Source of the DNA: a virus
Direction: 5' to 3' (one strand)
Length of the DNA: 61,455 nucleotides
IMG/VR virus record: IMGVR_UViG_3300032893_000045
Coordinates: 1-61,455 of that record
Made by a program: the position numbers and the translations under genes. The notes under the pieces are model-generated. The model was not told the origin of the DNA. It searched no databases and saw only the letters and a program-made list of their open reading frames with translations. Shown here one piece after another: positions 1 to 61,455 of this stretch (within the stretch, counting starts at the first letter, position 1; the number at the start of each line of letters is the position of its first letter).

Positions 1-94
1 GCGCAACGAAGTGATGGCGGCGACGTCGGCGCAGAACGCCTACACGCAGATGTTGGCGACGCTCGCCAACATGGCGAACTCCTACTCGTACTGA
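1..94 (+). CDS. C-terminal end of virion-associated protein (continues from 60700)
   Basis: Partial copy holding the last 30 residues and TGA (92-94) of the protein that starts at 60700 and wraps round the circle. It is not a separate gene. The reading frame starts at base 2. See the entry at 60700 for function. Confidence 0.93.
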   Translation, partial: RNEVMAATSAQNAYTQMLATLANMANSYSY

Positions 95-127
95 GGGGGC
101 CAAGATGGGATCGCTCAACAGCACCTA
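1..127. repeat. Terminal direct repeat, left copy
   Basis: These 127 bases are identical to 61329-61455. The repeat lies inside coding sequence (end of one gene, start of the next) and reads through without a break when the ends are joined, so the contig is circular or circularly permuted. A length of exactly 127 is a usual assembler k-mer, so I read it as an assembly overlap rather than a packaged terminal repeat. Confidence 0.97.
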
Positions 128-632
128 TGGCTCAGGGCGGCTCGCGACGACGATGACCCCCGGGGACGATAGCGGCTCGCTCTCGCCCTACGGGATCAAC
201 GCCGGGATGTTGGCGGACGCGATGAGCAAGATGTTCAACCTCTCCGAGCGGGCCGGCGAGGAGGGGCTGAGCTCCGCGATGGAGCGGCGGAAGTGGGCCG
301 AGGACGACCGTCTGCGCCGCCAGCAGCCGAACTCCGGCCTCTCCGCGGCGGCGCCGACCTCGACGATGCCCCCGCAGCAGATGAGCCCCGAGCGCCGGCT
401 CTACATGAACAAGCAGGACCTCGACTACCAGATGAACCCGCTCCAGAACTACACGGGGACGAAGGGCCCGCAGAACGGCATGAATTTCTTCAACCTCCCC
501 GCGGCGCAGGCGATGAGCACGGGGAGCCAGTTCCCGAACGGCTTCGACATCTACGCCGAGCTGCTGAAGTCGGCGGGCGGCTCGCGGCCGCAGATCGGGC
601 TGCCGGAAGCGCCGTGGGGGCAGGGGACGTGA
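105..632 (+). CDS. Hypothetical virion-region protein, 175 aa
   Basis: ATG at 105 is preceded by a GAGGGGG ribosome site. The 175-residue protein is hydrophilic and rich in Gly, Ser, Pro and Met, with no signal peptide or membrane segment. It lies between the wrap-round gene and a tiny tail-tagged gene that starts on its own stop codon (GTGA at 629). Its place in the late operon just before the giant virion protein suggests a minor structural or ejected protein. I do not recognise a family. Confidence 0.8.
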   Translation: MGSLNSTYGSGRLATTMTPGDDSGSLSPYGINAGMLADAMSKMFNLSERAGEEGLSSAMERRKWAEDDRLRRQQPNSGLSAAAPTSTMPPQQMSPERRLYMNKQDLDYQMNPLQNYTGTKGPQNGMNFFNLPAAQAMSTGSQFPNGFDIYAELLKSAGGSRPQIGLPEAPWGQGT

Positions 633-817
633 GCTCGATCCGTAACTGGAAGCACTTCCACTCGCCGGGGGACAAGCTGAGCACCTTCACCCGGAGCGAG
701 CCGGTCGACGCGAACGAGCGCGCCACGGAGCTCAAGCCGATCTATCCGCGGGCCCGGCAGCGCAAGAAGATCCGGGCGGGGGACCTGGCCGAGGCGATGG
801 CCGCGAGGAGGCTCTGA
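629..817 (+). CDS. Small basic protein with the shared C-terminal tail motif, 62 aa
   Basis: GTG at 629 overlaps the upstream TGA (GTGA), and the gene ends in an ATGA overlap with the next, so it is translationally coupled on both sides. The last 20 residues are a Lys/Arg-rich stretch followed by I-R-A-G-D-L-A-E-A-M-A-A-R. The same pattern ends the proteins at 46161, 46793 and 47023. Function is unknown. The tail could be a docking or capsid-targeting tag. Confidence 0.8.
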   Translation: MSSIRNWKHFHSPGDKLSTFTRSEPVDANERATELKPIYPRARQRKKIRAGDLAEAMAARRL

Positions 818-1995
818 TGAGCAGCACGGTGATGCCGTCGCGCGTCGCGCTCTTCGGGCGAGCGGACCGCTACGGCCGGCTTCCTGACCCGAACGCTCCG
901 GTCAACATCAGCTTCGCTCCGGACCAGGGGCAGGCCGAGTTCGACCTCGAGAACCAGCGGCTCGCCGACCAGGCGCGGCAGGGCACGGAACAGTCCACGC
1001 AGGCCAAGCTCGATGCCGCGGCCAAGGCGCAGGCGAAGCCGGGCGAGGTCGTCGAGGTCCCGCAGTACGTCGACCCGGCTGACTCCTCGCTGGGAGCCGC
1101 CTTCCGGAGCACGGTCCGCGCCGAAGTGCCGAATCCGGCGCCGCGGCCGCCCACCGCTCCGGTGCCGCAGCCCGCTCGCCAGCCGTCTCCGGCCGCGGTC
1201 CAGGCCGGGGCGCACGCCGTCGGCGCCGCCTACGCGCAGACGCACGAGGACCCGCGCCAGACCGATCCGGCCAACCCGAAGAACCTGCTCCGCTACCAGC
1301 TTCCCGGGGAGGGCTGGCAGACCTACGACGCGACCGCGGTCGGCGGCGACCCGCGGCTCCGTGCGGGACTCCACAGCCCGCGGGATCCCTTCGCCTCCTC
1401 CCGGGCCGGGCAGCCGATGCCAGGGACCTTCGAGGCCAGCGGCAACTCGACGGCCGGCGACGAGGCTGTCGTCACCCAGATCGGGCCGAACGGCGCCACG
1501 GGCGGTCCGAGCGAGACCTTCCGGACGCCGACGAAGCAGGAGGCGCTGCTGGACTGGGCCTCGTGGAAGGGCCAGAGGGAGCGGCAGGAGGCAGCCGAGG
1601 GCGCGCAGGAGGAATCCGCCAAGGCGGCGGAGGCCGGCGCGCGGGCCGCGCAGGCGCGCTCGAAGATGCTCGCCGAGGAGCCCTTCCTGGCCGAGGAGAT
1701 CGCGGCCGGGGCGCACACGGGTGTCGAGCAGATCAAGGAGCGGATGGAGGCGCAGCGGCAGGCCGTCATCCGCGGCCGGATGGTGAAGCTCCAGAACGAC
1801 ATCAACGCCATCTGGACCGACCCGCGGTATGCGAAGGCCACCGCCATGCAGAAGCAACAGGCGCAGGACCGCCTCATGCGCCAGGCCGAACTCGAGATGG
1901 GGGCGCTCGTCGAGCGCAACCTCTCGCCTCGAGTGAACCCGCTCGAGGATCTCGTGACGTCGGGCGGAGGGCAGCAGCAGCCGAAGAAGGAGTAG
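817..1995 (+). CDS. Hypothetical virion protein with coiled coil, 392 aa
   Basis: ATG at 817 has AGGAGG upstream and overlaps the previous stop. The N-terminal third is Ala/Gln/Glu-rich, the middle is Pro/Ala-rich, and residues about 245-330 are strongly charged and heptad-like (Glu, Ala, Arg, Lys), predicting a long coiled coil. It sits directly before the 2403-residue protein. In P22-like phages this position is often taken by ejection proteins, so an internal or ejected virion protein is a reasonable inference. No enzymatic motif is visible. Confidence 0.8.
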   Translation: MSSTVMPSRVALFGRADRYGRLPDPNAPVNISFAPDQGQAEFDLENQRLADQARQGTEQSTQAKLDAAAKAQAKPGEVVEVPQYVDPADSSLGAAFRSTVRAEVPNPAPRPPTAPVPQPARQPSPAAVQAGAHAVGAAYAQTHEDPRQTDPANPKNLLRYQLPGEGWQTYDATAVGGDPRLRAGLHSPRDPFASSRAGQPMPGTFEASGNSTAGDEAVVTQIGPNGATGGPSETFRTPTKQEALLDWASWKGQRERQEAAEGAQEESAKAAEAGARAAQARSKMLAEEPFLAEEIAAGAHTGVEQIKERMEAQRQAVIRGRMVKLQNDINAIWTDPRYAKATAMQKQQAQDRLMRQAELEMGALVERNLSPRVNPLEDLVTSGGGQQQPKKE

Positions 1996-1998
1996 CCG

Positions 1999-4900
1999 GT
2001 GCCGCGGACGCGGTTCGACGACGAGATGGACCGGATCCTGGCACGGCTGCCTCCTTTGGCACCCGGCGCGGCCGCGCCCGACTACAGCGCGGACCCCGAC
2101 GCGCTCGCGTCCCTGGCCGCCGTCTCCGCCCAGACCCCCGAGGAGGAGGAGAAGAAGCGGGGGATCCTGTCCACGCTCGGAGCGATCATGAACGCTCCGA
2201 AGCGAGCCGTGGGCGTGGCCGCGAACTACTACGCAGGCGGCCCGCTACAGCAGCGAGTTCTCACTGGCGAGGAGCCAGTCCCGGCCGGAACCCTCCTGGC
2301 CGAGGGGCTCGCGGGGCGCCCAGACGTGAGCCAGTCTCCGGCCGAGCAGCACGCCCGGGGCGTCGGCCGGGCCGTGGGCGAGTTCGTCGGCGACATGGCG
2401 ACGGACCCGGTGAACGCAGGGCTGATGCTCGCGGGCCTACCGGGCGGCCCAGTAGGCTCCGCGGCGAAATGGCTCTTCCGCGCCATGATGGCGAAGGCGA
2501 CAGCCGAAGGCGTCGCTCGGACCTACGAGAACTACCGACGCGAAGGATGGACACCGACCACGTCTGAGGAGGGCGCCAAGGCAGCGCTCTCGGGCCTCAC
2601 GCTCGGAAGCACCTTCCTGGGAGGGGCGCCGCGCGAGCCGCTCAACGCGAATCCGGAAGGCTGGACAGCGGGAGGCGAGAACGCCGAGACGGGCGTCATG
2701 CCGCTGCGGCCGCCCGTGGTCTACGCGCGGGAGATCCCCCGCGAGCCCGGCGCGCCCCGCGCCCCGCGTCTACCTCCGGCGCCGCCCGACTACGGCGCCT
2801 ACCCCGCCCAGATCGCCCCCGGCTACCCCCTGCCGCCCGGTCCGGAGGCTGGCGTCGGCGAGGCTGGCGCCGAGGTCCCTCCGCCGCCGCGGCCCCCCGT
2901 GGCGCCGCCGGGCCCTCCGGCGCTCCCCGAGGTCAACATCCCCAAGACGCCCGACCAGATGTCGGACGAGGCCCTCCTCTCGACGCTGTCGGGCATCGAG
3001 GGGGCGATCCGGACGTCGATCCAGCAGAACGACCTGACCCGGGCGATGGACCTGCGGCGCCATCGCAGCGCCCTTCAGGACCTCTACCGCGCCAGGCGGT
3101 ACGGGCCGGACTACGTCGTCGGCCGCGCCGGGGACCTCCTCCAGCTTCGGGACCAACTCCAGCAGGAGCGGGCCGGCGGCGTCGACATGAACCGGGCCCT
3201 CCAGATCGAGGAATCCCTCCAGATCATCGAGGCCGAGCTCCAGCACGCCTCGCTCGGAGCCACCGCGGCGGCCGCCCCGGGCGCAGCGACCGGGCCAGCC
3301 GCGCCTCCGCGCCCTCCGGTGATGCCGGAGACGGCCCCCGTGACCGCTCCAGGCCCGGCGCCGTCCAGGATGCCCCACGTTGCGACGCAGGAGCCTCCGG
3401 CGACCGCCGAGCCGCTGACCCCCCTCGAGGGCGTGCAGGCGGGCAAGCTGGCAACGCGGCCGGGCATCCAGGAACTCCTCGAGCGCGCACAGGCCGAGGG
3501 CGCCGGCCAGCCGGAGGCGCCGCGGCCGGAGGAGGCCAAGGTTCTCACGGGAGGCGAAGCGGCTGGCGCGGGCGCGCGAGCCGGGGCCCAGGAGCCACCG
3601 CCGCCCGTCGAGGTGCTGCCGCCGGCTCCCGGGCCCATGCCCCCACCCGGCGCCCCGGTGGTGGACGTCACGCCGCCCGCGCCTCGCCTCCGGATACCGG
3701 CACCGACGCCGGCCCCAGCCCCCCGCCCGGAACCGGCACCGCCTGCCTCCGTCCCTGTTCCTACCGCTGCGGCCGGTCCGCAGCCGGCTCCCACCGCGCC
3801 ACCCCTTCCTTCGCCGGCACCCCGGGCGGGGCCTGCCGAAGAGGAAGCGCCGAGCATACCAGGCCGGGCGCTCACGCCCAAGGAGTCGACGCGGAAGCCG
3901 CAGGCGGCCCCGAAAGTCGGCCAGTTCGACCTCGACGGCGAGCCGTACTGGTCGAACAACCACATGATCGTCCACGGCCGAGCCCGCGGCGCCTCGAAGC
4001 TCGCGGTTGCGCCGGAGGCGATCGTCAAGGCCACGGCCGCGGACGTCCCGGCCCAGCCGATCGGCTTCGAGGAGGGCAGTCCGGCGATCACGCAACTCCA
4101 TGGCAAGACGACGCCGGAGCGCGTCCCGGCGGTCTGGCTCCAGGGCGCGATCCGGCCAGGCCAGCCGGTCTCCGTCCCGGTCGATCCGGACTACTTCCAC
4201 ACCGTCCGGGCGGCCGGCGAGGGCGAATGGCGCGTGGACCGCAAGGGGACGCGGGCGACGCTCTACGGGCCCGAGGGTCGGCTGGTCGGCTCGATCGCCC
4301 GGCTCCACGCCGAGCGGACGCCGCCCGAGGATCTCCAGCCGCTTCCTGCCCGCGGCGCGCCCACCGCGGACGTCGCCGCCGTGGCCCAGCACCAGGCCGC
4401 GCTCGAGGACGCCAAGGACAAGGCCGGCAAGGTCCGGTGGGCGAAGGTCCCCGACCCACCCCGAGACGAGGAGGGCAACCGCATCCTGCCGGGGCAGGAG
4501 GACTGGACTCCTGCGCGCCGGGCGCTCGTCCATGCCACCGCCGACGACGCCGTGCGGCAGGTGGCCGAGGAGGAGCGGCTCGAGCCGACCGGCCCTCGCG
4601 ACATCGTGGATGAGAACGGCCGGGCGCGCCGGGAGGGCCAGCGGGTCGGCCGGGCGAACCGGGACATGGGGCGCGGCTGGGAGGGCGAGCGGGAGACCTT
4701 CGCCGTCGGCTCGAAGAAGCCCGGGACGGCCGTCGAGGATGTGAACCTCGGCCCGAAGGAGATGGTCGCCGCCCTGAAGCGGGACAAGGGCAACCCGGAG
4801 GAGACGGAGATCCACCAGGCCGTCGACAAGTGGAACACCGAGTTCGCCTACCGCCATGCGTCTGAAATCCAGACTGACCCGCTGTGGTCCCGGGGATACC

Positions 4901-7900
4901 CCGACGAGATCGCGGCCGGGCTGCGGGACCGCCAGCGCGCGGGGGCGCCTCCGGAGCCAGCGCCGGTCGAGACGGCTCCCCGCCGGCCGCTCTACGAGAA
5001 GACGAAGGAGGGCGATCAAGCCCTGATCCCGGGGACGCTCGAGGCCGCGGCCGGCACGCCGGCCCCGAAGCCGGCCGAGACGTTCGCCGAGGCGCCGCTC
5101 TTCCGCCAGGACGAGGAGGCGGCCGCCCGCGAGCGCCAAGCCGCCTTCGAGCGGGCCCAGCAGCCGCTTCCGATCGAGGATCGTCTGGCGACGGTCGAGA
5201 AGGAGAACGCCGCGCTGAAGGAGCAGCGGCTCGCCCAACTCGAGGCGGAGAACAAGGCGCTCGCCGAGAAGGTGGCGCCGGTCAAGGCGCTGCCCCGCCT
5301 CGCGGAAGTGACGGCCGACGGAGGCCAGTTGACGCTCGCCTTCCACCGGGCAGAGGGCACGGTGGACAAGGAGACGCTGCGCTCCTTCCTTCAGCCGATG
5401 GCACCGGAGCACTCCGTCAACCTCGAGTCGGTGGACACCAGCCACGGCCTGAATCCCGACCTGCAAGTCTTCAAGGCGACCTTCTGGAACAAGGCGAACC
5501 AGCTTGATCCAGCCGCCGCGAAGCAGGTCGAGCAGGCGCTCGGCGGCCGGATGCGCCGCGAGCCGCCCCTGCCTATGGTCGAGGATCAGGCCAAGGAGAT
5601 CGGCGAGAGGCTCGCCCGCGCTGGCGCGACGCCCGGTATGCTGGGTCCGTGGGACGGCCACGGCGATCGGCCCGGCAGCCTCCAGCCGGACCCGACGGAC
5701 CGGAAACTGACCGCCTGGCTGCGCGTCCGCGACGCAGCCCGCGACCTCGGCGCCGAGATGAAGGACGGGATCGTGCGCCCTGACACCCAGCGTCAGGCGT
5801 TCGGCGCCCGGGAAGCCTTCGTCAGCAAGTACGGAGCGCTCCACAACGCGACTGCCTTCGCCGCGGATCCCGATTATGCCCTCACCCTGGCTCTCGAGGA
5901 CTGGACGCCGCCCAGCGAGAAGGTCCCCGGCAAGGTCGCGCCCATCCGGGCAGCCGCCGCGAAGCCGTCGAAGCTGCTGACGACGGACCAGATCAGCGAG
6001 CAGGAGTTCGGCGAGCGGCTCGCCCAGGCCGTCGATGAAGCCGGCCCGACGGCAGCCAAGCAGGCGGCCGAAGACGCGGACGACGCCTACCAGGCCGAGC
6101 TCGAGCGGGTCTACGGGAAGGAGGCCGGAGACGCCCGCTACGACCTGGCGCGCAACACCGCGACGCCTGAGCTCTTCCGGCTGCGGCAGGCGAAGGACGA
6201 GGCGGACCGGGTCAACCTCCGCCACGGCGGAGGCGGCCAGCAACCGCCGCCCCCGACCAAGCCGGCGCCGCCGGGCGCGCCCGAGGCGGAGCCGCCCGAA
6301 TCGAAGTGGAAGAAGATCGTCGACGGCGCCAAGAAGCGCAACCGGAAGCGGGCCCGCGGCGGGACGGCGAACATGGGCGTCGACCCCGAGCACCTGGCCG
6401 ACGTGGCGATCGAAGGCGCGGACCTCGCCTATCGCGGCGCCAAGAGCTTCGGCTCGTGGTCCGAGGCCATGATGCGGACGGTCGGCCGGATGTTCGGCGG
6501 CCTGCGCGACTTCCTGGCTGGGATCTGGCGCGCGATCCGGCGGCTCTTCAGTCCGGCTGAGCGCGAGGGCGCGCCGCGGGAGGAGGCCGGAGCCGGTGGT
6601 GGTGAGCCTCCGCGGCCCCCGCGTCCGCCCAGGATGCCGCCGCGAGGCGAGGCGCCCGAGCCCGAGGGGCGCCGCGGGCCCGAGCCGTTCACTGGCGCCG
6701 CTGCGCGCCGAGCGGGCGAAGCGGCTGCCCATGCCGGCGAAGAGCCGATGCCCGAGCGCGGGAAGCCGGGCGGCAGGCCAGACGACCCGATCAACTTCCG
6801 GCGCACGCAGACAGAGGAGGACGTCGCCGACTACGAGAAGCGCTTCGTCGACGCCGCGCGGGAGGAGTTTGCGAACGCGCGTAGGCCGATGACCTTCGAC
6901 GAGATCAAGCGCCTCGCCCTTCAGAACGGCTACACGGCAGAGGAAGTCATCCGGCTCCAGAAGCTACATGGCGTCCTCGATGCCGCCCAGATCACAGGCG
7001 GCCGCCGGGCCCGGGAGACGGCGGCGGCCTTCGCAACAGAGAAGCTCCGCGACTGGCGCGACCTCCAGAAGCGGTTCTCCGAAGAGACCGACGAGAAGGT
7101 GAAGGCGCGACTGAAGGAGGAGGTCCTCGAGGCCCAGCGCGAATACTTCATCGCCAACTCGAAGTTCGGAGCCATCGCGCTGCACAGCGTCGCCGCCGGG
7201 ACGGAGATCGGACGCGCCCTCGCGGCCATGCGTATCGCCTCCGAGCCGCTGAGCCCGCTCGAGCTCACCTTCCAGAAGCTACTCCGTGGCGCGATCAATC
7301 AGAAGCAGGCCGACGCGCTCGCCGACGCGCTGCTGCGGAAGGACGCCGCGGCGGTCACCCGGATTGCCCGGGAGATGAACAAGCCGAAGGTCTGGGACTA
7401 CGTCCGAGAATACTGGGTCAACTCTCTGATCTCCGGCCTGCCCACGTTCGCGGCGAAGCGGCTCTCGGACGTGGCCTTCGAGTCCTTCCTGCGGATCCCC
7501 GAGCGCGGCGTCGCGGGTGTCCTCGAGAAGGGCCCTCGGCAGTTCTTCGAGCGCATGTTCGGACGCAAGGTCTCGCCGGAGCCGGAGCGGTGGACCCGCG
7601 AGATGCAGGAGGCTTTCAAGGCTCACCTGAACGCCAACTTCGGGCTGATGGACTCGCTGAAGGCGGCGGCGGACTACCTGATCCACCCGGACAAGGCCGA
7701 GCTCGACCTCTTCACCTTCGGAGAGCTTCACCCTCCGGCGATCCCGGGCCCGTTCGGGACCGTGATCCGCAGCGCCAGCCGCATCATCAAGGGCCTCGAC
7801 TACGGGGCGAAGTACGCCGCGATGCAGAGCGAGGTGGCTGCGCGGATCCTCCGGCAGGTCATGGGCGAGGCGCAGAAGAGCGGCATCGCGTGGGACGAGG

Positions 7901-9210
7901 CGCACGTCCAGGCACGGATGGGCGAGCTCCAGGACCAGTTCGGCCGCTTCGCCGACATCATGACGCGAAAGCAGATGGGCGAGGTCCTCTCGCGCGAGGA
8001 GAACCGCTACGTCGCCCAGAACCCCAAGCTCCAGGCGATGTACGACGGCAGCATGGCCGCCGCGCGCCAAGCCACCTTCCAGGACCAGGTCGACCCGCTG
8101 ACCCGCGCCTTCATGCAGATGCGGCATCAGCACCCGTGGATCAGCCTCTTCGTCCCCTTCATGGCGGTGCCGAGCCGGATCCTGGCGAACGCGCTCCAGC
8201 GCTCCCCGTTCGGCGCCTACAGCGTCTTCCGCCGGGCGCAGACGGGCGAGCTCACGGGTGGCGCGCTCTCGGACGAGATGGCGAAGGTCGTCTGGGGCAA
8301 CCTGCTCGGAGCGGGCCTGTACCTCGCGGCGCGGCAGGGCTTCATCACCGGCTCCGGGCCGACCGATCCGGACGCGCAGCGGGTCTGGCGGGACACCGGC
8401 AAGGTCCCCTATGCCGTCAAGTTCGGGAACACCTGGGTCTCGCTGTCGCGCATGGAGCCGCTCGGCACCACGATCGGCTGGGCCGGCGACCTCGCGGAGG
8501 CGACGGATCCCAAGACCGCCGGCCACCTGTACGACAAGCTCCTCCAGAGCCTCACGACGAACCTCGTACAGAAGACCTACCTCCAGGGCATCGTCTCCCT
8601 GAGCGAGGCGATCGGCGACCCGGCCCGCGAGGGCCCGCTGGCCCTGCGTCGGATGGCCGGTGTCGTGGTGCCCAACATCTTCGCCAAGGCCGCGCAAGCG
8701 ATCGACCCCGTCGTGCGAGAGACGCCGGACATCAGCTCCACGATCCTCTCGAGGATCCCGATCCTTTCCGAGAGCGTCCCGGCGCGGCACGGCGGGACCG
8801 GCGAGGAGATCACGCGGCCCGAGGACGTCGTCTCGCGCTTCGCCTCGCCCTTCCGCTACTCCCCGGAAGCGGGCCCAGAGAAGAACCTTGAGCGCATCTT
8901 CCTCGAGACCGGCTACATCCCGTCGTCGTCGCCGAAGAACATGGTCGTGCCGGGGACGGAGGGAAAGAGCATCGACCTCACGCCCGACGAGCGGGCCACC
9001 TACGCCGGCTACGCCTCGCGCGCCACGGAGTTCGCCCGCGGCCTGGCCGAGGACGACAGCTTCACGAACCTGCCTCCTGTCGCTCAGGAGGAGGTCCTGC
9101 GTCGGATCTACCGCTACTCGCACGACGCCGCCCACGAAGCGCTGCTCGCCTCCGTGATGCAGCGGGTCTCCGGCGGCGAAGTCGAGTGGCGCGAGCGGAA
9201 GCGGAAGTAG
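1999..9210 (+). CDS. Giant virion-associated protein with large-polyvalent-protein features, 2403 aa
   Basis: GTG at 1999 has AAGGAG six bases upstream. Residues about 270-650 are Pro/Ala-rich and probably disordered, and a heptad segment (KENAALKEQ) lies near 1070. Residues about 1455-1515 hold a stretch with S-W-S-E-A-M and a following amphipathic region, of a kind I associate with phage polyvalent proteins. The last 800 residues are mostly helical and include I-T-G-S-G-P-T-D-P near 2114, then a conserved-looking Trp-Arg, Pro-Tyr and Glu-Pro-Leu-Gly pattern. It is likely packaged and ejected with the DNA, like P22 ejection proteins or P1 DarB. No helicase or lysozyme motif was found. Confidence 0.88.
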   Translation: MPRTRFDDEMDRILARLPPLAPGAAAPDYSADPDALASLAAVSAQTPEEEEKKRGILSTLGAIMNAPKRAVGVAANYYAGGPLQQRVLTGEEPVPAGTLLAEGLAGRPDVSQSPAEQHARGVGRAVGEFVGDMATDPVNAGLMLAGLPGGPVGSAAKWLFRAMMAKATAEGVARTYENYRREGWTPTTSEEGAKAALSGLTLGSTFLGGAPREPLNANPEGWTAGGENAETGVMPLRPPVVYAREIPREPGAPRAPRLPPAPPDYGAYPAQIAPGYPLPPGPEAGVGEAGAEVPPPPRPPVAPPGPPALPEVNIPKTPDQMSDEALLSTLSGIEGAIRTSIQQNDLTRAMDLRRHRSALQDLYRARRYGPDYVVGRAGDLLQLRDQLQQERAGGVDMNRALQIEESLQIIEAELQHASLGATAAAAPGAATGPAAPPRPPVMPETAPVTAPGPAPSRMPHVATQEPPATAEPLTPLEGVQAGKLATRPGIQELLERAQAEGAGQPEAPRPEEAKVLTGGEAAGAGARAGAQEPPPPVEVLPPAPGPMPPPGAPVVDVTPPAPRLRIPAPTPAPAPRPEPAPPASVPVPTAAAGPQPAPTAPPLPSPAPRAGPAEEEAPSIPGRALTPKESTRKPQAAPKVGQFDLDGEPYWSNNHMIVHGRARGASKLAVAPEAIVKATAADVPAQPIGFEEGSPAITQLHGKTTPERVPAVWLQGAIRPGQPVSVPVDPDYFHTVRAAGEGEWRVDRKGTRATLYGPEGRLVGSIARLHAERTPPEDLQPLPARGAPTADVAAVAQHQAALEDAKDKAGKVRWAKVPDPPRDEEGNRILPGQEDWTPARRALVHATADDAVRQVAEEERLEPTGPRDIVDENGRARREGQRVGRANRDMGRGWEGERETFAVGSKKPGTAVEDVNLGPKEMVAALKRDKGNPEETEIHQAVDKWNTEFAYRHASEIQTDPLWSRGYPDEIAAGLRDRQRAGAPPEPAPVETAPRRPLYEKTKEGDQALIPGTLEAAAGTPAPKPAETFAEAPLFRQDEEAAARERQAAFERAQQPLPIEDRLATVEKENAALKEQRLAQLEAENKALAEKVAPVKALPRLAEVTADGGQLTLAFHRAEGTVDKETLRSFLQPMAPEHSVNLESVDTSHGLNPDLQVFKATFWNKANQLDPAAAKQVEQALGGRMRREPPLPMVEDQAKEIGERLARAGATPGMLGPWDGHGDRPGSLQPDPTDRKLTAWLRVRDAARDLGAEMKDGIVRPDTQRQAFGAREAFVSKYGALHNATAFAADPDYALTLALEDWTPPSEKVPGKVAPIRAAAAKPSKLLTTDQISEQEFGERLAQAVDEAGPTAAKQAAEDADDAYQAELERVYGKEAGDARYDLARNTATPELFRLRQAKDEADRVNLRHGGGGQQPPPPTKPAPPGAPEAEPPESKWKKIVDGAKKRNRKRARGGTANMGVDPEHLADVAIEGADLAYRGAKSFGSWSEAMMRTVGRMFGGLRDFLAGIWRAIRRLFSPAEREGAPREEAGAGGGEPPRPPRPPRMPPRGEAPEPEGRRGPEPFTGAAARRAGEAAAHAGEEPMPERGKPGGRPDDPINFRRTQTEEDVADYEKRFVDAAREEFANARRPMTFDEIKRLALQNGYTAEEVIRLQKLHGVLDAAQITGGRRARETAAAFATEKLRDWRDLQKRFSEETDEKVKARLKEEVLEAQREYFIANSKFGAIALHSVAAGTEIGRALAAMRIASEPLSPLELTFQKLLRGAINQKQADALADALLRKDAAAVTRIAREMNKPKVWDYVREYWVNSLISGLPTFAAKRLSDVAFESFLRIPERGVAGVLEKGPRQFFERMFGRKVSPEPERWTREMQEAFKAHLNANFGLMDSLKAAADYLIHPDKAELDLFTFGELHPPAIPGPFGTVIRSASRIIKGLDYGAKYAAMQSEVAARILRQVMGEAQKSGIAWDEAHVQARMGELQDQFGRFADIMTRKQMGEVLSREENRYVAQNPKLQAMYDGSMAAARQATFQDQVDPLTRAFMQMRHQHPWISLFVPFMAVPSRILANALQRSPFGAYSVFRRAQTGELTGGALSDEMAKVVWGNLLGAGLYLAARQGFITGSGPTDPDAQRVWRDTGKVPYAVKFGNTWVSLSRMEPLGTTIGWAGDLAEATDPKTAGHLYDKLLQSLTTNLVQKTYLQGIVSLSEAIGDPAREGPLALRRMAGVVVPNIFAKAAQAIDPVVRETPDISSTILSRIPILSESVPARHGGTGEEITRPEDVVSRFASPFRYSPEAGPEKNLERIFLETGYIPSSSPKNMVVPGTEGKSIDLTPDERATYAGYASRATEFARGLAEDDSFTNLPPVAQEEVLRRIYRYSHDAAHEALLASVMQRVSGGEVEWRERKRK

Positions 9211-9211
9211 C

Positions 9212-9622
9212 ATGGCGTGGCTCAGAGACTTCCGGTCGGGCACCTGGGAGAAGGTCAGGGGCGAGCTCTACCTGTTCCTTCAGGGCGTGCAGGAGAGCCT
9301 CGACGGCCGCAAGGGTTACACGAGCGAGCAGTACCAGGTCCGATCGGAGAAGGGTAAGGCGGGAGGCTACGCCAGCCTCGGCGGGGACGCCGCGGTCCTC
9401 GACATCCAGCTTCGCTCCCTCATCGGCGACACGGGCGCAGGCGGTCACCGCGGTCTCGTCCCGGCGCCGGTAGCCGGCGATGCGGCGGCGGGTCGGTTCC
9501 TCAAGGCGGACGCGACGTGGTCCGTCCCGGCCGGCGGCGGCGGCGGGTCACCCAACCTCGACGGCGGATTCCCCGATACCATCTACGGCGGCGTGACGCC
9601 GATTGACGGAGGGACGCCCTGA
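9212..9622 (+). CDS. Tail-fibre-associated protein, 136 aa
   Basis: ATG at 9212 follows the giant gene by one base and the gene ends in a TGATG overlap with the fibre gene. The C-terminal half has the pattern G-R-F-L-K-A-D-A-T-W-S-V-P followed by a Gly-rich linker, which is widespread in phage fibre and receptor-binding proteins. It probably joins the fibre to the tail or forms its N-terminal partner. No catalytic residues are visible. Confidence 0.8.
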   Translation: MAWLRDFRSGTWEKVRGELYLFLQGVQESLDGRKGYTSEQYQVRSEKGKAGGYASLGGDAAVLDIQLRSLIGDTGAGGHRGLVPAPVAGDAAAGRFLKADATWSVPAGGGGGSPNLDGGFPDTIYGGVTPIDGGTP

Positions 9623-12153
9623 TGGCGGTCCAGATCCAGCTTCGCCGGGGCACCGCGGCAGCCTGGACGGCCGCGAATCCGACCCTCGCGCAGGGCGAGT
9701 TCGGCGTCGAGACCGACACCCTCAAGGGCAAGCTCGGCGACGGCATCACGGCCTGGAACGCCCTGCCGTACACGCTCGCCGCGATCAGCGTGACGTCGAC
9801 GAAGGTGTCGAACGTCCTCTCGGTGGCGAACGCCGCCAGCAACGCGGCGTCAGTCGTCAGCCAGGCGCTCTCGGTAGAGGCGGCAGCCAGGGCCTCGAAG
9901 GACGACTCGCTCTCGAACGCGGTCTCGAACGCGATGAGCGTCGCCTCTGCCGCGTCGGCGGCCGCGGCCGCGCTGAGCGTCGCCCTCGCGGGACTGTCCG
10001 CCAAAAGCGCGGGCGGCACGTCTGTTAAGGGGCTCCAGAGCATCTTCAACGCTCTATCGAACCGAATCTCCGCCATCGCTGGAGGCTCCGTCACCTCGAC
10101 GAAAGTCTCGAACGTCCAGTCGAACCTTCAGAGCGCGATCAACGTGGTCTCGAACGCTCTCTCGAACGAGATCAGCGACAGGAAGAGCGCGCTGAACGTA
10201 GTCAGCAACGCGGTCTCGATCGTCTCGACGGCGGCCTCGAACGCGCTCTCCGTCGCAAACGCGGCGTCGAACGCGGCCTCGATCGTCAGCAACGCTCTCT
10301 CGAACGAGATCAGCAATCGCAACTCCGCCGTGAACGTGGTGAGCAACGCAGCGTCGAACGCCACCTCGATCGCGAACGCGGTCTCGAACGCGCTGAGCGC
10401 CCTGTCCGCCGGCCAGCTTTCCATCTTCTCGCAGCAGCTTTCGGTCCACAGCCAGAATCTCTCGGTCCTCTCGAACGCTCTGTCGAACGAGATCAGCAAT
10501 CGGCAGTCCGCCGACAACGCGCTCTCGAATGTCATCTCAGCGCTGTCCGCCGGCCAGCTTTCGATTCACAGCCAGGCCATCTCCGTCCTGAGCCAGCAGG
10601 TCTCGGTGATCTCGGCGCTCCTCGTCGGGGTGTCGGCGAGGAACTCCTCCGGAGCCTCCGTCAAAGGGCTCCAGTCGGCGATCAACGCGCTCTCGAACGA
10701 CATCTCGAACGTCCTCTCGGTCGCGAACGCGGCCTCGAACGCGGCGAGCATCGTCTCGACCGCCGCTTCCAACGCGCTGTCGGTAGCGAATGCCGCGAGC
10801 AACGCGGCCAGCGTCGTCTCCAATGCGCTCTCCAACGAGATCAGCAACCGCACGAGTGCCGTGAACGTCGTCTCGAACGCGGCGTCGAACGCGCTGAGCC
10901 TGGCGAACGCGGCCAGCGCGGCAGCCGCCGCCCTGAGCACGCTGCTCGCTGGCGTCTCGGTCAAGTCAGTCGGCGGGACCTCGGTGAAGGGGCTCCAGTC
11001 GATCCTCAACGCCCTGAGCAACCGCATCTCCGCGAGCGGAGGCGCTCCGACGAACGTCTCGGTGAAGTCGGTCGGCGGGGCGTCTGTCCAGGGCTGGCAG
11101 TCCGTCGTCGATGCCTTGAGCAATCGGATCTCGGCGGTGGTCGTGGGTGGAGGCGGGAGCGTCACCAGCACGAAGATCTCGAACCTCCAGTCAGCGCTCT
11201 CGGCCGCCGACACCACCATCAGCAACGCTGCCTCGAACGCGATGTCTGCCGCGATGGCGGCCTCGAACGCCGCCAGCATCGTGTCGAACGCGCTGAGCAA
11301 CGAAATCAGCAACAGGATCTCGGCCGACAACGCGCTCTCGACGGCGATCTCGAACGTCCTCTCGGCCCACAACGCGCTCTCCCAGGCGATGTCCGTCCTG
11401 AGTGCGGGCCAGTGGTCGGCGCTCTCACAGGCGGTCTCGGTCCTCTCGCAGCAGGTCTCGGTTCTCAGCCAGCAGATGTCCGTCACGACGGCGGCTCTGT
11501 CGAACCTGACCTCGGCCCACAACGCGCTGTCGAACGCCGTCTCTGCCCTCTCAGCGGGACAGCTTTCGATCCACAGCCAGGCGATCAGCGTCCTCTCCCA
11601 GCAGGTCTCGGTCCTGTCTCAGCAGGTCAGCGTCCTGAGCCAGCAAGCCTCCGTCGTCTCGGCCGGATTCGGGACCGTCCAGATGCGCAAGGTGACCGGC
11701 GCCCAGGTCATCTCGGCCGCGAGCTTCGCGAACGTCAGCGGTATGTCGCTGTCGGTCCAGTCCTCGAGCTACTACCAGATCGAGGGCCAAGTCCTCTTCA
11801 CGGTCTCCGTCGTCACCGGCACCGCGTTCGGTTTCACATTCCCGGCCGGAGTCTCCGTCGGCGCGATCACCTTCGAGTGCCTGACGAGCGTCATGGCCGG
11901 CGCGCCAGTCAACCTCGTCTCGACGAACTACGCCGTCAACAACATCACGGCGCCCTCGATGTCCACCGTTGCGACGGCCACGCTCTCGGTGCTCGGGGGC
12001 GCCTCGGCCGCCCAGTACACCGCCTATATCTACGGCCTCATCAGCCCAGGCGCGACGGCCGGGACGGTCCAGCTTCAGGCGAAGCAGTCGGCTACGGGCG
12101 GCGGCGTACAAATCCTTGCGGGATCCTTCCTGCGAGCGTATAAGATCGGGTAA
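9622..12153 (+). CDS. Tail fibre with Mtd-like N-terminus, long Ser-Asn-Ala-Leu coiled coil and beta-rich tip, 843 aa
   Basis: Residues 1-50 (IQLRRGTAAAW, then G-E-F-G-V-E-T-D-T and K-L-G-D-G) match the N-terminal domain of the BPP-1 major tropism determinant and related fibres, which anchors the trimer. Residues about 60-680 are a degenerate heptad array dominated by S-N-A-L-S, N-E-I-S-N-R and Q-Q-V-S-V-L-S blocks, a very long trimeric coiled coil. The last 150 residues are Val/Thr/Ser/Gly-rich beta structure ending S-F-L-R-A-Y-K-I-G, a likely receptor-binding sandwich. The start has GGAGGG upstream. Confidence 0.9.
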   Translation: MAVQIQLRRGTAAAWTAANPTLAQGEFGVETDTLKGKLGDGITAWNALPYTLAAISVTSTKVSNVLSVANAASNAASVVSQALSVEAAARASKDDSLSNAVSNAMSVASAASAAAAALSVALAGLSAKSAGGTSVKGLQSIFNALSNRISAIAGGSVTSTKVSNVQSNLQSAINVVSNALSNEISDRKSALNVVSNAVSIVSTAASNALSVANAASNAASIVSNALSNEISNRNSAVNVVSNAASNATSIANAVSNALSALSAGQLSIFSQQLSVHSQNLSVLSNALSNEISNRQSADNALSNVISALSAGQLSIHSQAISVLSQQVSVISALLVGVSARNSSGASVKGLQSAINALSNDISNVLSVANAASNAASIVSTAASNALSVANAASNAASVVSNALSNEISNRTSAVNVVSNAASNALSLANAASAAAAALSTLLAGVSVKSVGGTSVKGLQSILNALSNRISASGGAPTNVSVKSVGGASVQGWQSVVDALSNRISAVVVGGGGSVTSTKISNLQSALSAADTTISNAASNAMSAAMAASNAASIVSNALSNEISNRISADNALSTAISNVLSAHNALSQAMSVLSAGQWSALSQAVSVLSQQVSVLSQQMSVTTAALSNLTSAHNALSNAVSALSAGQLSIHSQAISVLSQQVSVLSQQVSVLSQQASVVSAGFGTVQMRKVTGAQVISAASFANVSGMSLSVQSSSYYQIEGQVLFTVSVVTGTAFGFTFPAGVSVGAITFECLTSVMAGAPVNLVSTNYAVNNITAPSMSTVATATLSVLGGASAAQYTAYIYGLISPGATAGTVQLQAKQSATGGGVQILAGSFLRAYKIG

Positions 12154-12158
12154 CGCCG

Positions 12159-12362
12159 ATGCCTGCCAAGAAGATCAAGCTGCGCCACGGCAGCGGGGTG
12201 ATCCTCGAGGTCAAGTCGATCCGGCTGCCCAACGGCAACCTGCTCTGCCCAGGCCGGGCGGAGCACGATCGCAAGGTGTTCGCGTGGATCGAGGCGGCTC
12301 CGGGCACCAGCCTGTTCAAGCGCTGGTCCACCGTCGCCGTCGACGAGCCCGATCCGCGGTGA
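12159..12362 (+). CDS. Small hypothetical protein, 67 aa
   Basis: Six bases after the fibre stop, ending in a GTGA overlap with the next gene. The 67-residue product is basic, begins MPAKKIKLRHGSG and contains W-I-E-A-A-P-G. It may be a fibre-tip accessory or chaperone by position, but no family is recognised. The ribosome site is weak, so coupling from the fibre gene is likely. Confidence 0.7.
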   Translation: MPAKKIKLRHGSGVILEVKSIRLPNGNLLCPGRAEHDRKVFAWIEAAPGTSLFKRWSTVAVDEPDPR

Positions 12363-13714
12363 AGAGCCTCGAGTTCGGAACCAAGCACGAGACGCACTAC
12401 GCCGTACCGCTGTGGCTCCGAGACGAGCAGATCCGGCTGGCCTCGCGCCGTCCGATCCGGCGCCTCGAGACGTACACGGGTCCGCTGCGGACGGAGCCGA
12501 TCGCCATCGTCTGCTTCGGGCCGAGCCTCAACGACACCTGGGAGGAGATCCGCAACTTCAAGTGGATCATCACCTGCTCCGGCTCTCACCGCTTCCTGCT
12601 GGACCGCGGCATCGTCCCGACGTGGCACGTCGAGGTCGACCCGCGCGAGCACAAGGTCGCCCTCCTGGGCGAGCCTGACCCGCGGGTCGAGTACCTCGTC
12701 GCGTCGACGTGCCATCCGGCCTACTTCGACCACCTGAAGGACGGGCCCAACGTCGTCCTCTGGCACATCTTCCAGAACGAGCCGGACGCCTACCGCGTCC
12801 TGCCTCGAGGCGAGTGGTACGTCCTGGGCGGGACGAACGTCGGGCTGCGGGCGATGGCGCTGGCTCGGCTCTTCGGCTTCCGGAACCAGGTCATCTTCGG
12901 GATGGACGGCTGCCAGCGGGACGAGGTCCACAAGCACGCGACCGCCCATCCGCTCCAGGACGGCACGCCGTTCTCGACCGTGGAGTACGACGGCGTCGAG
13001 TACAAGACGACGGCGGCCATGCTCGAGAGCGCCAAGGGCACGTTCTACGAGCTCGACACCGACCTCCACGACGTCACGGCCGAGTTCCGCGGCGAGGGCC
13101 TCGTGCAGGCGATGGCTCGCAATTACGTGCGGAAGGAGCGCGATCCCGGCCGCAGCTACTTCCTGGCGATCCAGCCGCCCGAGCTGATCTCCGCCGAGTA
13201 CCGCGAGCTCAACGCGCGGCTCCATCGGGAGAGTCTCGCCTACGGCGTCGGCGGCGGCCGGTACGCCGGGCGCGTCGAGGAGATGGCGCGCGGCATGAAA
13301 ACGACGTCCGTCCTCGACTACGGCTGCGGCAAGGGCTACCTCGGCCGCGCGATGCCGTGGCCGATCTGGGAATACGATCCTGCGGTTCCGGGCAAAGACG
13401 ATCCGCCGCGGCCAGCCGACCTCGTCGTCTGCCTGGACGTCCTCGAGCACATCGAGCCGGACAAGATCCTGTTCGTCCTCGAGGACCTCGCCCGGGTGAC
13501 GCGCCAGGTCGGCTACTTCGTCGTCCACACGGGCCCGTCGAAGAAGAAGCTCGCCGACGGCCGCAACGCCCACCTGATCCAGCAGCCGCTGAAGTGGTGG
13601 TCGAAGCGGATCGGGATCTTCTTCCAGGTCGCCAAGGTCTTCAAGCAGGGACCGCTGCTTCACTACGTCGTCGGTCCAAAGCCGCACGCGAAAGCGGCTG
13701 CGAGGGTGGCATGA
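12359..13714 (+). CDS. MptE-like (DUF115) domain fused to a class I SAM methyltransferase, 451 aa
   Basis: GTG at 12359 overlaps the previous stop. Residues about 45-230 carry I-A-I-V-C-F-G-P-S-L and later G-G-T-N-V-G, the signature of the DUF115/6-hydroxymethylpterin pyrophosphokinase MptE-like family, which also includes motility-accessory-factor glycosyltransferases. Residues about 315-430 form a methyltransferase: V-L-D-Y-G-C-G-K-G-Y (SAM loop) and C-L-D-V-L-E-H-I. The fusion suggests sugar or small-molecule transfer plus methylation, perhaps decorating the adjacent fibre or the host surface. The exact substrate cannot be read from the sequence. Confidence 0.85.
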   Translation: MKSLEFGTKHETHYAVPLWLRDEQIRLASRRPIRRLETYTGPLRTEPIAIVCFGPSLNDTWEEIRNFKWIITCSGSHRFLLDRGIVPTWHVEVDPREHKVALLGEPDPRVEYLVASTCHPAYFDHLKDGPNVVLWHIFQNEPDAYRVLPRGEWYVLGGTNVGLRAMALARLFGFRNQVIFGMDGCQRDEVHKHATAHPLQDGTPFSTVEYDGVEYKTTAAMLESAKGTFYELDTDLHDVTAEFRGEGLVQAMARNYVRKERDPGRSYFLAIQPPELISAEYRELNARLHRESLAYGVGGGRYAGRVEEMARGMKTTSVLDYGCGKGYLGRAMPWPIWEYDPAVPGKDDPPRPADLVVCLDVLEHIEPDKILFVLEDLARVTRQVGYFVVHTGPSKKKLADGRNAHLIQQPLKWWSKRIGIFFQVAKVFKQGPLLHYVVGPKPHAKAAARVA

Positions 13715-13812
13715 AGCAACCACGAAAGGCTTGGCTCCGCATGGCGCTGTGGGATCTGTCTCGCGGTCAAGTCCGCTTCGCCTTGATCGCACTTAAGCGA
13801 GCTTTCCGATGA
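13711..13812 (+). CDS. 33-aa basic peptide between the methyltransferase fusion and the radical SAM enzyme
   Basis: ATG at 13711 overlaps the stop of the methyltransferase gene and its own stop overlaps the ATG of the radical SAM gene (ATGA at both junctions), a strong sign of real, coupled translation. The peptide has nine Lys/Arg, two Trp (W8, W14) and no Cys, Asp at 15 only, and could form an amphipathic helix. The position is that of a precursor peptide for a radical SAM/SPASM maturase, but a simple spacer or regulatory peptide is equally possible. Confidence 0.65.
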   Translation: MKQPRKAWLRMALWDLSRGQVRFALIALKRAFR

Positions 13813-14768
13813 GCATCACGAACCGGATCGACCGGATCACCCTGATCCCGGCCGAACGGCTCGCCACCGTGATCCCGCCTCCGCGCTCCGTCAAGATTGA
13901 GCTGACGGGGAGGTGCAACTACCGCTGCTCGTTCTGCGCCCTGGCGGCGCGGGAGTCCCAGCCGACGAAGGACATGGACCTCGACTTCTTCAAGCGGATC
14001 ACACGGGAGATGCGCGAGGCCGGCGTCGAGGAGATCGGCGTCTTCTTCATCGGCGAGTCGTTCCTCAGCCCGAAACTGCTCGTCGCGGCCGTCGAGTACC
14101 TGAAGCTCGAGCTCGGGATGCCCTACGTGTTCCTGACCTCGCAGGCCAGCCCGGCGACTCCGGCCAACGTCGAAGCCGTGATGCGCGCCGGCCTCGATTC
14201 CCTGAAGTGGTCGGTCAACTCTGCCGACGACCTCCAGTTCGAGGAGATCATGAAGGCGCCCGCGCATCTCCGGAAGAAGGCACTCGAAAACATCCGCTGG
14301 GCATGGCACATCCGCCAAGGCAAGGGCTACAAGACCAAGCTCTACGCCTCGTCGATCCAGTACGACGGCGAGCAGCAGGCGAAGATGGAGGCGGCGCTCC
14401 GGGTCGCGGTGCTGCCCTACGTGGACGAGCACTACTGGCTGCCGCTCTACTCGATGGGCAGCTTTGCAACCGCCCGCGAGGAGGCGCTCGGCTACCGTCC
14501 CGGCGCCGGCAATCAGGGCAGGATCGGCGCGCTACGCGAACCGCTACCGTGCTGGTCGGTCTTCACGGAGGGCCACGTCACTAGCGCCGGCCATCTGTCC
14601 GCGTGCTGCTTCGACGCCACGGACAACTGGTCGATGGCCGACCTTCACGAGACGCCCTTCGCGGAGGCGTGGAACTCCGAGGCGTTCCGCAGGCTCCGCC
14701 AGGCGCACCTCGCCCGGGACGTCAGCGGCACGGCCTGCGAGCATTGCATCGCTTACCAGGGGACCTAA
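13809..14768 (+). CDS. Radical SAM/SPASM enzyme, 319 aa
   Basis: C36-N-Y-R-C40-S-F-C43 is the CxxxCxxC motif that holds the 4Fe-4S cluster cleaving S-adenosylmethionine, preceded by K-I-E-L-T-G-R. The C-terminal 80 residues are a SPASM domain: P-C-W, then A-G-H-L-S-A-C-C, an A-W-N-S-E-A-F-R-R-L-R helix and C-E-H-C at the end, which bind extra Fe-S clusters. SPASM enzymes modify peptides or proteins, and some relatives act on sugars or lipids. It ends the late plus-strand block and overlaps by four bases the convergent gene at 14765. Confidence 0.88.
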   Translation: MSITNRIDRITLIPAERLATVIPPPRSVKIELTGRCNYRCSFCALAARESQPTKDMDLDFFKRITREMREAGVEEIGVFFIGESFLSPKLLVAAVEYLKLELGMPYVFLTSQASPATPANVEAVMRAGLDSLKWSVNSADDLQFEEIMKAPAHLRKKALENIRWAWHIRQGKGYKTKLYASSIQYDGEQQAKMEAALRVAVLPYVDEHYWLPLYSMGSFATAREEALGYRPGAGNQGRIGALREPLPCWSVFTEGHVTSAGHLSACCFDATDNWSMADLHETPFAEAWNSEAFRRLRQAHLARDVSGTACEHCIAYQGT

Positions 14769-15079
14769 TCACTGCCCTCGCGGCCGCAGCGCGACTGCCA
14801 AAGGTGAAAGCAATTCGGGTGTAGGTTCACGTACTCGCTCTTTCGGGCGAGCACCATGACGACCTCCGTCTCGGCCGGAAAGATCCAGCCGCGTAGCCGC
14901 AGGATCTCGTCCCACGTCGGATAGCGGTCCGGGTGCGCGATCGAGGCATGGAGCCGGCCGCTGTCGACGCTCACGATCACGGTGAGGCGCTTCGCCATCG
15001 AGGCCCAGAGCTCGCCAGGGCAGGGCGCCGGCCCGATAGGCTCGAGGCCGAGCGGCGCCGACTGCGGATCGCCGATCAC
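14765..15079 (-). CDS. Phage hypothetical protein, 104 aa (DUF7694-like)
   Basis: GTG start with GGAGG six bases upstream, overlapping the stop of the preceding gene. The core R-L-H-A-S-I-A-H-P-D-R-Y-P-T-W-D-E-I, then E-Y-V-N-L-H-P-N-C-F-H-L-W, is a pattern I know from many phage hypothetical proteins. Function is unknown. It is the promoter-distal end of the accessory minus-strand operon and overlaps tail-to-tail with the radical SAM gene, so transcription from both sides collides here. Confidence 0.82.
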   Translation of the reverse strand: MIGDPQSAPLGLEPIGPAPCPGELWASMAKRLTVIVSVDSGRLHASIAHPDRYPTWDEILRLRGWIFPAETEVVMVLARKSEYVNLHPNCFHLWQSRCGREGSD

Positions 15080-15246
15080 CGGATCCTCCCGCTCACGACG
15101 GTCTTGCCTCCGGCCGCCTTGAGCTCCCGGATCCGCGCCTGCTCGACGAGCCAGCGGACTTGCTCGGCGTCGATCTGGACGCCGGCCTGCCGGAGTTCCT
15201 CAGCGAGCTCCCGGTAGACCTGCTCCTGTCGATCTTTCCAGTTCAC
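15076..15246 (-). CDS. Small charged hypothetical protein, 56 aa
   Basis: I chose GTG at 15246 because GGGAAGGAG lies just upstream; longer in-frame versions would run into the previous gene. The product is a helical, Glu/Arg-rich protein with Q-E-Q-V-Y-R-E-L-A-E-E-L. No family is recognised. It is coupled to both neighbours by short overlaps. Confidence 0.72.
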   Translation of the reverse strand: MNWKDRQEQVYRELAEELRQAGVQIDAEQVRWLVEQARIRELKAAGGKTVVSGRIR

Positions 15247-15512
15247 CGCTGCTCCTTCCCCTGGCCATGATTCCTTTCCTTCGCCGGCTGCAGTTCGCTC
15301 TCCAGCCATGGGTCGTCTTCGGCCAGTTCGTTATCGACCCTCTTCCGCAGCAGCTTCACCATGTCACGTACCTTCTCGGCGCTGTCCTCGTAACCCGAAG
15401 CCGCCTCGAATCCATCCGACTGGCGGAAGATCGACCAGTAGAGCAACGGATAGCCCGCCATGCAGCGCTCACGATGCGCTTCGATCTCATAGCCGCGGTA
15501 GGAGACCTTCAC
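15243..15512 (-). CDS. Hypothetical protein, 89 aa
   Basis: GTG at 15512 with the same AAGGAGCAG ribosome-site block that precedes the gene at 15246. The protein begins M-K-V-S-Y-R-G-Y-E-I-E-A-H and has a small alpha/beta look with a C-terminal charged tail. Short proteins of this kind are frequent in phage early accessory regions. No function can be assigned. Confidence 0.75.
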   Translation of the reverse strand: MKVSYRGYEIEAHRERCMAGYPLLYWSIFRQSDGFEAASGYEDSAEKVRDMVKLLRKRVDNELAEDDPWLESELQPAKERNHGQGKEQR

Positions 15513-17545
15513 GGCTGCTCCTTCCCCTGGGCGAGCTTGGCCCGCTCCTCGCGGACGATTGGCTGGGCGAGCGCAGCCAGCTCACGGAGGATTTCGGTCG
15601 TGCGGAACAACAACTCCCGCTTCGGGTCGTCGCAGTTGATCGCGTGCTCCAATTGAGCCGCCGAGCTAGCCTGCCTATCGATAGCGTCGCGTAACTTCCG
15701 CAGCGCCTCCTCGGCGGCGGCCAGCCGGGACTCAGTGCTGTCGATCTTCACCAGCGCAGCGTCGATGTCAGGCACGCCAAGCCGCTTTAGGACTCGGCTG
15801 CGCGCCCCGTCGAACAGCGGCTTCTGCCCGTTCAGCAGCGCGTCTCGCTCCGCCTCCGCTGCGCTGGCGCGGGCCTCGGCGGCTCGTGTAGCCAAGACAA
15901 TAGCGTTGTGTACCTGATCGTCTAGGAATGCCGCCCGTACTTCGGGACCAAACTGCTCCTCTAGATCGGCACGCAGCGACATGATCGCGTCGCCGTTGCT
16001 CTCCTCCAGTTTTAGCTGCGCTCGCAGCCGCTCGATCTCCTCGTCCTTCGCGGCGAGGCGGGCTTGTAGCTCGCGCTTGTCCTTGCCGCACTCACCGAGC
16101 CACTGGAGCGCCTGCTTCAACATCTCGCCGGCTGTCTTCTCGTCAGGCTCGTCCTGCGGGGCATGCACGCCCTCCCACGCCGCGAGCGCTTCATCCGAAC
16201 AGTCCGCCTCCCCCTGCGCCGGGGCCGGCTCGGCAGGATGTGTCAGCAGGTGATCGACGCGCTCCGAGAACTGCGGCGGTTTCCGTGGGCCTAGCAACTC
16301 AGCAGCGGTCAGCGGCTCCGGCTGCGGCTCAGCCTCCGGGGCAGGGGTGGGCGGCGGCACCGTTGCGGCAAGATCGCGGAGATCCTTCGCCAGAAACGGG
16401 TAGGACAACTCGCAAGCGTCGGCATAGGCTAGCAATGCCGGGCGCGAGAATGGATCGTGGTCGGTGTCGAGCACGAAGTAGTAGCAGTGCTCGTGCTTCC
16501 GCCCGCGACCGGACGAGCCGTCAGTGCGGATCACCTCGTACTTCCCGTACAGCCCCCGCTTCTCGTCCTCGGCTGGTGGGTACGGCGGCCCAGCCTCCGG
16601 GGCAGGGATGGTCGCGTCGATCTGCTCCGGCGGCATCTCGGGGTCCATCTCGCGGGAAGCTTCCAGGGCTGCGTTGGCGCGGGCCTCGGCGGCTCGCTCT
16701 CGCTTGCTGGCAGCGTGCCAGTGGTCACGCGCCCAGTCGAAGGCACCATGCCACCTGGCGATCTCCTCGTCCTTCGCGGCGAGGCGGGCCTGTAGTTGCA
16801 TCATCTTGCCTAGCAATTGATCGCGCTGCTTAACCATTGCAGCAAGACAAACCTCCAAGGGCGCCCCTTCTGCCTCCCCCTGCGCCGGGGCCTGTCTCGT
16901 CGCGGTGCCGTCCTTCCACTTCCCGGCTGTGGAGACGCCTCCGAGCAGCGGCGTGATCTCCTGCGCCGGGGCCTGGCACCGTGGATCAGCCACAAGAGCG
17001 GAACCTGCAGCGCCGCACTTCGCGCACTTCAACTCCCCCTGCGCCGGGGCCGGCTCGGCAGGCTGGTGTTGAACTGACTCCAAAACGCCAGTAACTGCTT
17101 GTTTTTCAGTGCGCTGAGCCGGTGTTGAAGCCGGCTCGGCAGGCGGCAGAAGCTCCCCAGCATGGCACCAGCAGTCGCAGCCCTCGCAATCGTCTACGCA
17201 GTTGTCGCCATGTACCGGCTCCTCCGGCTGCGGCCCAGCCTCCGGGGCAGGGGTGGGATTGAGGAACCGGAGCAGTTCGCCCGGAGCGTGGTCATGGCCG
17301 GGGTCATCGCACACCACGGCGCTGCCGGTGGGCGCGAGGGCGGCCCGAGCGTGATCAGCGATGGGGCAGTTCGGCGTGCCCATTGCCGCACATGCCTCAT
17401 CGTGGTGCTCCAGCAGTCCCTCGGCTAGCGCCCGCATCCTCCCCGCCTGCTCCAGCTCGGAGATCGCGGCGTCGATTGCCTTCACCACCCGTAGGCTGCC
17501 AACTGCTCGCAGCTCCCGAAGCGTCTCCATCTGCTCGCTCGTCAT
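15509..17545 (-). CDS. Mosaic accessory protein with repeated Pro-Ala linkers and coiled coils (Ea22-like organisation), 678 aa
   Basis: The ATG follows GGAGGTGTAGCCG. The protein is built of blocks: an N-terminal helical part, Cys/His-rich pieces (C-E-G-C-D-C-W-C-H; C-A-K-C-G), a Y-G-K-Y-E-V-I-R-T-D-G module, and two copies of L-Q-A-R-L-A-A-K-D-E-E-I at the head of coiled coils. The blocks are separated by at least three copies of A-E-P-A-P-A-Q-G-E and several P-A-P-E-A-G. This patchwork resembles lambdoid Ea22-type proteins that gain and lose modules by recombination. Its role is unknown. Confidence 0.78.
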   Translation of the reverse strand: MTSEQMETLRELRAVGSLRVVKAIDAAISELEQAGRMRALAEGLLEHHDEACAAMGTPNCPIADHARAALAPTGSAVVCDDPGHDHAPGELLRFLNPTPAPEAGPQPEEPVHGDNCVDDCEGCDCWCHAGELLPPAEPASTPAQRTEKQAVTGVLESVQHQPAEPAPAQGELKCAKCGAAGSALVADPRCQAPAQEITPLLGGVSTAGKWKDGTATRQAPAQGEAEGAPLEVCLAAMVKQRDQLLGKMMQLQARLAAKDEEIARWHGAFDWARDHWHAASKRERAAEARANAALEASREMDPEMPPEQIDATIPAPEAGPPYPPAEDEKRGLYGKYEVIRTDGSSGRGRKHEHCYYFVLDTDHDPFSRPALLAYADACELSYPFLAKDLRDLAATVPPPTPAPEAEPQPEPLTAAELLGPRKPPQFSERVDHLLTHPAEPAPAQGEADCSDEALAAWEGVHAPQDEPDEKTAGEMLKQALQWLGECGKDKRELQARLAAKDEEIERLRAQLKLEESNGDAIMSLRADLEEQFGPEVRAAFLDDQVHNAIVLATRAAEARASAAEAERDALLNGQKPLFDGARSRVLKRLGVPDIDAALVKIDSTESRLAAAEEALRKLRDAIDRQASSAAQLEHAINCDDPKRELLFRTTEILRELAALAQPIVREERAKLAQGKEQP

Positions 17546-17558
17546 CGGCTACACCTCC
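17543..17558 (-). repeat. Duplicated ribosome-site/start module, copy 1
   Basis: The 16-base sequence CATCGGCTACACCTCC (minus strand GGAGGT, spacer, ATG) occurs identically here and at 17777-17792, each time at the start of a minus-strand gene. It shows duplication of an expression module along with gene shuffling. Confidence 0.85.
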
Positions 17559-17779
17559 GTGGGCTTCTTCTCGTCGTGACAGTGGCAGTAGCGGATTGCC
17601 CAGGTCCCGAGGAGAGCGCGGACATTCTGGCGGGTGTTCTTTGTGCCGAGTGCTTCGACGATCTGCCGATCAGTACACCCACGTCGATACGCGTCCAAGA
17701 TGTCAGCACCCTCCGCTTCGGTTAGACCCGGCCTGAGCCGCGCGGCAGTAATTCCCTTGATCGCGTCAGTTCGATTCAT
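17549..17779 (-). CDS. Small hypothetical protein, possible helix-turn-helix, 76 aa
   Basis: ATG at 17779 lies behind the GGAGGTGTAGCCG module. The segment T-D-R-Q-I-V-E-A-L-G, then N-T-R-Q-N-V-R-A-L-L-G, could fold as a helix-turn-helix, and the end has C-H-C-H. DNA binding is possible but not shown. It directly precedes the 678-residue mosaic gene. Confidence 0.7.
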   Translation of the reverse strand: MNRTDAIKGITAARLRPGLTEAEGADILDAYRRGCTDRQIVEALGTKNTRQNVRALLGTWAIRYCHCHDEKKPTEV

Positions 17780-17792
17780 CGGCTACACCTCC
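17777..17792 (-). repeat. Duplicated ribosome-site/start module, copy 2
   Basis: Identical to 17543-17558. On the minus strand it supplies GGAGGT and the ATG of the 76-residue gene. Confidence 0.85.
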
Positions 17793-17965
17793 CGCACGTC
17801 CGCACGCCTCGCGGCCAGGACTGCCGTGACGCGGCGCCGGATCGCCTTAATCTGACGGTTGGACGGATGGCGGCCGAAGACGCGCCGGACCTCGCGCAGC
17901 GCCACGGCTTCCGCTTCGGTCCGCGCCACGCCGCGGCGGACGAGCTCTCGCAATCGCAGCTTCAT
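17783..17965 (-). CDS. Small Arg-rich protein, 60 aa
   Basis: ATG at 17965 has no clear ribosome site but lies 12 bases after the TTGACATGCGTGCGA motif. The product is very basic (about one quarter Arg) with Ala/Val, likely helical, which suggests nucleic-acid binding. Its context is between the serine recombinase and the small HTH-like gene. Confidence 0.65.
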   Translation of the reverse strand: MKLRLRELVRRGVARTEAEAVALREVRRVFGRHPSNRQIKAIRRRVTAVLAARRADVREV

Positions 17966-17976
17966 GCGCTACATCA

Positions 17977-17991
17977 TCGCACGCATGTCAA
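17977..17991 (-). promoter_or_regulatory. TTGACA-TGCGTGCGA motif, upstream of 17965
   Basis: Minus-strand TTGACA followed by TGCGTGCGA, shared with the elements at 36630, 49739 and 22840. The TTGA also supplies the stop codon of the recombinase gene. A normal -10 box would fall on the ATG of the next gene, so here it may act as an operator or drive near-leaderless transcription. Confidence 0.5.
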
Positions 17992-18728
17992 GCGTCCGGA
18001 GTCCCTTTCGGGAAGCGCGCTAAGATCCTCGAGACGCTGCGGGTATGCCACCTGGACCCGCGGCACCGCACGCCCTGCCCGTTCAACACCTTGGCAATCG
18101 TCGGCGCCCGCAGCCCGCGCGAGGCCAGGTTCTCGATGAGCGCCAGCGTCCGCGCCTCGGCCGGATCCGGCTCCGTCCGGTAGCGCATCCGCCCGTCGCC
18201 GTCGCGTCCGGCCTCGCGCTTGGCGGAGCCGAACGGCGCCTCACCGCCCGCGTACTCGCCCCGGCGCCGCTTCACCGCCGCGGCCAGCGCCGTCCGAATC
18301 CCGATCATCGTGCGCTCGTAGTCGGCGACCGCATCAAGCAGCCGGCGGACGAGCTGGGCCTCGGGCGTGTTGCCGTTCGAGACGCCATCGGCCGCCGTGA
18401 GCTCGCCGCCGTTCTCCTTCACCGTTTGCTCGACGGCAGCAACCGCTACCGCATCGGCGCGGATGAAACGGTCCCGCTTCCAGACCAGGAGCCGGCCGGC
18501 GCCGAGCTCGCGCAGGTCACGAATCGCGCGCAGCAGCCGCGGCCGTTTCTCGATCGGCGTCGCGCCGGACACGCGCTCGACGCGCCAGCGCACGATGCGG
18601 ACTCCCTGCGTTCTGGCCCACGCGGCAATCTCGGCGCGCTGACCCTTCGGCCCGAGGTCTTGCTTGTTCGTGCTGACGCGGACGTAGGCGACCGCCCGCG
18701 CCAGGTCACCAGGTTTGCAGCGCCTCAC
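17988..18728 (-). CDS. Serine site-specific recombinase (resolvase/invertase family), 246 aa
   Basis: GTG start overlapping the previous stop. The resolvase domain starts with A-V-A-Y-V-R-V-S19-T, where Ser19 is the expected nucleophile, then L-L-V-W-K-R-D-R-F and a long E helix. Residues about 155-246 resemble a short recombinase DNA-binding domain (T-I-A-K-V-L-N-G-Q-G-V-R, then W-H-T-R-S-V-S-R-I-L). It is far shorter than large serine integrases (450-600 residues), closer to resolvases or invertases. Imperfect 27-base repeats flank it and the neighbouring small gene. Confidence 0.88.
   Translation of the reverse strand: MRRCKPGDLARAVAYVRVSTNKQDLGPKGQRAEIAAWARTQGVRIVRWRVERVSGATPIEKRPRLLRAIRDLRELGAGRLLVWKRDRFIRADAVAVAAVEQTVKENGGELTAADGVSNGNTPEAQLVRRLLDAVADYERTMIGIRTALAAAVKRRRGEYAGGEAPFGSAKREAGRDGDGRMRYRTEPDPAEARTLALIENLASRGLRAPTIAKVLNGQGVRCRGSRWHTRSVSRILARFPKGTPDA
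17998..18024. repeat. Imperfect direct repeat flanking the recombinase, copy 1
   Basis: Begins GGAGTCCCTTTCGG and ends GCGnnAAG. It matches 18941-18967 at 14 of the first 14 bases and most of the rest, 943 bp apart. Copy 1 lies in the 3' end of the recombinase gene. Candidate crossover sites or remnants of a duplicated module. Confidence 0.6.
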
Positions 18729-18937
18729 CGCTCTATCGCGCGGCGGATGATCGTCGGTCGCGCCACCTCGTCTTCGCCCTCGCGCTCGCGCAACATGGAG
18801 CGCTTCTCAAGCTCGAAGTCCCCGCGCGCAACGAGGATGTTGAAGCTGCCGCGGACGTGGCCGCGAACGGTGGCGATGAATCCGGCGAGCGCCGCGCCGA
18901 CCAACAGCAACAGCCAGGCTCCGATCGTCTCGTTCAT
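18725..18937 (-). CDS. Small single-pass membrane protein, 70 aa
   Basis: ATG at 18937. Residues 5-24 (W-L-L-L-L-V-G-A-A-L-A-G-F-I) form one membrane segment, followed by a charged cytoplasmic-type tail rich in Arg and Glu. It is coupled to the recombinase start by a GTGA overlap. Role unknown. Confidence 0.75.
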   Translation of the reverse strand: MNETIGAWLLLLVGAALAGFIATVRGHVRGSFNILVARGDFELEKRSMLREREGEDEVARPTIIRRAIER

Positions 18938-18940
18938 TGT

Positions 18941-18967
18941 GGAGTCCCTTTCGGAAAGTGCGGCAAG
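18941..18967. repeat. Imperfect direct repeat flanking the recombinase, copy 2
   Basis: Begins GGAGTCCCTTTCGG. It lies in the 30-base gap before the 70-residue membrane gene, whose leader it forms on the minus strand. Confidence 0.6.
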
Positions 18968-19378
18968 TTAGGGGTTGCAGACTCGGCACGCCTTGAACGC
19001 CTCCTCCGTTTCGTGCTCCTGCGGATCGCAGGTCTTGGGCCGCTCGACCCGCTTCGCGTGGACCAGCAGCGCCAGGTAGAGCGCGGCCGGCTTTCGGCTG
19101 GCGACCAGATGCGCCAGCGTCCGCGCGGCCTCGGCTGTCAGGCTATCCGGCAGGAACTGCAACACCGGGTTCTCCTCGTCGGTCCACTCGCCGGCGAAGG
19201 CCTCGCAGACGTCCGCGTGCTGCTCCCGGTAGAGCTTCGAGCCGCCACCGCCGCGCCGGCCCTGGCGCCGCGCCGCGTCCAACCAGTCATCCAACGTCCG
19301 GTTGAACATCGTGTTGATGTCGGTCCACTCGCCGCCGACCTTCGCCTGTACGGCCTTGATCGCCTCCGTGTAGTCCAC
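18968..19378 (-). CDS. Hypothetical protein, 136 aa
   Basis: I chose GTG at 19378, eight bases after GGAGG, over two GTG codons that fall inside the ribosome site. The protein is acidic and helical in the middle (T-A-E-A-A-R-T-L-A-H-L-V) and ends with Cys residues including C-R-V-C. No family is recognised. It is part of the accessory operon. Confidence 0.75.
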   Translation of the reverse strand: MDYTEAIKAVQAKVGGEWTDINTMFNRTLDDWLDAARRQGRRGGGGSKLYREQHADVCEAFAGEWTDEENPVLQFLPDSLTAEAARTLAHLVASRKPAALYLALLVHAKRVERPKTCDPQEHETEEAFKACRVCNP

Positions 19379-19434
19379 GTTCACCACCTCCGACGGGCGG
19401 TCCTCCCGGGCCGCCCCCGCAGGCGCCGAACGGC

Positions 19435-20379
19435 CTACGCTTCGACCCTGCGCAACTCGGCCGGCAACGCCGCTTCCGGGCCGTACCAGCACCCGCCCGA
19501 CTTCGCCCAGCGGAACCCGGCCGCCTTCAACGCCGCGCGCACTTCCTCGACCGGCTTCGCGGGAAACACCACCTCGACGACGCCCGCGCGCCCGAGGCTT
19601 GACGCGCGCACCACGACACCTTCCGGGCGCGCGTCCAGGCCAACGCCGGCCAGTTCGGCGACCTTCACGGCCGTCGCCGCGGCTGCGCGCTCGATCCGGT
19701 CACACAGCGCGCCGACCTTCGCCGCCTGATTCGGCCGGTCGTTGCAGTCGGCGACAGAGTAAACGCCCGTCCCGCTGGCGACGACCACGCCGCCGCGCTC
19801 GACGTGCCAGGTGGCGCCGCGCGGATTCGCCTGGAACGTGGGCCACGGCTCGAGGTAGTGCTCGGTCTTCAGCAGGTGGCCGGCTCCGCTGCAACGGCGG
19901 CAGCGCTCGCGCCCGCGGAGCTCGGGCGGGTAGTCGTAGGTTTCGCCGTGGCCGCCGCCCCATCCTGAGCCGATGAACGGGATCGGCGACACGACGCCCG
20001 GCATCAGGGAAACCGCGCCCGTCCCCGCGTTGACCGAAGCGTGCCAGGCGCGCGGATCCTGCCGCGCCTTCTCGAGCGTCCATCCGTCCGGATCCGCCTG
20101 CGCGCCGTTGCAGCGCGGGCACACCTCGCCGGCCACGCGCCGCGTCATGGGGCAACCGCCCGAGCAACTCTTGACCGTGTACGGCGACACGTTGACGCAC
20201 ACCACGACGCCCGGCCGCTCCGGATGCGTGGCAATGCCGTCCCACGATTCCGGAGCGTAGTAGTCCGTCATCGGATCCGACTTGTCGTCGGTCCAGCCGA
20301 ACAGGGTCCAGCCGCGGCGCCGCAGCTCGGCACCGACCAGAGCTGTCCCCTCGCGCTTGTCCGTCCAATGCACCGCCAT
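19435..20379 (-). CDS. Zinc-ribbon protein with LPD29-like C-terminus, 314 aa
   Basis: ATG at 20379 follows GGAGGTGGTGAGC; an earlier in-frame start lacks this site. The middle has two CxxC pairs about 75 residues apart (C-P-R-C-N-G and C-R-R-C-S-G-A-G), giving a likely zinc site of the DnaJ-like type. The end, L-K-A-A-G-F-R-W then C-W-Y-G-P, resembles a module common in phage and plasmid polyvalent proteins (large polyvalent protein-associated domain 29). Such proteins are often anti-restriction or DNA-associated, but no direct role is visible here. Confidence 0.75.
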   Translation of the reverse strand: MAVHWTDKREGTALVGAELRRRGWTLFGWTDDKSDPMTDYYAPESWDGIATHPERPGVVVCVNVSPYTVKSCSGGCPMTRRVAGEVCPRCNGAQADPDGWTLEKARQDPRAWHASVNAGTGAVSLMPGVVSPIPFIGSGWGGGHGETYDYPPELRGRERCRRCSGAGHLLKTEHYLEPWPTFQANPRGATWHVERGGVVVASGTGVYSVADCNDRPNQAAKVGALCDRIERAAAATAVKVAELAGVGLDARPEGVVVRASSLGRAGVVEVVFPAKPVEEVRAALKAAGFRWAKSGGCWYGPEAALPAELRRVEA

Positions 20380-20381
20380 GC

Positions 20382-20489
20382 TCACCACCTCCGTCCGAAG
20401 AACACCGCCCACGCTTCGCGCGACGCCGGATCCGTCAGGATCACGAGCGCCGCGACCACGACCGCGCCCGACAGCCAGGCCGCCAGCAT
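20382..20489 (-). CDS. Tiny membrane peptide, 35 aa
   Basis: ATG at 20489 sits in a TGATG overlap with the stop of the gene at 20752. Residues 2-18 (L-A-A-W-L-S-G-A-V-V-V-A-A-L-V-I-L) are one membrane helix. Its 3' end lies on the ribosome site of the next gene, so translation is probably coupled. The tight fit on both sides supports a real gene despite the length. Confidence 0.6.
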   Translation of the reverse strand: MLAAWLSGAVVVAALVILTDPASREAWAVFFGRRW

Positions 20490-20752
20490 CACGAGATCAC
20501 CGTAACGCCCAGGCCGCGGCCGGCGCCCGAGCCCATGACCGCCACCATCGACGCCGCGAGCGGCACCGGACGGCCGCCCACGAGATAGACCGTCCCCGCC
20601 GGGATCAGAACCTCGTCGCCCTGACCCATGAAGGACGAAACCGGCTCCTCGGCGATCAGAAACGCGCCCGCCTCGTCGCGGTCCGCGCCGACCGTCGCCA
20701 GGTAGTTCAGCAGGACCGCCTCCGGTCCGATCCAGCCAGCACCCACGCTCAT
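20489..20752 (-). CDS. Hypothetical protein, 87 aa
   Basis: ATG at 20752 has AAGGGGG upstream. The protein is a compact beta-rich type with many Gly, Ala and Val and no membrane segment of full length. It begins after an 80-base gap from the gene at 21199. No family is recognised. Confidence 0.7.
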   Translation of the reverse strand: MSVGAGWIGPEAVLLNYLATVGADRDEAGAFLIAEEPVSSFMGQGDEVLIPAGTVYLVGGRPVPLAASMVAVMGSGAGRGLGVTVIS

Positions 20753-20833
20753 AACGTCCCCCTTCCAGCCGGCGCCCGCCGGCTCAGGTTGCCCGGCCCG
20801 ATGCGCGCAGCCGGGCGAACTGAACCGCCGAAC

Positions 20834-21199
20834 CTACGCCACGCCGTGCGCCCGCGCGCCGTCCTCCATCGCCGCGTGCAACGAAGCGAAGCGCCCGTCC
20901 TCGGCCGCGACGTCCAGGCGCCGGCGGTACTCGTCGAGGATCCAGACCTTCACGCGCTTGGCGTCCGCCGCGATGCCCTCGGCCGAGCGCAGGAAGTCGA
21001 AGAAGCGCCGCTCCGTCCCCGCCCCGAACGCCCGCGACGGGAAGGTCACATAGAATTCGCCCTCCGGCGAGCGCCAGATCGAGAAGCCGACGAGCTTCAT
21101 GCCGGCGAGCGGACCGGACTCCGACTCGAAGATGATCTCCGCCTCGCAGGCCAACCGCTCCGGACCATTCTCCCGTTCCACGAACATCACGCGCATCAT
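20834..21199 (-). CDS. Phage hypothetical protein with L-V-G-F-S-I-W and F-P-S-R motifs, 121 aa
   Basis: The first of two adjacent ATGs follows AGGA. The core L-A-G-M-K-L-V-G-F-S-I-W, then F-Y-V-T-F-P-S-R, recurs in many phage and integrated-element proteins, and the end is helical. The segment recalls SpoVG-type strands but is too short to call. Function unknown. Confidence 0.78.
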   Translation of the reverse strand: MMRVMFVERENGPERLACEAEIIFESESGPLAGMKLVGFSIWRSPEGEFYVTFPSRAFGAGTERRFFDFLRSAEGIAADAKRVKVWILDEYRRRLDVAAEDGRFASLHAAMEDGARAHGVA

Positions 21200-21279
21200 G
21201 TCCTGCCTTTCCGAGCCTTAGCGCCGGCTCAGGTCCGCCCGCGAACGGCCGCGCCGCTCGCGGGACACAACCTCAACCG

Positions 21280-21624
21280 CTACGCTCGCCGCCAGTCGCA
21301 CGCCGCCAGGACGCGCGGTCGTTCGCCCCGGCGCGCCAAGCCGACCCCCGCTAGGACGGAGCCGCAGTCCGAACACCGGAACCCGTCTTCGCCCGCTCGC
21401 GGGTCGCCGAGGTTCCGCGCCGCGAGGCTCCGGAGCGGATAGCCGGAACCGTGCGGACAGGCCGCCGCAGCGCCGCCCAGGTCGCCGGCCGCCAGGAGCC
21501 GGCGCGACTGCCGCAGCCGGCGCCCGTACTCGCGCCCGGCCGCCTCGAAGTCCGCTTGCTCTAGGTCGGCGTCCATCCGTTCGGCCTCGAGCGCTTCCGC
21601 GTCGAACCATCCCCCGCCGCTCAC
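21280..21624 (-). CDS. Small zinc-ribbon protein, 114 aa
   Basis: GTG at 21624 overlaps the upstream stop (GTGA), so the longer in-frame version is not used. C-P-H-G and, about 30 residues later, C-S-D-C-G form a likely zinc knuckle. The front is helical and acidic. It is one of several zinc-binding small proteins in this operon. Confidence 0.75.
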   Translation of the reverse strand: MSGGGWFDAEALEAERMDADLEQADFEAAGREYGRRLRQSRRLLAAGDLGGAAAACPHGSGYPLRSLAARNLGDPRAGEDGFRCSDCGSVLAGVGLARRGERPRVLAACDWRRA

Positions 21625-22013
21625 AGGACGATCCCGTTGAAAACGACGCCCTGCCACGACAGCCGCCAATGCGACGTCACGAGCCGCCCGCTCTCGTGGT
21701 ACGCGCGCCGATACGCCCGGAACAAGACCGCGAGCTTTTCCCGGCTCAGGTCGCGCCACCATCCCGACTCTGCCTCGGCCCGGAGCCCGACGTTGAGCGC
21801 CGCGATCCGCGGCAACTCACCGCGCGCGACCTGACAGCCCGTGTGTACGCAGTCCACCGGCCCCGCCCAGGTCGGGAACGCGCACGCGCAGCCGCAGCCG
21901 ATCAGCGCAAGCTGCTGTTTGTCGCCCTCGTCGAGCGCAAACCAATCCGACTCCGTGCCAGGAAACCAGCCGGCCGCGCGAATCCGATCGTTCATCGTTT
22001 CCCGTTCGCGCAT
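21621..22013 (-). CDS. Cys-containing hypothetical protein, 130 aa
   Basis: ATG at 22013 lies in a TGATG overlap and has GGAGG ten bases upstream. It has W-F-P-G-T-E-S-D-W-F-A-L-D-E, then C-G-C-A-C and two further Cys, consistent with metal binding. No known family. It is co-translated with its neighbours. Confidence 0.75.
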   Translation of the reverse strand: MRERETMNDRIRAAGWFPGTESDWFALDEGDKQQLALIGCGCACAFPTWAGPVDCVHTGCQVARGELPRIAALNVGLRAEAESGWWRDLSREKLAVLFRAYRRAYHESGRLVTSHWRLSWQGVVFNGIVL

Positions 22014-22228
22014 CAGAAGCAGCCCTCCTCGGCATCGGCGCAACGGTCGCACTGGTAGCCGCGCGCCTTGTCCGCCGCCGTCAGTCGGTTCGCCGCGCCG
22101 CACGTCGGGCACGGGTAGATCCGCGGATTCCGCCGCGTCGCGCGCCTGAGCGCCGAACGGCCGCCGGGATCCGCAAACGTCCGCACGCCAGGATCGAACG
22201 TGTTGCCGTAGTCGTATTGCCGCTCCAT
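22013..22228 (-). CDS. Zinc-ribbon protein, 71 aa
   Basis: ATG preceded by AGAGGGG. The second half is a classic two-knuckle ribbon, C-P-T-C and C-D-R-C separated by about 17 residues with R-G-Y-Q before the second. Role unknown; similar ribbons occur in phage transcription and translation modulators. Confidence 0.78.
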   Translation of the reverse strand: MERQYDYGNTFDPGVRTFADPGGRSALRRATRRNPRIYPCPTCGAANRLTAADKARGYQCDRCADAEEGCF

Positions 22229-22282
22229 GTCAGATCACCCCTCTGTTTTTCAACGACACCCAACGCCCCGAACCGTCGCCCG

Positions 22283-22552
22283 TTACCAGGTGGTCGAGCA
22301 CCTCGCCGGCATCGCCTCGATCCAACTGGAGAGCGCTTCCGCCAGCGCCGCCTGCGCTTCGTCTTCGTACACGTACACCGCGGCGCCGGCCGCAACGTGT
22401 CGCCCGGACTCGAGCGGCGCCGGCTCGTTCGCCTCGAGCAACCGCACCGCCTCATTCCAGGCATCGACCGGATGCCCGCAGCACTCCGGACGCATACAGC
22501 GGTCCGGGTCGCCCGTCCGGTGGTTGATCGCCGACAGCCGGGCGCCGCTCAC
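22283..22552 (-). CDS. Hypothetical protein, 89 aa
   Basis: GTG overlaps the stop of the first gene in this operon. It contains C-M-R-P-E-C-C-G-H-P-V-D-A-W-N-E-A and an acidic helix near the end. The Cys/His cluster may bind metal. No family is recognised. Confidence 0.7.
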   Translation of the reverse strand: MSGARLSAINHRTGDPDRCMRPECCGHPVDAWNEAVRLLEANEPAPLESGRHVAAGAAVYVYEDEAQAALAEALSSWIEAMPARCSTTW

Positions 22553-22785
22553 CGATCGCCCCGCTCGGCCTCATCCGCCATCTCCCGCGCGCAGCCGTCG
22601 CAGATCGTCTGCGTCCGCGACGCCGTGCCGCGCTCGCACTCGGAGCAAACGCCGCCGTCGTCGTCCTCGGCCACGCTCGCCGCACACTCGACCGCCGCCG
22701 ACCGAGAGAAAAACCCGCCCTCGACTAGACGGCCGCCAACGAACACGCCCCAGGTCCGACCCGTCCGCTTGACTTGAGCGGCCAT
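22549..22785 (-). CDS. Leader gene of the accessory operon, zinc-ribbon protein, 78 aa
   Basis: ATG at 22785 follows GGAGGTGAGC and lies about 35 bases after a good promoter (22827-22854), which rules out the long upstream in-frame extension. The first half is beta-rich (T-W-G-V-F-V-G-G-R-L-V) and the second half holds C-S-E-C-E-R-G and C-D-G-C-A, a zinc ribbon. First gene of the minus-strand operon that ends at 14765. Confidence 0.75.
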   Translation of the reverse strand: MAAQVKRTGRTWGVFVGGRLVEGGFFSRSAAVECAASVAEDDDGGVCSECERGTASRTQTICDGCAREMADEAERGDR

Positions 22786-22826
22786 GCTCACCTCCGATGG
22801 ACAGTCCACCGACATCACGGCAAGCG

Positions 22827-22854
22827 AATCTAGGCAAGCCCGCGCGCGTGTCAA
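22827..22854 (-). promoter_or_regulatory. Sigma-70-type promoter of the accessory operon
   Basis: On the minus strand TTGACA (22854-22849), 16-base spacer, TAGATT (22832-22827). Expected start near 22820, about 35 bases before the ATG at 22785 with its GGAGG site. The -35 box is followed by CGCGCGCGG, matching the motif seen at three other places. Confidence 0.72.
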
Positions 22855-23763
22855 TAGGCGCGCGGCAGAAACCCGCCAAACCTCTGAGCCATCGGCGAAT
22901 TCTCCCGCCGCTCCTGACTCGAGTCCGCGGCGCCGCTCGACCGCGGCTGTTACCGTTCGACACACGACCCAGGACACTAACCCTGCGGACTTCGTGTCCC
23001 CTGACGCGAACCCCCCCCGACTTCGTGTCAGGGGTCGCCGAACATTCCGAACGCCCAAGAAGGCCGCACAGCCCCGCGGCGCCTCGAGTCCGACCGCCAG
23101 GCCGTCGGCAGCTCGCCGAGCCCGAGCCCGCCCCGCCGCGGCAGCGCCAGGCGGATCCGCGCGCCCGGTCGCCGACCCTCGGAGCCGGCACACAGCCAGG
23201 TCAAAGAGAGCAGACTCCCCGGTCCTCTGTCCGTTCACGTCCGCCAGGCCGCGCCGGCGTCCAGATCTCAGACTCCGCCGCGCTCCTGCGCGACACCGCG
23301 CGGCCGTCCAGATCTCAGACAAACGCCCCGCCGCCGCGGCAGGACGCGAACGAACGCCCAGGCCACCGCTCCCGCCGGCGTCCGACGAAACGAGGATCGG
23401 GGCGCACACGCCGCGCCCGGCCGGCGAACGAACGCCCGCGCCGCGGCGCCTCGACCTCGGAGCTCGGCCCGGCCAGCGGGCAGGGATCCAGGCCACCCGG
23501 CCCGGCCCGGCGTCCGAAGGTGGACGGCGCGAACCCGCCGTCTAGTGGGGAGCCGCTACTGCTCAGCTACTTAGAGCAGCCGTCCCTCCTCCGCCGCCGC
23601 CTGACCGCCCGCCCCGCGCGCCCGCGCCGCGGCCCCGGGCCGGGGCATCGGTTCCCCGGCGGGGGGTCCGGACCTTTTCGCGCCCCCCCCCCACCCCTCA
23701 ATCGGGGCATCCGTTCAGTCAGGCGCGCGGAGGGGCAGGTTGAGGCGTGGGCGGGGAAGGTTC
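22855..23763. other. Repeat-rich non-coding region, candidate origin or control region
   Basis: About 900 bases between two minus-strand operons with no credible gene. It holds four pairs of short direct repeats: GACTTCGTGTC (22988, 23019), CGTCCAGATCTCAGAC (23258, 23305), GCGAACGAACGCCC (23346, 23424) and CGGGGCATCsGTTC (23641, 23703). There are also an inverted repeat CCCCTGAC/GTCAGGGG (22998/23027) and strong GC hairpins at 23639-23690. Open frames across it have random-looking composition. Iterons of an origin or operator sites are the best guess. Confidence 0.6.
23639..23690 (-). terminator. GC-rich hairpins after the first early operon
   Basis: GCCGGGG/CCCCGGC (23639-23645 with 23654-23660, 8-base loop) and, beside it, a G6/C9 pairing around GGTCCGGACC-TTTT. 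On the minus strand these lie just past the stop at 23764 and could end that transcript. There is no T-run on the minus-strand side, so intrinsic termination is uncertain. Confidence 0.4.
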
Positions 23764-24021
23764 TTAGAGGAGGGGTCCGAAGAACTCGTTGACGAGCATC
23801 TTCTTGACCAGGGCGTCGACGGTGATCCAGTCGAGTTTCGGCTCCTCGAGAGACCACTGGGGGACGGTTCCGACCTCGAGGTGCACGGCGCGGCGGAGGG
23901 CCGAGCGGCAGAAGGGGCAGGGGCCCGGTTGGGCGGGTTCGCCGATGAAGTGTGGGAGCGGCTCGCCGACGTGTCCGAGGGTGGCGCAGTCCTCCCACCA
24001 AGGGGTCGCGCGGGCTCTCAC
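23764..24021 (-). CDS. Hypothetical protein with CxxC, 85 aa
   Basis: GTG start with AGGAG upstream, overlapping the previous stop. It has C-P-F-C-R-S-A and a W-I-T-V-D-A-L-V-K-K-M-L end. Last gene of the long minus-strand operon. The family is not recognised. Confidence 0.72.
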   Translation of the reverse strand: MRARATPWWEDCATLGHVGEPLPHFIGEPAQPGPCPFCRSALRRAVHLEVGTVPQWSLEEPKLDWITVDALVKKMLVNEFFGPLL

Positions 24022-24335
24022 GGGAGGGTTTCTCCTGGGGCGATGGTGGGGGCGGTGCCGGATAGGAGGGCGTCGGCGAAGCTCTCAAGGAGGGCGTCGA
24101 CGCGCTCGTGGATGGGTGTGCGCGTGAGGCCGATCTTAAGCTGGCAGTAGGGGTAGCGGCCGTCGGGGCGCTGGCGGGCGTAGGCGTAGGCGACGTAGGC
24201 GGTGATGAAGGCGCGCTCGCGGGGACCGATCTGGAGGATCTCGTCGTCGCTGAGCCAGTGGACGTCGGCGAGTTCAGGGCGGCGCTCTTGGGCAGCCGCC
24301 AGGCGTTCGCGGAGGATGTCTCCGAAGTCGAGCAC
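24018..24335 (-). CDS. Hypothetical protein, 105 aa
   Basis: GTG at 24335 with GGAGG seven bases upstream and directly after the upstream TAG. The protein is helical with L-D-F-G-D-I-L-R-E-R-L and A-Y-V-A-Y-A-Y-A-R-Q-R. No catalytic motif. Coupled to both neighbours. Confidence 0.75.
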   Translation of the reverse strand: MLDFGDILRERLAAAQERRPELADVHWLSDDEILQIGPRERAFITAYVAYAYARQRPDGRYPYCQLKIGLTRTPIHERVDALLESFADALLSGTAPTIAPGETLP

Positions 24336-24875
24336 CTACGCCTCCTTGAGCTTGCCGGCTCTGGCGAGCAGGACGATGAGGTGGCAGACGGCGACGAGGG
24401 GGTGCGGGCCGCCGCCCCAGCGCGCGCACTCCGGGGGCCGGAGGTCGCCGCAGCCCTGCCACGCCTCCCACCATCCGGGTGTCCGGGGGTGTGGGGCAAC
24501 GGCGATGCCGTGCTTCTCGATCAGCGGGCCCGTGGCAGACCAGTCGTGCTCGTAGTCGCGCGGGTCGACGGTCAGGACCCGGGTGCCATCGTCGAAGGCG
24601 ATGCTGGCGCCGTCGAAGACCGCTCGGCGGGTGTCGTCGTCCAACGTCGGCGGCACGGTTCCGAGGTCGATCGACCAGGCCCCCGTGCCGTCCGGACGCA
24701 GGCCGCGGCGAGCGAGGGAGTCGGACGTGACCGGCGCGTGGGGGAAGTGCCAAGCGATCAGCTTCGAGCCCAGCGCCTCCGCCACCTGGACGTGGAGCGG
24801 CGTGGCACCTGTGTCACCGCCGGACTCGTCTCCTCGCGCCTTGGACCCGCCGGTGCCCCGCAAGGTCGGTGCCAT
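24336..24875 (-). CDS. Hypothetical protein, possible phage ABA-sandwich-like, 179 aa
   Basis: ATG at 24875 comes two bases after the upstream stop codon. The chain has V-A-E-A-L-G near the front, S-A-T-G-P-L-I-E-K-H, W-W-E-A-W and a C-terminal helix (V-A-V-C-H-L-I-V-L-L-A-R-A). That order recalls the small phage ABA-sandwich family, but with an insert, so the call is weak. Confidence 0.7.
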   Translation of the reverse strand: MAPTLRGTGGSKARGDESGGDTGATPLHVQVAEALGSKLIAWHFPHAPVTSDSLARRGLRPDGTGAWSIDLGTVPPTLDDDTRRAVFDGASIAFDDGTRVLTVDPRDYEHDWSATGPLIEKHGIAVAPHPRTPGWWEAWQGCGDLRPPECARWGGGPHPLVAVCHLIVLLARAGKLKEA

Positions 24876-24877
24876 TG

Positions 24878-25216
24878 CTACTTGCCTTCGAGGGCGATCG
24901 CTGCGGACGCCCACATCTTCGCCTCGCGGGCGCGGGAGATGGCGGTGGAGCGCTCGGGGCCCGGGGGCGCGTTCGTGACGATGGCGTGGAGGAACGCGGC
25001 GAGCGACGCCGAGAGGTTCGCGTGGCGGGCCACCTGGTCGCCTTCGGGCTTCTGGTACGTGGCGATGGTGGCGCAGGCGGACAGCAGCTCGGAGCCGGAG
25101 CAGGCGGTGGGGTTGAACTGGAGCGTCTGGAGCGCGCCGCGGCTGGCCGGCGGGATGCCGAGCGTCTTCGGCTGCTCGGTGGCGCCGAGCGGGTACTGGT
25201 CTTGTGGCGTGTTCAT
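24878..25216 (-). CDS. Acb2/Tad1-type hairpin protein, candidate cyclic-nucleotide sponge, 112 aa
   Basis: ATG at 25216 follows GAAGGAGAG. Residues 54-110 fit the Acb2/Tad1 hairpin pattern: Y54, P57, D60-Q61 and R64, a helix, then P-E-R-S-T-A-I-S-R-A-R-E-A-K and M-W-A-S-A-A-I-A, the run that ends most members (usually R-E-K-S-L-A and M-W-A-N-A-A-I-A). Acb2 proteins bind the cyclic nucleotide signals of CBASS and so block that defence; Tad1 does the same for Thoeris signals. The N-terminal 45 residues are extra. Its place in the early operon fits an anti-defence role, which remains an inference from sequence. Confidence 0.72.
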   Translation of the reverse strand: MNTPQDQYPLGATEQPKTLGIPPASRGALQTLQFNPTACSGSELLSACATIATYQKPEGDQVARHANLSASLAAFLHAIVTNAPPGPERSTAISRAREAKMWASAAIALEGK

Positions 25217-25449
25217 CGTTTCTCTCCTTCGTCGAGGATCCTCTCGACCTTGAGCCACTGGCCCGGGGCGTAGGCGCGGACGTAGCCGGAGATTCCGTCC
25301 TGGGAGAGCAGGAGGACGCCGTGGTGGTAGTTGATCTCGCCGACGAACTCCTCCTCTCTGTGCTTCTCCAGGATCAGTTCTCCGGTGACGGGATTGACTA
25401 CCCGTTCCATCGGGCCGAACGCAATCTTCCAGCGGCGGCTCTCGCTCAT
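25213..25449 (-). CDS. Hypothetical protein, 78 aa
   Basis: ATG at 25449 follows GGAGGAGCC and overlaps the previous stop, so the longer frame is not used. The protein is beta-rich: W-K-I-A-F-G-P-M-E, then G-E-I-N-Y-H-H-G-V-L-L-L. No family is recognised. Confidence 0.74.
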   Translation of the reverse strand: MSESRRWKIAFGPMERVVNPVTGELILEKHREEEFVGEINYHHGVLLLSQDGISGYVRAYAPGQWLKVERILDEGEKR

Positions 25450-25676
25450 GGCTCCTCCGGTAGCGGCTCGATCTTCTCGTCGAACAGGTGGGCTTTGATG
25501 TCGGCGACGACGGCTTGCGTCTCGAGGGACACCCGCTGAAGGGCGTCGTACTTCTGCCTGAAGACGGCCTCGCACTTCGGGCAGAAGAAGAGGACGCCTT
25601 CGGGCAGCGGGTTCTTGCATCCGGCGCAGAGAGGCGGCTCCGGCGGCCGCTTCAGCGGGTAGTAGCGCTCAGACAT
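25446..25676 (-). CDS. Zinc-ribbon protein, 76 aa
   Basis: C-A-G-C-K and, 15 residues on, C-P-K-C-E make a four-Cys ribbon, followed by a helix (Y-D-A-L-Q-R-V-S-L). The start lacks a strong ribosome site. Ends in ATGA overlap with the next gene. Confidence 0.75.
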   Translation of the reverse strand: MSERYYPLKRPPEPPLCAGCKNPLPEGVLFFCPKCEAVFRQKYDALQRVSLETQAVVADIKAHLFDEKIEPLPEEP

Positions 25677-25682
25677 GGCGGG

Positions 25683-25982
25683 TCAGAGCGCGATGCTCGC
25701 GATGAGGTAGTCCACGGCGGAGTCGCAGTCAACTAAACGGTTCCGGGCCTCGCGCACGGCCGTCCCCACCCTACAGGAGGCAGGTGGCTCCTGTACCGGG
25801 CTTTCGGATTTCTGCGGGATGTCCGTCCGTCGGATCGGATCCAGCCTCTCCGAGAGTGCCTGGATCCTCTTCTCGAGCATGGCGAGCACGGACCCAAGGG
25901 CCTCGAACTCGGCCTGAACGGAAGAGGGGTCGATGGTCCTTTCTCCTCCCGTCAATTGCGGCTCGATGCGATTCATCACCAT
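25683..25982 (-). CDS. Hypothetical coiled-coil protein, 99 aa
   Basis: ATG at 25982 after a GAGG site; an internal ATG two codons on is an alternative. Residues 20-50 are a heptad helix (F-E-A-L-G-S-V-L-A-M-L-E-K-R-I-Q-A-L), then a polar linker and a short C-terminal helix. No function assigned. Confidence 0.72.
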   Translation of the reverse strand: MVMNRIEPQLTGGERTIDPSSVQAEFEALGSVLAMLEKRIQALSERLDPIRRTDIPQKSESPVQEPPASCRVGTAVREARNRLVDCDSAVDYLIASIAL

Positions 25983-25997
25983 CTCTGGCCTCTCTTT

Positions 25998-26423
25998 CTA
26001 CTTCCCCTTGTCAGGCGCCGCTTCCTTCTCGATCACGGCGAGCTTCTCCTCGGCCGCGGCGGCGCGCTCGACCGCCAGGGCGAGCTCGGCCTCGGCCTGG
26101 TCCGCCCGTTGGTTCTCCTTGTCCGCGGTCAGCTTCCACTTCTGGACCTCATCGGTGAGGTCTAGGTTCGCCTTCATCAGGTCGTCGCGCGTCGGGACGG
26201 GCTCGGGCGCGAAGATCAAGGCGAAGTCCTCGTTGCGGTAGACCATGAGGGCGCCGGACGAGTTGACGATCCAGTCGCCTTCGCGGATCCCGACGCGGCC
26301 TGCCTTCGTGAGCACGGAGGCGGCCTCGCCGTCGCAGGGGATGTCCTCGACGCCGGGGACCGTGTCTCCGCGGTGGTACTGCGCGGCCTCGACTGCGGCC
26401 GCTTTCCGGATGAACCTGTCCAT
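25998..26423 (-). CDS. Common phage F-x-R-K / E-A-x-Q-Y protein with coiled-coil extension, 141 aa
   Basis: ATG at 26423 follows GGGAGTG and abuts the HNH gene stop. The first 80 residues match a small phage family recognised by R-K-A-A-A-V-E-A-A-Q-Y at the front and G-D-W-I-V, then F-A-L-I-F-A-P-E-P, near the end. Residues 95-140 add an Ala/Glu coiled coil. Role unknown. Confidence 0.78.
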   Translation of the reverse strand: MDRFIRKAAAVEAAQYHRGDTVPGVEDIPCDGEAASVLTKAGRVGIREGDWIVNSSGALMVYRNEDFALIFAPEPVPTRDDLMKANLDLTDEVQKWKLTADKENQRADQAEAELALAVERAAAAEEKLAVIEKEAAPDKGK

Positions 26424-26761
26424 CACTCCCGTCCTTTCTCCGATGGCATCCACGGATGACGCCGCGGAGGCCAGACCGTTCGGGTCGACTGGTTGCGGTT
26501 GCACGGCGCGCAGAGCGGCATGAGGTTGGCGAGCGTGTCCTCGCCTCCGTGCGCGATCGACTGGACGTGGCCGCGCTCTTCCCAGTACCGGCCGCATCCC
26601 ATCGCGCAGCGGTAGCCGTAGAACTCGATGACCGCCTGCCAGCCGTCGGGGTCGACGAAGCCGGCGGCTTTCGCCAGGCGGCGCTTCGCGCCGAGCGTCC
26701 GCGAGCGGCGGATCCGCTGGCGCGGCTTGCGGCTGCGGCGTGGAGGTTTCTCGAGGATCAT
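26423..26761 (-). CDS. HNH endonuclease, 112 aa
   Basis: HNH fold: C52 and C56, H65-V with Gly before it, H71, N79-L-M-P-L-C84-A-P-C87-N88. The N-terminal 35 residues are Arg/Lys-rich and would bind DNA. Phage HNH enzymes can aid packaging or act as free-standing nicking enzymes. This one is in the early operon, not beside the terminase, so a homing or recombination role is possible. Confidence 0.85.
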   Translation of the reverse strand: MILEKPPRRSRKPRQRIRRSRTLGAKRRLAKAAGFVDPDGWQAVIEFYGYRCAMGCGRYWEERGHVQSIAHGGEDTLANLMPLCAPCNRNQSTRTVWPPRRHPWMPSEKGRE

Positions 26762-26940
26762 CGGTGCTTGTGGAGTTGCTGGATCTGGTCGTTCGCCTGA
26801 GTCCAGAGGTCGGAGAGCTCGGCGCGCAGGAGCCGGATGTCGTGCTTGAGTACCTGGACGTCGACGTAGGTCTGGACGAGCGCGGCGACGAGGCCCATGA
26901 CGACGGCTGGAAGAAGCCGATCGACGATCCAGCGTTTCAT
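26758..26940 (-). CDS. Single-pass membrane protein with coiled coil, 60 aa
   Basis: Residues 8-28 form a membrane segment (L-L-P-A-V-V-M-G-L-V-A-A-L-V), then a heptad helix with L-R-A-E-L-S-D-L. ATGA overlaps on both sides. The shape recalls inner-membrane spanins or small phage anchors, but it lies in the early operon away from the endolysin. Confidence 0.75.
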   Translation of the reverse strand: MKRWIVDRLLPAVVMGLVAALVQTYVDVQVLKHDIRLLRAELSDLWTQANDQIQQLHKHR

Positions 26941-27158
26941 CGGTCCTTCAGCCGCTCGAGGGTCTCGCGGGAGACGCTCTCGGGGGGCGGCTCCCAGAGC
27001 TTCGCCAGGAACGTGAGCGCGGCGTAGGCCAGGACGGCGAGGACGACTCCTCCGAGCGGGCTTCTCCAGGCGAGCGCGCCTATCACGAGGCCAATGAAGG
27101 TCCCGTACCAGAACGAGGGGCTATTCAGATGCCGGCCGATCCGGTGCCGCAGCCGCAT
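26937..27158 (-). CDS. Two-pass membrane protein, 73 aa
   Basis: ATG after AAGGAGTTGGA. Two hydrophobic stretches, residues about 16-31 and 34-53, separated by a short Arg-Ser-Pro turn, with a charged C-terminal tail. Paired with the single-pass gene downstream. It could be a holin-like or exclusion protein. Confidence 0.74.
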   Translation of the reverse strand: MRLRHRIGRHLNSPSFWYGTFIGLVIGALAWRSPLGGVVLAVLAYAALTFLAKLWEPPPESVSRETLERLKDR

Positions 27159-27672
27159 TCCAACTCCTTCTCATTTCCTCGCGCTGGAGGGCGCGCTGTT
27201 TCCGCACCTTCTGGGCGCGGAGCTTGTTCCTCATGATCCGGAGCCGCACGACGAGCCATTTGATCTCACGCTCGAAGTTGGCGGGGCTGTCTTTCTTGAC
27301 TTCCGCGCGCTCGTAGTGGCGCCGGCCGCAGATGGGGCAGCAATGCGTCAGGCCGCGCTTCGTGATCGGGATGATGAGCGTGTGCTCGTAGCGCTTCTTC
27401 TGGAGGCGCAGCCGGGCGAGCGCCCGAAGCTGGCCGTGCTCCGTCGCCAGCATCATCGCCTTCTCGATCTGGGCGCGTTCCTGCGTCGTGTAGCTGCCCT
27501 TGAAGATGCCCTTGCGGGAGCGGAGCTCGAGCGCCGACTCGATCAGGCGCCGGACCGCGTCGGGGAGCGGGATCTCGATCCGCGCGACCTGGGCCTCCCG
27601 GTGCATCTGCCGGAGCAACTGGAGGTACTTCTTCCGGCCGATGCGGACGGGTTCGGGATCCTCGTCGCTCAT
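27121..27672 (-). CDS. Basic protein with a zinc knuckle, 183 aa
   Basis: The chain is rich in Arg, Lys and Leu and mostly helical. C-C-P-I-C-G-R-R-H-Y in the middle is a metal-binding knuckle. Its end overlaps the next gene by 38 bases. Nucleic-acid binding is likely from composition alone. Confidence 0.75.
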   Translation of the reverse strand: MSDEDPEPVRIGRKKYLQLLRQMHREAQVARIEIPLPDAVRRLIESALELRSRKGIFKGSYTTQERAQIEKAMMLATEHGQLRALARLRLQKKRYEHTLIIPITKRGLTHCCPICGRRHYERAEVKKDSPANFEREIKWLVVRLRIMRNKLRAQKVRKQRALQREEMRRSWNAAAAPDRPASE

Positions 27673-27869
27673 TCGATGAAGACGCAGCGGGGGTAGTTCC
27701 GCGGAGGCTTGGGGAACTTGTCGAGCGCGACCTCCTGGAGGACGGAGGCGGAGGTCACCTCGCGCACGTCTGGGATGCCGCTCGATTCGACGACGACGGG
27801 CATGTCGCCGATCTGTTCGTCCTCGGCGATGAGGTCGATCAGCTTGTGGGCGAGCTCGCGGGTGTTCAT
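27669..27869 (-). CDS. Hypothetical protein, 66 aa
   Basis: ATG at 27869 is in an ATGA overlap with the resolvase stop. It begins M-N-T-R-E-L-A-H-K-L-I-D-L-I and has G-D-M-P-V-V-V-E-S-S-G, a form common to small phage proteins that fold as a helix plus sheet. Function unknown. Confidence 0.74.
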   Translation of the reverse strand: MNTRELAHKLIDLIAEDEQIGDMPVVVESSGIPDVREVTSASVLQEVALDKFPKPPRNYPRCVFIE

Positions 27870-28372
27870 ACGCGCTCGTTCCTGATCGGCCATTCCGAAT
27901 CGGCCGATCCCATGAAAACTCGGCCGTACTCAGCGATCAGCAGCGCGTCCACGATGCCGGAATGCGGCTTGCGGTAGCCGCCCGGGACGAGCGCGAGCCC
28001 GGGGAAGAACATCCCGGCAGCGGTGAGCGCCCGCTGCTTCGTGTCGTCGCCGGGGATTCCAGCCAGCATGACCTTCTGCCAGGTCTTCGGGTAGACCGCG
28101 TGGCAGGGGATCTTGGCTCCCGCGCAGACGCCCTCGATGACTCCCCCCGCGCGGCCGAAGGCGAAGTTCCTCGTGCCGAATCCCGGCATCGGCTGGAGGC
28201 GCTCGACGAACACGATCTCCGCGTGGATCAGGTTGGCCCGGATCCCTTCGAGGTCGAACTGGTCGCGCTTCTTACCGCTGATGACCGGCATCGGGACGAG
28301 CACCGGGGCGCATCCCGGCTGGAGGATGGCGATGCCGCCCTTCAGCCCCGGGTCGACTCCAGCGACGATCAC
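27866..28372 (-). CDS. RuvC-like Holliday-junction resolvase, 168 aa
   Basis: GTG start. The RNase H-fold active site is visible: D7 in A-G-V-D-P-G-L-K-G-G, E57 in V-F-V-E-R, and H137 with D142 in H-S-G-I-V-D-A-L. The length is typical of phage and bacterial RuvC relatives. It would cut branched DNA made by recombination before packaging, with the RecE/RecT-type genes upstream in the same operon. Confidence 0.85.
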   Translation of the reverse strand: MIVAGVDPGLKGGIAILQPGCAPVLVPMPVISGKKRDQFDLEGIRANLIHAEIVFVERLQPMPGFGTRNFAFGRAGGVIEGVCAGAKIPCHAVYPKTWQKVMLAGIPGDDTKQRALTAAGMFFPGLALVPGGYRKPHSGIVDALLIAEYGRVFMGSADSEWPIRNERV

Positions 28373-28644
28373 CGCTTCGCCTCCTTGTTCGCGATCACCG
28401 TGTAGGCGAACAGCCCGTTTCCGCAGTAGCGGCGGAGGACCTGGTGCAGGCCGAAGCGGCGCTTCCGGAGGTTCCTGAGCTGGGCTGACACGGAGGCTTC
28501 CGGAGCCCCCGTCTGGGCCGCGATGTCGGCGAGCGTGCGCTCACGGCCGTCCTTCATGAGCTCGAAGATGCGGTCGATCTGGTGGCTCAGGCGCTCGTTG
28601 TCCCGTTCTGGGACGACCTCGGCTCCGTCGAAGTGGGGGATCAT
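28369..28644 (-). CDS. Winged-helix DNA-binding protein, 91 aa
   Basis: AAAGGAG site before the ATG. Helices I-D-R-I-F-E-L-M and T-L-A-D-I-A-A-Q-T-G-A-P-E-A-S-V-S-A-Q-L form a helix-turn-helix, followed by a wing (R-R-Y-C-G-N-G-L-F-A-Y-T-V). Similar small proteins are frequent near phage replication genes. It may regulate the early operon. Confidence 0.8.
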   Translation of the reverse strand: MIPHFDGAEVVPERDNERLSHQIDRIFELMKDGRERTLADIAAQTGAPEASVSAQLRNLRKRRFGLHQVLRRYCGNGLFAYTVIANKEAKR

Positions 28645-29117
28645 GCGGGCTCCTTTCCTGCCTTGAGATCCTGCGCTTTCTGGGCGATCCGCCGGATGTA
28701 GGCGGTGAATCCCTCGCCGGGCCGGGCCGGGCCCTCAAGCCGGACGGCCTCCTCGTACTCCGGATCCGGAGGCGGCAGGCCGCTCAGGACGCCCTTCGCC
28801 TCTGCCTCGCCGAGGACCTCCTCGAGCGGACGTCCGCCGACCACCGGAGTGCCCTCCGGAAGGCTGATCTGGGACGCCTCGCGCTCGGCCGGCGTCTCGT
28901 CCGACAGCCCGGCCCACTGGCGCAGCATCCCCGGCAGCGGCATCTCGCCGGGCTTCCGCCAGTTCGTCAGCGCGTACTGGACGAGGACCTCGAAGCGGCT
29001 GTCGGTGAGGGTCGCCAGCGCCGCCTGGTAGACGCGCCGCTCCGGGGCGGTGAGCGCCCGGCCGAGGAAGAGCTGCTCCATGCGGGCCATGCCGAGGGCG
29101 AACGCCTCCGGGCTCAT
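28641..29117 (-). CDS. Replication-accessory or helicase-loader-like protein, 158 aa
   Basis: ATG at 29117 overlaps the previous stop. The first 80 residues form a helical bundle with L-F-L-G-R-A-L-T, Y-Q-A-A-L-A-T-L-T-D-S-R-F-E, then P-L-P-G-M-L. This layout is like the small helical domains of phage proteins thought to help load the helicase. The last half is acidic with a helical end. The call rests on pattern and position beside the replication organiser. Confidence 0.6.
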   Translation of the reverse strand: MSPEAFALGMARMEQLFLGRALTAPERRVYQAALATLTDSRFEVLVQYALTNWRKPGEMPLPGMLRQWAGLSDETPAEREASQISLPEGTPVVGGRPLEEVLGEAEAKGVLSGLPPPDPEYEEAVRLEGPARPGEGFTAYIRRIAQKAQDLKAGKEPA

Positions 29118-30010
29118 CGCGGAAACTCCCGGACCCGCAGATCCTCGGGCCACTCGGACGGGTCGCCGCCCTTTGGATGCTGGAGTCGGAGACGGGACCA
29201 TTCAACTGGCGTCCCGCTTTCCCGGAGCACGGCCCATTCTGTCCAGTCGGCGATCGGACGCGCCCCGAGCTGCTTCACAAAGCACGCCACGCCCGCCTCG
29301 CGGCACTGGCAGACGACGGAGCGAATCCAGGCCACATCGCAGGGGCGCGCTCCAGGACCGCTCTCGCCGCCGACGATCACCCAGTCGACCGCGTTCGAGC
29401 CATCCTTATTGCAGCGCGGTCCGCTTGGTTCTCCATGCTTGTCGTAGACGGAGAATGCAGCCTCAAGGTCAACCGTCCCCAGCGCCGGCTCGTACGAGAC
29501 GAAGCGCTTGGCCGCCGGCGTCTGGAGCAGGAGCGGCGTCCGTTCATCCGCCGTCTTCTGGTTCTCCACGCTGACGCCGAGCCAGACGTTCGGCGGCACT
29601 GTGTCGCTATGCTTGCGGCTGCGGTTGAGGCAGAACTCTCGCATCCGCTCCGGGCGCTTCGTGAGCACCTGAAAGGTGTGACGCTCAGCCAGAACCATGA
29701 TCCTGAAGACGCTCTCGACAGCATCGAACGGCAGCGCTTCGTGAAACAGGTCCGACATGCTATTGACAAACACTCGCCGCGGCTTGCGCCAGCGAAGAGG
29801 GGCATCAAGGCGATCTGACCGCAGATCAACTCGTCCGGTCCAACGCGGACCGCTCGGCGTCATGCGAGCGAGCGGCTCACCCGGCCAGAGGGCGCGCGTC
29901 GCCATCCGCGCGGCATAACAGTTCAGGCAGCCGCCGGTTTCGCTGCCGCGGGCCATGCTGCACCCGACGACGGGGTTCCAGGTGGCGTCCGTCCACTCGA
30001 TCGCGCTCAT
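29114..30010 (-). CDS. DUF5131 (phage Gp37/Gp68 family) radical-SAM-like protein, 298 aa
   Basis: It begins with I-E-W-T-D-A-T-W-N-P-V-V-G-C17, then C28-L-N-C31-Y-A, the Fe-S cysteine pattern of this phage family. V-F-V-N-S-M-S-D-L-F-H follows, then V-L-T-K-R-P-E-R-M and W-V-I-V-G-G-E-S-G, all typical. Members are common in phages and may be distant radical SAM enzymes of unknown substrate. Start and stop overlap the neighbours by ATGA. Confidence 0.88.
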   Translation of the reverse strand: MSAIEWTDATWNPVVGCSMARGSETGGCLNCYAARMATRALWPGEPLARMTPSGPRWTGRVDLRSDRLDAPLRWRKPRRVFVNSMSDLFHEALPFDAVESVFRIMVLAERHTFQVLTKRPERMREFCLNRSRKHSDTVPPNVWLGVSVENQKTADERTPLLLQTPAAKRFVSYEPALGTVDLEAAFSVYDKHGEPSGPRCNKDGSNAVDWVIVGGESGPGARPCDVAWIRSVVCQCREAGVACFVKQLGARPIADWTEWAVLRESGTPVEWSRLRLQHPKGGDPSEWPEDLRVREFPR

Positions 30011-30789
30011 CCCCGCCTCCTGGCCAGGGACGGTACCACCGGCTCGAAGTCACCGGCCTGCGCCTGCCGGTCGATGGAATTGGCGATGTCGAGCGTGTGC
30101 TGGTCGACGTCCGGCTCCGACGCGAGGTGCGAGCGCCAGCGCTTCGCCCACGCTGTCGGGCTGGCGTAGCGCGGCTCCGTGAACCGCAGGTAGCGGGTCA
30201 GCGACTCGCGAACCTCGTCGAACGGGGCGCCATTCCGGCGCATCCGGCCCAGAACGCCTGCGAGCTGCCCTCCGATGATGGAGCCGGAGCCCTCGCCAAA
30301 CCGTTGATCCCACAGCCCTATCGCCCATTTCCCGGGATCCCTGGGCCATCCGTCTTCCATCAGCATTCCGTCAGCATCCCGTGAGGAATGCCCGACGACA
30401 GCGGGCAGCAGGCTCGCCTGATGGGGCTTGCGCCAGCGGGTGAGGCTGGCGTTTCGCGCCTGGTCCGTGGCCGCTTCAGCCCGCGCCTTCTCTTCGGCGG
30501 CCGCCCGGGTCGCGAACGGGAAGTAGACGACTCCCCCGCCTCGGACGAGCCAGCCCTCGGCGACCCAGAGGTCGAGGGCCCGCGTGATGAGCGCGGGCTG
30601 TAGGCCGGTGGCGGCGGCGATGCGCTCCGGGTCGTCTGGGAAGGAGCCCCGGCTGTCTCCGGGCTGAGTCCAGGACGCGCAGATCATGAGCATCAGGGCG
30701 CCGAGCGCCTCGAAGTCCTGCCGTAGGATGGCGACGCGGACGCCCGCGTTGGACAGGAAGTCCGCCGCCGGGAACGGGATCGGGGTCAT
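30007..30789 (-). CDS. Replication organiser with winged-helix domain (DUF1376-like), 260 aa
   Basis: ATG at 30789 follows GGAGGCGCGG. Residues 1-90 resemble the N-terminal domain of YdaU/DUF1376-type proteins: F-P-A-A-D-F-L, A-L-M-L-M-I-C-A-S-W, an F-P-D-D-P-E-R-I-A turn and G-W-L-V-R. The middle is Ala/Arg-rich and the last third helical with Y-A-S-P-T-A-W-A-K-R. Phages without their own polymerase use such proteins to open the origin or call the host helicase. Confidence 0.7.
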   Translation of the reverse strand: MTPIPFPAADFLSNAGVRVAILRQDFEALGALMLMICASWTQPGDSRGSFPDDPERIAAATGLQPALITRALDLWVAEGWLVRGGGVVYFPFATRAAAEEKARAEAATDQARNASLTRWRKPHQASLLPAVVGHSSRDADGMLMEDGWPRDPGKWAIGLWDQRFGEGSGSIIGGQLAGVLGRMRRNGAPFDEVRESLTRYLRFTEPRYASPTAWAKRWRSHLASEPDVDQHTLDIANSIDRQAQAGDFEPVVPSLARRRG

Positions 30790-30895
30790 CCGCGCCTCCA
30801 GCACGCGCCGGGAGCCCGTATCTCCCCCCGGGACACGGAGAGCGACGGACAGGGACGTCGCCTCCCGGCGCGTGCTCGAGACCGGATGGCCGGCA

Positions 30896-31855
30896 TCAGC
30901 GTGCGACCTCCTGGGTGGTGGCGAACAGCGGCCCGGCGATGCGCTTGCGGGCCATCTGGACATAGCCGGGGTTCAGCTCCACGCCGACGAAGCGCCGGCC
31001 GTGCCGCAGCGCCACGACGCCGACCGTCCCGCTGCCAGCGAAGGGGTCGAGCACCGTGTCGCCCGGCGCCGAGCCTGCGAGGATGCACGGCTCGACCAGC
31101 GCCTCCGGCATCACAGCGAAGTGCGCCTCGGGGAAGGGCTGCGTTGCCACCGTCCAGACGGAGCGGCGGTTGCGGGTTTTCGGCGGAGGCTCTGAGAAGT
31201 ACCGCCCATTGAATCCCTTGTGCCGGCGGCCGTGTCCGTCTTGCTTCGTCTGCCCCGGCACATCGGTCCGGGGCGGGCCCGTCACGTCGTGCCATGTCCG
31301 TCCATCGGTCGGCTCAGCCACCGCCGTGGCCTCGTAGAAGTACCGCTCGCTCTTGGCGAGCAGGAACAGGTACTCATGCGCCTTCGTCGGCCGGTCCGTC
31401 ACCGACTCCGGCATCGGGTTCGGCTTCGCCCAGATGATGTCGGCGCGCAGCCACCACCCGTCCGCCTGGAGTGCGAAGGCCACACGCCACGGAATGCCGA
31501 CCAGGTCCTTCGGCTTGGGGCCGGGGCCAATGCCCCACCTCCTGTTCTCCATCACCGTCCCGGCGTTCGATTGCTGTTTGCCGTTCCCACCTGCGCCTTT
31601 GGTACTCATTGAGTACGAGTCGCCGAGGTTGAGCCACAGCGTCCCGTCGTCGGCCAGCACGCGCCGCACCTCGGCGAACACAGCCACCAGCCGAGAGACG
31701 TACTCCTCGGGCGTGCGCTCCAGGCCGATCTGCCCCGCGGCGCCGTAGTCGCGCAGCCCCCAATACGGCGGAGACGTGACGCAGCAGCGAACAGAACCGG
31801 CATCGAGCTGGCGCAGCCCGTCCAGCACGTCCGCGTTGATGAGGCGGAAGCTCAC
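30896..31855 (-). CDS. DNA methyltransferase, beta-type (N4-cytosine or N6-adenine), 319 aa
   Basis: I prefer GTG at 31855 because GGGGGA lies five bases upstream; GTG at 31867 is an alternative. The catalytic T-S-P-P-Y-W-G-L-R-D-Y motif is at residues about 27-37 and the SAM-binding D-P-F-A-G-S-G-T-V-G motif is near the end, the order of the beta group. No restriction endonuclease is next to it, so it is probably an orphan enzyme protecting phage DNA. Confidence 0.88.
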   Translation of the reverse strand: MSFRLINADVLDGLRQLDAGSVRCCVTSPPYWGLRDYGAAGQIGLERTPEEYVSRLVAVFAEVRRVLADDGTLWLNLGDSYSMSTKGAGGNGKQQSNAGTVMENRRWGIGPGPKPKDLVGIPWRVAFALQADGWWLRADIIWAKPNPMPESVTDRPTKAHEYLFLLAKSERYFYEATAVAEPTDGRTWHDVTGPPRTDVPGQTKQDGHGRRHKGFNGRYFSEPPPKTRNRRSVWTVATQPFPEAHFAVMPEALVEPCILAGSAPGDTVLDPFAGSGTVGVVALRHGRRFVGVELNPGYVQMARKRIAGPLFATTQEVAR

Positions 31856-31895
31856 GCGATCCCCCACACCGTCGCCATCCGCCCGGAGCGGCGGC

Positions 31896-33431
31896 TCAAT
31901 CGAAGAGCCCTCGGGTCTGCACCTCGAGCGGCCCCTCGCTGACCCGGGCGAGGAACGCCTGGACGCCGGCCTTGTCGAGCGCCGTGACGAGCGCCTCGAA
32001 GTGCTCCTCGTCGAGCGCCTCGGCCCCGTCCACGAACACGGCCTTGAGCGGCCCCTTAGCGCGCGCGATGGCGACGGCCGCCCAGAGCTCGACCTTAGCC
32101 TGGGTGTTGAGCAGGTCGTACGGCACGTCGTTCAAGAAGATGGCGTTGCCGCGGATCTCCAGCCCCTTGATGGGCAAGTCCTTCGCCATCTGGAGCTTGA
32201 ACTCGTCGAGCGCGGCGAGCGCCTTCGTGAGTCGGTCGGACTCGAGCTTCAGATCCTCGGCCTCGCGCTCGAAGGCGAGGGCCTGCTCATAGAGCGTCCG
32301 GCCCTTCTCGGCGATCCGAACCTGCTCGCGCAGCGCCGAAAGCTCCTCGCGATGGGCAGCAAGGGTCTGACGGACCCGGTCGACCCCGGCGAGGTCTTGG
32401 TCGTAGGCTCCCTCGGCCTCCTCCTCCGCGCGTCCCGTCTCGGCGCTGGTGTTCTCCACCACGCCGTCGCGCCGCGTCTCGATGGCGTCGATCGCTGACT
32501 CCATCTCCATGCGCGCCTTCTCGATCTCCCGCTCGAGAGCGGCGCGCCGTTCGGCGGACCACGCCTCGTGGTGAGCCTTCAATTCGAGGATGGCCGCCGT
32601 CGCCCCGCTGCGTTCGCGCTGGAGGATCACTTCCGCGGCGTGCTGCGCGTCCTTGATGGCCTTGAGGCGCTTCTCCTCGGCACGCTGCTGGGCGTTGGCG
32701 ACCTCGGCTGCTAAGGTCTCGACCCTGCTCTCGACGGACAGGATCCGGGCGGAGAGGTCTTCGGGCGGCGCCGCTGGCGCGGACTGGCGCATCTGGTCGG
32801 CGCTCGACCGCTTCGCCTTCTCGTCCCGGTTCACGCCCGTGCGCGTCTCGAAGACGGCGTCGCGGATGAGGCCGATCTCCTGGAGAGGGTGCAGTCCTCC
32901 AGTCGGCGGCGGAGGGATCATGGCCTTGATCTGAGCCAGCCCCATCGCCTCGTAGAGCGCTGCACGGTCGAACTCGAGCGGGATCGCCTCGAGCAGCATC
33001 GTCGCGCGGTCGGCGTCCTTGGCCGTGAGGAACGGCACCGGGTTGGAGCCGAGACCGTCGTACAGGCTCCGGAGCCACGCCTGCGGCTTGTCCACGTCCT
33101 TGAAGCCGGCCGTGTCGCCCACGCGGGCCTTCACCTTCACGCCGTCGGCTGTCCGGCTGACACGGTAGGCTTCGGAGCCGTCCTCGGCCGCCAGCACGAG
33201 CACGACCTCCGGCTCCGTCTCCTTCTTCGTGGGGTCGATTCGGGCGAGCCTCGCGAGCGAGCCGCCGCCGAGCGTGGACTCGATCGCCTTCAGGATCGAC
33301 GACTTACCGAGCCCGTTCTTCCCGCCGATCACGTTGATCCGGCCCGGCTCGATCCCGAACTCGGAGAGGCCCAGGACATCCCGAATCTGGATGCGGACGG
33401 CGCGAAGGTGCGGCCGCTTCTTCGTGGGCAT
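31896..33431 (-). CDS. SMC/RecF-like ATPase, 511 aa
   Basis: ATG at 33431 sits in a TGATG overlap. Walker A G-G-K-N-G-L-G-K-S-S is at residues 36-45, and the Walker B-like V-F-V-D-G-A-E-A-L is near 470. Between them is about 280 residues of coiled coil rich in Glu, Ala and Arg. This is the half-size SbcC/RecF-like arrangement found beside phage recombination genes. It likely works with the annealing protein whose gene immediately precedes it. Confidence 0.85.
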   Translation of the reverse strand: MPTKKRPHLRAVRIQIRDVLGLSEFGIEPGRINVIGGKNGLGKSSILKAIESTLGGGSLARLARIDPTKKETEPEVVLVLAAEDGSEAYRVSRTADGVKVKARVGDTAGFKDVDKPQAWLRSLYDGLGSNPVPFLTAKDADRATMLLEAIPLEFDRAALYEAMGLAQIKAMIPPPPTGGLHPLQEIGLIRDAVFETRTGVNRDEKAKRSSADQMRQSAPAAPPEDLSARILSVESRVETLAAEVANAQQRAEEKRLKAIKDAQHAAEVILQRERSGATAAILELKAHHEAWSAERRAALEREIEKARMEMESAIDAIETRRDGVVENTSAETGRAEEEAEGAYDQDLAGVDRVRQTLAAHREELSALREQVRIAEKGRTLYEQALAFEREAEDLKLESDRLTKALAALDEFKLQMAKDLPIKGLEIRGNAIFLNDVPYDLLNTQAKVELWAAVAIARAKGPLKAVFVDGAEALDEEHFEALVTALDKAGVQAFLARVSEGPLEVQTRGLFD

Positions 33432-34501
33432 CAGCGCAGGTCCTTTCCAGGCCAGCCGCAGAGCTCGCAGCCTCCGAGCTCGTTGAGCCGGGTGCCGCAG
33501 CGCTCGCATTTCGTCTTGGCGGCCGGCTTCTCCGCGGCTCGGGCGGCCGGCGTGCCGGGCGGCGGCACGCCGAGAGCCTTCTCAGCGGCGGCGATCACAC
33601 GCTCTCTCGCGGGCCCCGGAGCAGGCGTAGCAGCCGGAGGTGGTAGCTGCTGCGGGGCGTCCTGCTCCGGGGCCCCCTCGGTTGTGGAGGGCGACGGTAG
33701 AGCTTCGTCGACGGACTGGGAGATCGCGGCCTCGAGGGCGGGATCGACCCTCGGGGCGCGCTCGTTCTGCTGGATCTGCTGGAGCAGCGGATCCGGGCCC
33801 TGGACTACGGGCTTCGCCTCGACCGGGACGGAGCCGCGGCGCTCCTGCTCGGCCGCGTCGGCGTCCTCGGCGATCCCTTCGGTCGGGATGCCCAGCGTCA
33901 CGTCGGAGAATCCCTCGTCCAGCACCCGACCGCGCGCCCGCGAGATGAGCATGTCCTTCAGGTAGAGGTCGTAGGTCGAGTCGTACTCCCCTCCGGAGCC
34001 GCTGCGCCGCTTCTCGAGGAGCTTCGCCGTCTTGGCGTCCTCCCAGGAGAACTCTTTGACGATGGCGCTAGGCTGGCCGACGCGCTTCGCCATGACGCAG
34101 CCCTTGAGCGTCTCGCCGCTGCCCTCGGTCCACTCCTTGTAGTCGGCCAGGAGCCCGCTCTTCCGGACGAGCCCGAGCGCGCCCTTCGTCTGGAGCGCCA
34201 CGCGCCCGGCCTTCGTCAGGTAGAGGCTGCGCCAGGCGGCCCACGGCTTGAGCCCGAGCTCGAGTCCCGCGGCCATCAGGGCGAACGCCTGAGCCCCGTT
34301 CTTGATCTGCTGGGGCAGGAGGTTGCTCCGGTAGCACGCCTCGGCGTAGGCCACGGCTTCCTTGACCGTCGGGAAGGTGACGCCGCGCTCGCTGATCGTG
34401 AGGCCCTGCGCGGTGTTGACGCGCTCCTGAACCTTCGCTTCGGCCTTCGCGAGTTCGTCCTGCGGGATGCCGACCGCCGTGATCGCCTGCTCCTCAGACA
34501 C
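33431..34501 (-). CDS. recT: RecT-like single-strand annealing protein with C-terminal zinc ribbon, 356 aa
   Basis: GTG start. Residues 40-210 fit the RecT group: A-Y-A-E-A-C-Y-R-S-N-L-L-P, A-F-A-L-M-A-A-G-L-E-L-G-L-K-P, G-R-V-A-L-Q-T-K-G, and L-K-D-M-L-I-S-R-A-R-G-R-V-L near 190. After a Pro/Gln-rich linker the end carries C-E-R-C and C-E-L-C-G, a zinc ribbon not usual in RecT. With the RecE-like nuclease (35377) it forms a two-part recombination system. Confidence 0.82.
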   Translation of the reverse strand: MSEEQAITAVGIPQDELAKAEAKVQERVNTAQGLTISERGVTFPTVKEAVAYAEACYRSNLLPQQIKNGAQAFALMAAGLELGLKPWAAWRSLYLTKAGRVALQTKGALGLVRKSGLLADYKEWTEGSGETLKGCVMAKRVGQPSAIVKEFSWEDAKTAKLLEKRRSGSGGEYDSTYDLYLKDMLISRARGRVLDEGFSDVTLGIPTEGIAEDADAAEQERRGSVPVEAKPVVQGPDPLLQQIQQNERAPRVDPALEAAISQSVDEALPSPSTTEGAPEQDAPQQLPPPAATPAPGPARERVIAAAEKALGVPPPGTPAARAAEKPAAKTKCERCGTRLNELGGCELCGWPGKDLR

Positions 34502-34697
34502 TCGCGTGGGCCCTTTCTGTCACGGCCTGCTCGGATCCGTAGACCCGCGGCGCTCCGCATTCGACGCAGGCGTGCCAGAGCTTGTATCCGGCGACCCTGC
34601 CTCCCGGCTCGAGTTGGGGCACGCGCTCGACGAGGCGGTGCCGCGTGACCCTCGGCTGACAGCGACCCTCACAGAGAAGAAACGGCTCGTATTCCAT
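34494..34697 (-). CDS. Small Cys-rich protein, 67 aa
   Basis: ATG with GGAGG nine bases upstream. It has C-E-G-R-C near the front and C-V-E-C-G in the second half with His residues between, so zinc binding is likely. It overlaps the annealing gene by eight bases. Role unknown. Confidence 0.74.
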   Translation of the reverse strand: MEYEPFLLCEGRCQPRVTRHRLVERVPQLEPGGRVAGYKLWHACVECGAPRVYGSEQAVTERAHASV

Positions 34698-34717
34698 TCG
34701 TCGCCCTCCGGTGTCCC

Positions 34718-35380
34718 CTATACGCCTAACGGATCGAGGAACGTCTTGAGGTGTCGGGATCTTCTAGGTTCGCGCAGCGCTCGAAGCGCCCGGGACTCGA
34801 TCTGTCGGACGCGCTCTCGAGAGACCCCGAGAACTTTTGCGGCTTGCTCGAGACCGTGCTCTCGTTCGCCGTCCAGTCCGAATCGCAGCGCGACCACCTG
34901 CCTGTCGCGCGGACGGAGCGTCGACAAGAGTGCCGTGACGGCGCTCCTCAACGAATCTCGGTCCAGCCGCTCGTCCAGACCCGGCTTCGCGAGAAGCCCG
35001 CGCGCCGCCGCCAGAGGGAGGAGCCGGGCGCTGTCCACCACGAACGCGAACTTGTGGCGTCGAGCCTGCTCGACCTGGGGATAGAGCGCTTCAGGAAAGA
35101 TTTCCTCCGGAAGTGCCCCGAGGAATTCTGCCAACTTCTGCGCTGAGATTCTCCAGGCGATCTCCCCATTCCGCCAGTTCTTCTTTCCGTCGCGGCACCG
35201 GAGGATCCTCTTTGGGGATATCTCGCAGTTGAGGTAGCCAAGTAGCGTCCCGTAGCTGATCCCGGCACGGCGCGCCAGTTCGGGTGTTCCCGTGCTGCGC
35301 GGATCGTCGCTCCGACGACGCCAGCACTCCTCAAAGAGACGCTGGTTCTTGAACCGGACCTCGACTCGAAGGTCGTTCAT
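34718..35380 (-). CDS. Sigma-70 region 4 protein with N-terminal helix-turn-helix, 220 aa
   Basis: ATG at 35380 overlaps the nuclease stop. Residues 143-207 match sigma region 4: L-R-P-R-D-R-Q-V-V-A-L-R-F-G-L-D, then L-E-Q-A-A-K-V-L-G-V-S-R-E-R-V-R-Q-I-E. Residues 32-60 look like a second DNA-binding helix-turn-helix (P-E-L-A-R-R-A-G-I-S-Y-G). No region 2 is visible, so it may bind -35 sequences or core polymerase without melting DNA. A switch to late transcription, or control of the shared TTGACA motif, is a sensible guess. Confidence 0.85.
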   Translation of the reverse strand: MNDLRVEVRFKNQRLFEECWRRRSDDPRSTGTPELARRAGISYGTLLGYLNCEISPKRILRCRDGKKNWRNGEIAWRISAQKLAEFLGALPEEIFPEALYPQVEQARRHKFAFVVDSARLLPLAAARGLLAKPGLDERLDRDSLRSAVTALLSTLRPRDRQVVALRFGLDGEREHGLEQAAKVLGVSRERVRQIESRALRALREPRRSRHLKTFLDPLGV

Positions 35381-36288
35381 TGGGAGAGCTCGAAGACCTT
35401 GCTGCGCCACGGCGGAAGCGAGCATGTCTCGACCCCATCGTCCCAGCCGCGCCAGACGTTCGTGCGCTTGCACTCCGCGTACATCTCGAGGTGCTGGCGG
35501 TACTGCTTGCGCCCCCAGGCGAGCGCCTCCTCGTCAGGCTCGAAGCAGCGGACCCCGTGCGGAGGTTCCGTCTCGACCACGATCCAGACGAAGTGACGGT
35601 CCGACCGCGGAGACAGGGCGTCCAGCCCGTCGAGGTACATCCCGGCCTGCTCGAAGTACCCGTAGTTGTCGGCTTGGCGCTCGAAGACCCGGAGCTCGGC
35701 CGGCTCCCCGATCGTCTTCAAATCGGCTACGACCGTGACCTCGGCGCCCAGGTCGAGCCCCTCGCGCGGCAGGAGGTCGCCCCGGTTCCGCATCCCTCCG
35801 AGGCGGTCGAGCCGACCCTTGCAGAGGACCCCGGTCTGCTTGTCCGTCCAGACGACGGAGACCTCGTTCGACCCCTGGCCCCGGAGGATCTCCCGCGCCG
35901 TCGGGTGCTCGTCGATCGCGCGGCGCATCCCTCGCAGCTTGTCCATCTCGTCTTCCTGGACGGTTTTCCGCCCGGCCGCCCGCCGCTGGAAAGCATCCCA
36001 CTGGAGCTTGCCGGCGGTGGTCCGGCGGTCGAGCTTGGGGATCGGGAGGATCTCCTCTTCCAGCCGCTCCGGCTCGAGGATCGCGATGTGCGCGCACCAG
36101 CCGAACTCGAACGCCCGTGTCTGTTTCGGGGGCTCGAGGAGGGCCTGCCGGGCGTGGAGGGGCGTCTTGCTGAAGTGCCGCAGGCTCGAGTGGTTGATCG
36201 CCGGCCATGCGGCGTAGACGTCGTAGGGGACCTTGGTGTGGAGGCCGGGCCGGGGATGAGTCGCGTCTGGGGGGCCGACGCTCGTCAA
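35377..36288 (-). CDS. RecE-like PD-(D/E)xK exonuclease, 303 aa
   Basis: TTG at 36288 is supported by AAGGAG nine bases upstream. The order is that of the RecE/exonuclease VIII family: W-P-A-I-N-H-S-S-L-R-H-F near the start, F-E-F-G-W-C-A-H, K-G-R-L-D-R-L, V-V-A-D-L-K-T (catalytic D and K), then Y-F-E-Q-A-G-M-Y. It would make 3' single strands for the annealing protein in the same operon. Confidence 0.87.
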   Translation of the reverse strand: MTSVGPPDATHPRPGLHTKVPYDVYAAWPAINHSSLRHFSKTPLHARQALLEPPKQTRAFEFGWCAHIAILEPERLEEEILPIPKLDRRTTAGKLQWDAFQRRAAGRKTVQEDEMDKLRGMRRAIDEHPTAREILRGQGSNEVSVVWTDKQTGVLCKGRLDRLGGMRNRGDLLPREGLDLGAEVTVVADLKTIGEPAELRVFERQADNYGYFEQAGMYLDGLDALSPRSDRHFVWIVVETEPPHGVRCFEPDEEALAWGRKQYRQHLEMYAECKRTNVWRGWDDGVETCSLPPWRSKVFELSQ

Positions 36289-36312
36289 GTTACTGATCTC
36301 CTTGTGCTTGGG

Positions 36313-36606
36313 CTACTTCCCTTCGCGGTTGCTCTGCATCTCCTTCATGCGCTTCTGGCGGAGCTTGACGCCCTTGGCGCGCCGCTTCCGCATGATCGCC
36401 GCCCGCTCGGCCGCGCTCTTTCCGTCCCAGAACGCGCGGGCGGCGTTGCGGGCCTGGACCAGCTTGGCGCTCTTTCCGACCACCTGGGCCTGCCGTCGGG
36501 CCAGAAGGGCGAACGCTTCGGACCGCTGTAGAGGAGTCGAGCCCACGGCGTTCGCGACCTTTGCCGCCGACGAGGCTTCCTCTTTGCTGACCATCACTCC
36601 TGCCAT
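36313..36606 (-). CDS. First gene of the early operon, basic protein, 97 aa
   Basis: ATG at 36606 is placed at or within two bases of the predicted transcription start of the promoter at 36615-36644, so translation may be leaderless; ATG at 36594 is an alternative with AGGAG very close. The protein is Ala/Lys/Arg-rich and ends in R-K-R-R-A-K-G-V-K-L-R-Q-K-R, a probable DNA-binding tail. No family is recognised. Confidence 0.72.
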   Translation of the reverse strand: MAGVMVSKEEASSAAKVANAVGSTPLQRSEAFALLARRQAQVVGKSAKLVQARNAARAFWDGKSAAERAAIMRKRRAKGVKLRQKRMKEMQSNREGK

Positions 36607-36614
36607 GCCGACGG

Positions 36615-36644
36615 ACTCTAGCGCCACCGTCGCGCGCATGTCAA
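36615..36644 (-). promoter_or_regulatory. Sigma-70-type promoter of the early operon
   Basis: TTGACA (36644-36639), 18-base spacer starting TGCGCGCGA, TAGAGT (36620-36615). It reads into the minus-strand operon at 36606, and the bases after the -35 box match the shared motif. Confidence 0.68.
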
Positions 36645-36713
36645 GGGGAAAGTAGAGGAACTCCTTGCGCGCCTTGGGCAAAACGTAGACACTCTAGCGG
36701 CAGGAGGGAGCCG

Positions 36714-36899
36714 GTGGCGCAACCACTAGAAGTTGTGCCGGTGGGAACCACCGACTCACGCTCCTCCGGGGAGGCCCCGCTCTGCTGCAACTGCGAGCGC
36801 CGCTGCTGGCCGTCCTACATTCAGATCGAGGACCAGGTCTTCTGCGCGGACTGCTACTCGCTCCTCCGATCGGATCCCGATGTCGACGGAAGCTCCTGA
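36714..36899 (+). CDS. Zinc-ribbon protein, 61 aa
   Basis: GTG after GGAGGGAGCCG. C-C-N-C-E-R-R-C and, about 18 residues later, C-A-D-C-Y form a zinc ribbon. First gene of the plus-strand late block, 70 bases from the divergent early promoter. It overlaps the start of the next gene by 20 bases. Confidence 0.74.
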   Translation: MAQPLEVVPVGTTDSRSSGEAPLCCNCERRCWPSYIQIEDQVFCADCYSLLRSDPDVDGSS

Positions 36900-37272
36900 T
36901 ACGGCCGCCCTCCAGAAGGGCGTAGAGGACTGGCGCCTCACGCTCAAGGGGGACAAGCCTCTCCACGGACGTGCGAAGGAGATCGCCCTCAAGCTCATCA
37001 CGGATCCCGAGTACCTCGCCGAGCTCCAGATCCGGCTCAAGGCGGGACTCGCGGGTCCGATCGAGCCCTACCTCTGGAAGCTGGGCCTGGGCGATTGGAC
37101 CGTTCACCATCCGAAGGCGACGGCCGCGGACGACGAGCGCTTCGAGAAGATCCGCGAGGAAGCGAAGCGCATCCTCCACAACGATCCAGAGAAGGCCCGC
37201 GAGGTCGATCTCGCCATCGCATCGAGCGCCGGCCTGCCGATCACGCTGACGCCGGAGACGAAGGATGGGTGA
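36880..37272 (+). CDS. Candidate small terminase subunit, 130 aa
   Basis: ATG at 36880. The helix A-L-K-L-I-T-D-P-E-Y-L-A-E-L-Q-I-R-L, then G-L-A-G-P-I-E-P-Y-L-W-K-L-G, is like the short DNA-packaging small subunits of podoviruses that recognise the phage DNA. It lies four kilobases from the large subunit, with the lysis genes between. The call is tentative because there is no clear helix-turn-helix at the N-terminus. Confidence 0.5.
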   Translation: MSTEAPDTAALQKGVEDWRLTLKGDKPLHGRAKEIALKLITDPEYLAELQIRLKAGLAGPIEPYLWKLGLGDWTVHHPKATAADDERFEKIREEAKRILHNDPEKAREVDLAIASSAGLPITLTPETKDG

Positions 37273-37654
37273 CTCAGACGACCGGAGCCAGTTCGACCGT
37301 GAGGTGTTGCTGCTCGCCTGCCTCGCCAAGCTCTTCACCTACGCGCAGTCGCGAGGCTACGCCCTCACGGCCGGCGAGGGGAAGATCCTCACTCCGCGGA
37401 AGGGAGCCGACGGCGTGCTGCGCCAGGACGGCGAGCACATGCTCGGATCGCTCCACTACCTCGGCCTCGCGCAGGACCTCAACCTGTTCGTGAAGAAGAA
37501 CGGCGTCTGGACCTACGTCTCCGACGGCGGCGATCCGGCCTGGGCCGACCTCGGCGTCTACTGGGAATCGCTGGATCCGCTCTGCCGCTGGGGCGGTCGC
37601 TTCCAGACGCGCGACGACAACCACGTCTCGATCGCGTACCAGGGTCGAGCGTAA
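37265..37654 (+). CDS. Endolysin, M15-type D-Ala-D-Ala/L-Ala-D-Glu peptidase, 129 aa
   Basis: ATG overlaps the previous gene by eight bases and has GGAG upstream. Zinc ligands and catalytic residues of the M15 family are in place: G-S-L-H-Y-L-G-L-A-Q-D-L-N-L-F (H and D), W-E-S-L near the middle and D-D-N-H-V-S-I at the end. It cuts the peptide stem of peptidoglycan, in the style of the phage T5 endolysin. No signal sequence, so a holin from the following membrane genes would be needed. Confidence 0.85.
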   Translation: MGDSDDRSQFDREVLLLACLAKLFTYAQSRGYALTAGEGKILTPRKGADGVLRQDGEHMLGSLHYLGLAQDLNLFVKKNGVWTYVSDGGDPAWADLGVYWESLDPLCRWGGRFQTRDDNHVSIAYQGRA

Positions 37655-37664
37655 GGGAGGCTTG

Positions 37665-38777
37665 ATGCCCCGATCAGAGCGGCTCGGTCTCGCCGTGGCG
37701 CTGATCGTCCTGGCGGCGCTGCTGACAAGCTGCAAGCCATCGGCAGAGTGCCAGGCCGCCACGGAGGCGCTTCCGGCAGCCTGCGTGCTGGGGTCGCAGA
37801 GTTGCCTTGACGCGGTCGCTGCGGCGGAGAAGGCGTGCGGCGGCCCGGTCGTGGTGCCGACGCCGCAGCCCACCCCGACCCCAACTCCGGCTCCGACTCC
37901 CACGCCGACGCCCGTCCCCACGCCGACACCCACGCCGACCCCGGCGCCGCTGCCGTCGCCGCAGCCCTACCTGGACGACAGCAAGCTGACCGCGAAGGCC
38001 GGCGACATGAGCGCGACGCAGTTCGGCACGGTGACGGCTGCGGTCAAGGCCTATCAGCAGGCCGAGCCGAGCCACTGGGCTTCAGAGCTCAAGCTCGCGG
38101 TGCCGGTAGCGACCGGCTACGCGCGGCTCTCGGCGTGGCTGCGGCCGGTCGTGGCTGCGCAGTCGATCAGCGCGAGCGGCCAGGTGTCGGACGCGATCTT
38201 CGTCTGCGATTCGAGCCCGGTGCGGCGCTGCGAGGAGTGGCACGTCTTCGCCTCGAACGGCGCCTATGCGAACACCACGGGAGCGATGAAGGGTGTTTGG
38301 AGCTACGGCGGCGCCGCGCCCGGGCCGACGCCGACGCCGGACCCGCTGGCCGCGCTGGCGCCCCTGCCCGACCGCGCGAAGCTCCAGATCGTAGGGCACC
38401 TGCTGGGCCAGATCACGGATGCCTCCGGCCAGGCCGTCCCCCTCCTCGACCTCACCTTCCGCGTCTGCGACGCCGCGATGTGCAACGCCTACGGCTTCGC
38501 CGGACGCCAGTGCTGCCCGCTCGGCCCTGACGGGACGGCTGCGCGCTACGGCCGCGAGCGCTGGGCGGCGGGCCGGCTCGACGGATCGACGGCGCCTCCC
38601 GGCGTTCCTGAGCCGAACGCGAGGTGCGTGGCACAGCCGGCCCCGCAGGCGATCGGCGCTCCGAATCCGGCGAACTGGAGCCAATGCACCGCGAACGGCT
38701 GGACCCAGACGCTCCAGATGTGCGGCTCCGGCGTCGCGGCGTCACTCTGCGGCCCGGTGCCGCCGGTGGCCTACTGA
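37665..38777 (+). CDS. Lipoprotein with (Pro-Thr)n linker, 370 aa
   Basis: ATG at 37665 with GGGAGG upstream. Residues 1-22 are a lipoprotein signal ending L-L-T-S, and C23 is the lipid-bearing Cys. A linker of repeated Pro-Thr and Pro-Ala-Pro-Thr units occupies residues about 62-100. The rest has seven or more Cys, probably in disulphides, as expected outside the cytoplasm. Next to the endolysin it may be an outer-membrane spanin-like or surface-blocking protein; its size is far above known spanins. Confidence 0.8.
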   Translation: MPRSERLGLAVALIVLAALLTSCKPSAECQAATEALPAACVLGSQSCLDAVAAAEKACGGPVVVPTPQPTPTPTPAPTPTPTPVPTPTPTPTPAPLPSPQPYLDDSKLTAKAGDMSATQFGTVTAAVKAYQQAEPSHWASELKLAVPVATGYARLSAWLRPVVAAQSISASGQVSDAIFVCDSSPVRRCEEWHVFASNGAYANTTGAMKGVWSYGGAAPGPTPTPDPLAALAPLPDRAKLQIVGHLLGQITDASGQAVPLLDLTFRVCDAAMCNAYGFAGRQCCPLGPDGTAARYGRERWAAGRLDGSTAPPGVPEPNARCVAQPAPQAIGAPNPANWSQCTANGWTQTLQMCGSGVAASLCGPVPPVAY

Positions 38778-39010
38778 TGAAGCCCGGCGACTGGTTCAAG
38801 GGAGCAGGCGGGTTGCTCGCGTGGCTGCTCCTCTTCTGGAAGGCCAAGCCGAAGCCGCAAGCCAACTTCGACTACAACCCGCAGGGCTGGGCGCCCGTGC
38901 CCTGTCCCAAGTGCGGCCAGCCGGCTGTGAACGACTATCAGTCGATGGACGGCCATGAGTTCGGCTACTACTGCAACGCCTGCAAGGCGGCATTCACGGT
39001 GAAACGCTGA
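38777..39010 (+). CDS. Membrane-anchored zinc-ribbon protein, 77 aa
   Basis: TGATG overlap at both ends. Residues 8-21 (G-A-G-G-L-L-A-W-L-L-L-F-W-K) form a short membrane segment. C-P-K-C-G and C-N-A-C-K then make a zinc ribbon facing the cytoplasm or periplasm. No known family. Confidence 0.75.
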   Translation: MKPGDWFKGAGGLLAWLLLFWKAKPKPQANFDYNPQGWAPVPCPKCGQPAVNDYQSMDGHEFGYYCNACKAAFTVKR

Positions 39011-39828
39011 TGCGCCGGCTCCTCTCGCGCTTCCTCGAATGGCTGCCCGCGGCGGCCTACCGGCTCGACCGCAAGTCGCTGCGCAACCCGCTCGCCACCG
39101 ACCTCGGCTGCTCGGCGATCCTCATTGCGTGTCTGGCCCTGTTCGTCCTGGGCCTGGGCGCGGTGATCGCGCATTGTGAGGAGGTGATGCCTTCTGTCGG
39201 ATACGACGGGTCTGAATCCGATGTATCGCCAGCCGTAGCCGGGGGTGGCGCATCCGGTGAAAACACGCCAGCCGTACCTGACCCGCAGGCCGTCCAGCCG
39301 CTCGCGCAGGTCTGGCTGGGAGGAGAGAGCACCTACGCCGCCAACTCCGCGCAGAAGTACACGCCCGTAGGCCAGATCTCGCTCATCGCGGGGATGGGCC
39401 GCTGGGGCGGCGGCTTGCGCGTCCGCACGATGGGCGTCAGCGGGGTGTACCAGCCCAATCAGCCTTCGACCTTCACCGCGGCCGAAGCCTACGCGCTCCT
39501 CTTTCTCAACGTGGCCGACACCTCGAGGACCGGATACACCATCACGATCGCGCCGGCGATCTTCGCTGGCTACGCGGTTCCGTTGCAGACGCAGAACGGC
39601 GTGTCACCCACCCTCGCCCGCACCTGCACCGCGATGGTCGGACTCAGGCTCGCGGGCCCGAGTTGGCGTGCCGAGATCGGGGCTGGCATGTACCAGCAGC
39701 TCTCTGGCTTCGCGGTCGGGGCAACCACGCACGCGCAGCTTACGGATCATAGTGCCTGGGTGGTCGACGCGGCGGTCGGGTCGGCGGGCAAGTACGTCGC
39801 CTCGATCGCTCTTCTACTGAGGCCATAG
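39010..39828 (+). CDS. Membrane-anchored beta-barrel-like protein, 272 aa
   Basis: A membrane segment lies at residues about 33-54. After a Gly/Pro-rich linker, residues 105-272 alternate polar and apolar residues, with paired Gly and aromatic residues (G-R-W-G-G-G-L-R-V-R, Y-T-I-T-I-A-P-A-I-F-A-G-Y), as in outer-membrane barrel strands, and end in A-L-L-L-R-P. It may span the periplasm and reach the outer membrane during lysis. No homologue is recognised. Confidence 0.75.
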   Translation: MRRLLSRFLEWLPAAAYRLDRKSLRNPLATDLGCSAILIACLALFVLGLGAVIAHCEEVMPSVGYDGSESDVSPAVAGGGASGENTPAVPDPQAVQPLAQVWLGGESTYAANSAQKYTPVGQISLIAGMGRWGGGLRVRTMGVSGVYQPNQPSTFTAAEAYALLFLNVADTSRTGYTITIAPAIFAGYAVPLQTQNGVSPTLARTCTAMVGLRLAGPSWRAEIGAGMYQQLSGFAVGATTHAQLTDHSAWVVDAAVGSAGKYVASIALLLRP

Positions 39829-40176
39829 ATGCAGCCCTTCGTGCCGATCTTCTGGTACTGGTTCTTCGGGATCACGGTCGCGTTTCTAGTTCCCGAGCTC
39901 CTCGCCGCGCACCAGCACAAGACGACCGGCTTCTGGGGCTGGCTCCTCTCGCGGGGCACCTTCAGCGAGTTCGTCTTCTGGCTGTTCGGCATCAAGCCGA
40001 GGCCGGATGGGAAGCCGGTACGCTGGATCGCGGGACGCCACCTCGTCCTCGACGCGATCTGCTTCGTCCTCTGGTATCACTTCCGGTTCGCGAGCTCGGC
40101 TGTGCCGGTCGCGCTCGTCGGCCTCGTGGTTTTCATCCTGATGGTCCGCGCGATGTTCTGGGAAAGGAAAGACTGA
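39829..40176 (+). CDS. Integral membrane protein, 115 aa
   Basis: Four hydrophobic stretches (about residues 5-24, 37-53, 70-84 and 87-107) with short loops and charged ends. Small size and position after the endolysin make a holin or antiholin likely. ATG after GAGG. Confidence 0.78.
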   Translation: MQPFVPIFWYWFFGITVAFLVPELLAAHQHKTTGFWGWLLSRGTFSEFVFWLFGIKPRPDGKPVRWIAGRHLVLDAICFVLWYHFRFASSAVPVALVGLVVFILMVRAMFWERKD

Positions 40177-40177
40177 G

Positions 40178-40633
40178 ATGGGTCTGATTCAGGACGTGAA
40201 GCATCTGCTCACGCTGAAAGAGGTCCGAGACCGGCTGAGCCTCTCGGCTGGCGGCCGCGCCCTCATGACCGCGGTCTTCGCCGTTGTGGGGGCGGTCCTC
40301 ACCGCCATCGTCGCGCAGTACACGGCCGCCTGCCCGGCCCTACTGACCAACCTGAGCTCGATTCTCACGGCTGGCTTCGGAGGCGGAGCCACGTACTTTT
40401 TCCTGCGAAAGCCGCTCCAGAACGCGGCCGGGAAGGCGACGATCACGGGCCTCCTCGGCGCAGCCGTCGCAGGGCTGCTTCAGCAGGTAACGGCGCTCTG
40501 CGGCTCCGACTTCGTCCACCAGCTCGGTCCGCTCGCGATGGCCGGCGTCTGGATCGGCCTCGGCCACTACTTGCAGGCGCCGCATGAGAGCCCTGCCCCG
40601 GCGTCCGTTCCGCCGACCGCTGCCGGGCATTGA
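40178..40633 (+). CDS. Integral membrane protein, holin-like, 151 aa
   Basis: ATG follows AGGAAAGACTGAG. Membrane segments at about residues 25-48, 58-75, 86-104 and 112-130, with a polar Pro/Ala tail. The length and segment number suit large holins. The gene begins one base after the previous stop and ends in a TTGA overlap. Confidence 0.75.
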   Translation: MGLIQDVKHLLTLKEVRDRLSLSAGGRALMTAVFAVVGAVLTAIVAQYTAACPALLTNLSSILTAGFGGGATYFFLRKPLQNAAGKATITGLLGAAVAGLLQQVTALCGSDFVHQLGPLAMAGVWIGLGHYLQAPHESPAPASVPPTAAGH

Positions 40634-40935
40634 GCCCCGGGGCCGATCTCGCGCTGCGGATCGCGGCAATCGCGATTGCGGGGATCTTCAGCGGAGGCTC
40701 TGTGACGCTCATGCTCTTGGCGCACCGCGCTGCCCGTCGGCGCCGCCTGCGCGACGAGGCGCGGGACGAACTCCTGACGGCGCTCTGCATCGCTGTCCTC
40801 TTCACCCTGAGCGTCTCGGCGGGCGACGTCGTCGAGCTCCAGCGGGTGATCGAAGAGCGGGCCTCGGCAGTCGAGCAACTCAAGCGCGCCCGCGAGAGGC
40901 TGCGCGAACTCACTCCCAAGGAGCAGGTCTCGTGA
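40630..40935 (+). CDS. Two-pass membrane protein with coiled-coil tail, 101 aa
   Basis: TTG start overlapping the previous stop. Segments at about 8-29 and 46-62 are followed by a heptad helix (V-E-L-Q-R-V-I-E-E-R then L-K-R-A-R-E-R-L). Coiled coil after a membrane anchor recalls inner-membrane spanins, though those have one segment. Confidence 0.72.
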   Translation: MSPGADLALRIAAIAIAGIFSGGSVTLMLLAHRAARRRRLRDEARDELLTALCIAVLFTLSVSAGDVVELQRVIEERASAVEQLKRARERLRELTPKEQVS

Positions 40936-41135
40936 GCAAAGAGAATGGCACCTCTGCCAGTCCCGGGCTGTGTCCCCTTTCCGACTTCCCTGCCTCCTGC
41001 GAGCGCCGCTTCACCTCTCTCGAGGAGAAGCTGCGCCAGGCGGACGACGTGATCGACTGGACGGCCCAGCACGTCGAAGCCCTCGTCATCGCGAGCGGCG
41101 GTAAACTCAAGCGGAAGCGGCCGCGGCTGGAGTGA
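40932..41135 (+). CDS. Small hypothetical protein, 67 aa
   Basis: GTG overlaps the upstream stop. The product has one amphipathic helix (F-T-S-L-E-E-K-L-R-Q-A-D-D-V-I) and a basic end, K-L-K-R-K-R-P-R. It ends nine bases before the terminase. No family is recognised. Confidence 0.7.
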   Translation: MSKENGTSASPGLCPLSDFPASCERRFTSLEEKLRQADDVIDWTAQHVEALVIASGGKLKRKRPRLE

Positions 41136-41144
41136 GACACCGGA

Positions 41145-42734
41145 ATGGCTGATCCGATCCGCGCCGACGAATACGCGCATCTCGTGAGCCCAGCGGCTCT
41201 CGCGGTTACGCTGACGCGCGGGTCCGCCCAGCCGTGGGTTCCGAGCAAGTACCACTGGCTCCTGAGCGACGAACTCGTCCGCCTCTACCGCCGAGAACCG
41301 GGCCAGCCGTCCATCCTCCTCGTCATGATGCCGCCCCAGCACGGGAAGAGCACGGAGACCTCCCAGTGGTTCCCCGCCTGGGCACTCGCTCTCGAACCTT
41401 CGACCCGGATCATCCTCTGTTCCTACGGACTCAACCTCGCGGCGAAGTTCGGCCGCGCGACTCGGCAAATAATCGAGACGAACTACCCGATGCTCGGCAC
41501 CTCCGTGCTCGAGGACTCGCGAGCGGCGCACCGCTGGGGGACGCGGGACGGCGGAGGGATGGAGTGCCGGGGCGTCGGCGGCGGCATCTCAGGCTTCGGC
41601 TTCGACATCGGCATCGTCGACGACCCGGTGAAGGACGCGCAGGACGCGCAGAGTCAGATCATCCGCGACAACCTCTGGGACTGGTGGCAGCAGGCGTTCC
41701 TGACCCGCCGTTCGCCAACGGCCATCATCGTCGTCGTCATGACCCGGTGGCACGAGGACGACCTGATCGGCCGCATCCTCCAGACCTCTCCCGAGAAGTG
41801 CCGCGTCCTCCGTCTACCGGCGCTCGCGGAGGAGGGAGATCCGCTCGGCCGGCTCCCCGGCGAGGGCCTCTGGCCGGAGCGCTACCCTCTGGACTTCTAC
41901 GAGGACGTCCGCCGGAAGAGCCCGCGGGTCTTCAACGCGCTCTACCAGCAGCGTCCGACGGCCCCCGAAGGATCCGGCATTCGGCGTGACTGGTGGCGCT
42001 ACTACACGGAGCGGCAGGACCCTTCGTCCTTCGACCGCATCATCCAGGTCTGGGATCCCACCTTCAAAGACGTCGACTCGAGCGACTTCGTCGCGGGCGG
42101 CGTCATCGGGATCCGGCGCGAGGACTCGTACCTGCTCGACGCGACGCACGCGCGACTGGACACGCCGAAGACGATCCGGGCGATCCAGGAGATGCGGCGC
42201 CGATGGCCGACCGCGAAACGGATCCTCATCGAGGAGACCGCGTCCGGGCCCGCGATCATCCAGCTTCTCCAGCATACCGTTCCTGGCATCCTGCCCGTCC
42301 GAACGGGCAACCGCTCGAAGGAGACGCGGCTCAACTGGGGCGTGAACTCCGTCTCGGGCTACATCGAGGCGGGTCACTTCTACCTGCCGCGCGAGATCCG
42401 CCCAGACGAGGAGGAGGCGATCGACCCTCCGGACCCGGGCCTCTGCGAGATCGCCCAGAAGCTCGTAAACGAGGCGGCCGCCTTCCCCTACGGCGAGCAC
42501 GACGACCTGGTCGACATGCTCGTCCACGGCGTCCAGCATCTCATGCCGGCCTCGTGGTCCGCGGCGCGTCGCGAGCAGAAGGCGCTGGCGCAGAACGAGC
42601 CCGTGGACCTCGTGGCCCTGCACCGGAAGCAGCTTCAGGACGCGATCACAAAGCGGATGGACGCTCTCTACGAGGACCGACGGCGAGCGCAGCGCGATCC
42701 GTCGCTGGGTCTCGCCGGCTGGAGCACCTACTGA
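41145..42734 (+). CDS. terL: Terminase large subunit, 529 aa
   Basis: ATPase: Walker A M-P-P-Q-H-G-K-S-T near residue 67 and Walker B I-G-I-V-D-D-P near 160, then V-V-V-M-T-R-W-H (coupling motif). Nuclease: D in I-Q-V-W-D-P-T-F, E in I-L-I-E-E-T-A-S-G, and H-D-D-L-V-D-M near the end. The protein pumps DNA into the procapsid through the portal (43440) and cuts it. Its length is normal for the family. Confidence 0.96.
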   Translation: MADPIRADEYAHLVSPAALAVTLTRGSAQPWVPSKYHWLLSDELVRLYRREPGQPSILLVMMPPQHGKSTETSQWFPAWALALEPSTRIILCSYGLNLAAKFGRATRQIIETNYPMLGTSVLEDSRAAHRWGTRDGGGMECRGVGGGISGFGFDIGIVDDPVKDAQDAQSQIIRDNLWDWWQQAFLTRRSPTAIIVVVMTRWHEDDLIGRILQTSPEKCRVLRLPALAEEGDPLGRLPGEGLWPERYPLDFYEDVRRKSPRVFNALYQQRPTAPEGSGIRRDWWRYYTERQDPSSFDRIIQVWDPTFKDVDSSDFVAGGVIGIRREDSYLLDATHARLDTPKTIRAIQEMRRRWPTAKRILIEETASGPAIIQLLQHTVPGILPVRTGNRSKETRLNWGVNSVSGYIEAGHFYLPREIRPDEEEAIDPPDPGLCEIAQKLVNEAAAFPYGEHDDLVDMLVHGVQHLMPASWSAARREQKALAQNEPVDLVALHRKQLQDAITKRMDALYEDRRRAQRDPSLGLAGWSTY

Positions 42735-43165
42735 TGCTCGTCAAGACAGCCGAGGTCGAGGCGATCACGCCCGAGCAGATGATGCAGATCGTGGAGGACT
42801 GGACGGGGCGCTGCCCAAACCGCCCCGGCCTCAAGTCGAACACCGACGTGCTGCTCGTGCTGGTCGACACCAGGATGAAGGGGAAGAAAGCGATGGGGCT
42901 GGGCATCGAGCCGCACGTCCTCGCGGAGATGGCGCGGCGCCTAGCCTGCGTCGAGCTCTCGCGCTACGAGATCGGCAAGCTGATCTGCGACCTACTGGGC
43001 AACAGCCGCTCGAAGGCCGCGATCGTCCAGCACGCTCGCCGCTTCCACGGGCTCACGGGCGAGGAGGCGAAGCGCGACCTTGCCGAGCTCCACGCGGAGG
43101 CCCGGGAGATGGTCCAGCGCGAGGTGCTGGCGACGATCGGAAGGAGGCGGGGCCGTGCTCACTGA
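42734..43165 (+). CDS. Hypothetical protein, 143 aa
   Basis: ATG in a TGATG overlap with the terminase stop. Largely helical with K-A-A-I-V-Q-H-A-R-R-F-H-G-L-T and a basic end. It sits between terminase and portal, where packaging accessory proteins are often found. No motif is recognised. Confidence 0.76.
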   Translation: MLVKTAEVEAITPEQMMQIVEDWTGRCPNRPGLKSNTDVLLVLVDTRMKGKKAMGLGIEPHVLAEMARRLACVELSRYEIGKLICDLLGNSRSKAAIVQHARRFHGLTGEEAKRDLAELHAEAREMVQREVLATIGRRRGRAH

Positions 43166-43436
43166 CCTGTTTCGTTGCAGGGCGTGCCGCGCCAAAGACC
43201 AGGAGATCGAGCGCCTCGTGGCTCAGGTGCGGTGGGCCCAGGACCAGATGGACCTCCAGAACCGGCGGCTCGCGGAAATCGCCGCGCCCCGCACGAACGA
43301 GCGCGTGGCGGCCTCGCTGCGCCAGCCCAGGACTCCACCGCCCCCGCGCGTCCTCCGCGCCGAGGAGATCCCTCCGATGGGATTCGAGGTTCCTCCGGAG
43401 CCCGACTTCGTGATCGTCGACGAGAACAGGGGATAG
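43155..43436 (+). CDS. Hypothetical coiled-coil protein, 93 aa
   Basis: GTG at 43155 follows AAGGAGG within the end of the upstream gene. C-R-A-C-R-A-K starts a heptad helix of about 35 residues, then a Pro-rich tail ending in V-I-V-D-E-N. It ends three bases before the portal gene. Confidence 0.73.
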   Translation: MLTDLFRCRACRAKDQEIERLVAQVRWAQDQMDLQNRRLAEIAAPRTNERVAASLRQPRTPPPPRVLRAEEIPPMGFEVPPEPDFVIVDENRG

Positions 43437-43439
43437 CCA

Positions 43440-46151
43440 ATGGAGACGGAGACCGCTCCGGTTCTGAGCGCGAACTGGCAGGACAACTCCATCCCAAGCC
43501 TGGAGGACCCCGAGGACAAGATCCGCAACTACATGCTGCGGATGATGAATCCGCTCTCGCCGAGGCGCCGCTGGCACACGCTGAAGGCCGCGCACCGCTC
43601 GTGGATGTACATGGGGAACCAGTGGATCGAGCCCAACTGGGGGCTGGCCCCCGGCAACGGCGCCTATCACTTCTTCGGCGTCCACAAGCGCGACACGCTG
43701 GCTGCGTTCAAGCGGCCGGTGATGAACATCACCCGCGTCGCGGTTCGCAACGAGGTCGCGCGGCTCGGAAAGAAGGAGTACGTCCCCGACGTGCTGGCTT
43801 CGCGGAACGTCCCTACCTGGGTCGCTGCCGCGCGTGCCGCCAAGGACATCCTCGTCTCGGAGGCGTACAGGCTCGCATGGGGAGAGAAACGGGAACAGGC
43901 GATCTTCAACTTCGTGGTCGACGGGACGCTGATCGTCAAGACCTACTGGGACGAGGTCCAGACGCAGACGGTCACGATCGGCAGTCCCGACGCGGTCTCC
44001 TGTCCCCAGTGCAACTTCCTGCTCGCAAGCGACGTCGTGCCGGCCTCTTTCCTCGCGGACGGCTTCCCCGGACCCGCCGGCCAGATGGTCCCGATCGCGC
44101 GCCCGGACACGGTCGAGCGTCCGGAGCCGGTCCCGGGCATGACCGCGGCGACGGTCCGTCTGCACACCTGCCCCCTCTGCGGCCAGCCGGTCCAGAAGTA
44201 CGACGTCAGTGAGGACGAGGCGGCGCAGCGGAAGGACTCGATCGGAAATCCGCTCGGGATGCCCGTGCCAAAGGGCGACAGCGCCCTCGACGTCGTCTCG
44301 ATGCACGAGTATTACCCAGAGAACGGCGGAGTCCACAAGGATCCGTACAATGCGAAGGTCCACCACCAACTCAGCGTCATGTCGATCGAGGACATCCTCG
44401 AGCGCTGGGGAGACGACCTCGACGAGGATCCCAACGCGGAGGATCCGTCGACCCTGATCCGGCTCGATCCGCTTTTCTCGGATCCGGCGCTGCTCCAGAA
44501 GCCGAGCGTCTACCAGTCCGTCGGCAACGAGGTCTTCGCGGCCCACGCTCGCGTCTGGGAGACGGTGGTCAAGCCGCAGCCGGGCGTCCCGGGGAAGGAG
44601 TTCGGGGCGCACTTTATCCGGATCGCCAACCAGAACCAGGTCATCTCGCGGCCGCTCTGCGTGCCGGCGACCGACGAGAACGGCAAGGAGGTGCTCGTCC
44701 CGCGCGTCGAGTACCACGTCGCCCGGTACTGGAAGGTCCCCGGCCACTTCTTCGGGACGAGCTTCGTCGAGGACCTCATCCCCACGAACCGGCGCATCAA
44801 CGAGATCATCGCGCAGGGCATGGACCTCCGTGAGCGCGGCAAGCCGAGCGTCTGGGTGCCGGAGGGAGTCGAGATCACGCTGCGGGATGACAAGGAGGGA
44901 TCGCTTCAGGTCATGGAGTACGACACCGGGGAGCATCCGGAGTGGAATCCGCGCGACGGCTTCCAGCCGGTCCCGGCCCTGACCGCGAGCCCCTACTACC
45001 AGGAGTACCAGCAATGCCTCGCGGACGCGCAGCTTCTCGGCGCTCCGCAGGACATCGAGATGGGCCAGCCGGCCGGCTCCGTGAAGACGACCTCGGGCCT
45101 GATGCTCATGTCGGACCAGGCACAGGAGAAGCGCGGCCCGATGGAGCGGGGACTCGTAGGCGTCTACGAGAGCGTCTTCCAACACCTGCTCATCATGACC
45201 AAGACCTTCCGGCAGGAGGAAGCAGCCTACGAGGTCCGCAACGACTCGGGGATCTTCGAGGAGAAGAGCTTCAGGGCGGAGACGCTTCAGGGTGCACGCC
45301 GGGTGCGGGTCACAACGAAACAGGGCGTCGACCAGCGGCTCTTCTTAAAGGAGGCGACGGCCGAGGCGATCGAGATGCAGCTCTACCAGATCAACACGCC
45401 GCTCGCCCGCGAGCAACTCCTCGAAAACATGAGCCTGCCGAAGATCGACGAGAAGCAGTCGGTCCAGATCGAGCGCGCCGAGATGGCTTGGTCCGACTTC
45501 GTCCAGACGGGAGCCGTCCCGATCATCGACACGCTCTTCGATCCGGCCGTCTGGTACGCGGTCCTGGGGGTCGCCTGGCTCGAGGACGAAGCGTATTCGA
45601 TGCAGCAGGCCGTCGGCTTCCCGAGCGTCATGGCCGCGCTCGACGGCTGGGAGGACACGTTCACCCAGATGCAGCAGACCGACCAAGCGCAACGGTCGAT
45701 CTACTCCAGCCAGCCGCCGGAGGCGTGGCAGGGGATCTACAACCAACTCGAGCAGATCCGGAAGGCCGCGAACGCGCACGCCCAGAAGGCGGCTCAACTG
45801 GCGATGCAGGCCGGGCAGCCTCCCGCGGCACCGCCGCAGCAGATCCCTCCGACGCCGCCGCCTCCCCAGAACGGCTTCCTGCCGAAGCCGCTCCAGCAGC
45901 GCATCCTGGCGTGCTGGATGAAGATCCTCGGGCCGCAGTTCGGTGACGCGCGCCTGGCCGTGGCCGTTTCGCAGCAGGTCGGGGTCCCGCTCGCGCCGGA
46001 GGGAGCGCGGATCCAGAAGCTCATGCCGCTGCTTCAGATGCGCGCCGTGATCGAAGCCTTCCGCATCCTCGCCCAAGAGCAGCAGGCCGCGGCGGCGCCG
46101 CCCGCCCCCGGTCCGCCCCAGACCAACGCCGCACCCCCGCCGCCGCAGTAG
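43440..46151 (+). CDS. Portal protein, P22-like, 903 aa
   Basis: ATG after GGGGATAGCCA. The N-terminal half has the portal order: W-M-Y-M-G-N-Q-W, V-M-N-I-T-R, A-I-F-N-F-V-V-D-G-T and, near residue 420, Y-W-K-V-P-G-H-F-F-G-T-S. An insert near residue 185 holds C-P-Q-C-N and C-P-L-C-G, a zinc ribbon not usual in portals. The last 90 residues are Pro/Gln-rich, following a helical barrel-like stretch. Twelve copies would form the DNA gate and docking site for terminase. Confidence 0.9.
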   Translation: METETAPVLSANWQDNSIPSLEDPEDKIRNYMLRMMNPLSPRRRWHTLKAAHRSWMYMGNQWIEPNWGLAPGNGAYHFFGVHKRDTLAAFKRPVMNITRVAVRNEVARLGKKEYVPDVLASRNVPTWVAAARAAKDILVSEAYRLAWGEKREQAIFNFVVDGTLIVKTYWDEVQTQTVTIGSPDAVSCPQCNFLLASDVVPASFLADGFPGPAGQMVPIARPDTVERPEPVPGMTAATVRLHTCPLCGQPVQKYDVSEDEAAQRKDSIGNPLGMPVPKGDSALDVVSMHEYYPENGGVHKDPYNAKVHHQLSVMSIEDILERWGDDLDEDPNAEDPSTLIRLDPLFSDPALLQKPSVYQSVGNEVFAAHARVWETVVKPQPGVPGKEFGAHFIRIANQNQVISRPLCVPATDENGKEVLVPRVEYHVARYWKVPGHFFGTSFVEDLIPTNRRINEIIAQGMDLRERGKPSVWVPEGVEITLRDDKEGSLQVMEYDTGEHPEWNPRDGFQPVPALTASPYYQEYQQCLADAQLLGAPQDIEMGQPAGSVKTTSGLMLMSDQAQEKRGPMERGLVGVYESVFQHLLIMTKTFRQEEAAYEVRNDSGIFEEKSFRAETLQGARRVRVTTKQGVDQRLFLKEATAEAIEMQLYQINTPLAREQLLENMSLPKIDEKQSVQIERAEMAWSDFVQTGAVPIIDTLFDPAVWYAVLGVAWLEDEAYSMQQAVGFPSVMAALDGWEDTFTQMQQTDQAQRSIYSSQPPEAWQGIYNQLEQIRKAANAHAQKAAQLAMQAGQPPAAPPQQIPPTPPPPQNGFLPKPLQQRILACWMKILGPQFGDARLAVAVSQQVGVPLAPEGARIQKLMPLLQMRAVIEAFRILAQEQQAAAAPPAPGPPQTNAAPPPPQ

Positions 46152-46160
46152 GAGGAGAGC

Positions 46161-46418
46161 ATGTTCGGACAGAAGAAGAAGCCGCAGCCCCCGCCGCAGG
46201 AGGAGCCGGACGAGGACGACGACAGGATGGATTCAGGCTCCAACCTCGCCACGGAGCCGCTTCCTCGGCCCCCGGCGATCGGCCAGCCTCGGCCCAAGCC
46301 GCCGCAGCACGCGATCATCGAGCCGGCCCCCGGATCGCTCCGGAAGGCGGCCGCCAAGCACAAGAGCCGGACGAAGGTCACGGCGGCGCAGCTTGCGGAG
46401 GCGATGTCGGAGCGGTAG
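46161..46418 (+). CDS. Small Pro-rich protein with the shared C-terminal tail motif, 85 aa
   Basis: ATG after GGAGGAGAGC. The front is acidic and Pro-rich and probably disordered. The end reads K-H-K-S-R-T-K-V-T-A-A-Q-L-A-E-A-M-S-E-R, the same tail as the proteins at 629, 46793 and 47023. Directly after the portal, so it could be a small head or portal-associated protein. Confidence 0.78.
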   Translation: MFGQKKKPQPPPQEEPDEDDDRMDSGSNLATEPLPRPPAIGQPRPKPPQHAIIEPAPGSLRKAAAKHKSRTKVTAAQLAEAMSER

Positions 46419-46427
46419 AACGAGACC

Positions 46428-46444
46428 GCCGGGCCGACCCCGGC
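46428..46444 (+). other. Stem-loop in front of the cochaperonin gene
   Basis: GCCGGG, five-base loop, CCCGGC, ending eight bases before the AGGAGG-like site of the next gene. It may tune translation or protect the message. A chance hairpin is possible at this GC content. Confidence 0.35.
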
Positions 46445-46455
46445 AGGAGGAAACG

Positions 46456-46776
46456 ATGGAGAGCATCTGGACGCCGCTGTGGGACAAGGTCATCGTGGAG
46501 CGCGAGGCCCCCGACGAGAAGCTCTCGAAGGAGGCCGACATCGTCGTTGCCGACGCCCACAAGCGCCGGAAGAACCGGGGGATCGTGCTCTCGACCGGCC
46601 CCGGCCGTCTGACGTCCAGCGGGGCGGTGGTGCCGCTGTACGTGAAGGTCGGGATGCAGGTGCTCTTCGGCGAGCATTCGGGCATCGACCTCGAGGAGAA
46701 GGACCACGTCATGCTGCGCGAGGACGAGATCCTCGCGTGCCGCGAGGTGGCCGCGGAGGAAGTCGCCGCGGCGTAG
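46456..46776 (+). CDS. GroES-like cochaperonin, 106 aa
   Basis: ATG follows GGAGGAAACG. The Cpn10 fold pattern is clear: P-L-W-D-K-V-I-V-E-R at the front, a loop region about residues 22-38 in place of the mobile loop, R-G-I-V-L-S-T-G-P-G-R, V-K-V-G-M-Q-V-L-F-G and D-H-V-M-L-R-E-D-E-I-L-A. Phage GroES relatives, such as T4 gp31, refit host GroEL to fold large capsid proteins. The position before the capsid genes fits that role. Confidence 0.88.
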   Translation: MESIWTPLWDKVIVEREAPDEKLSKEADIVVADAHKRRKNRGIVLSTGPGRLTSSGAVVPLYVKVGMQVLFGEHSGIDLEEKDHVMLREDEILACREVAAEEVAAA

Positions 46777-46792
46777 AAACGGAGGCCGTTCC

Positions 46793-47011
46793 ATGCCGGG
46801 CATGAAGGCGACGATGGACGAGTGGAAGGCCGGGACGCTGCACAGCGGCAGCAAGACCGGCCCCGTCGTGACGAACCAGAAGCAGGCCGTCGCCATCGGG
46901 CTCAGCGAGGAGCGCAAGGCCGGCGGTGACGTTCCGCCTCCGCCGAAGAAGAAGCGGCAACCGCGCGTCACGGCTTCGCAGGCTGCGGACGCGCTGGCCG
47001 CGCGAGGCTGA
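46793..47011 (+). CDS. Small protein with the shared C-terminal tail motif, 72 aa
   Basis: ATG after GGAGGCCGTTCC. Basic with a Pro-Pro-Pro-Lys-Lys-Lys run, ending R-V-T-A-S-Q-A-A-D-A-L-A-A-R-G. The tail matches those at 629, 46161 and 47023. The front resembles parts of other phage small head proteins only in composition. Confidence 0.76.
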   Translation: MPGMKATMDEWKAGTLHSGSKTGPVVTNQKQAVAIGLSEERKAGGDVPPPPKKKRQPRVTASQAADALAARG

Positions 47012-47022
47012 AGGAGACTCCG

Positions 47023-47271
47023 ATGGCAGAGCACTGGATGAAAGAGGCGTTCGGGGAGAACCGGGGTGCGCTGCACCGCGAGCTCCACGTTCCGGAGGAC
47101 CAGCCGATCCCGGCGTCGAAGCTCCAGAAGGCCGAGCACTCGTCGAATCCGCTGCTGCGGAAGCGGGCGGTGGCGGGCGAGACCGGAGCGCGGATCGCGC
47201 GGGCCCACGCCCGCAAGCGCAGCAAGGCGACCGCGGCCCAGGCGGCGGACGCGATGGCGTCTCGAGGCTGA
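47023..47271 (+). CDS. Small protein with the shared C-terminal tail motif, 82 aa
   Basis: ATG after AAGGAGACTCCG. Begins M-A-E-H-W-M-K-E-A-F and ends K-A-T-A-A-Q-A-A-D-A-M-A-S-R-G. The segment A-S-K-L-Q-K-A-E-H-S resembles a small phage protein family seen near portals. The tail is the fourth example of the motif. Confidence 0.77.
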   Translation: MAEHWMKEAFGENRGALHRELHVPEDQPIPASKLQKAEHSSNPLLRKRAVAGETGARIARAHARKRSKATAAQAADAMASRG

Positions 47272-47272
47272 C

Positions 47273-47650
47273 GTGGACGCTGCCGCGCTCGCTGACGCGA
47301 TGGCTGATGCGGCTGGCAACCTGCGCTATGGGATGCCGACCTCCCAGAAGGAGGTCCTGGCAGCCGGCCGGCGCCTGCCGGGGGCGCCGATCGACAACTC
47401 CGCAGACCAGGACGTCGCGAACCGCTACGCCGCCGGCTACCTGTTCACCATGCAGCATCCGGACCTGGCACCCTACGTGATGCCCGTGGCGAACTTCCTC
47501 CACGGACTCTTCGGAGACGACCCGTCCGTCCAGAGCTACGCCCAGGAGGGCATGAACCGTGCGCTGGTCGACACACAGAACGCGAGACGGCAGGGGGTGC
47601 CGGCGGCGGCGGTCTACGCTTCGCTCGCAGCGGGGCTAGCCCCCAGGTAA
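47273..47650 (+). CDS. Hypothetical protein, 125 aa
   Basis: GTG two bases after the upstream stop. Helical, with M-P-T-S-Q-K-E-V-L-A-A-G-R-R and a central Y-L-F-T-M-Q-H-P-D-L-A-P-Y. It begins with A-A-A-L-A-D-A-M-A-D-A, which echoes the tail motif (L-A-D-A-M). No family is recognised. Confidence 0.74.
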   Translation: MDAAALADAMADAAGNLRYGMPTSQKEVLAAGRRLPGAPIDNSADQDVANRYAAGYLFTMQHPDLAPYVMPVANFLHGLFGDDPSVQSYAQEGMNRALVDTQNARRQGVPAAAVYASLAAGLAPR

Positions 47651-47663
47651 AGGAGCATTGAAG

Positions 47664-48854
47664 ATGAAGCGACTCTCGCTGTTGCTGCTGGCTCTGCTGG
47701 CGGCGGCGCCGCTCTGGGCTCAGACGGAGGTGCGGATCAACCGTCAGTCGAGATCGACGACGCTCCAGTCGGGCTACGACCTCAACGCGGCCGCCCAGAA
47801 CGACGCTCGGATCTTCGCCGACACGAACGTCGTCGCGTCGAACACCTACACGCTCTCAGGCCAGCCGGACGTGTGCCGGCTCCAGACGATCACGATCACG
47901 GACGCGAACTCGTCGATCACCGCCGGAATCGTCACGATCGTCGGCCTCGACTGCGTGGGCCGGGCGCGGACCTGCACGTTCGACTTCTCCGTCGTCGCCA
48001 CGCGCGGCTCCGGGGCGAAGGTGCTGACCTCGAACGGGCCCCTCGGCGCCGGATGCTACCTGTCCTCAGTGACGAGCGTCAGCGACGCCTCAATGACGGG
48101 CATCGACGCAGGGACCGACAAGATCCGCATGGGGGACTCGAGCACGGGCAACTTCCTCCAGTGGGCCACCTGGGGCCAGCTCCTACCTCCCGGCGCGTCC
48201 GGCGAGAACCGGGTCGACCCCTTCGGCCGCTACGATCCGCAGCCCGGCTACAACCTCATCACCACGGGAGGCGCAGCCTCGACCACCGTGACCGGCGTCT
48301 CCACGAACAACGCCTTCACGAACGTCCTCCAGGGCGACCTCATCACCTTCATAATCAACAACCAGCGCTACGAGCGCAAGGTGACGGCACGCGGCTCCGC
48401 CAACTCGATCACCATCTCGAGCCCGGCCGTGAAGATCCCCGCAGGAGGCGTGCCCTTCCAGTATGCCCACTGGTACGTGACCGCGGATCCGACGGACGAC
48501 TTCTCCGTTGACCTCACGGCGGGCTGGCGAGCGCTGGTCCTCACCTGGTCCGTGGACAACAACGTGGACACGGGCGGCGTCTACATGAAGCTCGAGTGCT
48601 CGACTGAGAGGACGCCGGCCTGGCCGACGGCTCCTTGGGTCGTGGTCCCATCGCGGACCTCGCCGATCACTTGTGACTCGAACGGATGCGCCGTCGCTTC
48701 AGCAGCCACACAGATCCCAGTGGAGGAGTCGGTCAACCTCGACCTCTCTCTCTTCTCGCGGTGCCGCGTTGGCTGGCGATTCGGGACAGCAGACGACGCG
48801 GACGGAGCAGGGAACACCGAGTCACTGAACGCCCAGATCACGCTCGGCCGGTAG
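47664..48854 (+). CDS. Protein with Sec signal peptide, beta-rich, 396 aa
   Basis: ATG at 47664 follows AAAGGAG. Residues 1-19 are a signal peptide (M-K-R, ten Leu/Ala residues, then P-L-W-A before Gln). The mature part is Thr/Ser/Gly-rich beta structure with several Cys. The gene is in the middle of the virion genes, where export signals are not expected. It is either a secreted protein acting on the envelope or a virion protein that passes through the membrane. Confidence 0.76.
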   Translation: MKRLSLLLLALLAAAPLWAQTEVRINRQSRSTTLQSGYDLNAAAQNDARIFADTNVVASNTYTLSGQPDVCRLQTITITDANSSITAGIVTIVGLDCVGRARTCTFDFSVVATRGSGAKVLTSNGPLGAGCYLSSVTSVSDASMTGIDAGTDKIRMGDSSTGNFLQWATWGQLLPPGASGENRVDPFGRYDPQPGYNLITTGGAASTTVTGVSTNNAFTNVLQGDLITFIINNQRYERKVTARGSANSITISSPAVKIPAGGVPFQYAHWYVTADPTDDFSVDLTAGWRALVLTWSVDNNVDTGGVYMKLECSTERTPAWPTAPWVVVPSRTSPITCDSNGCAVASAATQIPVEESVNLDLSLFSRCRVGWRFGTADDADGAGNTESLNAQITLGR

Positions 48855-48865
48855 GAGGGAAAGCG

Positions 48866-49405
48866 ATGCGACGAGTGCTCTTCGTCATCCTCGCCCTCCT
48901 GTCCACGCCCGCTTGGGCCCAGGTCTACACGTATCCATCGACAGGTGGATCGGGCGGCCTGGACCACTGGCCGAAGCCCCTCAATAAGCTCCAAGTCACG
49001 CTCTCGGCCGCCCAGATGGATAGCCTCTACTCCTCCCCCATCACTCTGCTGGCGGGTAAGTCGGGATACTTCTACGACGTCTTCCAGATGGTGATCGTCA
49101 AGGAAGACACGGTCGCCTTCTCCTCGGTGGGGCAGAATCTCACGCTCTCTTGGAATGCGAGTCCTGCTGTTTCCATCTTCACCTGGGCCGTTACGAGTTG
49201 GCTCACTTCGACGAACGTCGGCAGCGCTCGTTGGGGGCGCTTGGGCCAGCCCCAGTGGCAGATCGACGAGGCTGCGGCGAACCTTGGCGGGAAAGGACTC
49301 GTGCTCTCGCTTCCCACCGGAGACATGACGGGCGGAGGCCCCTGCACGGTCTACATCTGGTACTGGCAGGTTCCGGACACGAGCGCGGGACTGGCTGGGC
49401 TCTAG
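48866..49405 (+). CDS. Protein with Sec signal peptide, 179 aa
   Basis: ATG at 48866 after AGGAGGGAAAGCG. Residues 1-18 are a signal ending P-A-W-A before Gln, almost the same site as in 47664 and 52803. The mature part is rich in Ser, Thr and Trp with one Cys, beta-like. It overlaps the convergent gene at 49402 by four bases. Unknown function. Confidence 0.75.
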   Translation: MRRVLFVILALLSTPAWAQVYTYPSTGGSGGLDHWPKPLNKLQVTLSAAQMDSLYSSPITLLAGKSGYFYDVFQMVIVKEDTVAFSSVGQNLTLSWNASPAVSIFTWAVTSWLTSTNVGSARWGRLGQPQWQIDEAAANLGGKGLVLSLPTGDMTGGGPCTVYIWYWQVPDTSAGLAGL

Positions 49406-49725
49406 CGCACGCGCAGGTTCCGGACGGCGATCGCCCCGCCGACGACTCCGAAGCTCGCCGCCAGCCATCCGGCCGTCCGCCCATGCCCGCGCCTCCGCAG
49501 CGCGTGGCACCCGTAACCCACGGCGCCGGCCACCGCCAGCTTCGCGAACGGAGAGCCCAGCACGGGATTCGCTTCCCGGCAGCCCGCGCAGCGGTTGAGC
49601 ACGTAGTACGTGCTCCCCAGATCCGCCGCCTGACCTCCCAGGATCAGCGTCCAGTTGAGCCCCTCGCCCGCTACGGCGGGCGCGGCCAGAGCCGTCAGAA
49701 GCAGCACGGTCAAGATCCTCTTCAT
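49402..49725 (-). CDS. Exported or membrane protein, DUF5658-like, reversed within the late block, 107 aa
   Basis: The only minus-strand gene in the late block. Residues 1-19 are a signal-like segment ending A-V-A before Gly. N-W-T-L-I-L-G-G-Q-A-A-D-L-G-S-T-Y-Y, then C-R-E-A-N-P-V-L-G, recalls small four-helix membrane proteins of the DUF5658 type. Hydrophobic stretches follow at about 61-76 and 85-101. With its own upstream TTGAC element it could be expressed separately, for instance during lysogeny. Confidence 0.73.
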   Translation of the reverse strand: MKRILTVLLLTALAAPAVAGEGLNWTLILGGQAADLGSTYYVLNRCAGCREANPVLGSPFAKLAVAGAVGYGCHALRRRGHGRTAGWLAASFGVVGGAIAVRNLRVR

Positions 49726-49738
49726 GCGCGGTAGCTTC

Positions 49739-49753
49739 TCGCACGCATGTCAT
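49739..49753 (-). promoter_or_regulatory. ATGACA-TGCGTGCGA motif upstream of 49725
   Basis: Minus-strand ATGACATGCGTGCGA shares its last 14 bases with the element at 17977-17991, and both are followed about 13 bases on by an ATGAAG start. This spacing leaves no room for a standard -10 box, so an operator is as likely as a promoter. Confidence 0.5.
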
Positions 49754-49757
49754 CCGG

Positions 49758-49778
49758 GTCAAGCGGAAAACGCTTGAC
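49758..49778. promoter_or_regulatory. Perfect palindrome between divergent units
   Basis: GTCAAGCG, five-base spacer GAAAA, CGCTTGAC. Each arm contains TTGAC, so it supplies a -35-like box to each strand. It lies between the reversed gene and the structured region, so it may be an operator shared by both. Confidence 0.6.
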
Positions 49779-49803
49779 AGGGGTCCGAGGACGGGCGCAG
49801 GAT
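49774..49803 (+). promoter_or_regulatory. Putative promoter of the structured region
   Basis: TTGACA (49774-49779), 18-base spacer, CAGGAT (49798-49803). The -10 box is weak (A2, A5 and T6 match). The expected start near 49810 is where the first hairpin begins. Confidence 0.5.
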
Positions 49804-49809
49804 GGCCGG

Positions 49810-50250
49810 CGTTCGTCGGCCGGACAGACGAACGGCCCGGGAGACCGGAGGATCAACCCGGGCCGGAGTGCCTGCTGGGGTCACAGCAGGGCGTGGGAGG
49901 ACATTTTCCCACACCAAGCTGGACCCTGCAAGGAGAGAACGGGGACCTCTTTGGGTCTGGCTGCGACAACTCGGCGAGCAGAAACCGTCCAGGGGCTCCG
50001 CGCCCAGCAGCACGCGGACCTCCTGCGCGCGAGGCAAGAGAGGGAGACCCCCCAGCCCGCGCACCGCGAAACCCTCCCTATACCGGAAGTTCGGAGCCTT
50101 CTTTGCCTTGAAGGCGCTGAGCCGGGGACTCGTGCCGGCGCTCGTGCGTGGGCTCGGGGCTGGGCTGGGCTCGGGGCTGACAGGAACCGTCTCACCGACT
50201 GAACTTCCGGGTAGGGCTGGGAGGAGCGGGGGGCGGGGGGTCGGTGTGCC
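49810..50250 (+). ncRNA. Candidate large structured non-coding RNA
   Basis: No credible gene in about 440 bases, but successive stems: CGTTCGTC/GACGAACG (49810/49827); CGGCCCGGG/CCCGGGCCG (49833/49857); CCTGCTG/CAGCAGG (49871/49884); GTGGGA/TCCCAC (49893/49907); AGCTGGACCC/GGGTCTGGCT with two G-U pairs (49917/49953); TCCGCG/CGCGGA (49997/50013); CCCAGCCC/GGGCTGGG (50051/50214) enclosing CCGGAAGTTC/GAACTTCCGG (50083/50201), which encloses GCCTTC/GAAGGC (50096/50110) and GCCGG/CCGGC (50121/50135). A 13-base repeat GGGCTCGGGGCTG lies at 50150 and 50167. A promoter precedes it and another follows. Some pairing will be chance at this GC content. Confidence 0.5.
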
Positions 50251-50295
50251 AAGGAGACAACGTATAGCGCAGGAGGCTGCTTCGACCCCAATTCC

Positions 50296-50324
50296 TTGAC
50301 ACGCTACCGAAGGTAACGCATCAT
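50296..50324 (+). promoter_or_regulatory. Promoter in front of scaffold and capsid genes
   Basis: TTGACA (50296-50301), 17-base spacer with the near-palindrome CTACCGAAGGTAAC, CATCAT (50319-50324). Predicted start near 50331 leaves a 38-base leader to the scaffold ATG. Confidence 0.65.
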
Positions 50325-50368
50325 GCAGCCGTCCGAAGCGGGCGCCGCCCGCCCGCAGGAGGCGCACG

Positions 50369-51430
50369 ATGTCAGACGCACCAGTGGCCGACGCGGTCCC
50401 AGCCGAACCGACGGAACCCGTCGAGCCCACCGAGCCGCCCTCGGGAGAAGGAGAACCGGAGCCGGCGCCGCCCGCCGAGCCTGGCGAAGACGAGCCTCAA
50501 GACCTGAAGGACCTCCGAGCGAAGTACCCCGGGGAAGACGACGCGAAGCTGTTGCGGCGCCTGGCCCCCTCGTACTGGGAGCAGACGAGAGAAATCTCCC
50601 GACTCCACAAGGAACGCAGCGACTCGACGGTCGAGGAGCTACGCAACCGCGTGAAGGAGCTCGAGGCTCGAACGGCGCCGCCCGCCGACAAGAACGAGCC
50701 ACCCCCTCCAGAGATCCAGAGACTCGAGCAGGAGATCACGAGCCTCACGCAGGAACGCGACGGCCTGTACCAGCAGCAGGCGGCCGCCCTCCAGCAACTC
50801 ACCGAGACGAACGTCAAGATCGAGCGGCTGAAGGGGCAGGTCGAGTCGCCGCACACGCCCGAGGACGAGAAGCCGCACATCCAGCGGAGCATCGACGCCC
50901 TCGAAGCGCGATACGCGGCCATCTACGCGCAATGGCAGAGCTCCGGCCTCGACGCGAAGCGGACCCAGCGCGAACTGAGCCATCTCGTGAACGAACGAGA
51001 CTGGACGAAGCAGGTCGTCACCGAGCGCGCGGCCAGGCAAAAGCAGGAGCAGGAGCAGGCCCAGACCGACCTCAAGGCGGTCGTGGCGGACGTAGACGCG
51101 CAGATCGCAAAGACCGTGACGGACCTGAAATTCGGGGACTTGGCGGACGACGCCAAGGAGTACATCTTCACCAAGGTCACGAACGACTTCCGGAAGCTCG
51201 GGAACACCCCGGTCGGCGACATCGACGTGGAGGGCCTCGTCAGGCAACACGCCGAGAAGTACGCCAAGATCAGCCGCCTCGAAGCCCGTCGCGACTTCGC
51301 CAAGAGAAGCGAGAACAAGGCTGCGGTCTCCGGCCGCCCAGGCGCGCCGGCCCCGCGCTCCGCTCCCCCGAAGCCGCCACTAGACCAGATGGCGAGGGCG
51401 AGAAAGGCCCTCGAAGCGAAGGGGTGGTAG
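50369..51430 (+). CDS. Scaffolding protein, 353 aa
   Basis: ATG after GGAGGCGCACG. The first 50 residues are acidic and Pro-rich, residues 70-245 are heptad coiled coil (V-E-E-L-R-N-R-V-K-E-L-E and more), and the end is basic with L-D-Q-M-A-R-A-R-K-A-L-E-A-K-G-W. This layout, just before the capsid gene, is that of podovirus scaffolds that guide shell assembly through a basic C-terminal helix. Confidence 0.85.
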   Translation: MSDAPVADAVPAEPTEPVEPTEPPSGEGEPEPAPPAEPGEDEPQDLKDLRAKYPGEDDAKLLRRLAPSYWEQTREISRLHKERSDSTVEELRNRVKELEARTAPPADKNEPPPPEIQRLEQEITSLTQERDGLYQQQAAALQQLTETNVKIERLKGQVESPHTPEDEKPHIQRSIDALEARYAAIYAQWQSSGLDAKRTQRELSHLVNERDWTKQVVTERAARQKQEQEQAQTDLKAVVADVDAQIAKTVTDLKFGDLADDAKEYIFTKVTNDFRKLGNTPVGDIDVEGLVRQHAEKYAKISRLEARRDFAKRSENKAAVSGRPGAPAPRSAPPKPPLDQMARARKALEAKGW

Positions 51431-51449
51431 GCGGCCTGAAGGACCCGAC

Positions 51450-52721
51450 ATGACCACGGGCGCCATCGAGGACATCAGCGCCGAGTTGAAGACGCAGTAC
51501 CCGCCGGGGACGTTCGAGGAGCCGGTCAACAAGAACGCCCCGTACCGCAAGAGCCTCCAGAACGTGAACCTCGTCGTGCGCGAGGGCTACACCGCCGTGG
51601 TGCCCCTCGGCGTGGCGAGCGCCTGGAACGTCGCCTCGCCGGCAGACGCCGGCCCGGCCCAGGCCCCGATCGACCCGACCCGCGTGCAGGGCACGGTGAA
51701 CCCGGAGCTCTTCGTCGGTTCGTTCCAGATCGGCGTCAAGACGAAGAACATGGCGACCTCGGGGAAGAGCACGTTCAACCCCGGGGGCATCCTGCCCGAC
51801 CGCGTCGAGTCGACCGTGGCGGACCTCGGCAAGTACATCGAGGAGGTCTACGTCGGCTCCAACCGCGGCCGCCTCGCGATCGTCGCGACCAACCCCGGCG
51901 CGAACCAGTTCACCTGCGACGTGCCGATGCTCGATCTGCTGCTCCACAAGAACAAGCGGATCATGGCCTTCGACGCGCTCCAGTCCGGCAACTACCGGGG
52001 CTCGAGCGCGGCCGACGGACGGAAGATCACGGTCCTCGACCGCTCGACCCACACCGTCACCTACGACGGTGCCGACATGGGCGCGGTGGCCCCGGGCGAC
52101 TCGATCTTCATCCAGGGCACCTACGGCCGGACCCACTGGTCCCTGCGGGACATCGTGGACGACGGCACGCTCTGCCTGACGATCTACGGGCAGTCGCGGA
52201 ACACCTACCCCGAGCTCAAGGCGTTCGTCCAGAACGGCTCCGCGGGCTACCGGGACCTCAACGAGGCCCTGATCCTGGACATCATCGCGAACATCGCTCG
52301 CGAGACCGGCCAGAAGGTCACGCGGGCCCTCGCCAACGACGGCCAGGGCCGCAAGTACGTGGAGTTCATCCAGGCCGAGCGCCGCTACATGGGCCCGACC
52401 GGCTCCGACGTCAAGTACACGATCGGCTACAAGGACGGCTCGCTGAAGATCCTGGCGCCGGGCGTGGACGTCGACCTCGAGGCGGCGCCGGACGCGGAGC
52501 CGGGCGCGATCTTCTTCCTGACCTGGTCCACCTTCGGCCGCTACGAAGGCATGTCGATGGACTGGATCGACGACGACGCGCTCCTGCACCTGATCCCCGG
52601 CACCTCCGTGCACTCGATGGGCTTCCTGGCCTACGTGGGCTCGATCGAGAACCAGATCAACACGATGCCCCGAGCCAACGGCAAGCTCGGCAGCCTCAAC
52701 GACCCGATCCTGGGCACGTAG
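51450..52721 (+). CDS. Major capsid protein, P22-like coat, 423 aa
   Basis: ATG 19 bases after the scaffold stop with AAGGA upstream. The length, the position after scaffold, a Y-T-A-V-V-P-L-G front, the D-R-V-E-S-T-V-A-D-L helix and beta-rich later half fit HK97-fold coat proteins of P22-like phages. No frameshift or cleavage delta domain is visible. It would be the most abundant virion protein. Confidence 0.87.
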   Translation: MTTGAIEDISAELKTQYPPGTFEEPVNKNAPYRKSLQNVNLVVREGYTAVVPLGVASAWNVASPADAGPAQAPIDPTRVQGTVNPELFVGSFQIGVKTKNMATSGKSTFNPGGILPDRVESTVADLGKYIEEVYVGSNRGRLAIVATNPGANQFTCDVPMLDLLLHKNKRIMAFDALQSGNYRGSSAADGRKITVLDRSTHTVTYDGADMGAVAPGDSIFIQGTYGRTHWSLRDIVDDGTLCLTIYGQSRNTYPELKAFVQNGSAGYRDLNEALILDIIANIARETGQKVTRALANDGQGRKYVEFIQAERRYMGPTGSDVKYTIGYKDGSLKILAPGVDVDLEAAPDAEPGAIFFLTWSTFGRYEGMSMDWIDDDALLHLIPGTSVHSMGFLAYVGSIENQINTMPRANGKLGSLNDPILGT

Positions 52722-52749
52722 AGGCAGCGCCCCAGATGAATGAGCGGCG

Positions 52750-52783
52750 CCCCCCGTCACGGCTCGCCGAGCGTGGCGGGGGG
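52750..52783 (+). terminator. Strong hairpin after the capsid gene
   Basis: A 12-bp stem (52750-52761 with 52772-52783; CCCCCCG-T-CACG pairing with CGTG-G-CGGGGGG, one G-U pair) and a ten-base loop. No T-run follows, so it may be an attenuator or an RNA-stabilising 3' end that gives more coat message than downstream tail message. Confidence 0.6.
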
Positions 52784-52802
52784 TAGCCCAAAGAGGGAGA
52801 AC

Positions 52803-54020
52803 ATGAAGCTCCGCAACTTCTTTCTGATCGGGTGCGCCGCGCTTCTGCTGGCAGCGCCCGCGTGGGCCCAGTACCAGCCGGGCACGTCCGGGGGCATCCA
52901 GACCTTCACAGGCGTCACCGCGGGCGTCATCACGGCATCGAAGCCCGTCGTCGTCGACGTGAACAAGGACGTCAAGACCTTCCGGAACGTCTACGTCCTG
53001 TCGATCCAGGGGACGGCGGGGAGCGGCCTCAACCAGGCCGGGACCAACGTCTCGCTGGCGGCAGGCATCGGCACCGGGACCGGCGCCTCGGGGGCTCTCA
53101 TCGGGCAGGTCGCGCCTCCCGGGACGAGCGGCTCCGGCGCCAACTCGCTCGCCACGGCTTTCAGCTTCGGCGGCCTTTCGTACTCCATCGGCGGCTACGC
53201 CCAGGTCTCCGGCGGGGCCGTCGCGAGCAACAGCACGATCGCAGGCGTGAACGGAACCGGCACGAACCAGGTGGGCGGCAACCTCACGCTGACCGCCGGG
53301 CTCGGCACGGGCACGGGGACCGCCGGGACGCTGACCGGCCAGGTCGGGCCTCCGCTCGGGACCGGCTCGACGCAGGCGACGGCCCAGAACGTCTTCAACT
53401 TCGCCGGGACGAGCTACTCGATCGGCGGCTACTCGCAGATCTCCGGCGGCGCGGCCGCGGCGGCGTCGACGATCACGGGCGTCAACGGCGTCGGTACGGA
53501 TCAGGCCGGCGGCAGCCTCACGCTCGCTCCGGGAGCCGGCAGCGGTGCCGGCGGGACCGGGACGCTCGTAGCGATCCAGCGCAACCTCCCCGTCACGACC
53601 GGCGCTGCGACCCAGAACCAGGCTCCGGGACTCATCGTCTGTCCCCGCAAGACGCTCTCGACCTCGACCGGGACGGCGCAGGCTGTCGCCAACGTGGCCG
53701 TGGGAGCGAACGGTGCCGGCTCGATCCACGCCTGGATCACCGTGACCTGCAACGACGGGACGAACTTCGACAGCAACACCGTGGACGTCTACCAGGCATA
53801 CGTCGACAAGGCGTCCTCCTTCACGTTCGGCACGCCGACGGCCGGGACCGCGGCCGCGGCGAACAACTCCGGATCGTGCACGGTGGTTCCGACCTTCGTG
53901 GCGAACGGAACCGGAGTCGACGTGAAGGTCACGCCGGCCTTCACGACGATCGTGCCAACAGCCGTTTACGGGTACACGACGTTGCAGAACAACGGGGACG
54001 GAGCCGTTACCTGTCAGTGA
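52803..54020 (+). CDS. Exported Gly/Thr-repeat protein, 405 aa
   Basis: ATG at 52803 follows GAGGGAG. Residues 1-22 form a signal peptide ending P-A-W-A before Gln. Residues about 68-260 contain two and a half copies of a 78-residue unit with G-T-G-T-N-Q-V-G-G-N-L-T-L-T-A-G, G-Q-V-G-P-P and S-Y-S-I-G-G-Y. The last 140 residues are beta-rich with two Cys (I-V-C-P, V-T-C-N). It may be a capsid decoration, spike or secreted coat-like protein. Confidence 0.77.
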   Translation: MKLRNFFLIGCAALLLAAPAWAQYQPGTSGGIQTFTGVTAGVITASKPVVVDVNKDVKTFRNVYVLSIQGTAGSGLNQAGTNVSLAAGIGTGTGASGALIGQVAPPGTSGSGANSLATAFSFGGLSYSIGGYAQVSGGAVASNSTIAGVNGTGTNQVGGNLTLTAGLGTGTGTAGTLTGQVGPPLGTGSTQATAQNVFNFAGTSYSIGGYSQISGGAAAAASTITGVNGVGTDQAGGSLTLAPGAGSGAGGTGTLVAIQRNLPVTTGAATQNQAPGLIVCPRKTLSTSTGTAQAVANVAVGANGAGSIHAWITVTCNDGTNFDSNTVDVYQAYVDKASSFTFGTPTAGTAAAANNSGSCTVVPTFVANGTGVDVKVTPAFTTIVPTAVYGYTTLQNNGDGAVTCQ

Positions 54021-54086
54021 CGTCCAACCGACGCAACCCGTGGGCCGCCGCGAAGACCGCGGCCGCCTAGCACGGAGGGAAAACAG

Positions 54087-54443
54087 ATGGCAGTCAAGCT
54101 GAAGCGATTCTCGAGCACGACGGCCGCGGCGCTCTCCTCGACCTCGTGCTTCGGCACGAGCCGGCAGGCGGCGCAGTTCTTGGAGGTCGCCAACGCCCCG
54201 CAGGCGAACGGCTCCCCGAGCAGCGGCGTCGTCTTCCTGGGGCCGTCGACCGTGACGAGCGCTGGCCTGAACGCGACGAAGGCGCTGGCTCCGGGCCAGA
54301 CCTTCACGCTCCCGATCGGAGGCGGCTGGGCCGGCTTCCTCGTCGACCTCAGTTCGCTCTACGTCGTCTGCTCGGACGGCACGACGTTCGCCGACCTCAC
54401 GCTCGTCACCGCCGACGGGCGCAGGATCCCGACGCAGATCTGA
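54087..54443 (+). CDS. Head decoration-like protein, 118 aa
   Basis: ATG after GGAGGG. Small beta-rich chain, S-S-T-T-A-A-A-L-S-S-T-S, then F-T-L-P-I-G-G-G-W-A-G-F-L-V-D-L-S-S-L-Y-V, with no signal. Its position just past the capsid suggests a decoration or cement protein. No family is recognised. Confidence 0.72.
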   Translation: MAVKLKRFSSTTAAALSSTSCFGTSRQAAQFLEVANAPQANGSPSSGVVFLGPSTVTSAGLNATKALAPGQTFTLPIGGGWAGFLVDLSSLYVVCSDGTTFADLTLVTADGRRIPTQI

Positions 54444-54445
54444 CG

Positions 54446-55159
54446 ATGGGCTGGCGCGACTGGCAGCGTAGGCGCATCGAGGTCCCGCTCGACCGTCAGG
54501 TCGACACCTGGCGTGTCGGCGGCCCCGACGTGCATACCTGCGTCGCGCCGCCCGGCTTCGAGAAGGATCCGGCCGTCACCGCCGCGATCCGAGAGTTCGA
54601 CCCGGGCGTCATCCCGATGTGGCGCGTCCAAATCTGGCTGCCGCCCGGGGAGTTCCAGCCGTACCTCGCCGTGCATCATGTGATCGGCCGTCACTACCCC
54701 CATCCGCGCTACCTCCGACGCCAGTTCCACGTCGAGGTCCCGCAGGGCTGGGAAGGGCCGGTGCCGAACTTCCTCGATGCCGTGCTCGAGGACCGTGAGG
54801 CGACGAAGTGGACCGGGCCCGCGGGCTACCTGCCGTGGGACTGGTCGGCGTACCGCTGGTGCCGCTTCCAGTACGAGGCGCTGACGGTTGCCGCCTACTA
54901 CGAGCGCGTGAAGGCGGCGCGAGAGCGCCAGGACCGCGCCCGCGACGGTGCCTTCAGCGAGCTCGAGTACCGAACGAAGGACTTCGAGCGCTGGGCGCTA
55001 CATCACCTCGAGAAGCACAACGTCAGCGATCAGGACTGGCAGGAGTACCAGGAGCTCGTTCGTCGCGGACGACAGCGAAAGCCGTTCGTGCAGATGCCGG
55101 GCCCGGCGGCCGCCCCCCGGGCCTTCACCCCACACGGGGCCGCCCCCCGGGAAGGATAG
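54446..55159 (+). CDS. Hypothetical virion-region protein, 237 aa
   Basis: ATG at 54446 two bases after the upstream stop. Contains W-R-V-Q-I-W-L-P-P-G-E-F, many aromatic residues, then a long charged helix (A-Y-Y-E-R-V-K-A-A-R-E-R). The C-terminal 25 residues are Pro-rich. Similar layout occurs in minor head proteins of some marine and soil phages, but I cannot name one. Confidence 0.76.
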   Translation: MGWRDWQRRRIEVPLDRQVDTWRVGGPDVHTCVAPPGFEKDPAVTAAIREFDPGVIPMWRVQIWLPPGEFQPYLAVHHVIGRHYPHPRYLRRQFHVEVPQGWEGPVPNFLDAVLEDREATKWTGPAGYLPWDWSAYRWCRFQYEALTVAAYYERVKAARERQDRARDGAFSELEYRTKDFERWALHHLEKHNVSDQDWQEYQELVRRGRQRKPFVQMPGPAAAPRAFTPHGAAPREG

Positions 55160-55164
55160 ACGCG

Positions 55165-56019
55165 ATGCCGAGGAAGAAGCTGTCGGACCGGACGCGGATG
55201 TACGTGATCGTGTGGCCCGGCGACGAGGACCTCCAGCTTCAGTTCGACGGGGAGCTCTTCTGGGTGCCGAGCCGCGACCACTCCGCGGACCCGCGAGACC
55301 GATCGAAGCACTGGCGGATGCCCTCCGCCACGACGCCGAAGGGCGAGTTCATCCCCGGGACGATCGTGGTGAAGGACGAGTATGCCGTCATCGACGGCAA
55401 CCGCATCAAGCGCTTCGACGCCTACGAGATGGTCACCCACCTCGAGAGCGTCTCCGGCGAGAAGGTGACGCAGCGGGGACTGGCCGTCGTCGAAAGCTGG
55501 GACGAGGTCGCGGAAGCGATGGCCGAGGGGCGTCCGCTCTACGAAGCCTCGCGCGACCGCGAAGCCGAGAAGTACCTCCAGGACGAGCTCGCCCGGCGCG
55601 CGGAGTTGCAGCGGATGGGCCAGCCGGTCATGCCGTCCTCGTCGGAGCCGAAGGTGAAGTGGGCCATCGCCCATCTCCAGAGCCGCGGCCTGAGCCGCCT
55701 CTCGGCGATCGAGACTGACGCGATCCGCGCTGCCCTGTCGGGGAATGCCGCGCCCGCCGGTCCCGCCGTGCCGCGGCCGCCGATCGCTCCCGCGACTCCG
55801 GTGGCGGCGGAGTTGGCATCGGCCGAGGAGATCTTCGAGCAGGCCGCCAACGTCGGGCTGACTCTCAAGAAGCCTGAGCTCGAGGGACTCCTGCGGGGAG
55901 ACGTCGAGACGCGGAAGGCCATCGCGGAACAGATCAAGAAGCGGACCGAAGACGTCCTGGGGGCGGTCAAGGCCGCCGGGACGGACACGCAGGACGAGGG
56001 CGCTCCGGCAAGCGCCTGA
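55165..56019 (+). CDS. Hypothetical virion-region protein, 284 aa
   Basis: ATG after GGAAGG. The front is beta-rich (M-Y-V-I-V-W-P-G-D-E-D-L-Q-L-Q-F), the middle a charged helix, then an Ala/Pro-rich linker and a C-terminal helical domain (L-K-K-P-E-L-E-G-L-L-R-G). A minor head protein is likely by position. Function not assigned. Confidence 0.76.
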   Translation: MPRKKLSDRTRMYVIVWPGDEDLQLQFDGELFWVPSRDHSADPRDRSKHWRMPSATTPKGEFIPGTIVVKDEYAVIDGNRIKRFDAYEMVTHLESVSGEKVTQRGLAVVESWDEVAEAMAEGRPLYEASRDREAEKYLQDELARRAELQRMGQPVMPSSSEPKVKWAIAHLQSRGLSRLSAIETDAIRAALSGNAAPAGPAVPRPPIAPATPVAAELASAEEIFEQAANVGLTLKKPELEGLLRGDVETRKAIAEQIKKRTEDVLGAVKAAGTDTQDEGAPASA

Positions 56020-56035
56020 AGCCGGGGAGGGGTCG

Positions 56036-56773
56036 GTGCTGTGTAGCGAGGTCATCGACTACCAGATCACCTTCATCGACAGCACCGGAGCGGATCCCGA
56101 CGAGGACGAGAACCGCCGGAGCCGCCACCTCTTCAACCTGAAGGTCGGCGTCAACACGATCCGCCACCATCGGGATTGGGCCTTCGCGCGCACCTCGGCC
56201 AGCCTGACCCTCGTAGACGGCTCCGTGAAGCTCCCCGACGACTTCCTCCAGATCGGGAAGTACGGCGGCCTCTTCAACACGAGCGAGGGCGGCTTCGAGA
56301 TGCTGGAGGAGCCGGAGACCACGATCAACCAGATCAGAAACTCCGGCCAGGAGAACACGGCGGTCTTTGCCATCTTCGGCTCGGACGAGGGGACGAGGCA
56401 CGTCCCGGCCGGAGAGAACAACAACCCACCGGAGGTCGTCGCGGTCCCCCCGGCGCGGCTGATCCAGGTCCCCACGAACACGCAGCTCGTCCTGATGCTG
56501 AGCTACATCGCCAAGACCCCCGACCTCGCAGACTCGGCAGTCCATGGCGGGGACGATCTACTGGACCAGAACCTCGAGCGCGCGATTCCGCTCGAGTACC
56601 ACGAGACCGTCGTCCTGCCGTATTGCAGCGCGAAAGCGCGCGAATCGAAGGGCGACGCCCGGTGGAAGAACGACCAGGCCGCCTTCATGCTCGGCCTCCA
56701 GTCTATGCTCCGCACCTGCCGGCGATCCCAAGGGACCGTGCGGCAGTTGCCCTCCTTCTTCGGCCGGAGATAG
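56036..56773 (+). CDS. Head-completion / tail accessory protein, P22 gp4-like, 245 aa
   Basis: GTG after GGAGGGGTCG. W-A-F-A-R-T-S-A-S-L-T-L, V-K-L-P-D-D-F-L-Q-I-G-K, and the helix A-I-P-L-E-Y-H-E-T-V-V-L-P-Y-C-S-A-K-A match the order in P22 gp4-type proteins that extend the portal and plug onto the tail. It stands directly before the hub genes, as in P22-like genomes. Confidence 0.78.
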   Translation: MLCSEVIDYQITFIDSTGADPDEDENRRSRHLFNLKVGVNTIRHHRDWAFARTSASLTLVDGSVKLPDDFLQIGKYGGLFNTSEGGFEMLEEPETTINQIRNSGQENTAVFAIFGSDEGTRHVPAGENNNPPEVVAVPPARLIQVPTNTQLVLMLSYIAKTPDLADSAVHGGDDLLDQNLERAIPLEYHETVVLPYCSAKARESKGDARWKNDQAAFMLGLQSMLRTCRRSQGTVRQLPSFFGRR

Positions 56774-56776
56774 CCC

Positions 56777-58231
56777 GTGCCGATCGAACAGAGCGACGAG
56801 GGAATCAAGCCCTTCCAGGTACGCCCCGGCGTGGGCGAGATGCCCAACTGGGGAGGGATGTTCCGCCGCGGCGACCCGTCGCGGATCCCGCCCAATCGCT
56901 TTCACGCGCTCTTGAACGTCCGCTGGGAGCACAGCGAGCTTCAGTCTCGTCCCGGCCTCGCGAAGTCAGCGGACTCCGGGCCCCAGATGGACGCCTGTAT
57001 CACGGGCCTCGCGGACCTCGACGACGCGGAAGGGGCGGGGACGGCCGTTCACCTCGACCTCGTGCAACTCGACTCGACCAGCCCCAGCCGGTACGGCCTC
57101 TACGGCGCCGGCACCGTCACGGCGTTCAACGAGGACCAGGACCCTCCCGCGCACGCCTACTGGCAGACCGACGCCCTGACGCGCAACACCGTGCCCGCGA
57201 AGCGCTCGGCCCAGAGTCTCGTCCCGACGAGCCGCGCGATCTACGCCTTTCGCGGGAAGCAGTACGCGATGTGCGACCAGCCGATCTCTGGCGGAAGCGA
57301 CACCATCGGCTACCTGTTCGAGGTCACCTACTCCTTCGACGGTGGGGTGCCGCGAGTCGACCTCGCCTTCGCTCTCGATCCAGACGAGGCGACGAACGGG
57401 CACGTCATCGACGGCTGCGTGCGCTCGGAGCGCGCGGACGACTCTCAGACGGGAACGCGCATCGTCGGGGACGCCCTCTACCTCACGACCGATCAGGGGA
57501 AGATCCTGCGATGGGACGGCACGACGCTCTCCGTCGAGCACACGATGGCGTCCGCAACTCCGACTCACGTCATCACCCACAAGGGGCAGATCCTCTTCGC
57601 TGCCGCTGACGGGGCCGGCGGCTACGCCTACCAACTCGCCGCGGGAGGCGCGTGGGTCGACGGGACCTGGCCGGTTCCGACAGCCGGCGGCACGATCCAG
57701 ATTTCGGGACTGGCCGACTGGCTCAACCGAGTCACGATCGTCTCCTGGAGCAAGAACGGCGAGCCCGATGCGTCTCACCACGGAGACCTCTTCTACTGGG
57801 ACGCTGGCACGCCGGCGGTGGTGACACAGTTCTTCGACGGCGCCGCCGTTGCGCCCGACCCGGTTCGTCTGCTGGGTCAGGCGATCGTCGTCTCTGGGGA
57901 GCTCTACGTGGTCGGACGCCAGGTCAGCGGGACCGCCGGGCTCGTGCTCCGGGCGACGAGTTACGCTGATCCCAACCCGACCTGGTACAGCCCAGAGACC
58001 CAGTTCGACCCCTACGTCGCGATGGCCCTCGACAACCGCCTCGTCTTCTGGTCGCGGTGGGACGGGGAGGAATCCGTCTACCTCTACGAAGGGCTCCGCG
58101 CCCTGATCCCGGGCGAGATCGCTCTCGTGGAGGAGATTCTCCGCTGGGATCTTCCCTCGGACGTGCACAGCTACTTCAGCCCCAAGGGCAACTTCACTCC
58201 GCTTCGCCACCCTGAGATCTGGACGATCTAG
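56777..58231 (+). CDS. Tail hub/propeller-like virion protein, 484 aa
   Basis: GTG after GGAGATAGCCC. Starts with a short R-P-G-V-G-E-M-P-N-W-G-G-M segment and L-L-N-V-R-W-E, then repeated beta blades each with a Gly-Asp or Trp-Asp turn (L-F-Y-W-D-A-G, I-L-R-W-D-G). This fits a beta-propeller tail or needle-hub protein working with the next gene. No enzyme motif. Confidence 0.77.
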   Translation: MPIEQSDEGIKPFQVRPGVGEMPNWGGMFRRGDPSRIPPNRFHALLNVRWEHSELQSRPGLAKSADSGPQMDACITGLADLDDAEGAGTAVHLDLVQLDSTSPSRYGLYGAGTVTAFNEDQDPPAHAYWQTDALTRNTVPAKRSAQSLVPTSRAIYAFRGKQYAMCDQPISGGSDTIGYLFEVTYSFDGGVPRVDLAFALDPDEATNGHVIDGCVRSERADDSQTGTRIVGDALYLTTDQGKILRWDGTTLSVEHTMASATPTHVITHKGQILFAAADGAGGYAYQLAAGGAWVDGTWPVPTAGGTIQISGLADWLNRVTIVSWSKNGEPDASHHGDLFYWDAGTPAVVTQFFDGAAVAPDPVRLLGQAIVVSGELYVVGRQVSGTAGLVLRATSYADPNPTWYSPETQFDPYVAMALDNRLVFWSRWDGEESVYLYEGLRALIPGEIALVEEILRWDLPSDVHSYFSPKGNFTPLRHPEIWTI

Positions 58232-58236
58232 AGAAG

Positions 58237-60675
58237 ATGGCCCTCCTCTACGCCCGCACCTACGAGCGCTTCCAGCCGGGCAGCGGGAGCTACGCGACGG
58301 ACCTCGTCTCGTCGAGCGGGAAGGTCTGGAGCGACGACTACTGGGTGACGCAAGGGATCCTCTCGACGGGCCGACCGCCGATCATGATCCCGTACCGCGG
58401 AGACACGTACATCGTCGGCGCCTACTCGCGCGTCCTCGTTCGCCAGAAGCAGACGCGGAGCATGGTGCCGGCGGGGATCAAGCCCCCTCCGCTCGAGATC
58501 GCTGTCGTCGAAGGGGCCGACACCGGGGGCTCGACAGGGGCCGCCCTCTGCTTCACGACGTTTCTCCACAAGGAAGGCGACGCCGTCCTGGCCGAATCCG
58601 AGCGCAGCAACATCGTCGAGCTCGACGGCATGACGGGCAAGGGCTACGTCTGGAGCAACCTCAACGCGCCACACGAGAAGCGCGTCACGCACATCCGCGG
58701 CTACCGTTCGATGGATGGCGCCGACTACGCCCTCGCCTGGGAGGCTCCGGTCGGGATCAGCACGATCACGGAGAACGTCCTCACCCAGAACCTCCTCCAG
58801 ATCGCGCCGGACATCGACCAGCGGTGGATCCCTCCGACCGGGCTCTTCTACGGCGTCGAGTTCGCGGGCTCGATGTGGTACGCGCGCAACGCGCAGTACC
58901 CGCATCGGCTCTGGCGCTCCGTCCCAGGCTATCCGCAGTACGTGGACCCGAACAACTACGGCGACACGCTGGGCCGGGAGACGATCACCGCCATCGCGCG
59001 CACGCCAGGCCAGGAGCTCATCGTCTTCTGCGTCGACCGCAGCTACATCGTCCGGATCACAGGGGACGGCGATTCGGACTGGAGGCTGGACCGCCTCGAC
59101 TCGTCCGTCGGCTGCATCAACAACCGCGGCATCGTCGAGATCCATCGGCGCTTGTGGTTCCCCGGACTCGAGGGCTTCTGGACGTGGGACAACTCCACGT
59201 TTCACTTCATGGGTCACGACATCAAGCCCTTCTGGGTCGAGGACCGGAAGGAGAATGCACTCGCCTTCGGGACCGGATTCGCCATCGACGACCGCGAGGG
59301 AAAGAACCTGCTCTTCTTCACTCCTCGGAGGCCGGCGAGCCTGCTCGAGGGCGACCGCTGCGGGACCGTCGTCTACGTCGCCGCCTACGAGGACTGCGAG
59401 CCGGCGATGGGCGGCCAGGAGGATCAGCCTGTCTGGTCGCTCGACAACTACGGGCGTCGCGCATCGGCGGCGCTCTACGACGCCAACGGCAACATTCAGA
59501 TCGGCTGGTGCGACGGCGAGATCCGCAATCCTGATCCGACGAACGGCGACGACGATGGAGACCCACTTGGCAAGGACGGCCTGATCCGGCACGGCGTCAT
59601 GTACTTCAACACGCCCGGAGACGACCCAGAGGGAGGCGGGAAGAAGCTACAGCGCTTCTGGGCCCACGTCGAAAGCGAGGCGACGCCGTGGGTCCTCAAC
59701 CTCCTCATGGGGGACGAGCAGGTCTACCGCCAGATGGCGCCCGACAACGACCGCTTCTTCTGGCGCCGCGCGGTCGCGGCCTCGCGCTACATCACGACGA
59801 AGGTCATCGACGGGGTGACGAAGGTCCTCCAGTCGCTTCCCAAGGGGACGCACTACTGGGCTGACATCGAGAAGCTCTCAGGAAGCGGCCTCTGCGTCGG
59901 GCTGCGCTTCCCCGGCGCCATCGGCCTCGCCTACCGGGGCTACGGGGGCACGTACTCGCCGAGCCGCTCGTCGAGGCCGCAGGAGTTCGAGACCGGCTTC
60001 ACGATGCTCTTCCAGTGGCGCATCCTCGGCGAATCCGAGTGGCGAGAGCTCCCCTTCCAGGGCCTCATGAGGTCCGCGACCTTCCCGTACATCCTCGAGA
60101 TGAGGATCACAGCCACCTACACCTACGGACCCGAAGCCTCCCCGATCACCTACTCGCTCAGTTGGAGCGGAACCGGCGCCCCGGCCGGGACCAACTCGAC
60201 GCTCGCCTCGCCCGCCTACGAGGAGATCGTGCAGTATCCGTTGGGAGGGGACCAGAGAGCGTTCGGCAGATGGAACCTCTCGGGGACGGATGCGGCGGGG
60301 CTCGCGGCGCAGATCGACGGGCCGGTGGACCTCTCCGCCTGGGAGATCCTCCTCGAGTACCAGGTCGACGGAAGCGGATGGTCGCTCCTCGACCTTTCTC
60401 TCGCGCAGGCCGTCGGTGTTGGGCTGGGCCACACGCTGAGCCTGCGCTACCGGGTCTACGGGACCAACCTGCCGCTGACGCTCGAGATCGTCGGCTACGA
60501 GGACGGGAGCTACCTGGCCTCAGTCGACGTCGAAGCGGCCGGGGCCTCGGGGACGACCTACGGGGACTACGACGAGGTCTTCAGCGTCGCGGGGGAGTAC
60601 CAGGTCACGGGGACGTTGACGGACAGCCAGGGGCGCACGATCGAGCGAGCAGTCACGGTCGTCGTCACGCCGTAG
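58237..60675 (+). CDS. Tail stabilisation protein, P22 gp10-like, with C-terminal PKD-type domain, 812 aa
   Basis: The first 480 residues read as propeller blades: F-Y-G-V-E-F-A-G-S-M-W-Y, E-L-I-V-F-C-V-D-R-S-Y, R-L-W-F-P-G-L-E-G-F-W. This is the form of P22 gp10 and related hub proteins that seal the DNA in the head. The last 90 residues, ending G-E-Y-Q-V-T-G-T-L-T-D-S-Q-G-R, then T-V-V-V-T-P, look like a PKD or Ig-like domain that may contact the host surface. Confidence 0.82.
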   Translation: MALLYARTYERFQPGSGSYATDLVSSSGKVWSDDYWVTQGILSTGRPPIMIPYRGDTYIVGAYSRVLVRQKQTRSMVPAGIKPPPLEIAVVEGADTGGSTGAALCFTTFLHKEGDAVLAESERSNIVELDGMTGKGYVWSNLNAPHEKRVTHIRGYRSMDGADYALAWEAPVGISTITENVLTQNLLQIAPDIDQRWIPPTGLFYGVEFAGSMWYARNAQYPHRLWRSVPGYPQYVDPNNYGDTLGRETITAIARTPGQELIVFCVDRSYIVRITGDGDSDWRLDRLDSSVGCINNRGIVEIHRRLWFPGLEGFWTWDNSTFHFMGHDIKPFWVEDRKENALAFGTGFAIDDREGKNLLFFTPRRPASLLEGDRCGTVVYVAAYEDCEPAMGGQEDQPVWSLDNYGRRASAALYDANGNIQIGWCDGEIRNPDPTNGDDDGDPLGKDGLIRHGVMYFNTPGDDPEGGGKKLQRFWAHVESEATPWVLNLLMGDEQVYRQMAPDNDRFFWRRAVAASRYITTKVIDGVTKVLQSLPKGTHYWADIEKLSGSGLCVGLRFPGAIGLAYRGYGGTYSPSRSSRPQEFETGFTMLFQWRILGESEWRELPFQGLMRSATFPYILEMRITATYTYGPEASPITYSLSWSGTGAPAGTNSTLASPAYEEIVQYPLGGDQRAFGRWNLSGTDAAGLAAQIDGPVDLSAWEILLEYQVDGSGWSLLDLSLAQAVGVGLGHTLSLRYRVYGTNLPLTLEIVGYEDGSYLASVDVEAAGASGTTYGDYDEVFSVAGEYQVTGTLTDSQGRTIERAVTVVVTP

Positions 60676-60699
60676 AATAGGCGGCAGGAGGAGGGAGCT

Positions 60700-61422
60700 A
60701 TGTCGAGCGCCGTTCCTGGGATCCGGATTCCGGGGATCTCCCGCACTCCCGACCAGGGCGGGGGTTGGTCGACGAACTCCAACGGCGGCGTGGTGCGGCC
60801 GCTTCCGCCGGGACAGCAGGGGCCACCAGGAGCTCCCCCGAATCCTTTCGCCACCGGAGCTTCGGCCACCAGCGGTCTCGGTGGCGGCTCCGCTCTCGTT
60901 CCCGCGGCGGTCAGCAAGATCAACGTCACCGGCACCGCTCCGAAGGAGCTCACCGACTACGCCGCGCAGTACGAGCAGCACCTCAAGGACCTCGAGGCCG
61001 GCAAGACCCGAGAGGCGGACGTCTACGCGAGCGGGCTCAACTCCGACATCGAGCGCCAGATCGCGACCGCCCGCCAGCAGGCCGCCAGCGAGGGGCGTCC
61101 CTTCAACGAGGCCGCGATGCGGGCCGAGCTCACCCGGGGCAAGAACAGCGGCATGGCGCAGTTCGAGTTGGGCTCCCAGCAGCAGGCGACGTCGGCTCTT
61201 CAGGGCGGCCTGCCGATCATGCAGGCTCCCGAAAACGCCTCGCTCGCCGAGAAGAACCTCTCGCTCGACACCCAGAAGGAGCTCCTCGACTACGCCCTCG
61301 GCAGGGGCCAGTTGGGGGTCGACGAGCAGCGCAACGAAGTGATGGCGGCGACGTCGGCGCAGAACGCCTACACGCAGATGTTGGCGACGCTCGCCAACAT
61401 GGCGAACTCCTACTCGTACTGA
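60700..61422 (+). CDS. Virion-associated protein spanning the circle junction, 240 aa
   Basis: ATG after AGGAGGGAGCT. The first 70 residues are Gly/Pro-rich, and residues 80-235 are helical with heptads (L-K-D-L-E-A-G-K-T-R-E-A-D-V-Y, then A-E-K-N-L-S-L-D-T-Q-K-E-L-L). It ends L-A-N-M-A-N-S-Y-S-Y. It follows the hub gene, so a tail needle or an ejected protein is plausible. Its 3' 94 bases are repeated at the start of the window. Confidence 0.8.
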   Translation: MSSAVPGIRIPGISRTPDQGGGWSTNSNGGVVRPLPPGQQGPPGAPPNPFATGASATSGLGGGSALVPAAVSKINVTGTAPKELTDYAAQYEQHLKDLEAGKTREADVYASGLNSDIERQIATARQQAASEGRPFNEAAMRAELTRGKNSGMAQFELGSQQQATSALQGGLPIMQAPENASLAEKNLSLDTQKELLDYALGRGQLGVDEQRNEVMAATSAQNAYTQMLATLANMANSYSY

Positions 61423-61455
61423 GGGGGCCAAGATGGGATCGCTCAACAGCACCTA
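61329..61455. repeat. Terminal direct repeat, right copy
   Basis: Identical to bases 1-127. Removing one copy gives a circle of 61,328 bp. Confidence 0.97.
61433..61455 (+). CDS. First codons of the 175-aa gene, repeated copy
   Basis: ATG at 61433 equals ATG at 105 on the circle. Only seven codons lie before the window end; the full gene is at 105-632. Confidence 0.92.

Follow-up and report, generated by a model that had tools for sequence, protein, structure and literature searches.

A candidate structured non-coding RNA of about 440 nt ahead of the scaffold-like and capsid genes of a phage

Just ahead of its scaffold-like gene, the sequence of an uncultured phage analysed here (the window: the whole 61,455-nucleotide stretch, IMG/VR record IMGVR_UViG_3300032893_000045) probably gives rise, from its plus strand, to a structured non-coding RNA of about 440 nt that has not been described before. 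This RNA would be made from its own promoter as a separate unit and is likely free and stable. Its 5′ domain would be variable and its 3′ core conserved, with GACCCCCC/GGGGGGTC closing the core and a pseudoknot tying it. The RNA class is rare.

The candidate lies in a 643-nt gap (49726-50368) bounded by a minus-strand ORF (49402-49725) and by the scaffold ORF:

49810-50250, plus strand: structured non-coding RNA, ends estimated, with a fold well below the genome background and no coding signal
50369-51430, plus strand: scaffold-like gene, 353 aa, with homologues at the same place in relatives
51450-52721, plus strand: major capsid protein gene (phrog_14242 major head protein, E 1.7e-18)

The scaffold-like gene gave no family match and is named by its position. 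A preliminary description of this DNA had claimed a gene-free stretch of about 640 bases here, and that stretch is real. The ORFs that can be drawn in it (151, 165, 223 and 136 aa) all lack the strong third-position GC bias of this genome, codon-position GC in the 165-aa ORF being 0.66/0.71/0.67 as against about 0.7/0.45/0.9 in real genes, and none matched anything.

One homologous gap was found ahead of a related scaffold gene, a check that had been proposed beforehand. It belongs to L011, a distant relative whose capsid protein is 62% identical to that of the window, and it spans 507 nt (4347-4853) at the matching place. The two gaps share, in the same order, the blocks CAAGAGAGG, GACCCCCC, CACCGCGA, ACCGGAAG, GCCTTGAAGGC, GGGCTCG, GGGCTGGGCTCGG, CTTCCGGG and GGGGGG..GTGTG. 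We divide the RNA as follows:

49810-50034, plus strand: 5′ domain with several hairpins (49833/49857, 49871/49884, 49917/49953)
50035-50250, plus strand: conserved 3′ core, aligned to L011:4564-4756; covariance model R1 finds both
50046-50053/50235-50242, plus strand: closing helix GACCCCCC/GGGGGGTC, 14 bp in L011
50054-50064/50144-50154, plus strand: pseudoknot, 11 bp in the window
50076-50081/50211-50216, continuing into 50083-50094/50199-50210, plus strand: inner helix, with CCGGAAG/CTTCCGG invariant

Alignment of the 3′ core (216 nt in the window, 193 nt in L011) beats 500 of 500 shuffles, and at the level of sequence the two cores are homologous. A middle block aligns at borderline significance (p = 0.04). 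The 5′ domain has no alignable similarity to L011 (p = 0.7) and sequence alignment of its hairpins yielded no credible consensus; homology of the 5′ halves is only suggested, by position and promoter.

The similarity between the window and L011 is of the nucleotide rather than the codon kind. In both genomes the block CAAGAGAGGNNGACCCCCC does read KRGRPP in an open frame, and two of the spacers differ in length by multiples of three, as they might if ORF 49802-50299 were a short gene for an AT-hook-like KRGRPP protein. Substitutions are nevertheless spread evenly over codon positions (6/4/6), a pair of frames broken by stops scores higher than the open pair (112 vs 68), and the codon-position GC of the ORF is flat. 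In addition, a conserved block falls outside the reading frame, and in L011 the frame has already stopped before the conserved 3′ blocks are reached. The check for a conserved protein reading frame thus went against coding, and we consider the KRGRPP gene barely plausible.

The computed fold of the region is stable. The 441-nt segment from 49810 has a fold z of -6.7 on the plus strand and -3.66 on the minus strand, whereas the plus-strand background has a mean z of -0.02 (sd 1.13, minimum -3.14), the background being about 60 windows per strand from the first 42 kb of the genome. A longer stretch of 521 nt gave z = -5.1, with none of 100 shuffles equally good; windows of 200 nt were too short for the signal to show. 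Shuffled sequences, whose equal folding energy had been named as grounds for rejecting the RNA, did not equal the real one. Taken separately, the 3′ core gave plus-strand z values of -3.46 in the window and -3.33 in L011 (minus strand, -2.55 and -2.18), and the 5′ domain gave -3.24 and -1.95.

Folded separately, the two 3′ cores adopt the same plan: the GACCCCCC/GGGGGGTC closing stem, short helices, and CCGGAAG/CTTCCGG around a multi-branched loop. CAAGAGAGG is invariant and unpaired at the 5′ edge of the core. In the outer part of the inner helix, three of the four aligned pairs differ between the window and L011 by changes on both sides. All seven aligned pairs of the pseudoknot are kept in L011 (AGCCCGCGCAC/GTGCGTGGGCT in the window against GTCCAGG/CCTGGGC), with one two-sided change and two one-sided changes via G-U; the pseudoknot competes with some of the pairs proposed by RNAalifold. 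With the window and L011 as input, in a sequence-made alignment from which about 20 variable-loop bases were removed to help the register, RNAalifold predicted 45 pairs, of which none was broken and five were changed on both sides. When pairing partners were shifted by 1-3 columns as a control, no two-sided change remained. The covariation shuffle control, which is weak with two sequences, gave 36/500, and because the class has only two members covariation is not statistically provable.

All of the stems listed in the preliminary description are present, including those at 49833-49841/49857-49865 (9 bp) and 49917-49926/49953-49962 (10 bp), the 50083/50201 stem, which at 12 bp (50083-50094/50199-50210) is longer than claimed, and the pseudoknot, which is conserved in L011 as well. 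The stem at 50051-50058/50214-50221 can form in the window, but only five of its eight pairs are kept in L011, and the conserved closing stem, with which it competes, replaces it. Fold energy, the L011 homologue, changes that keep pairing and the lack of coding signal together support the proposed reading as a large structured non-coding RNA.

Given that the region is intergenic, carries strong inverted repeats and folds better than shuffles on both strands, it could in principle act as DNA, for example as a replication origin or as a packaging or recombination site. The plus strand folds clearly better, however, and in both sequences the pseudoknot includes G-U pairs, which are impossible on the other strand. 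The fold also has nested, long-range pairing, and a promoter-like site precedes it. We regard a DNA-level element as highly improbable, and favour the plus strand for an RNA because of its better fold energy and the G-U pairs.

Promoter-like sites stand on either side of the candidate RNA:

49774-49803, plus strand: TTGACA-18-CAGGAT ahead of the RNA, 9 of 12 consensus bases; a consensus match only
50296-50324, plus strand: TTGACA-17-CATCAT ahead of the scaffold gene, 10 of 12 consensus bases

Of the two promoters claimed earlier, the one before the RNA has a counterpart in L011 at 4343 (TTGACA-18-TAGTCT), although the -10 of the 49774 site (CAGGAT) is weak; the one after the RNA is a better match to consensus than the first. 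The scaffold promoter, a TTGACA site in both genomes, lies about 72 nt before the scaffold start in the window and 81 nt before it in L011, and TTGACG-type sites occur 62-74 nt before the scaffold start in five relatives without the RNA. From the estimated 3′ end of the RNA it is about 45 nt to the scaffold promoter and about 120 nt to the start codon. Most simply, the scaffold promoter would be ancestral and the RNA a separate unit placed upstream of it.

The main rival is a cis-acting 5′ leader, in which the transcript from 49774 would continue into the scaffold gene, its fold adjusting mRNA stability or the expression of scaffold and capsid. The RNA is on the same strand as the scaffold gene and directly upstream of it in both genomes, and no intrinsic terminator was found between the two in the window, so read-through into the scaffold mRNA is possible. 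Against a leader, both genomes have a separate and better promoter downstream of the RNA and ahead of the scaffold gene, with sites also in the five RNA-lacking relatives; the RNA stops short of both the start codon and that promoter; and relatives express the same genes without it. We judge a leader unlikely, though to be taken seriously, and prefer the separate RNA unit.

Two small repeats were noted ahead of the scaffold gene. A short inverted repeat of the type GTTACC-NNN-GGTAAC recurs in several relatives downstream of the scaffold promoter and before the gene itself (50304-50317 in the window, about 4807-4822 in L011, and shortly before the scaffold gene in L005, L053 and L055), and is perhaps an operator or an mRNA hairpin. 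A small hairpin of the type CGCGG-TCGC-CCGCG, ending at the scaffold ribosome-binding site, is found just before the scaffold start in most relatives (L001, L002, L004-L007, L010, L050, L051 and L053).

We evaluated the distribution of the RNA among relatives of the phage. The capsid protein search returned 19 IMG/VR loci; the capsid profile had no match in GTDB genomes, and among isolated phages there was only one match, very distant. When covariance model R1 was run on the whole records of the 19 capsid relatives, only the window and L011 scored. By the same model the RNA is absent at 14 other loci whose pre-scaffold region is covered (L001, L002, L004-L010, L049-L051, L053 and L055, some of them near-copies of each other), and these have related scaffold and capsid genes and, where covered, a related portal. 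In most of them a gene some 100 codons long sits immediately before the scaffold gene, separated from it by just a short gap; the one in L001 was confirmed as Cpn10. The capsid tree groups the window and L011 weakly (59/18), and a single gain of the RNA in their lineage is a possible history. Since the RNA is absent from 14 related loci, it is accessory, which argues against an essential packaging role.

Wider searches added no further member. DNA patterns of the conserved motifs in viral and genome contigs, followed by nhmmer, gave among the matches listed only L011 and L045 as real, and these are one contig; most matches to the CAAGAGAGGNNGACCCC pattern were unrelated sequence. No homologue was returned by blastn against phage and plasmid records. 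R1 found none in about 500 bacterial genomes, a search with strict pre-filters and no positive control that shows little.

An RNA beside head genes brings to mind the pRNA of phi29, a phage RNA tied to head function. The candidate lies within the cluster of head genes, beside those for scaffold and capsid, and a comparable part in head assembly or DNA packaging could be imagined; this genomic position is, however, all that the two share. The present RNA is larger and has no Rfam match, the phage has a terminase of the ordinary large-subunit type, and the 14 RNA-lacking loci show that the phage group as a whole does not carry the RNA with its head and packaging genes. We therefore hold a role like that of pRNA to be very unlikely. 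Also unlikely is a new class of phage RNA with a physical part in head assembly, be it in scaffolding, the procapsid or packaging, or one that makes up an RNA particle of its own, in a phage unrelated to phi29.

Comparison with known families gave no assignment. In cmscan against all 4227 Rfam families, at gathering thresholds and up to E = 10, the region returned only chance microRNA and sRNA matches, in line with the earlier remark that no known signature is visible. OLE, a bacterial class of large ornate structured RNA, resembles the candidate in being large and ornate, and differs in not being a phage class; here, too, there is no Rfam match. GOLLD and ROOL are large phage RNAs of unknown function, often near tRNA islands, which form RNA nanocages; GOLLD has a conserved 3′ region and a more variable 5′ region, and ROOL is a pseudoknotted RNA of phages and prophages (PMC12286853). 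The division into a conserved 3′ and a variable 5′ part recalls GOLLD, but GOLLD RNAs often exceed 800 nt and commonly, though not universally, lie near tRNA islands, whereas this RNA is about 440 nt long, lies in a head-gene cluster and matches no GOLLD covariance model. ROOL is likewise large and pseudoknotted; it measures about 660 nt in the solved example, is found near tRNA islands, and its covariance model was not matched here. ARAGORN found no tRNA in the 61 kb window. The likeness to GOLLD and ROOL drawn in the preliminary description accordingly stands in kind and fails as membership (no Rfam match at E ≤ 10, no tRNA, smaller size); without a Rfam family match, the RNA is neither of the two. 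What the two members do have is a long non-coding sequence, a stable fold and a shared pseudoknot, the marks of a large structured phage RNA, and within that kind this is a new class, with no Rfam relation in sequence or structure model.

These data allow us to propose a model. The gap RNA would be transcribed from its own promoter, which precedes the one used by the scaffold and capsid genes, and would act free and stable during infection, together with a protein or with other copies of the RNA; its function would be accessory, not one at the core of the head. We infer that it is most likely a free RNA or a ribonucleoprotein produced in the course of infection. Few classes of large structured phage RNA are known, and this new one occupies an unusual place in a head-gene cluster. 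The conserved 3′ core is compact, and its size of about 215 nt would suit direct probing, native gels and cryo-EM; the patchy distribution of the RNA in otherwise co-linear relatives provides natural pairs with and without the RNA for comparing function.

Further observations concern the rest of the window. The phage carries a Cpn10 (GroES-like) gene at 46456-46776, several kb before the scaffold gene, unlike that of L001 (L001:4478-4768), which is directly upstream. By codon-position GC, two more stretches have no gene-like ORF, a long one at 12363-13808 and one of about 1 kb at 33510-34493; the best-folding background windows are those at 11905 (z = -3.1) and 13305 (z = -2.8). A radical SAM/SPASM protein gene lies near a gene with a sulfatase-modifying-factor-like part (13809-14768 and 15509-17545), which is unusual for a phage.
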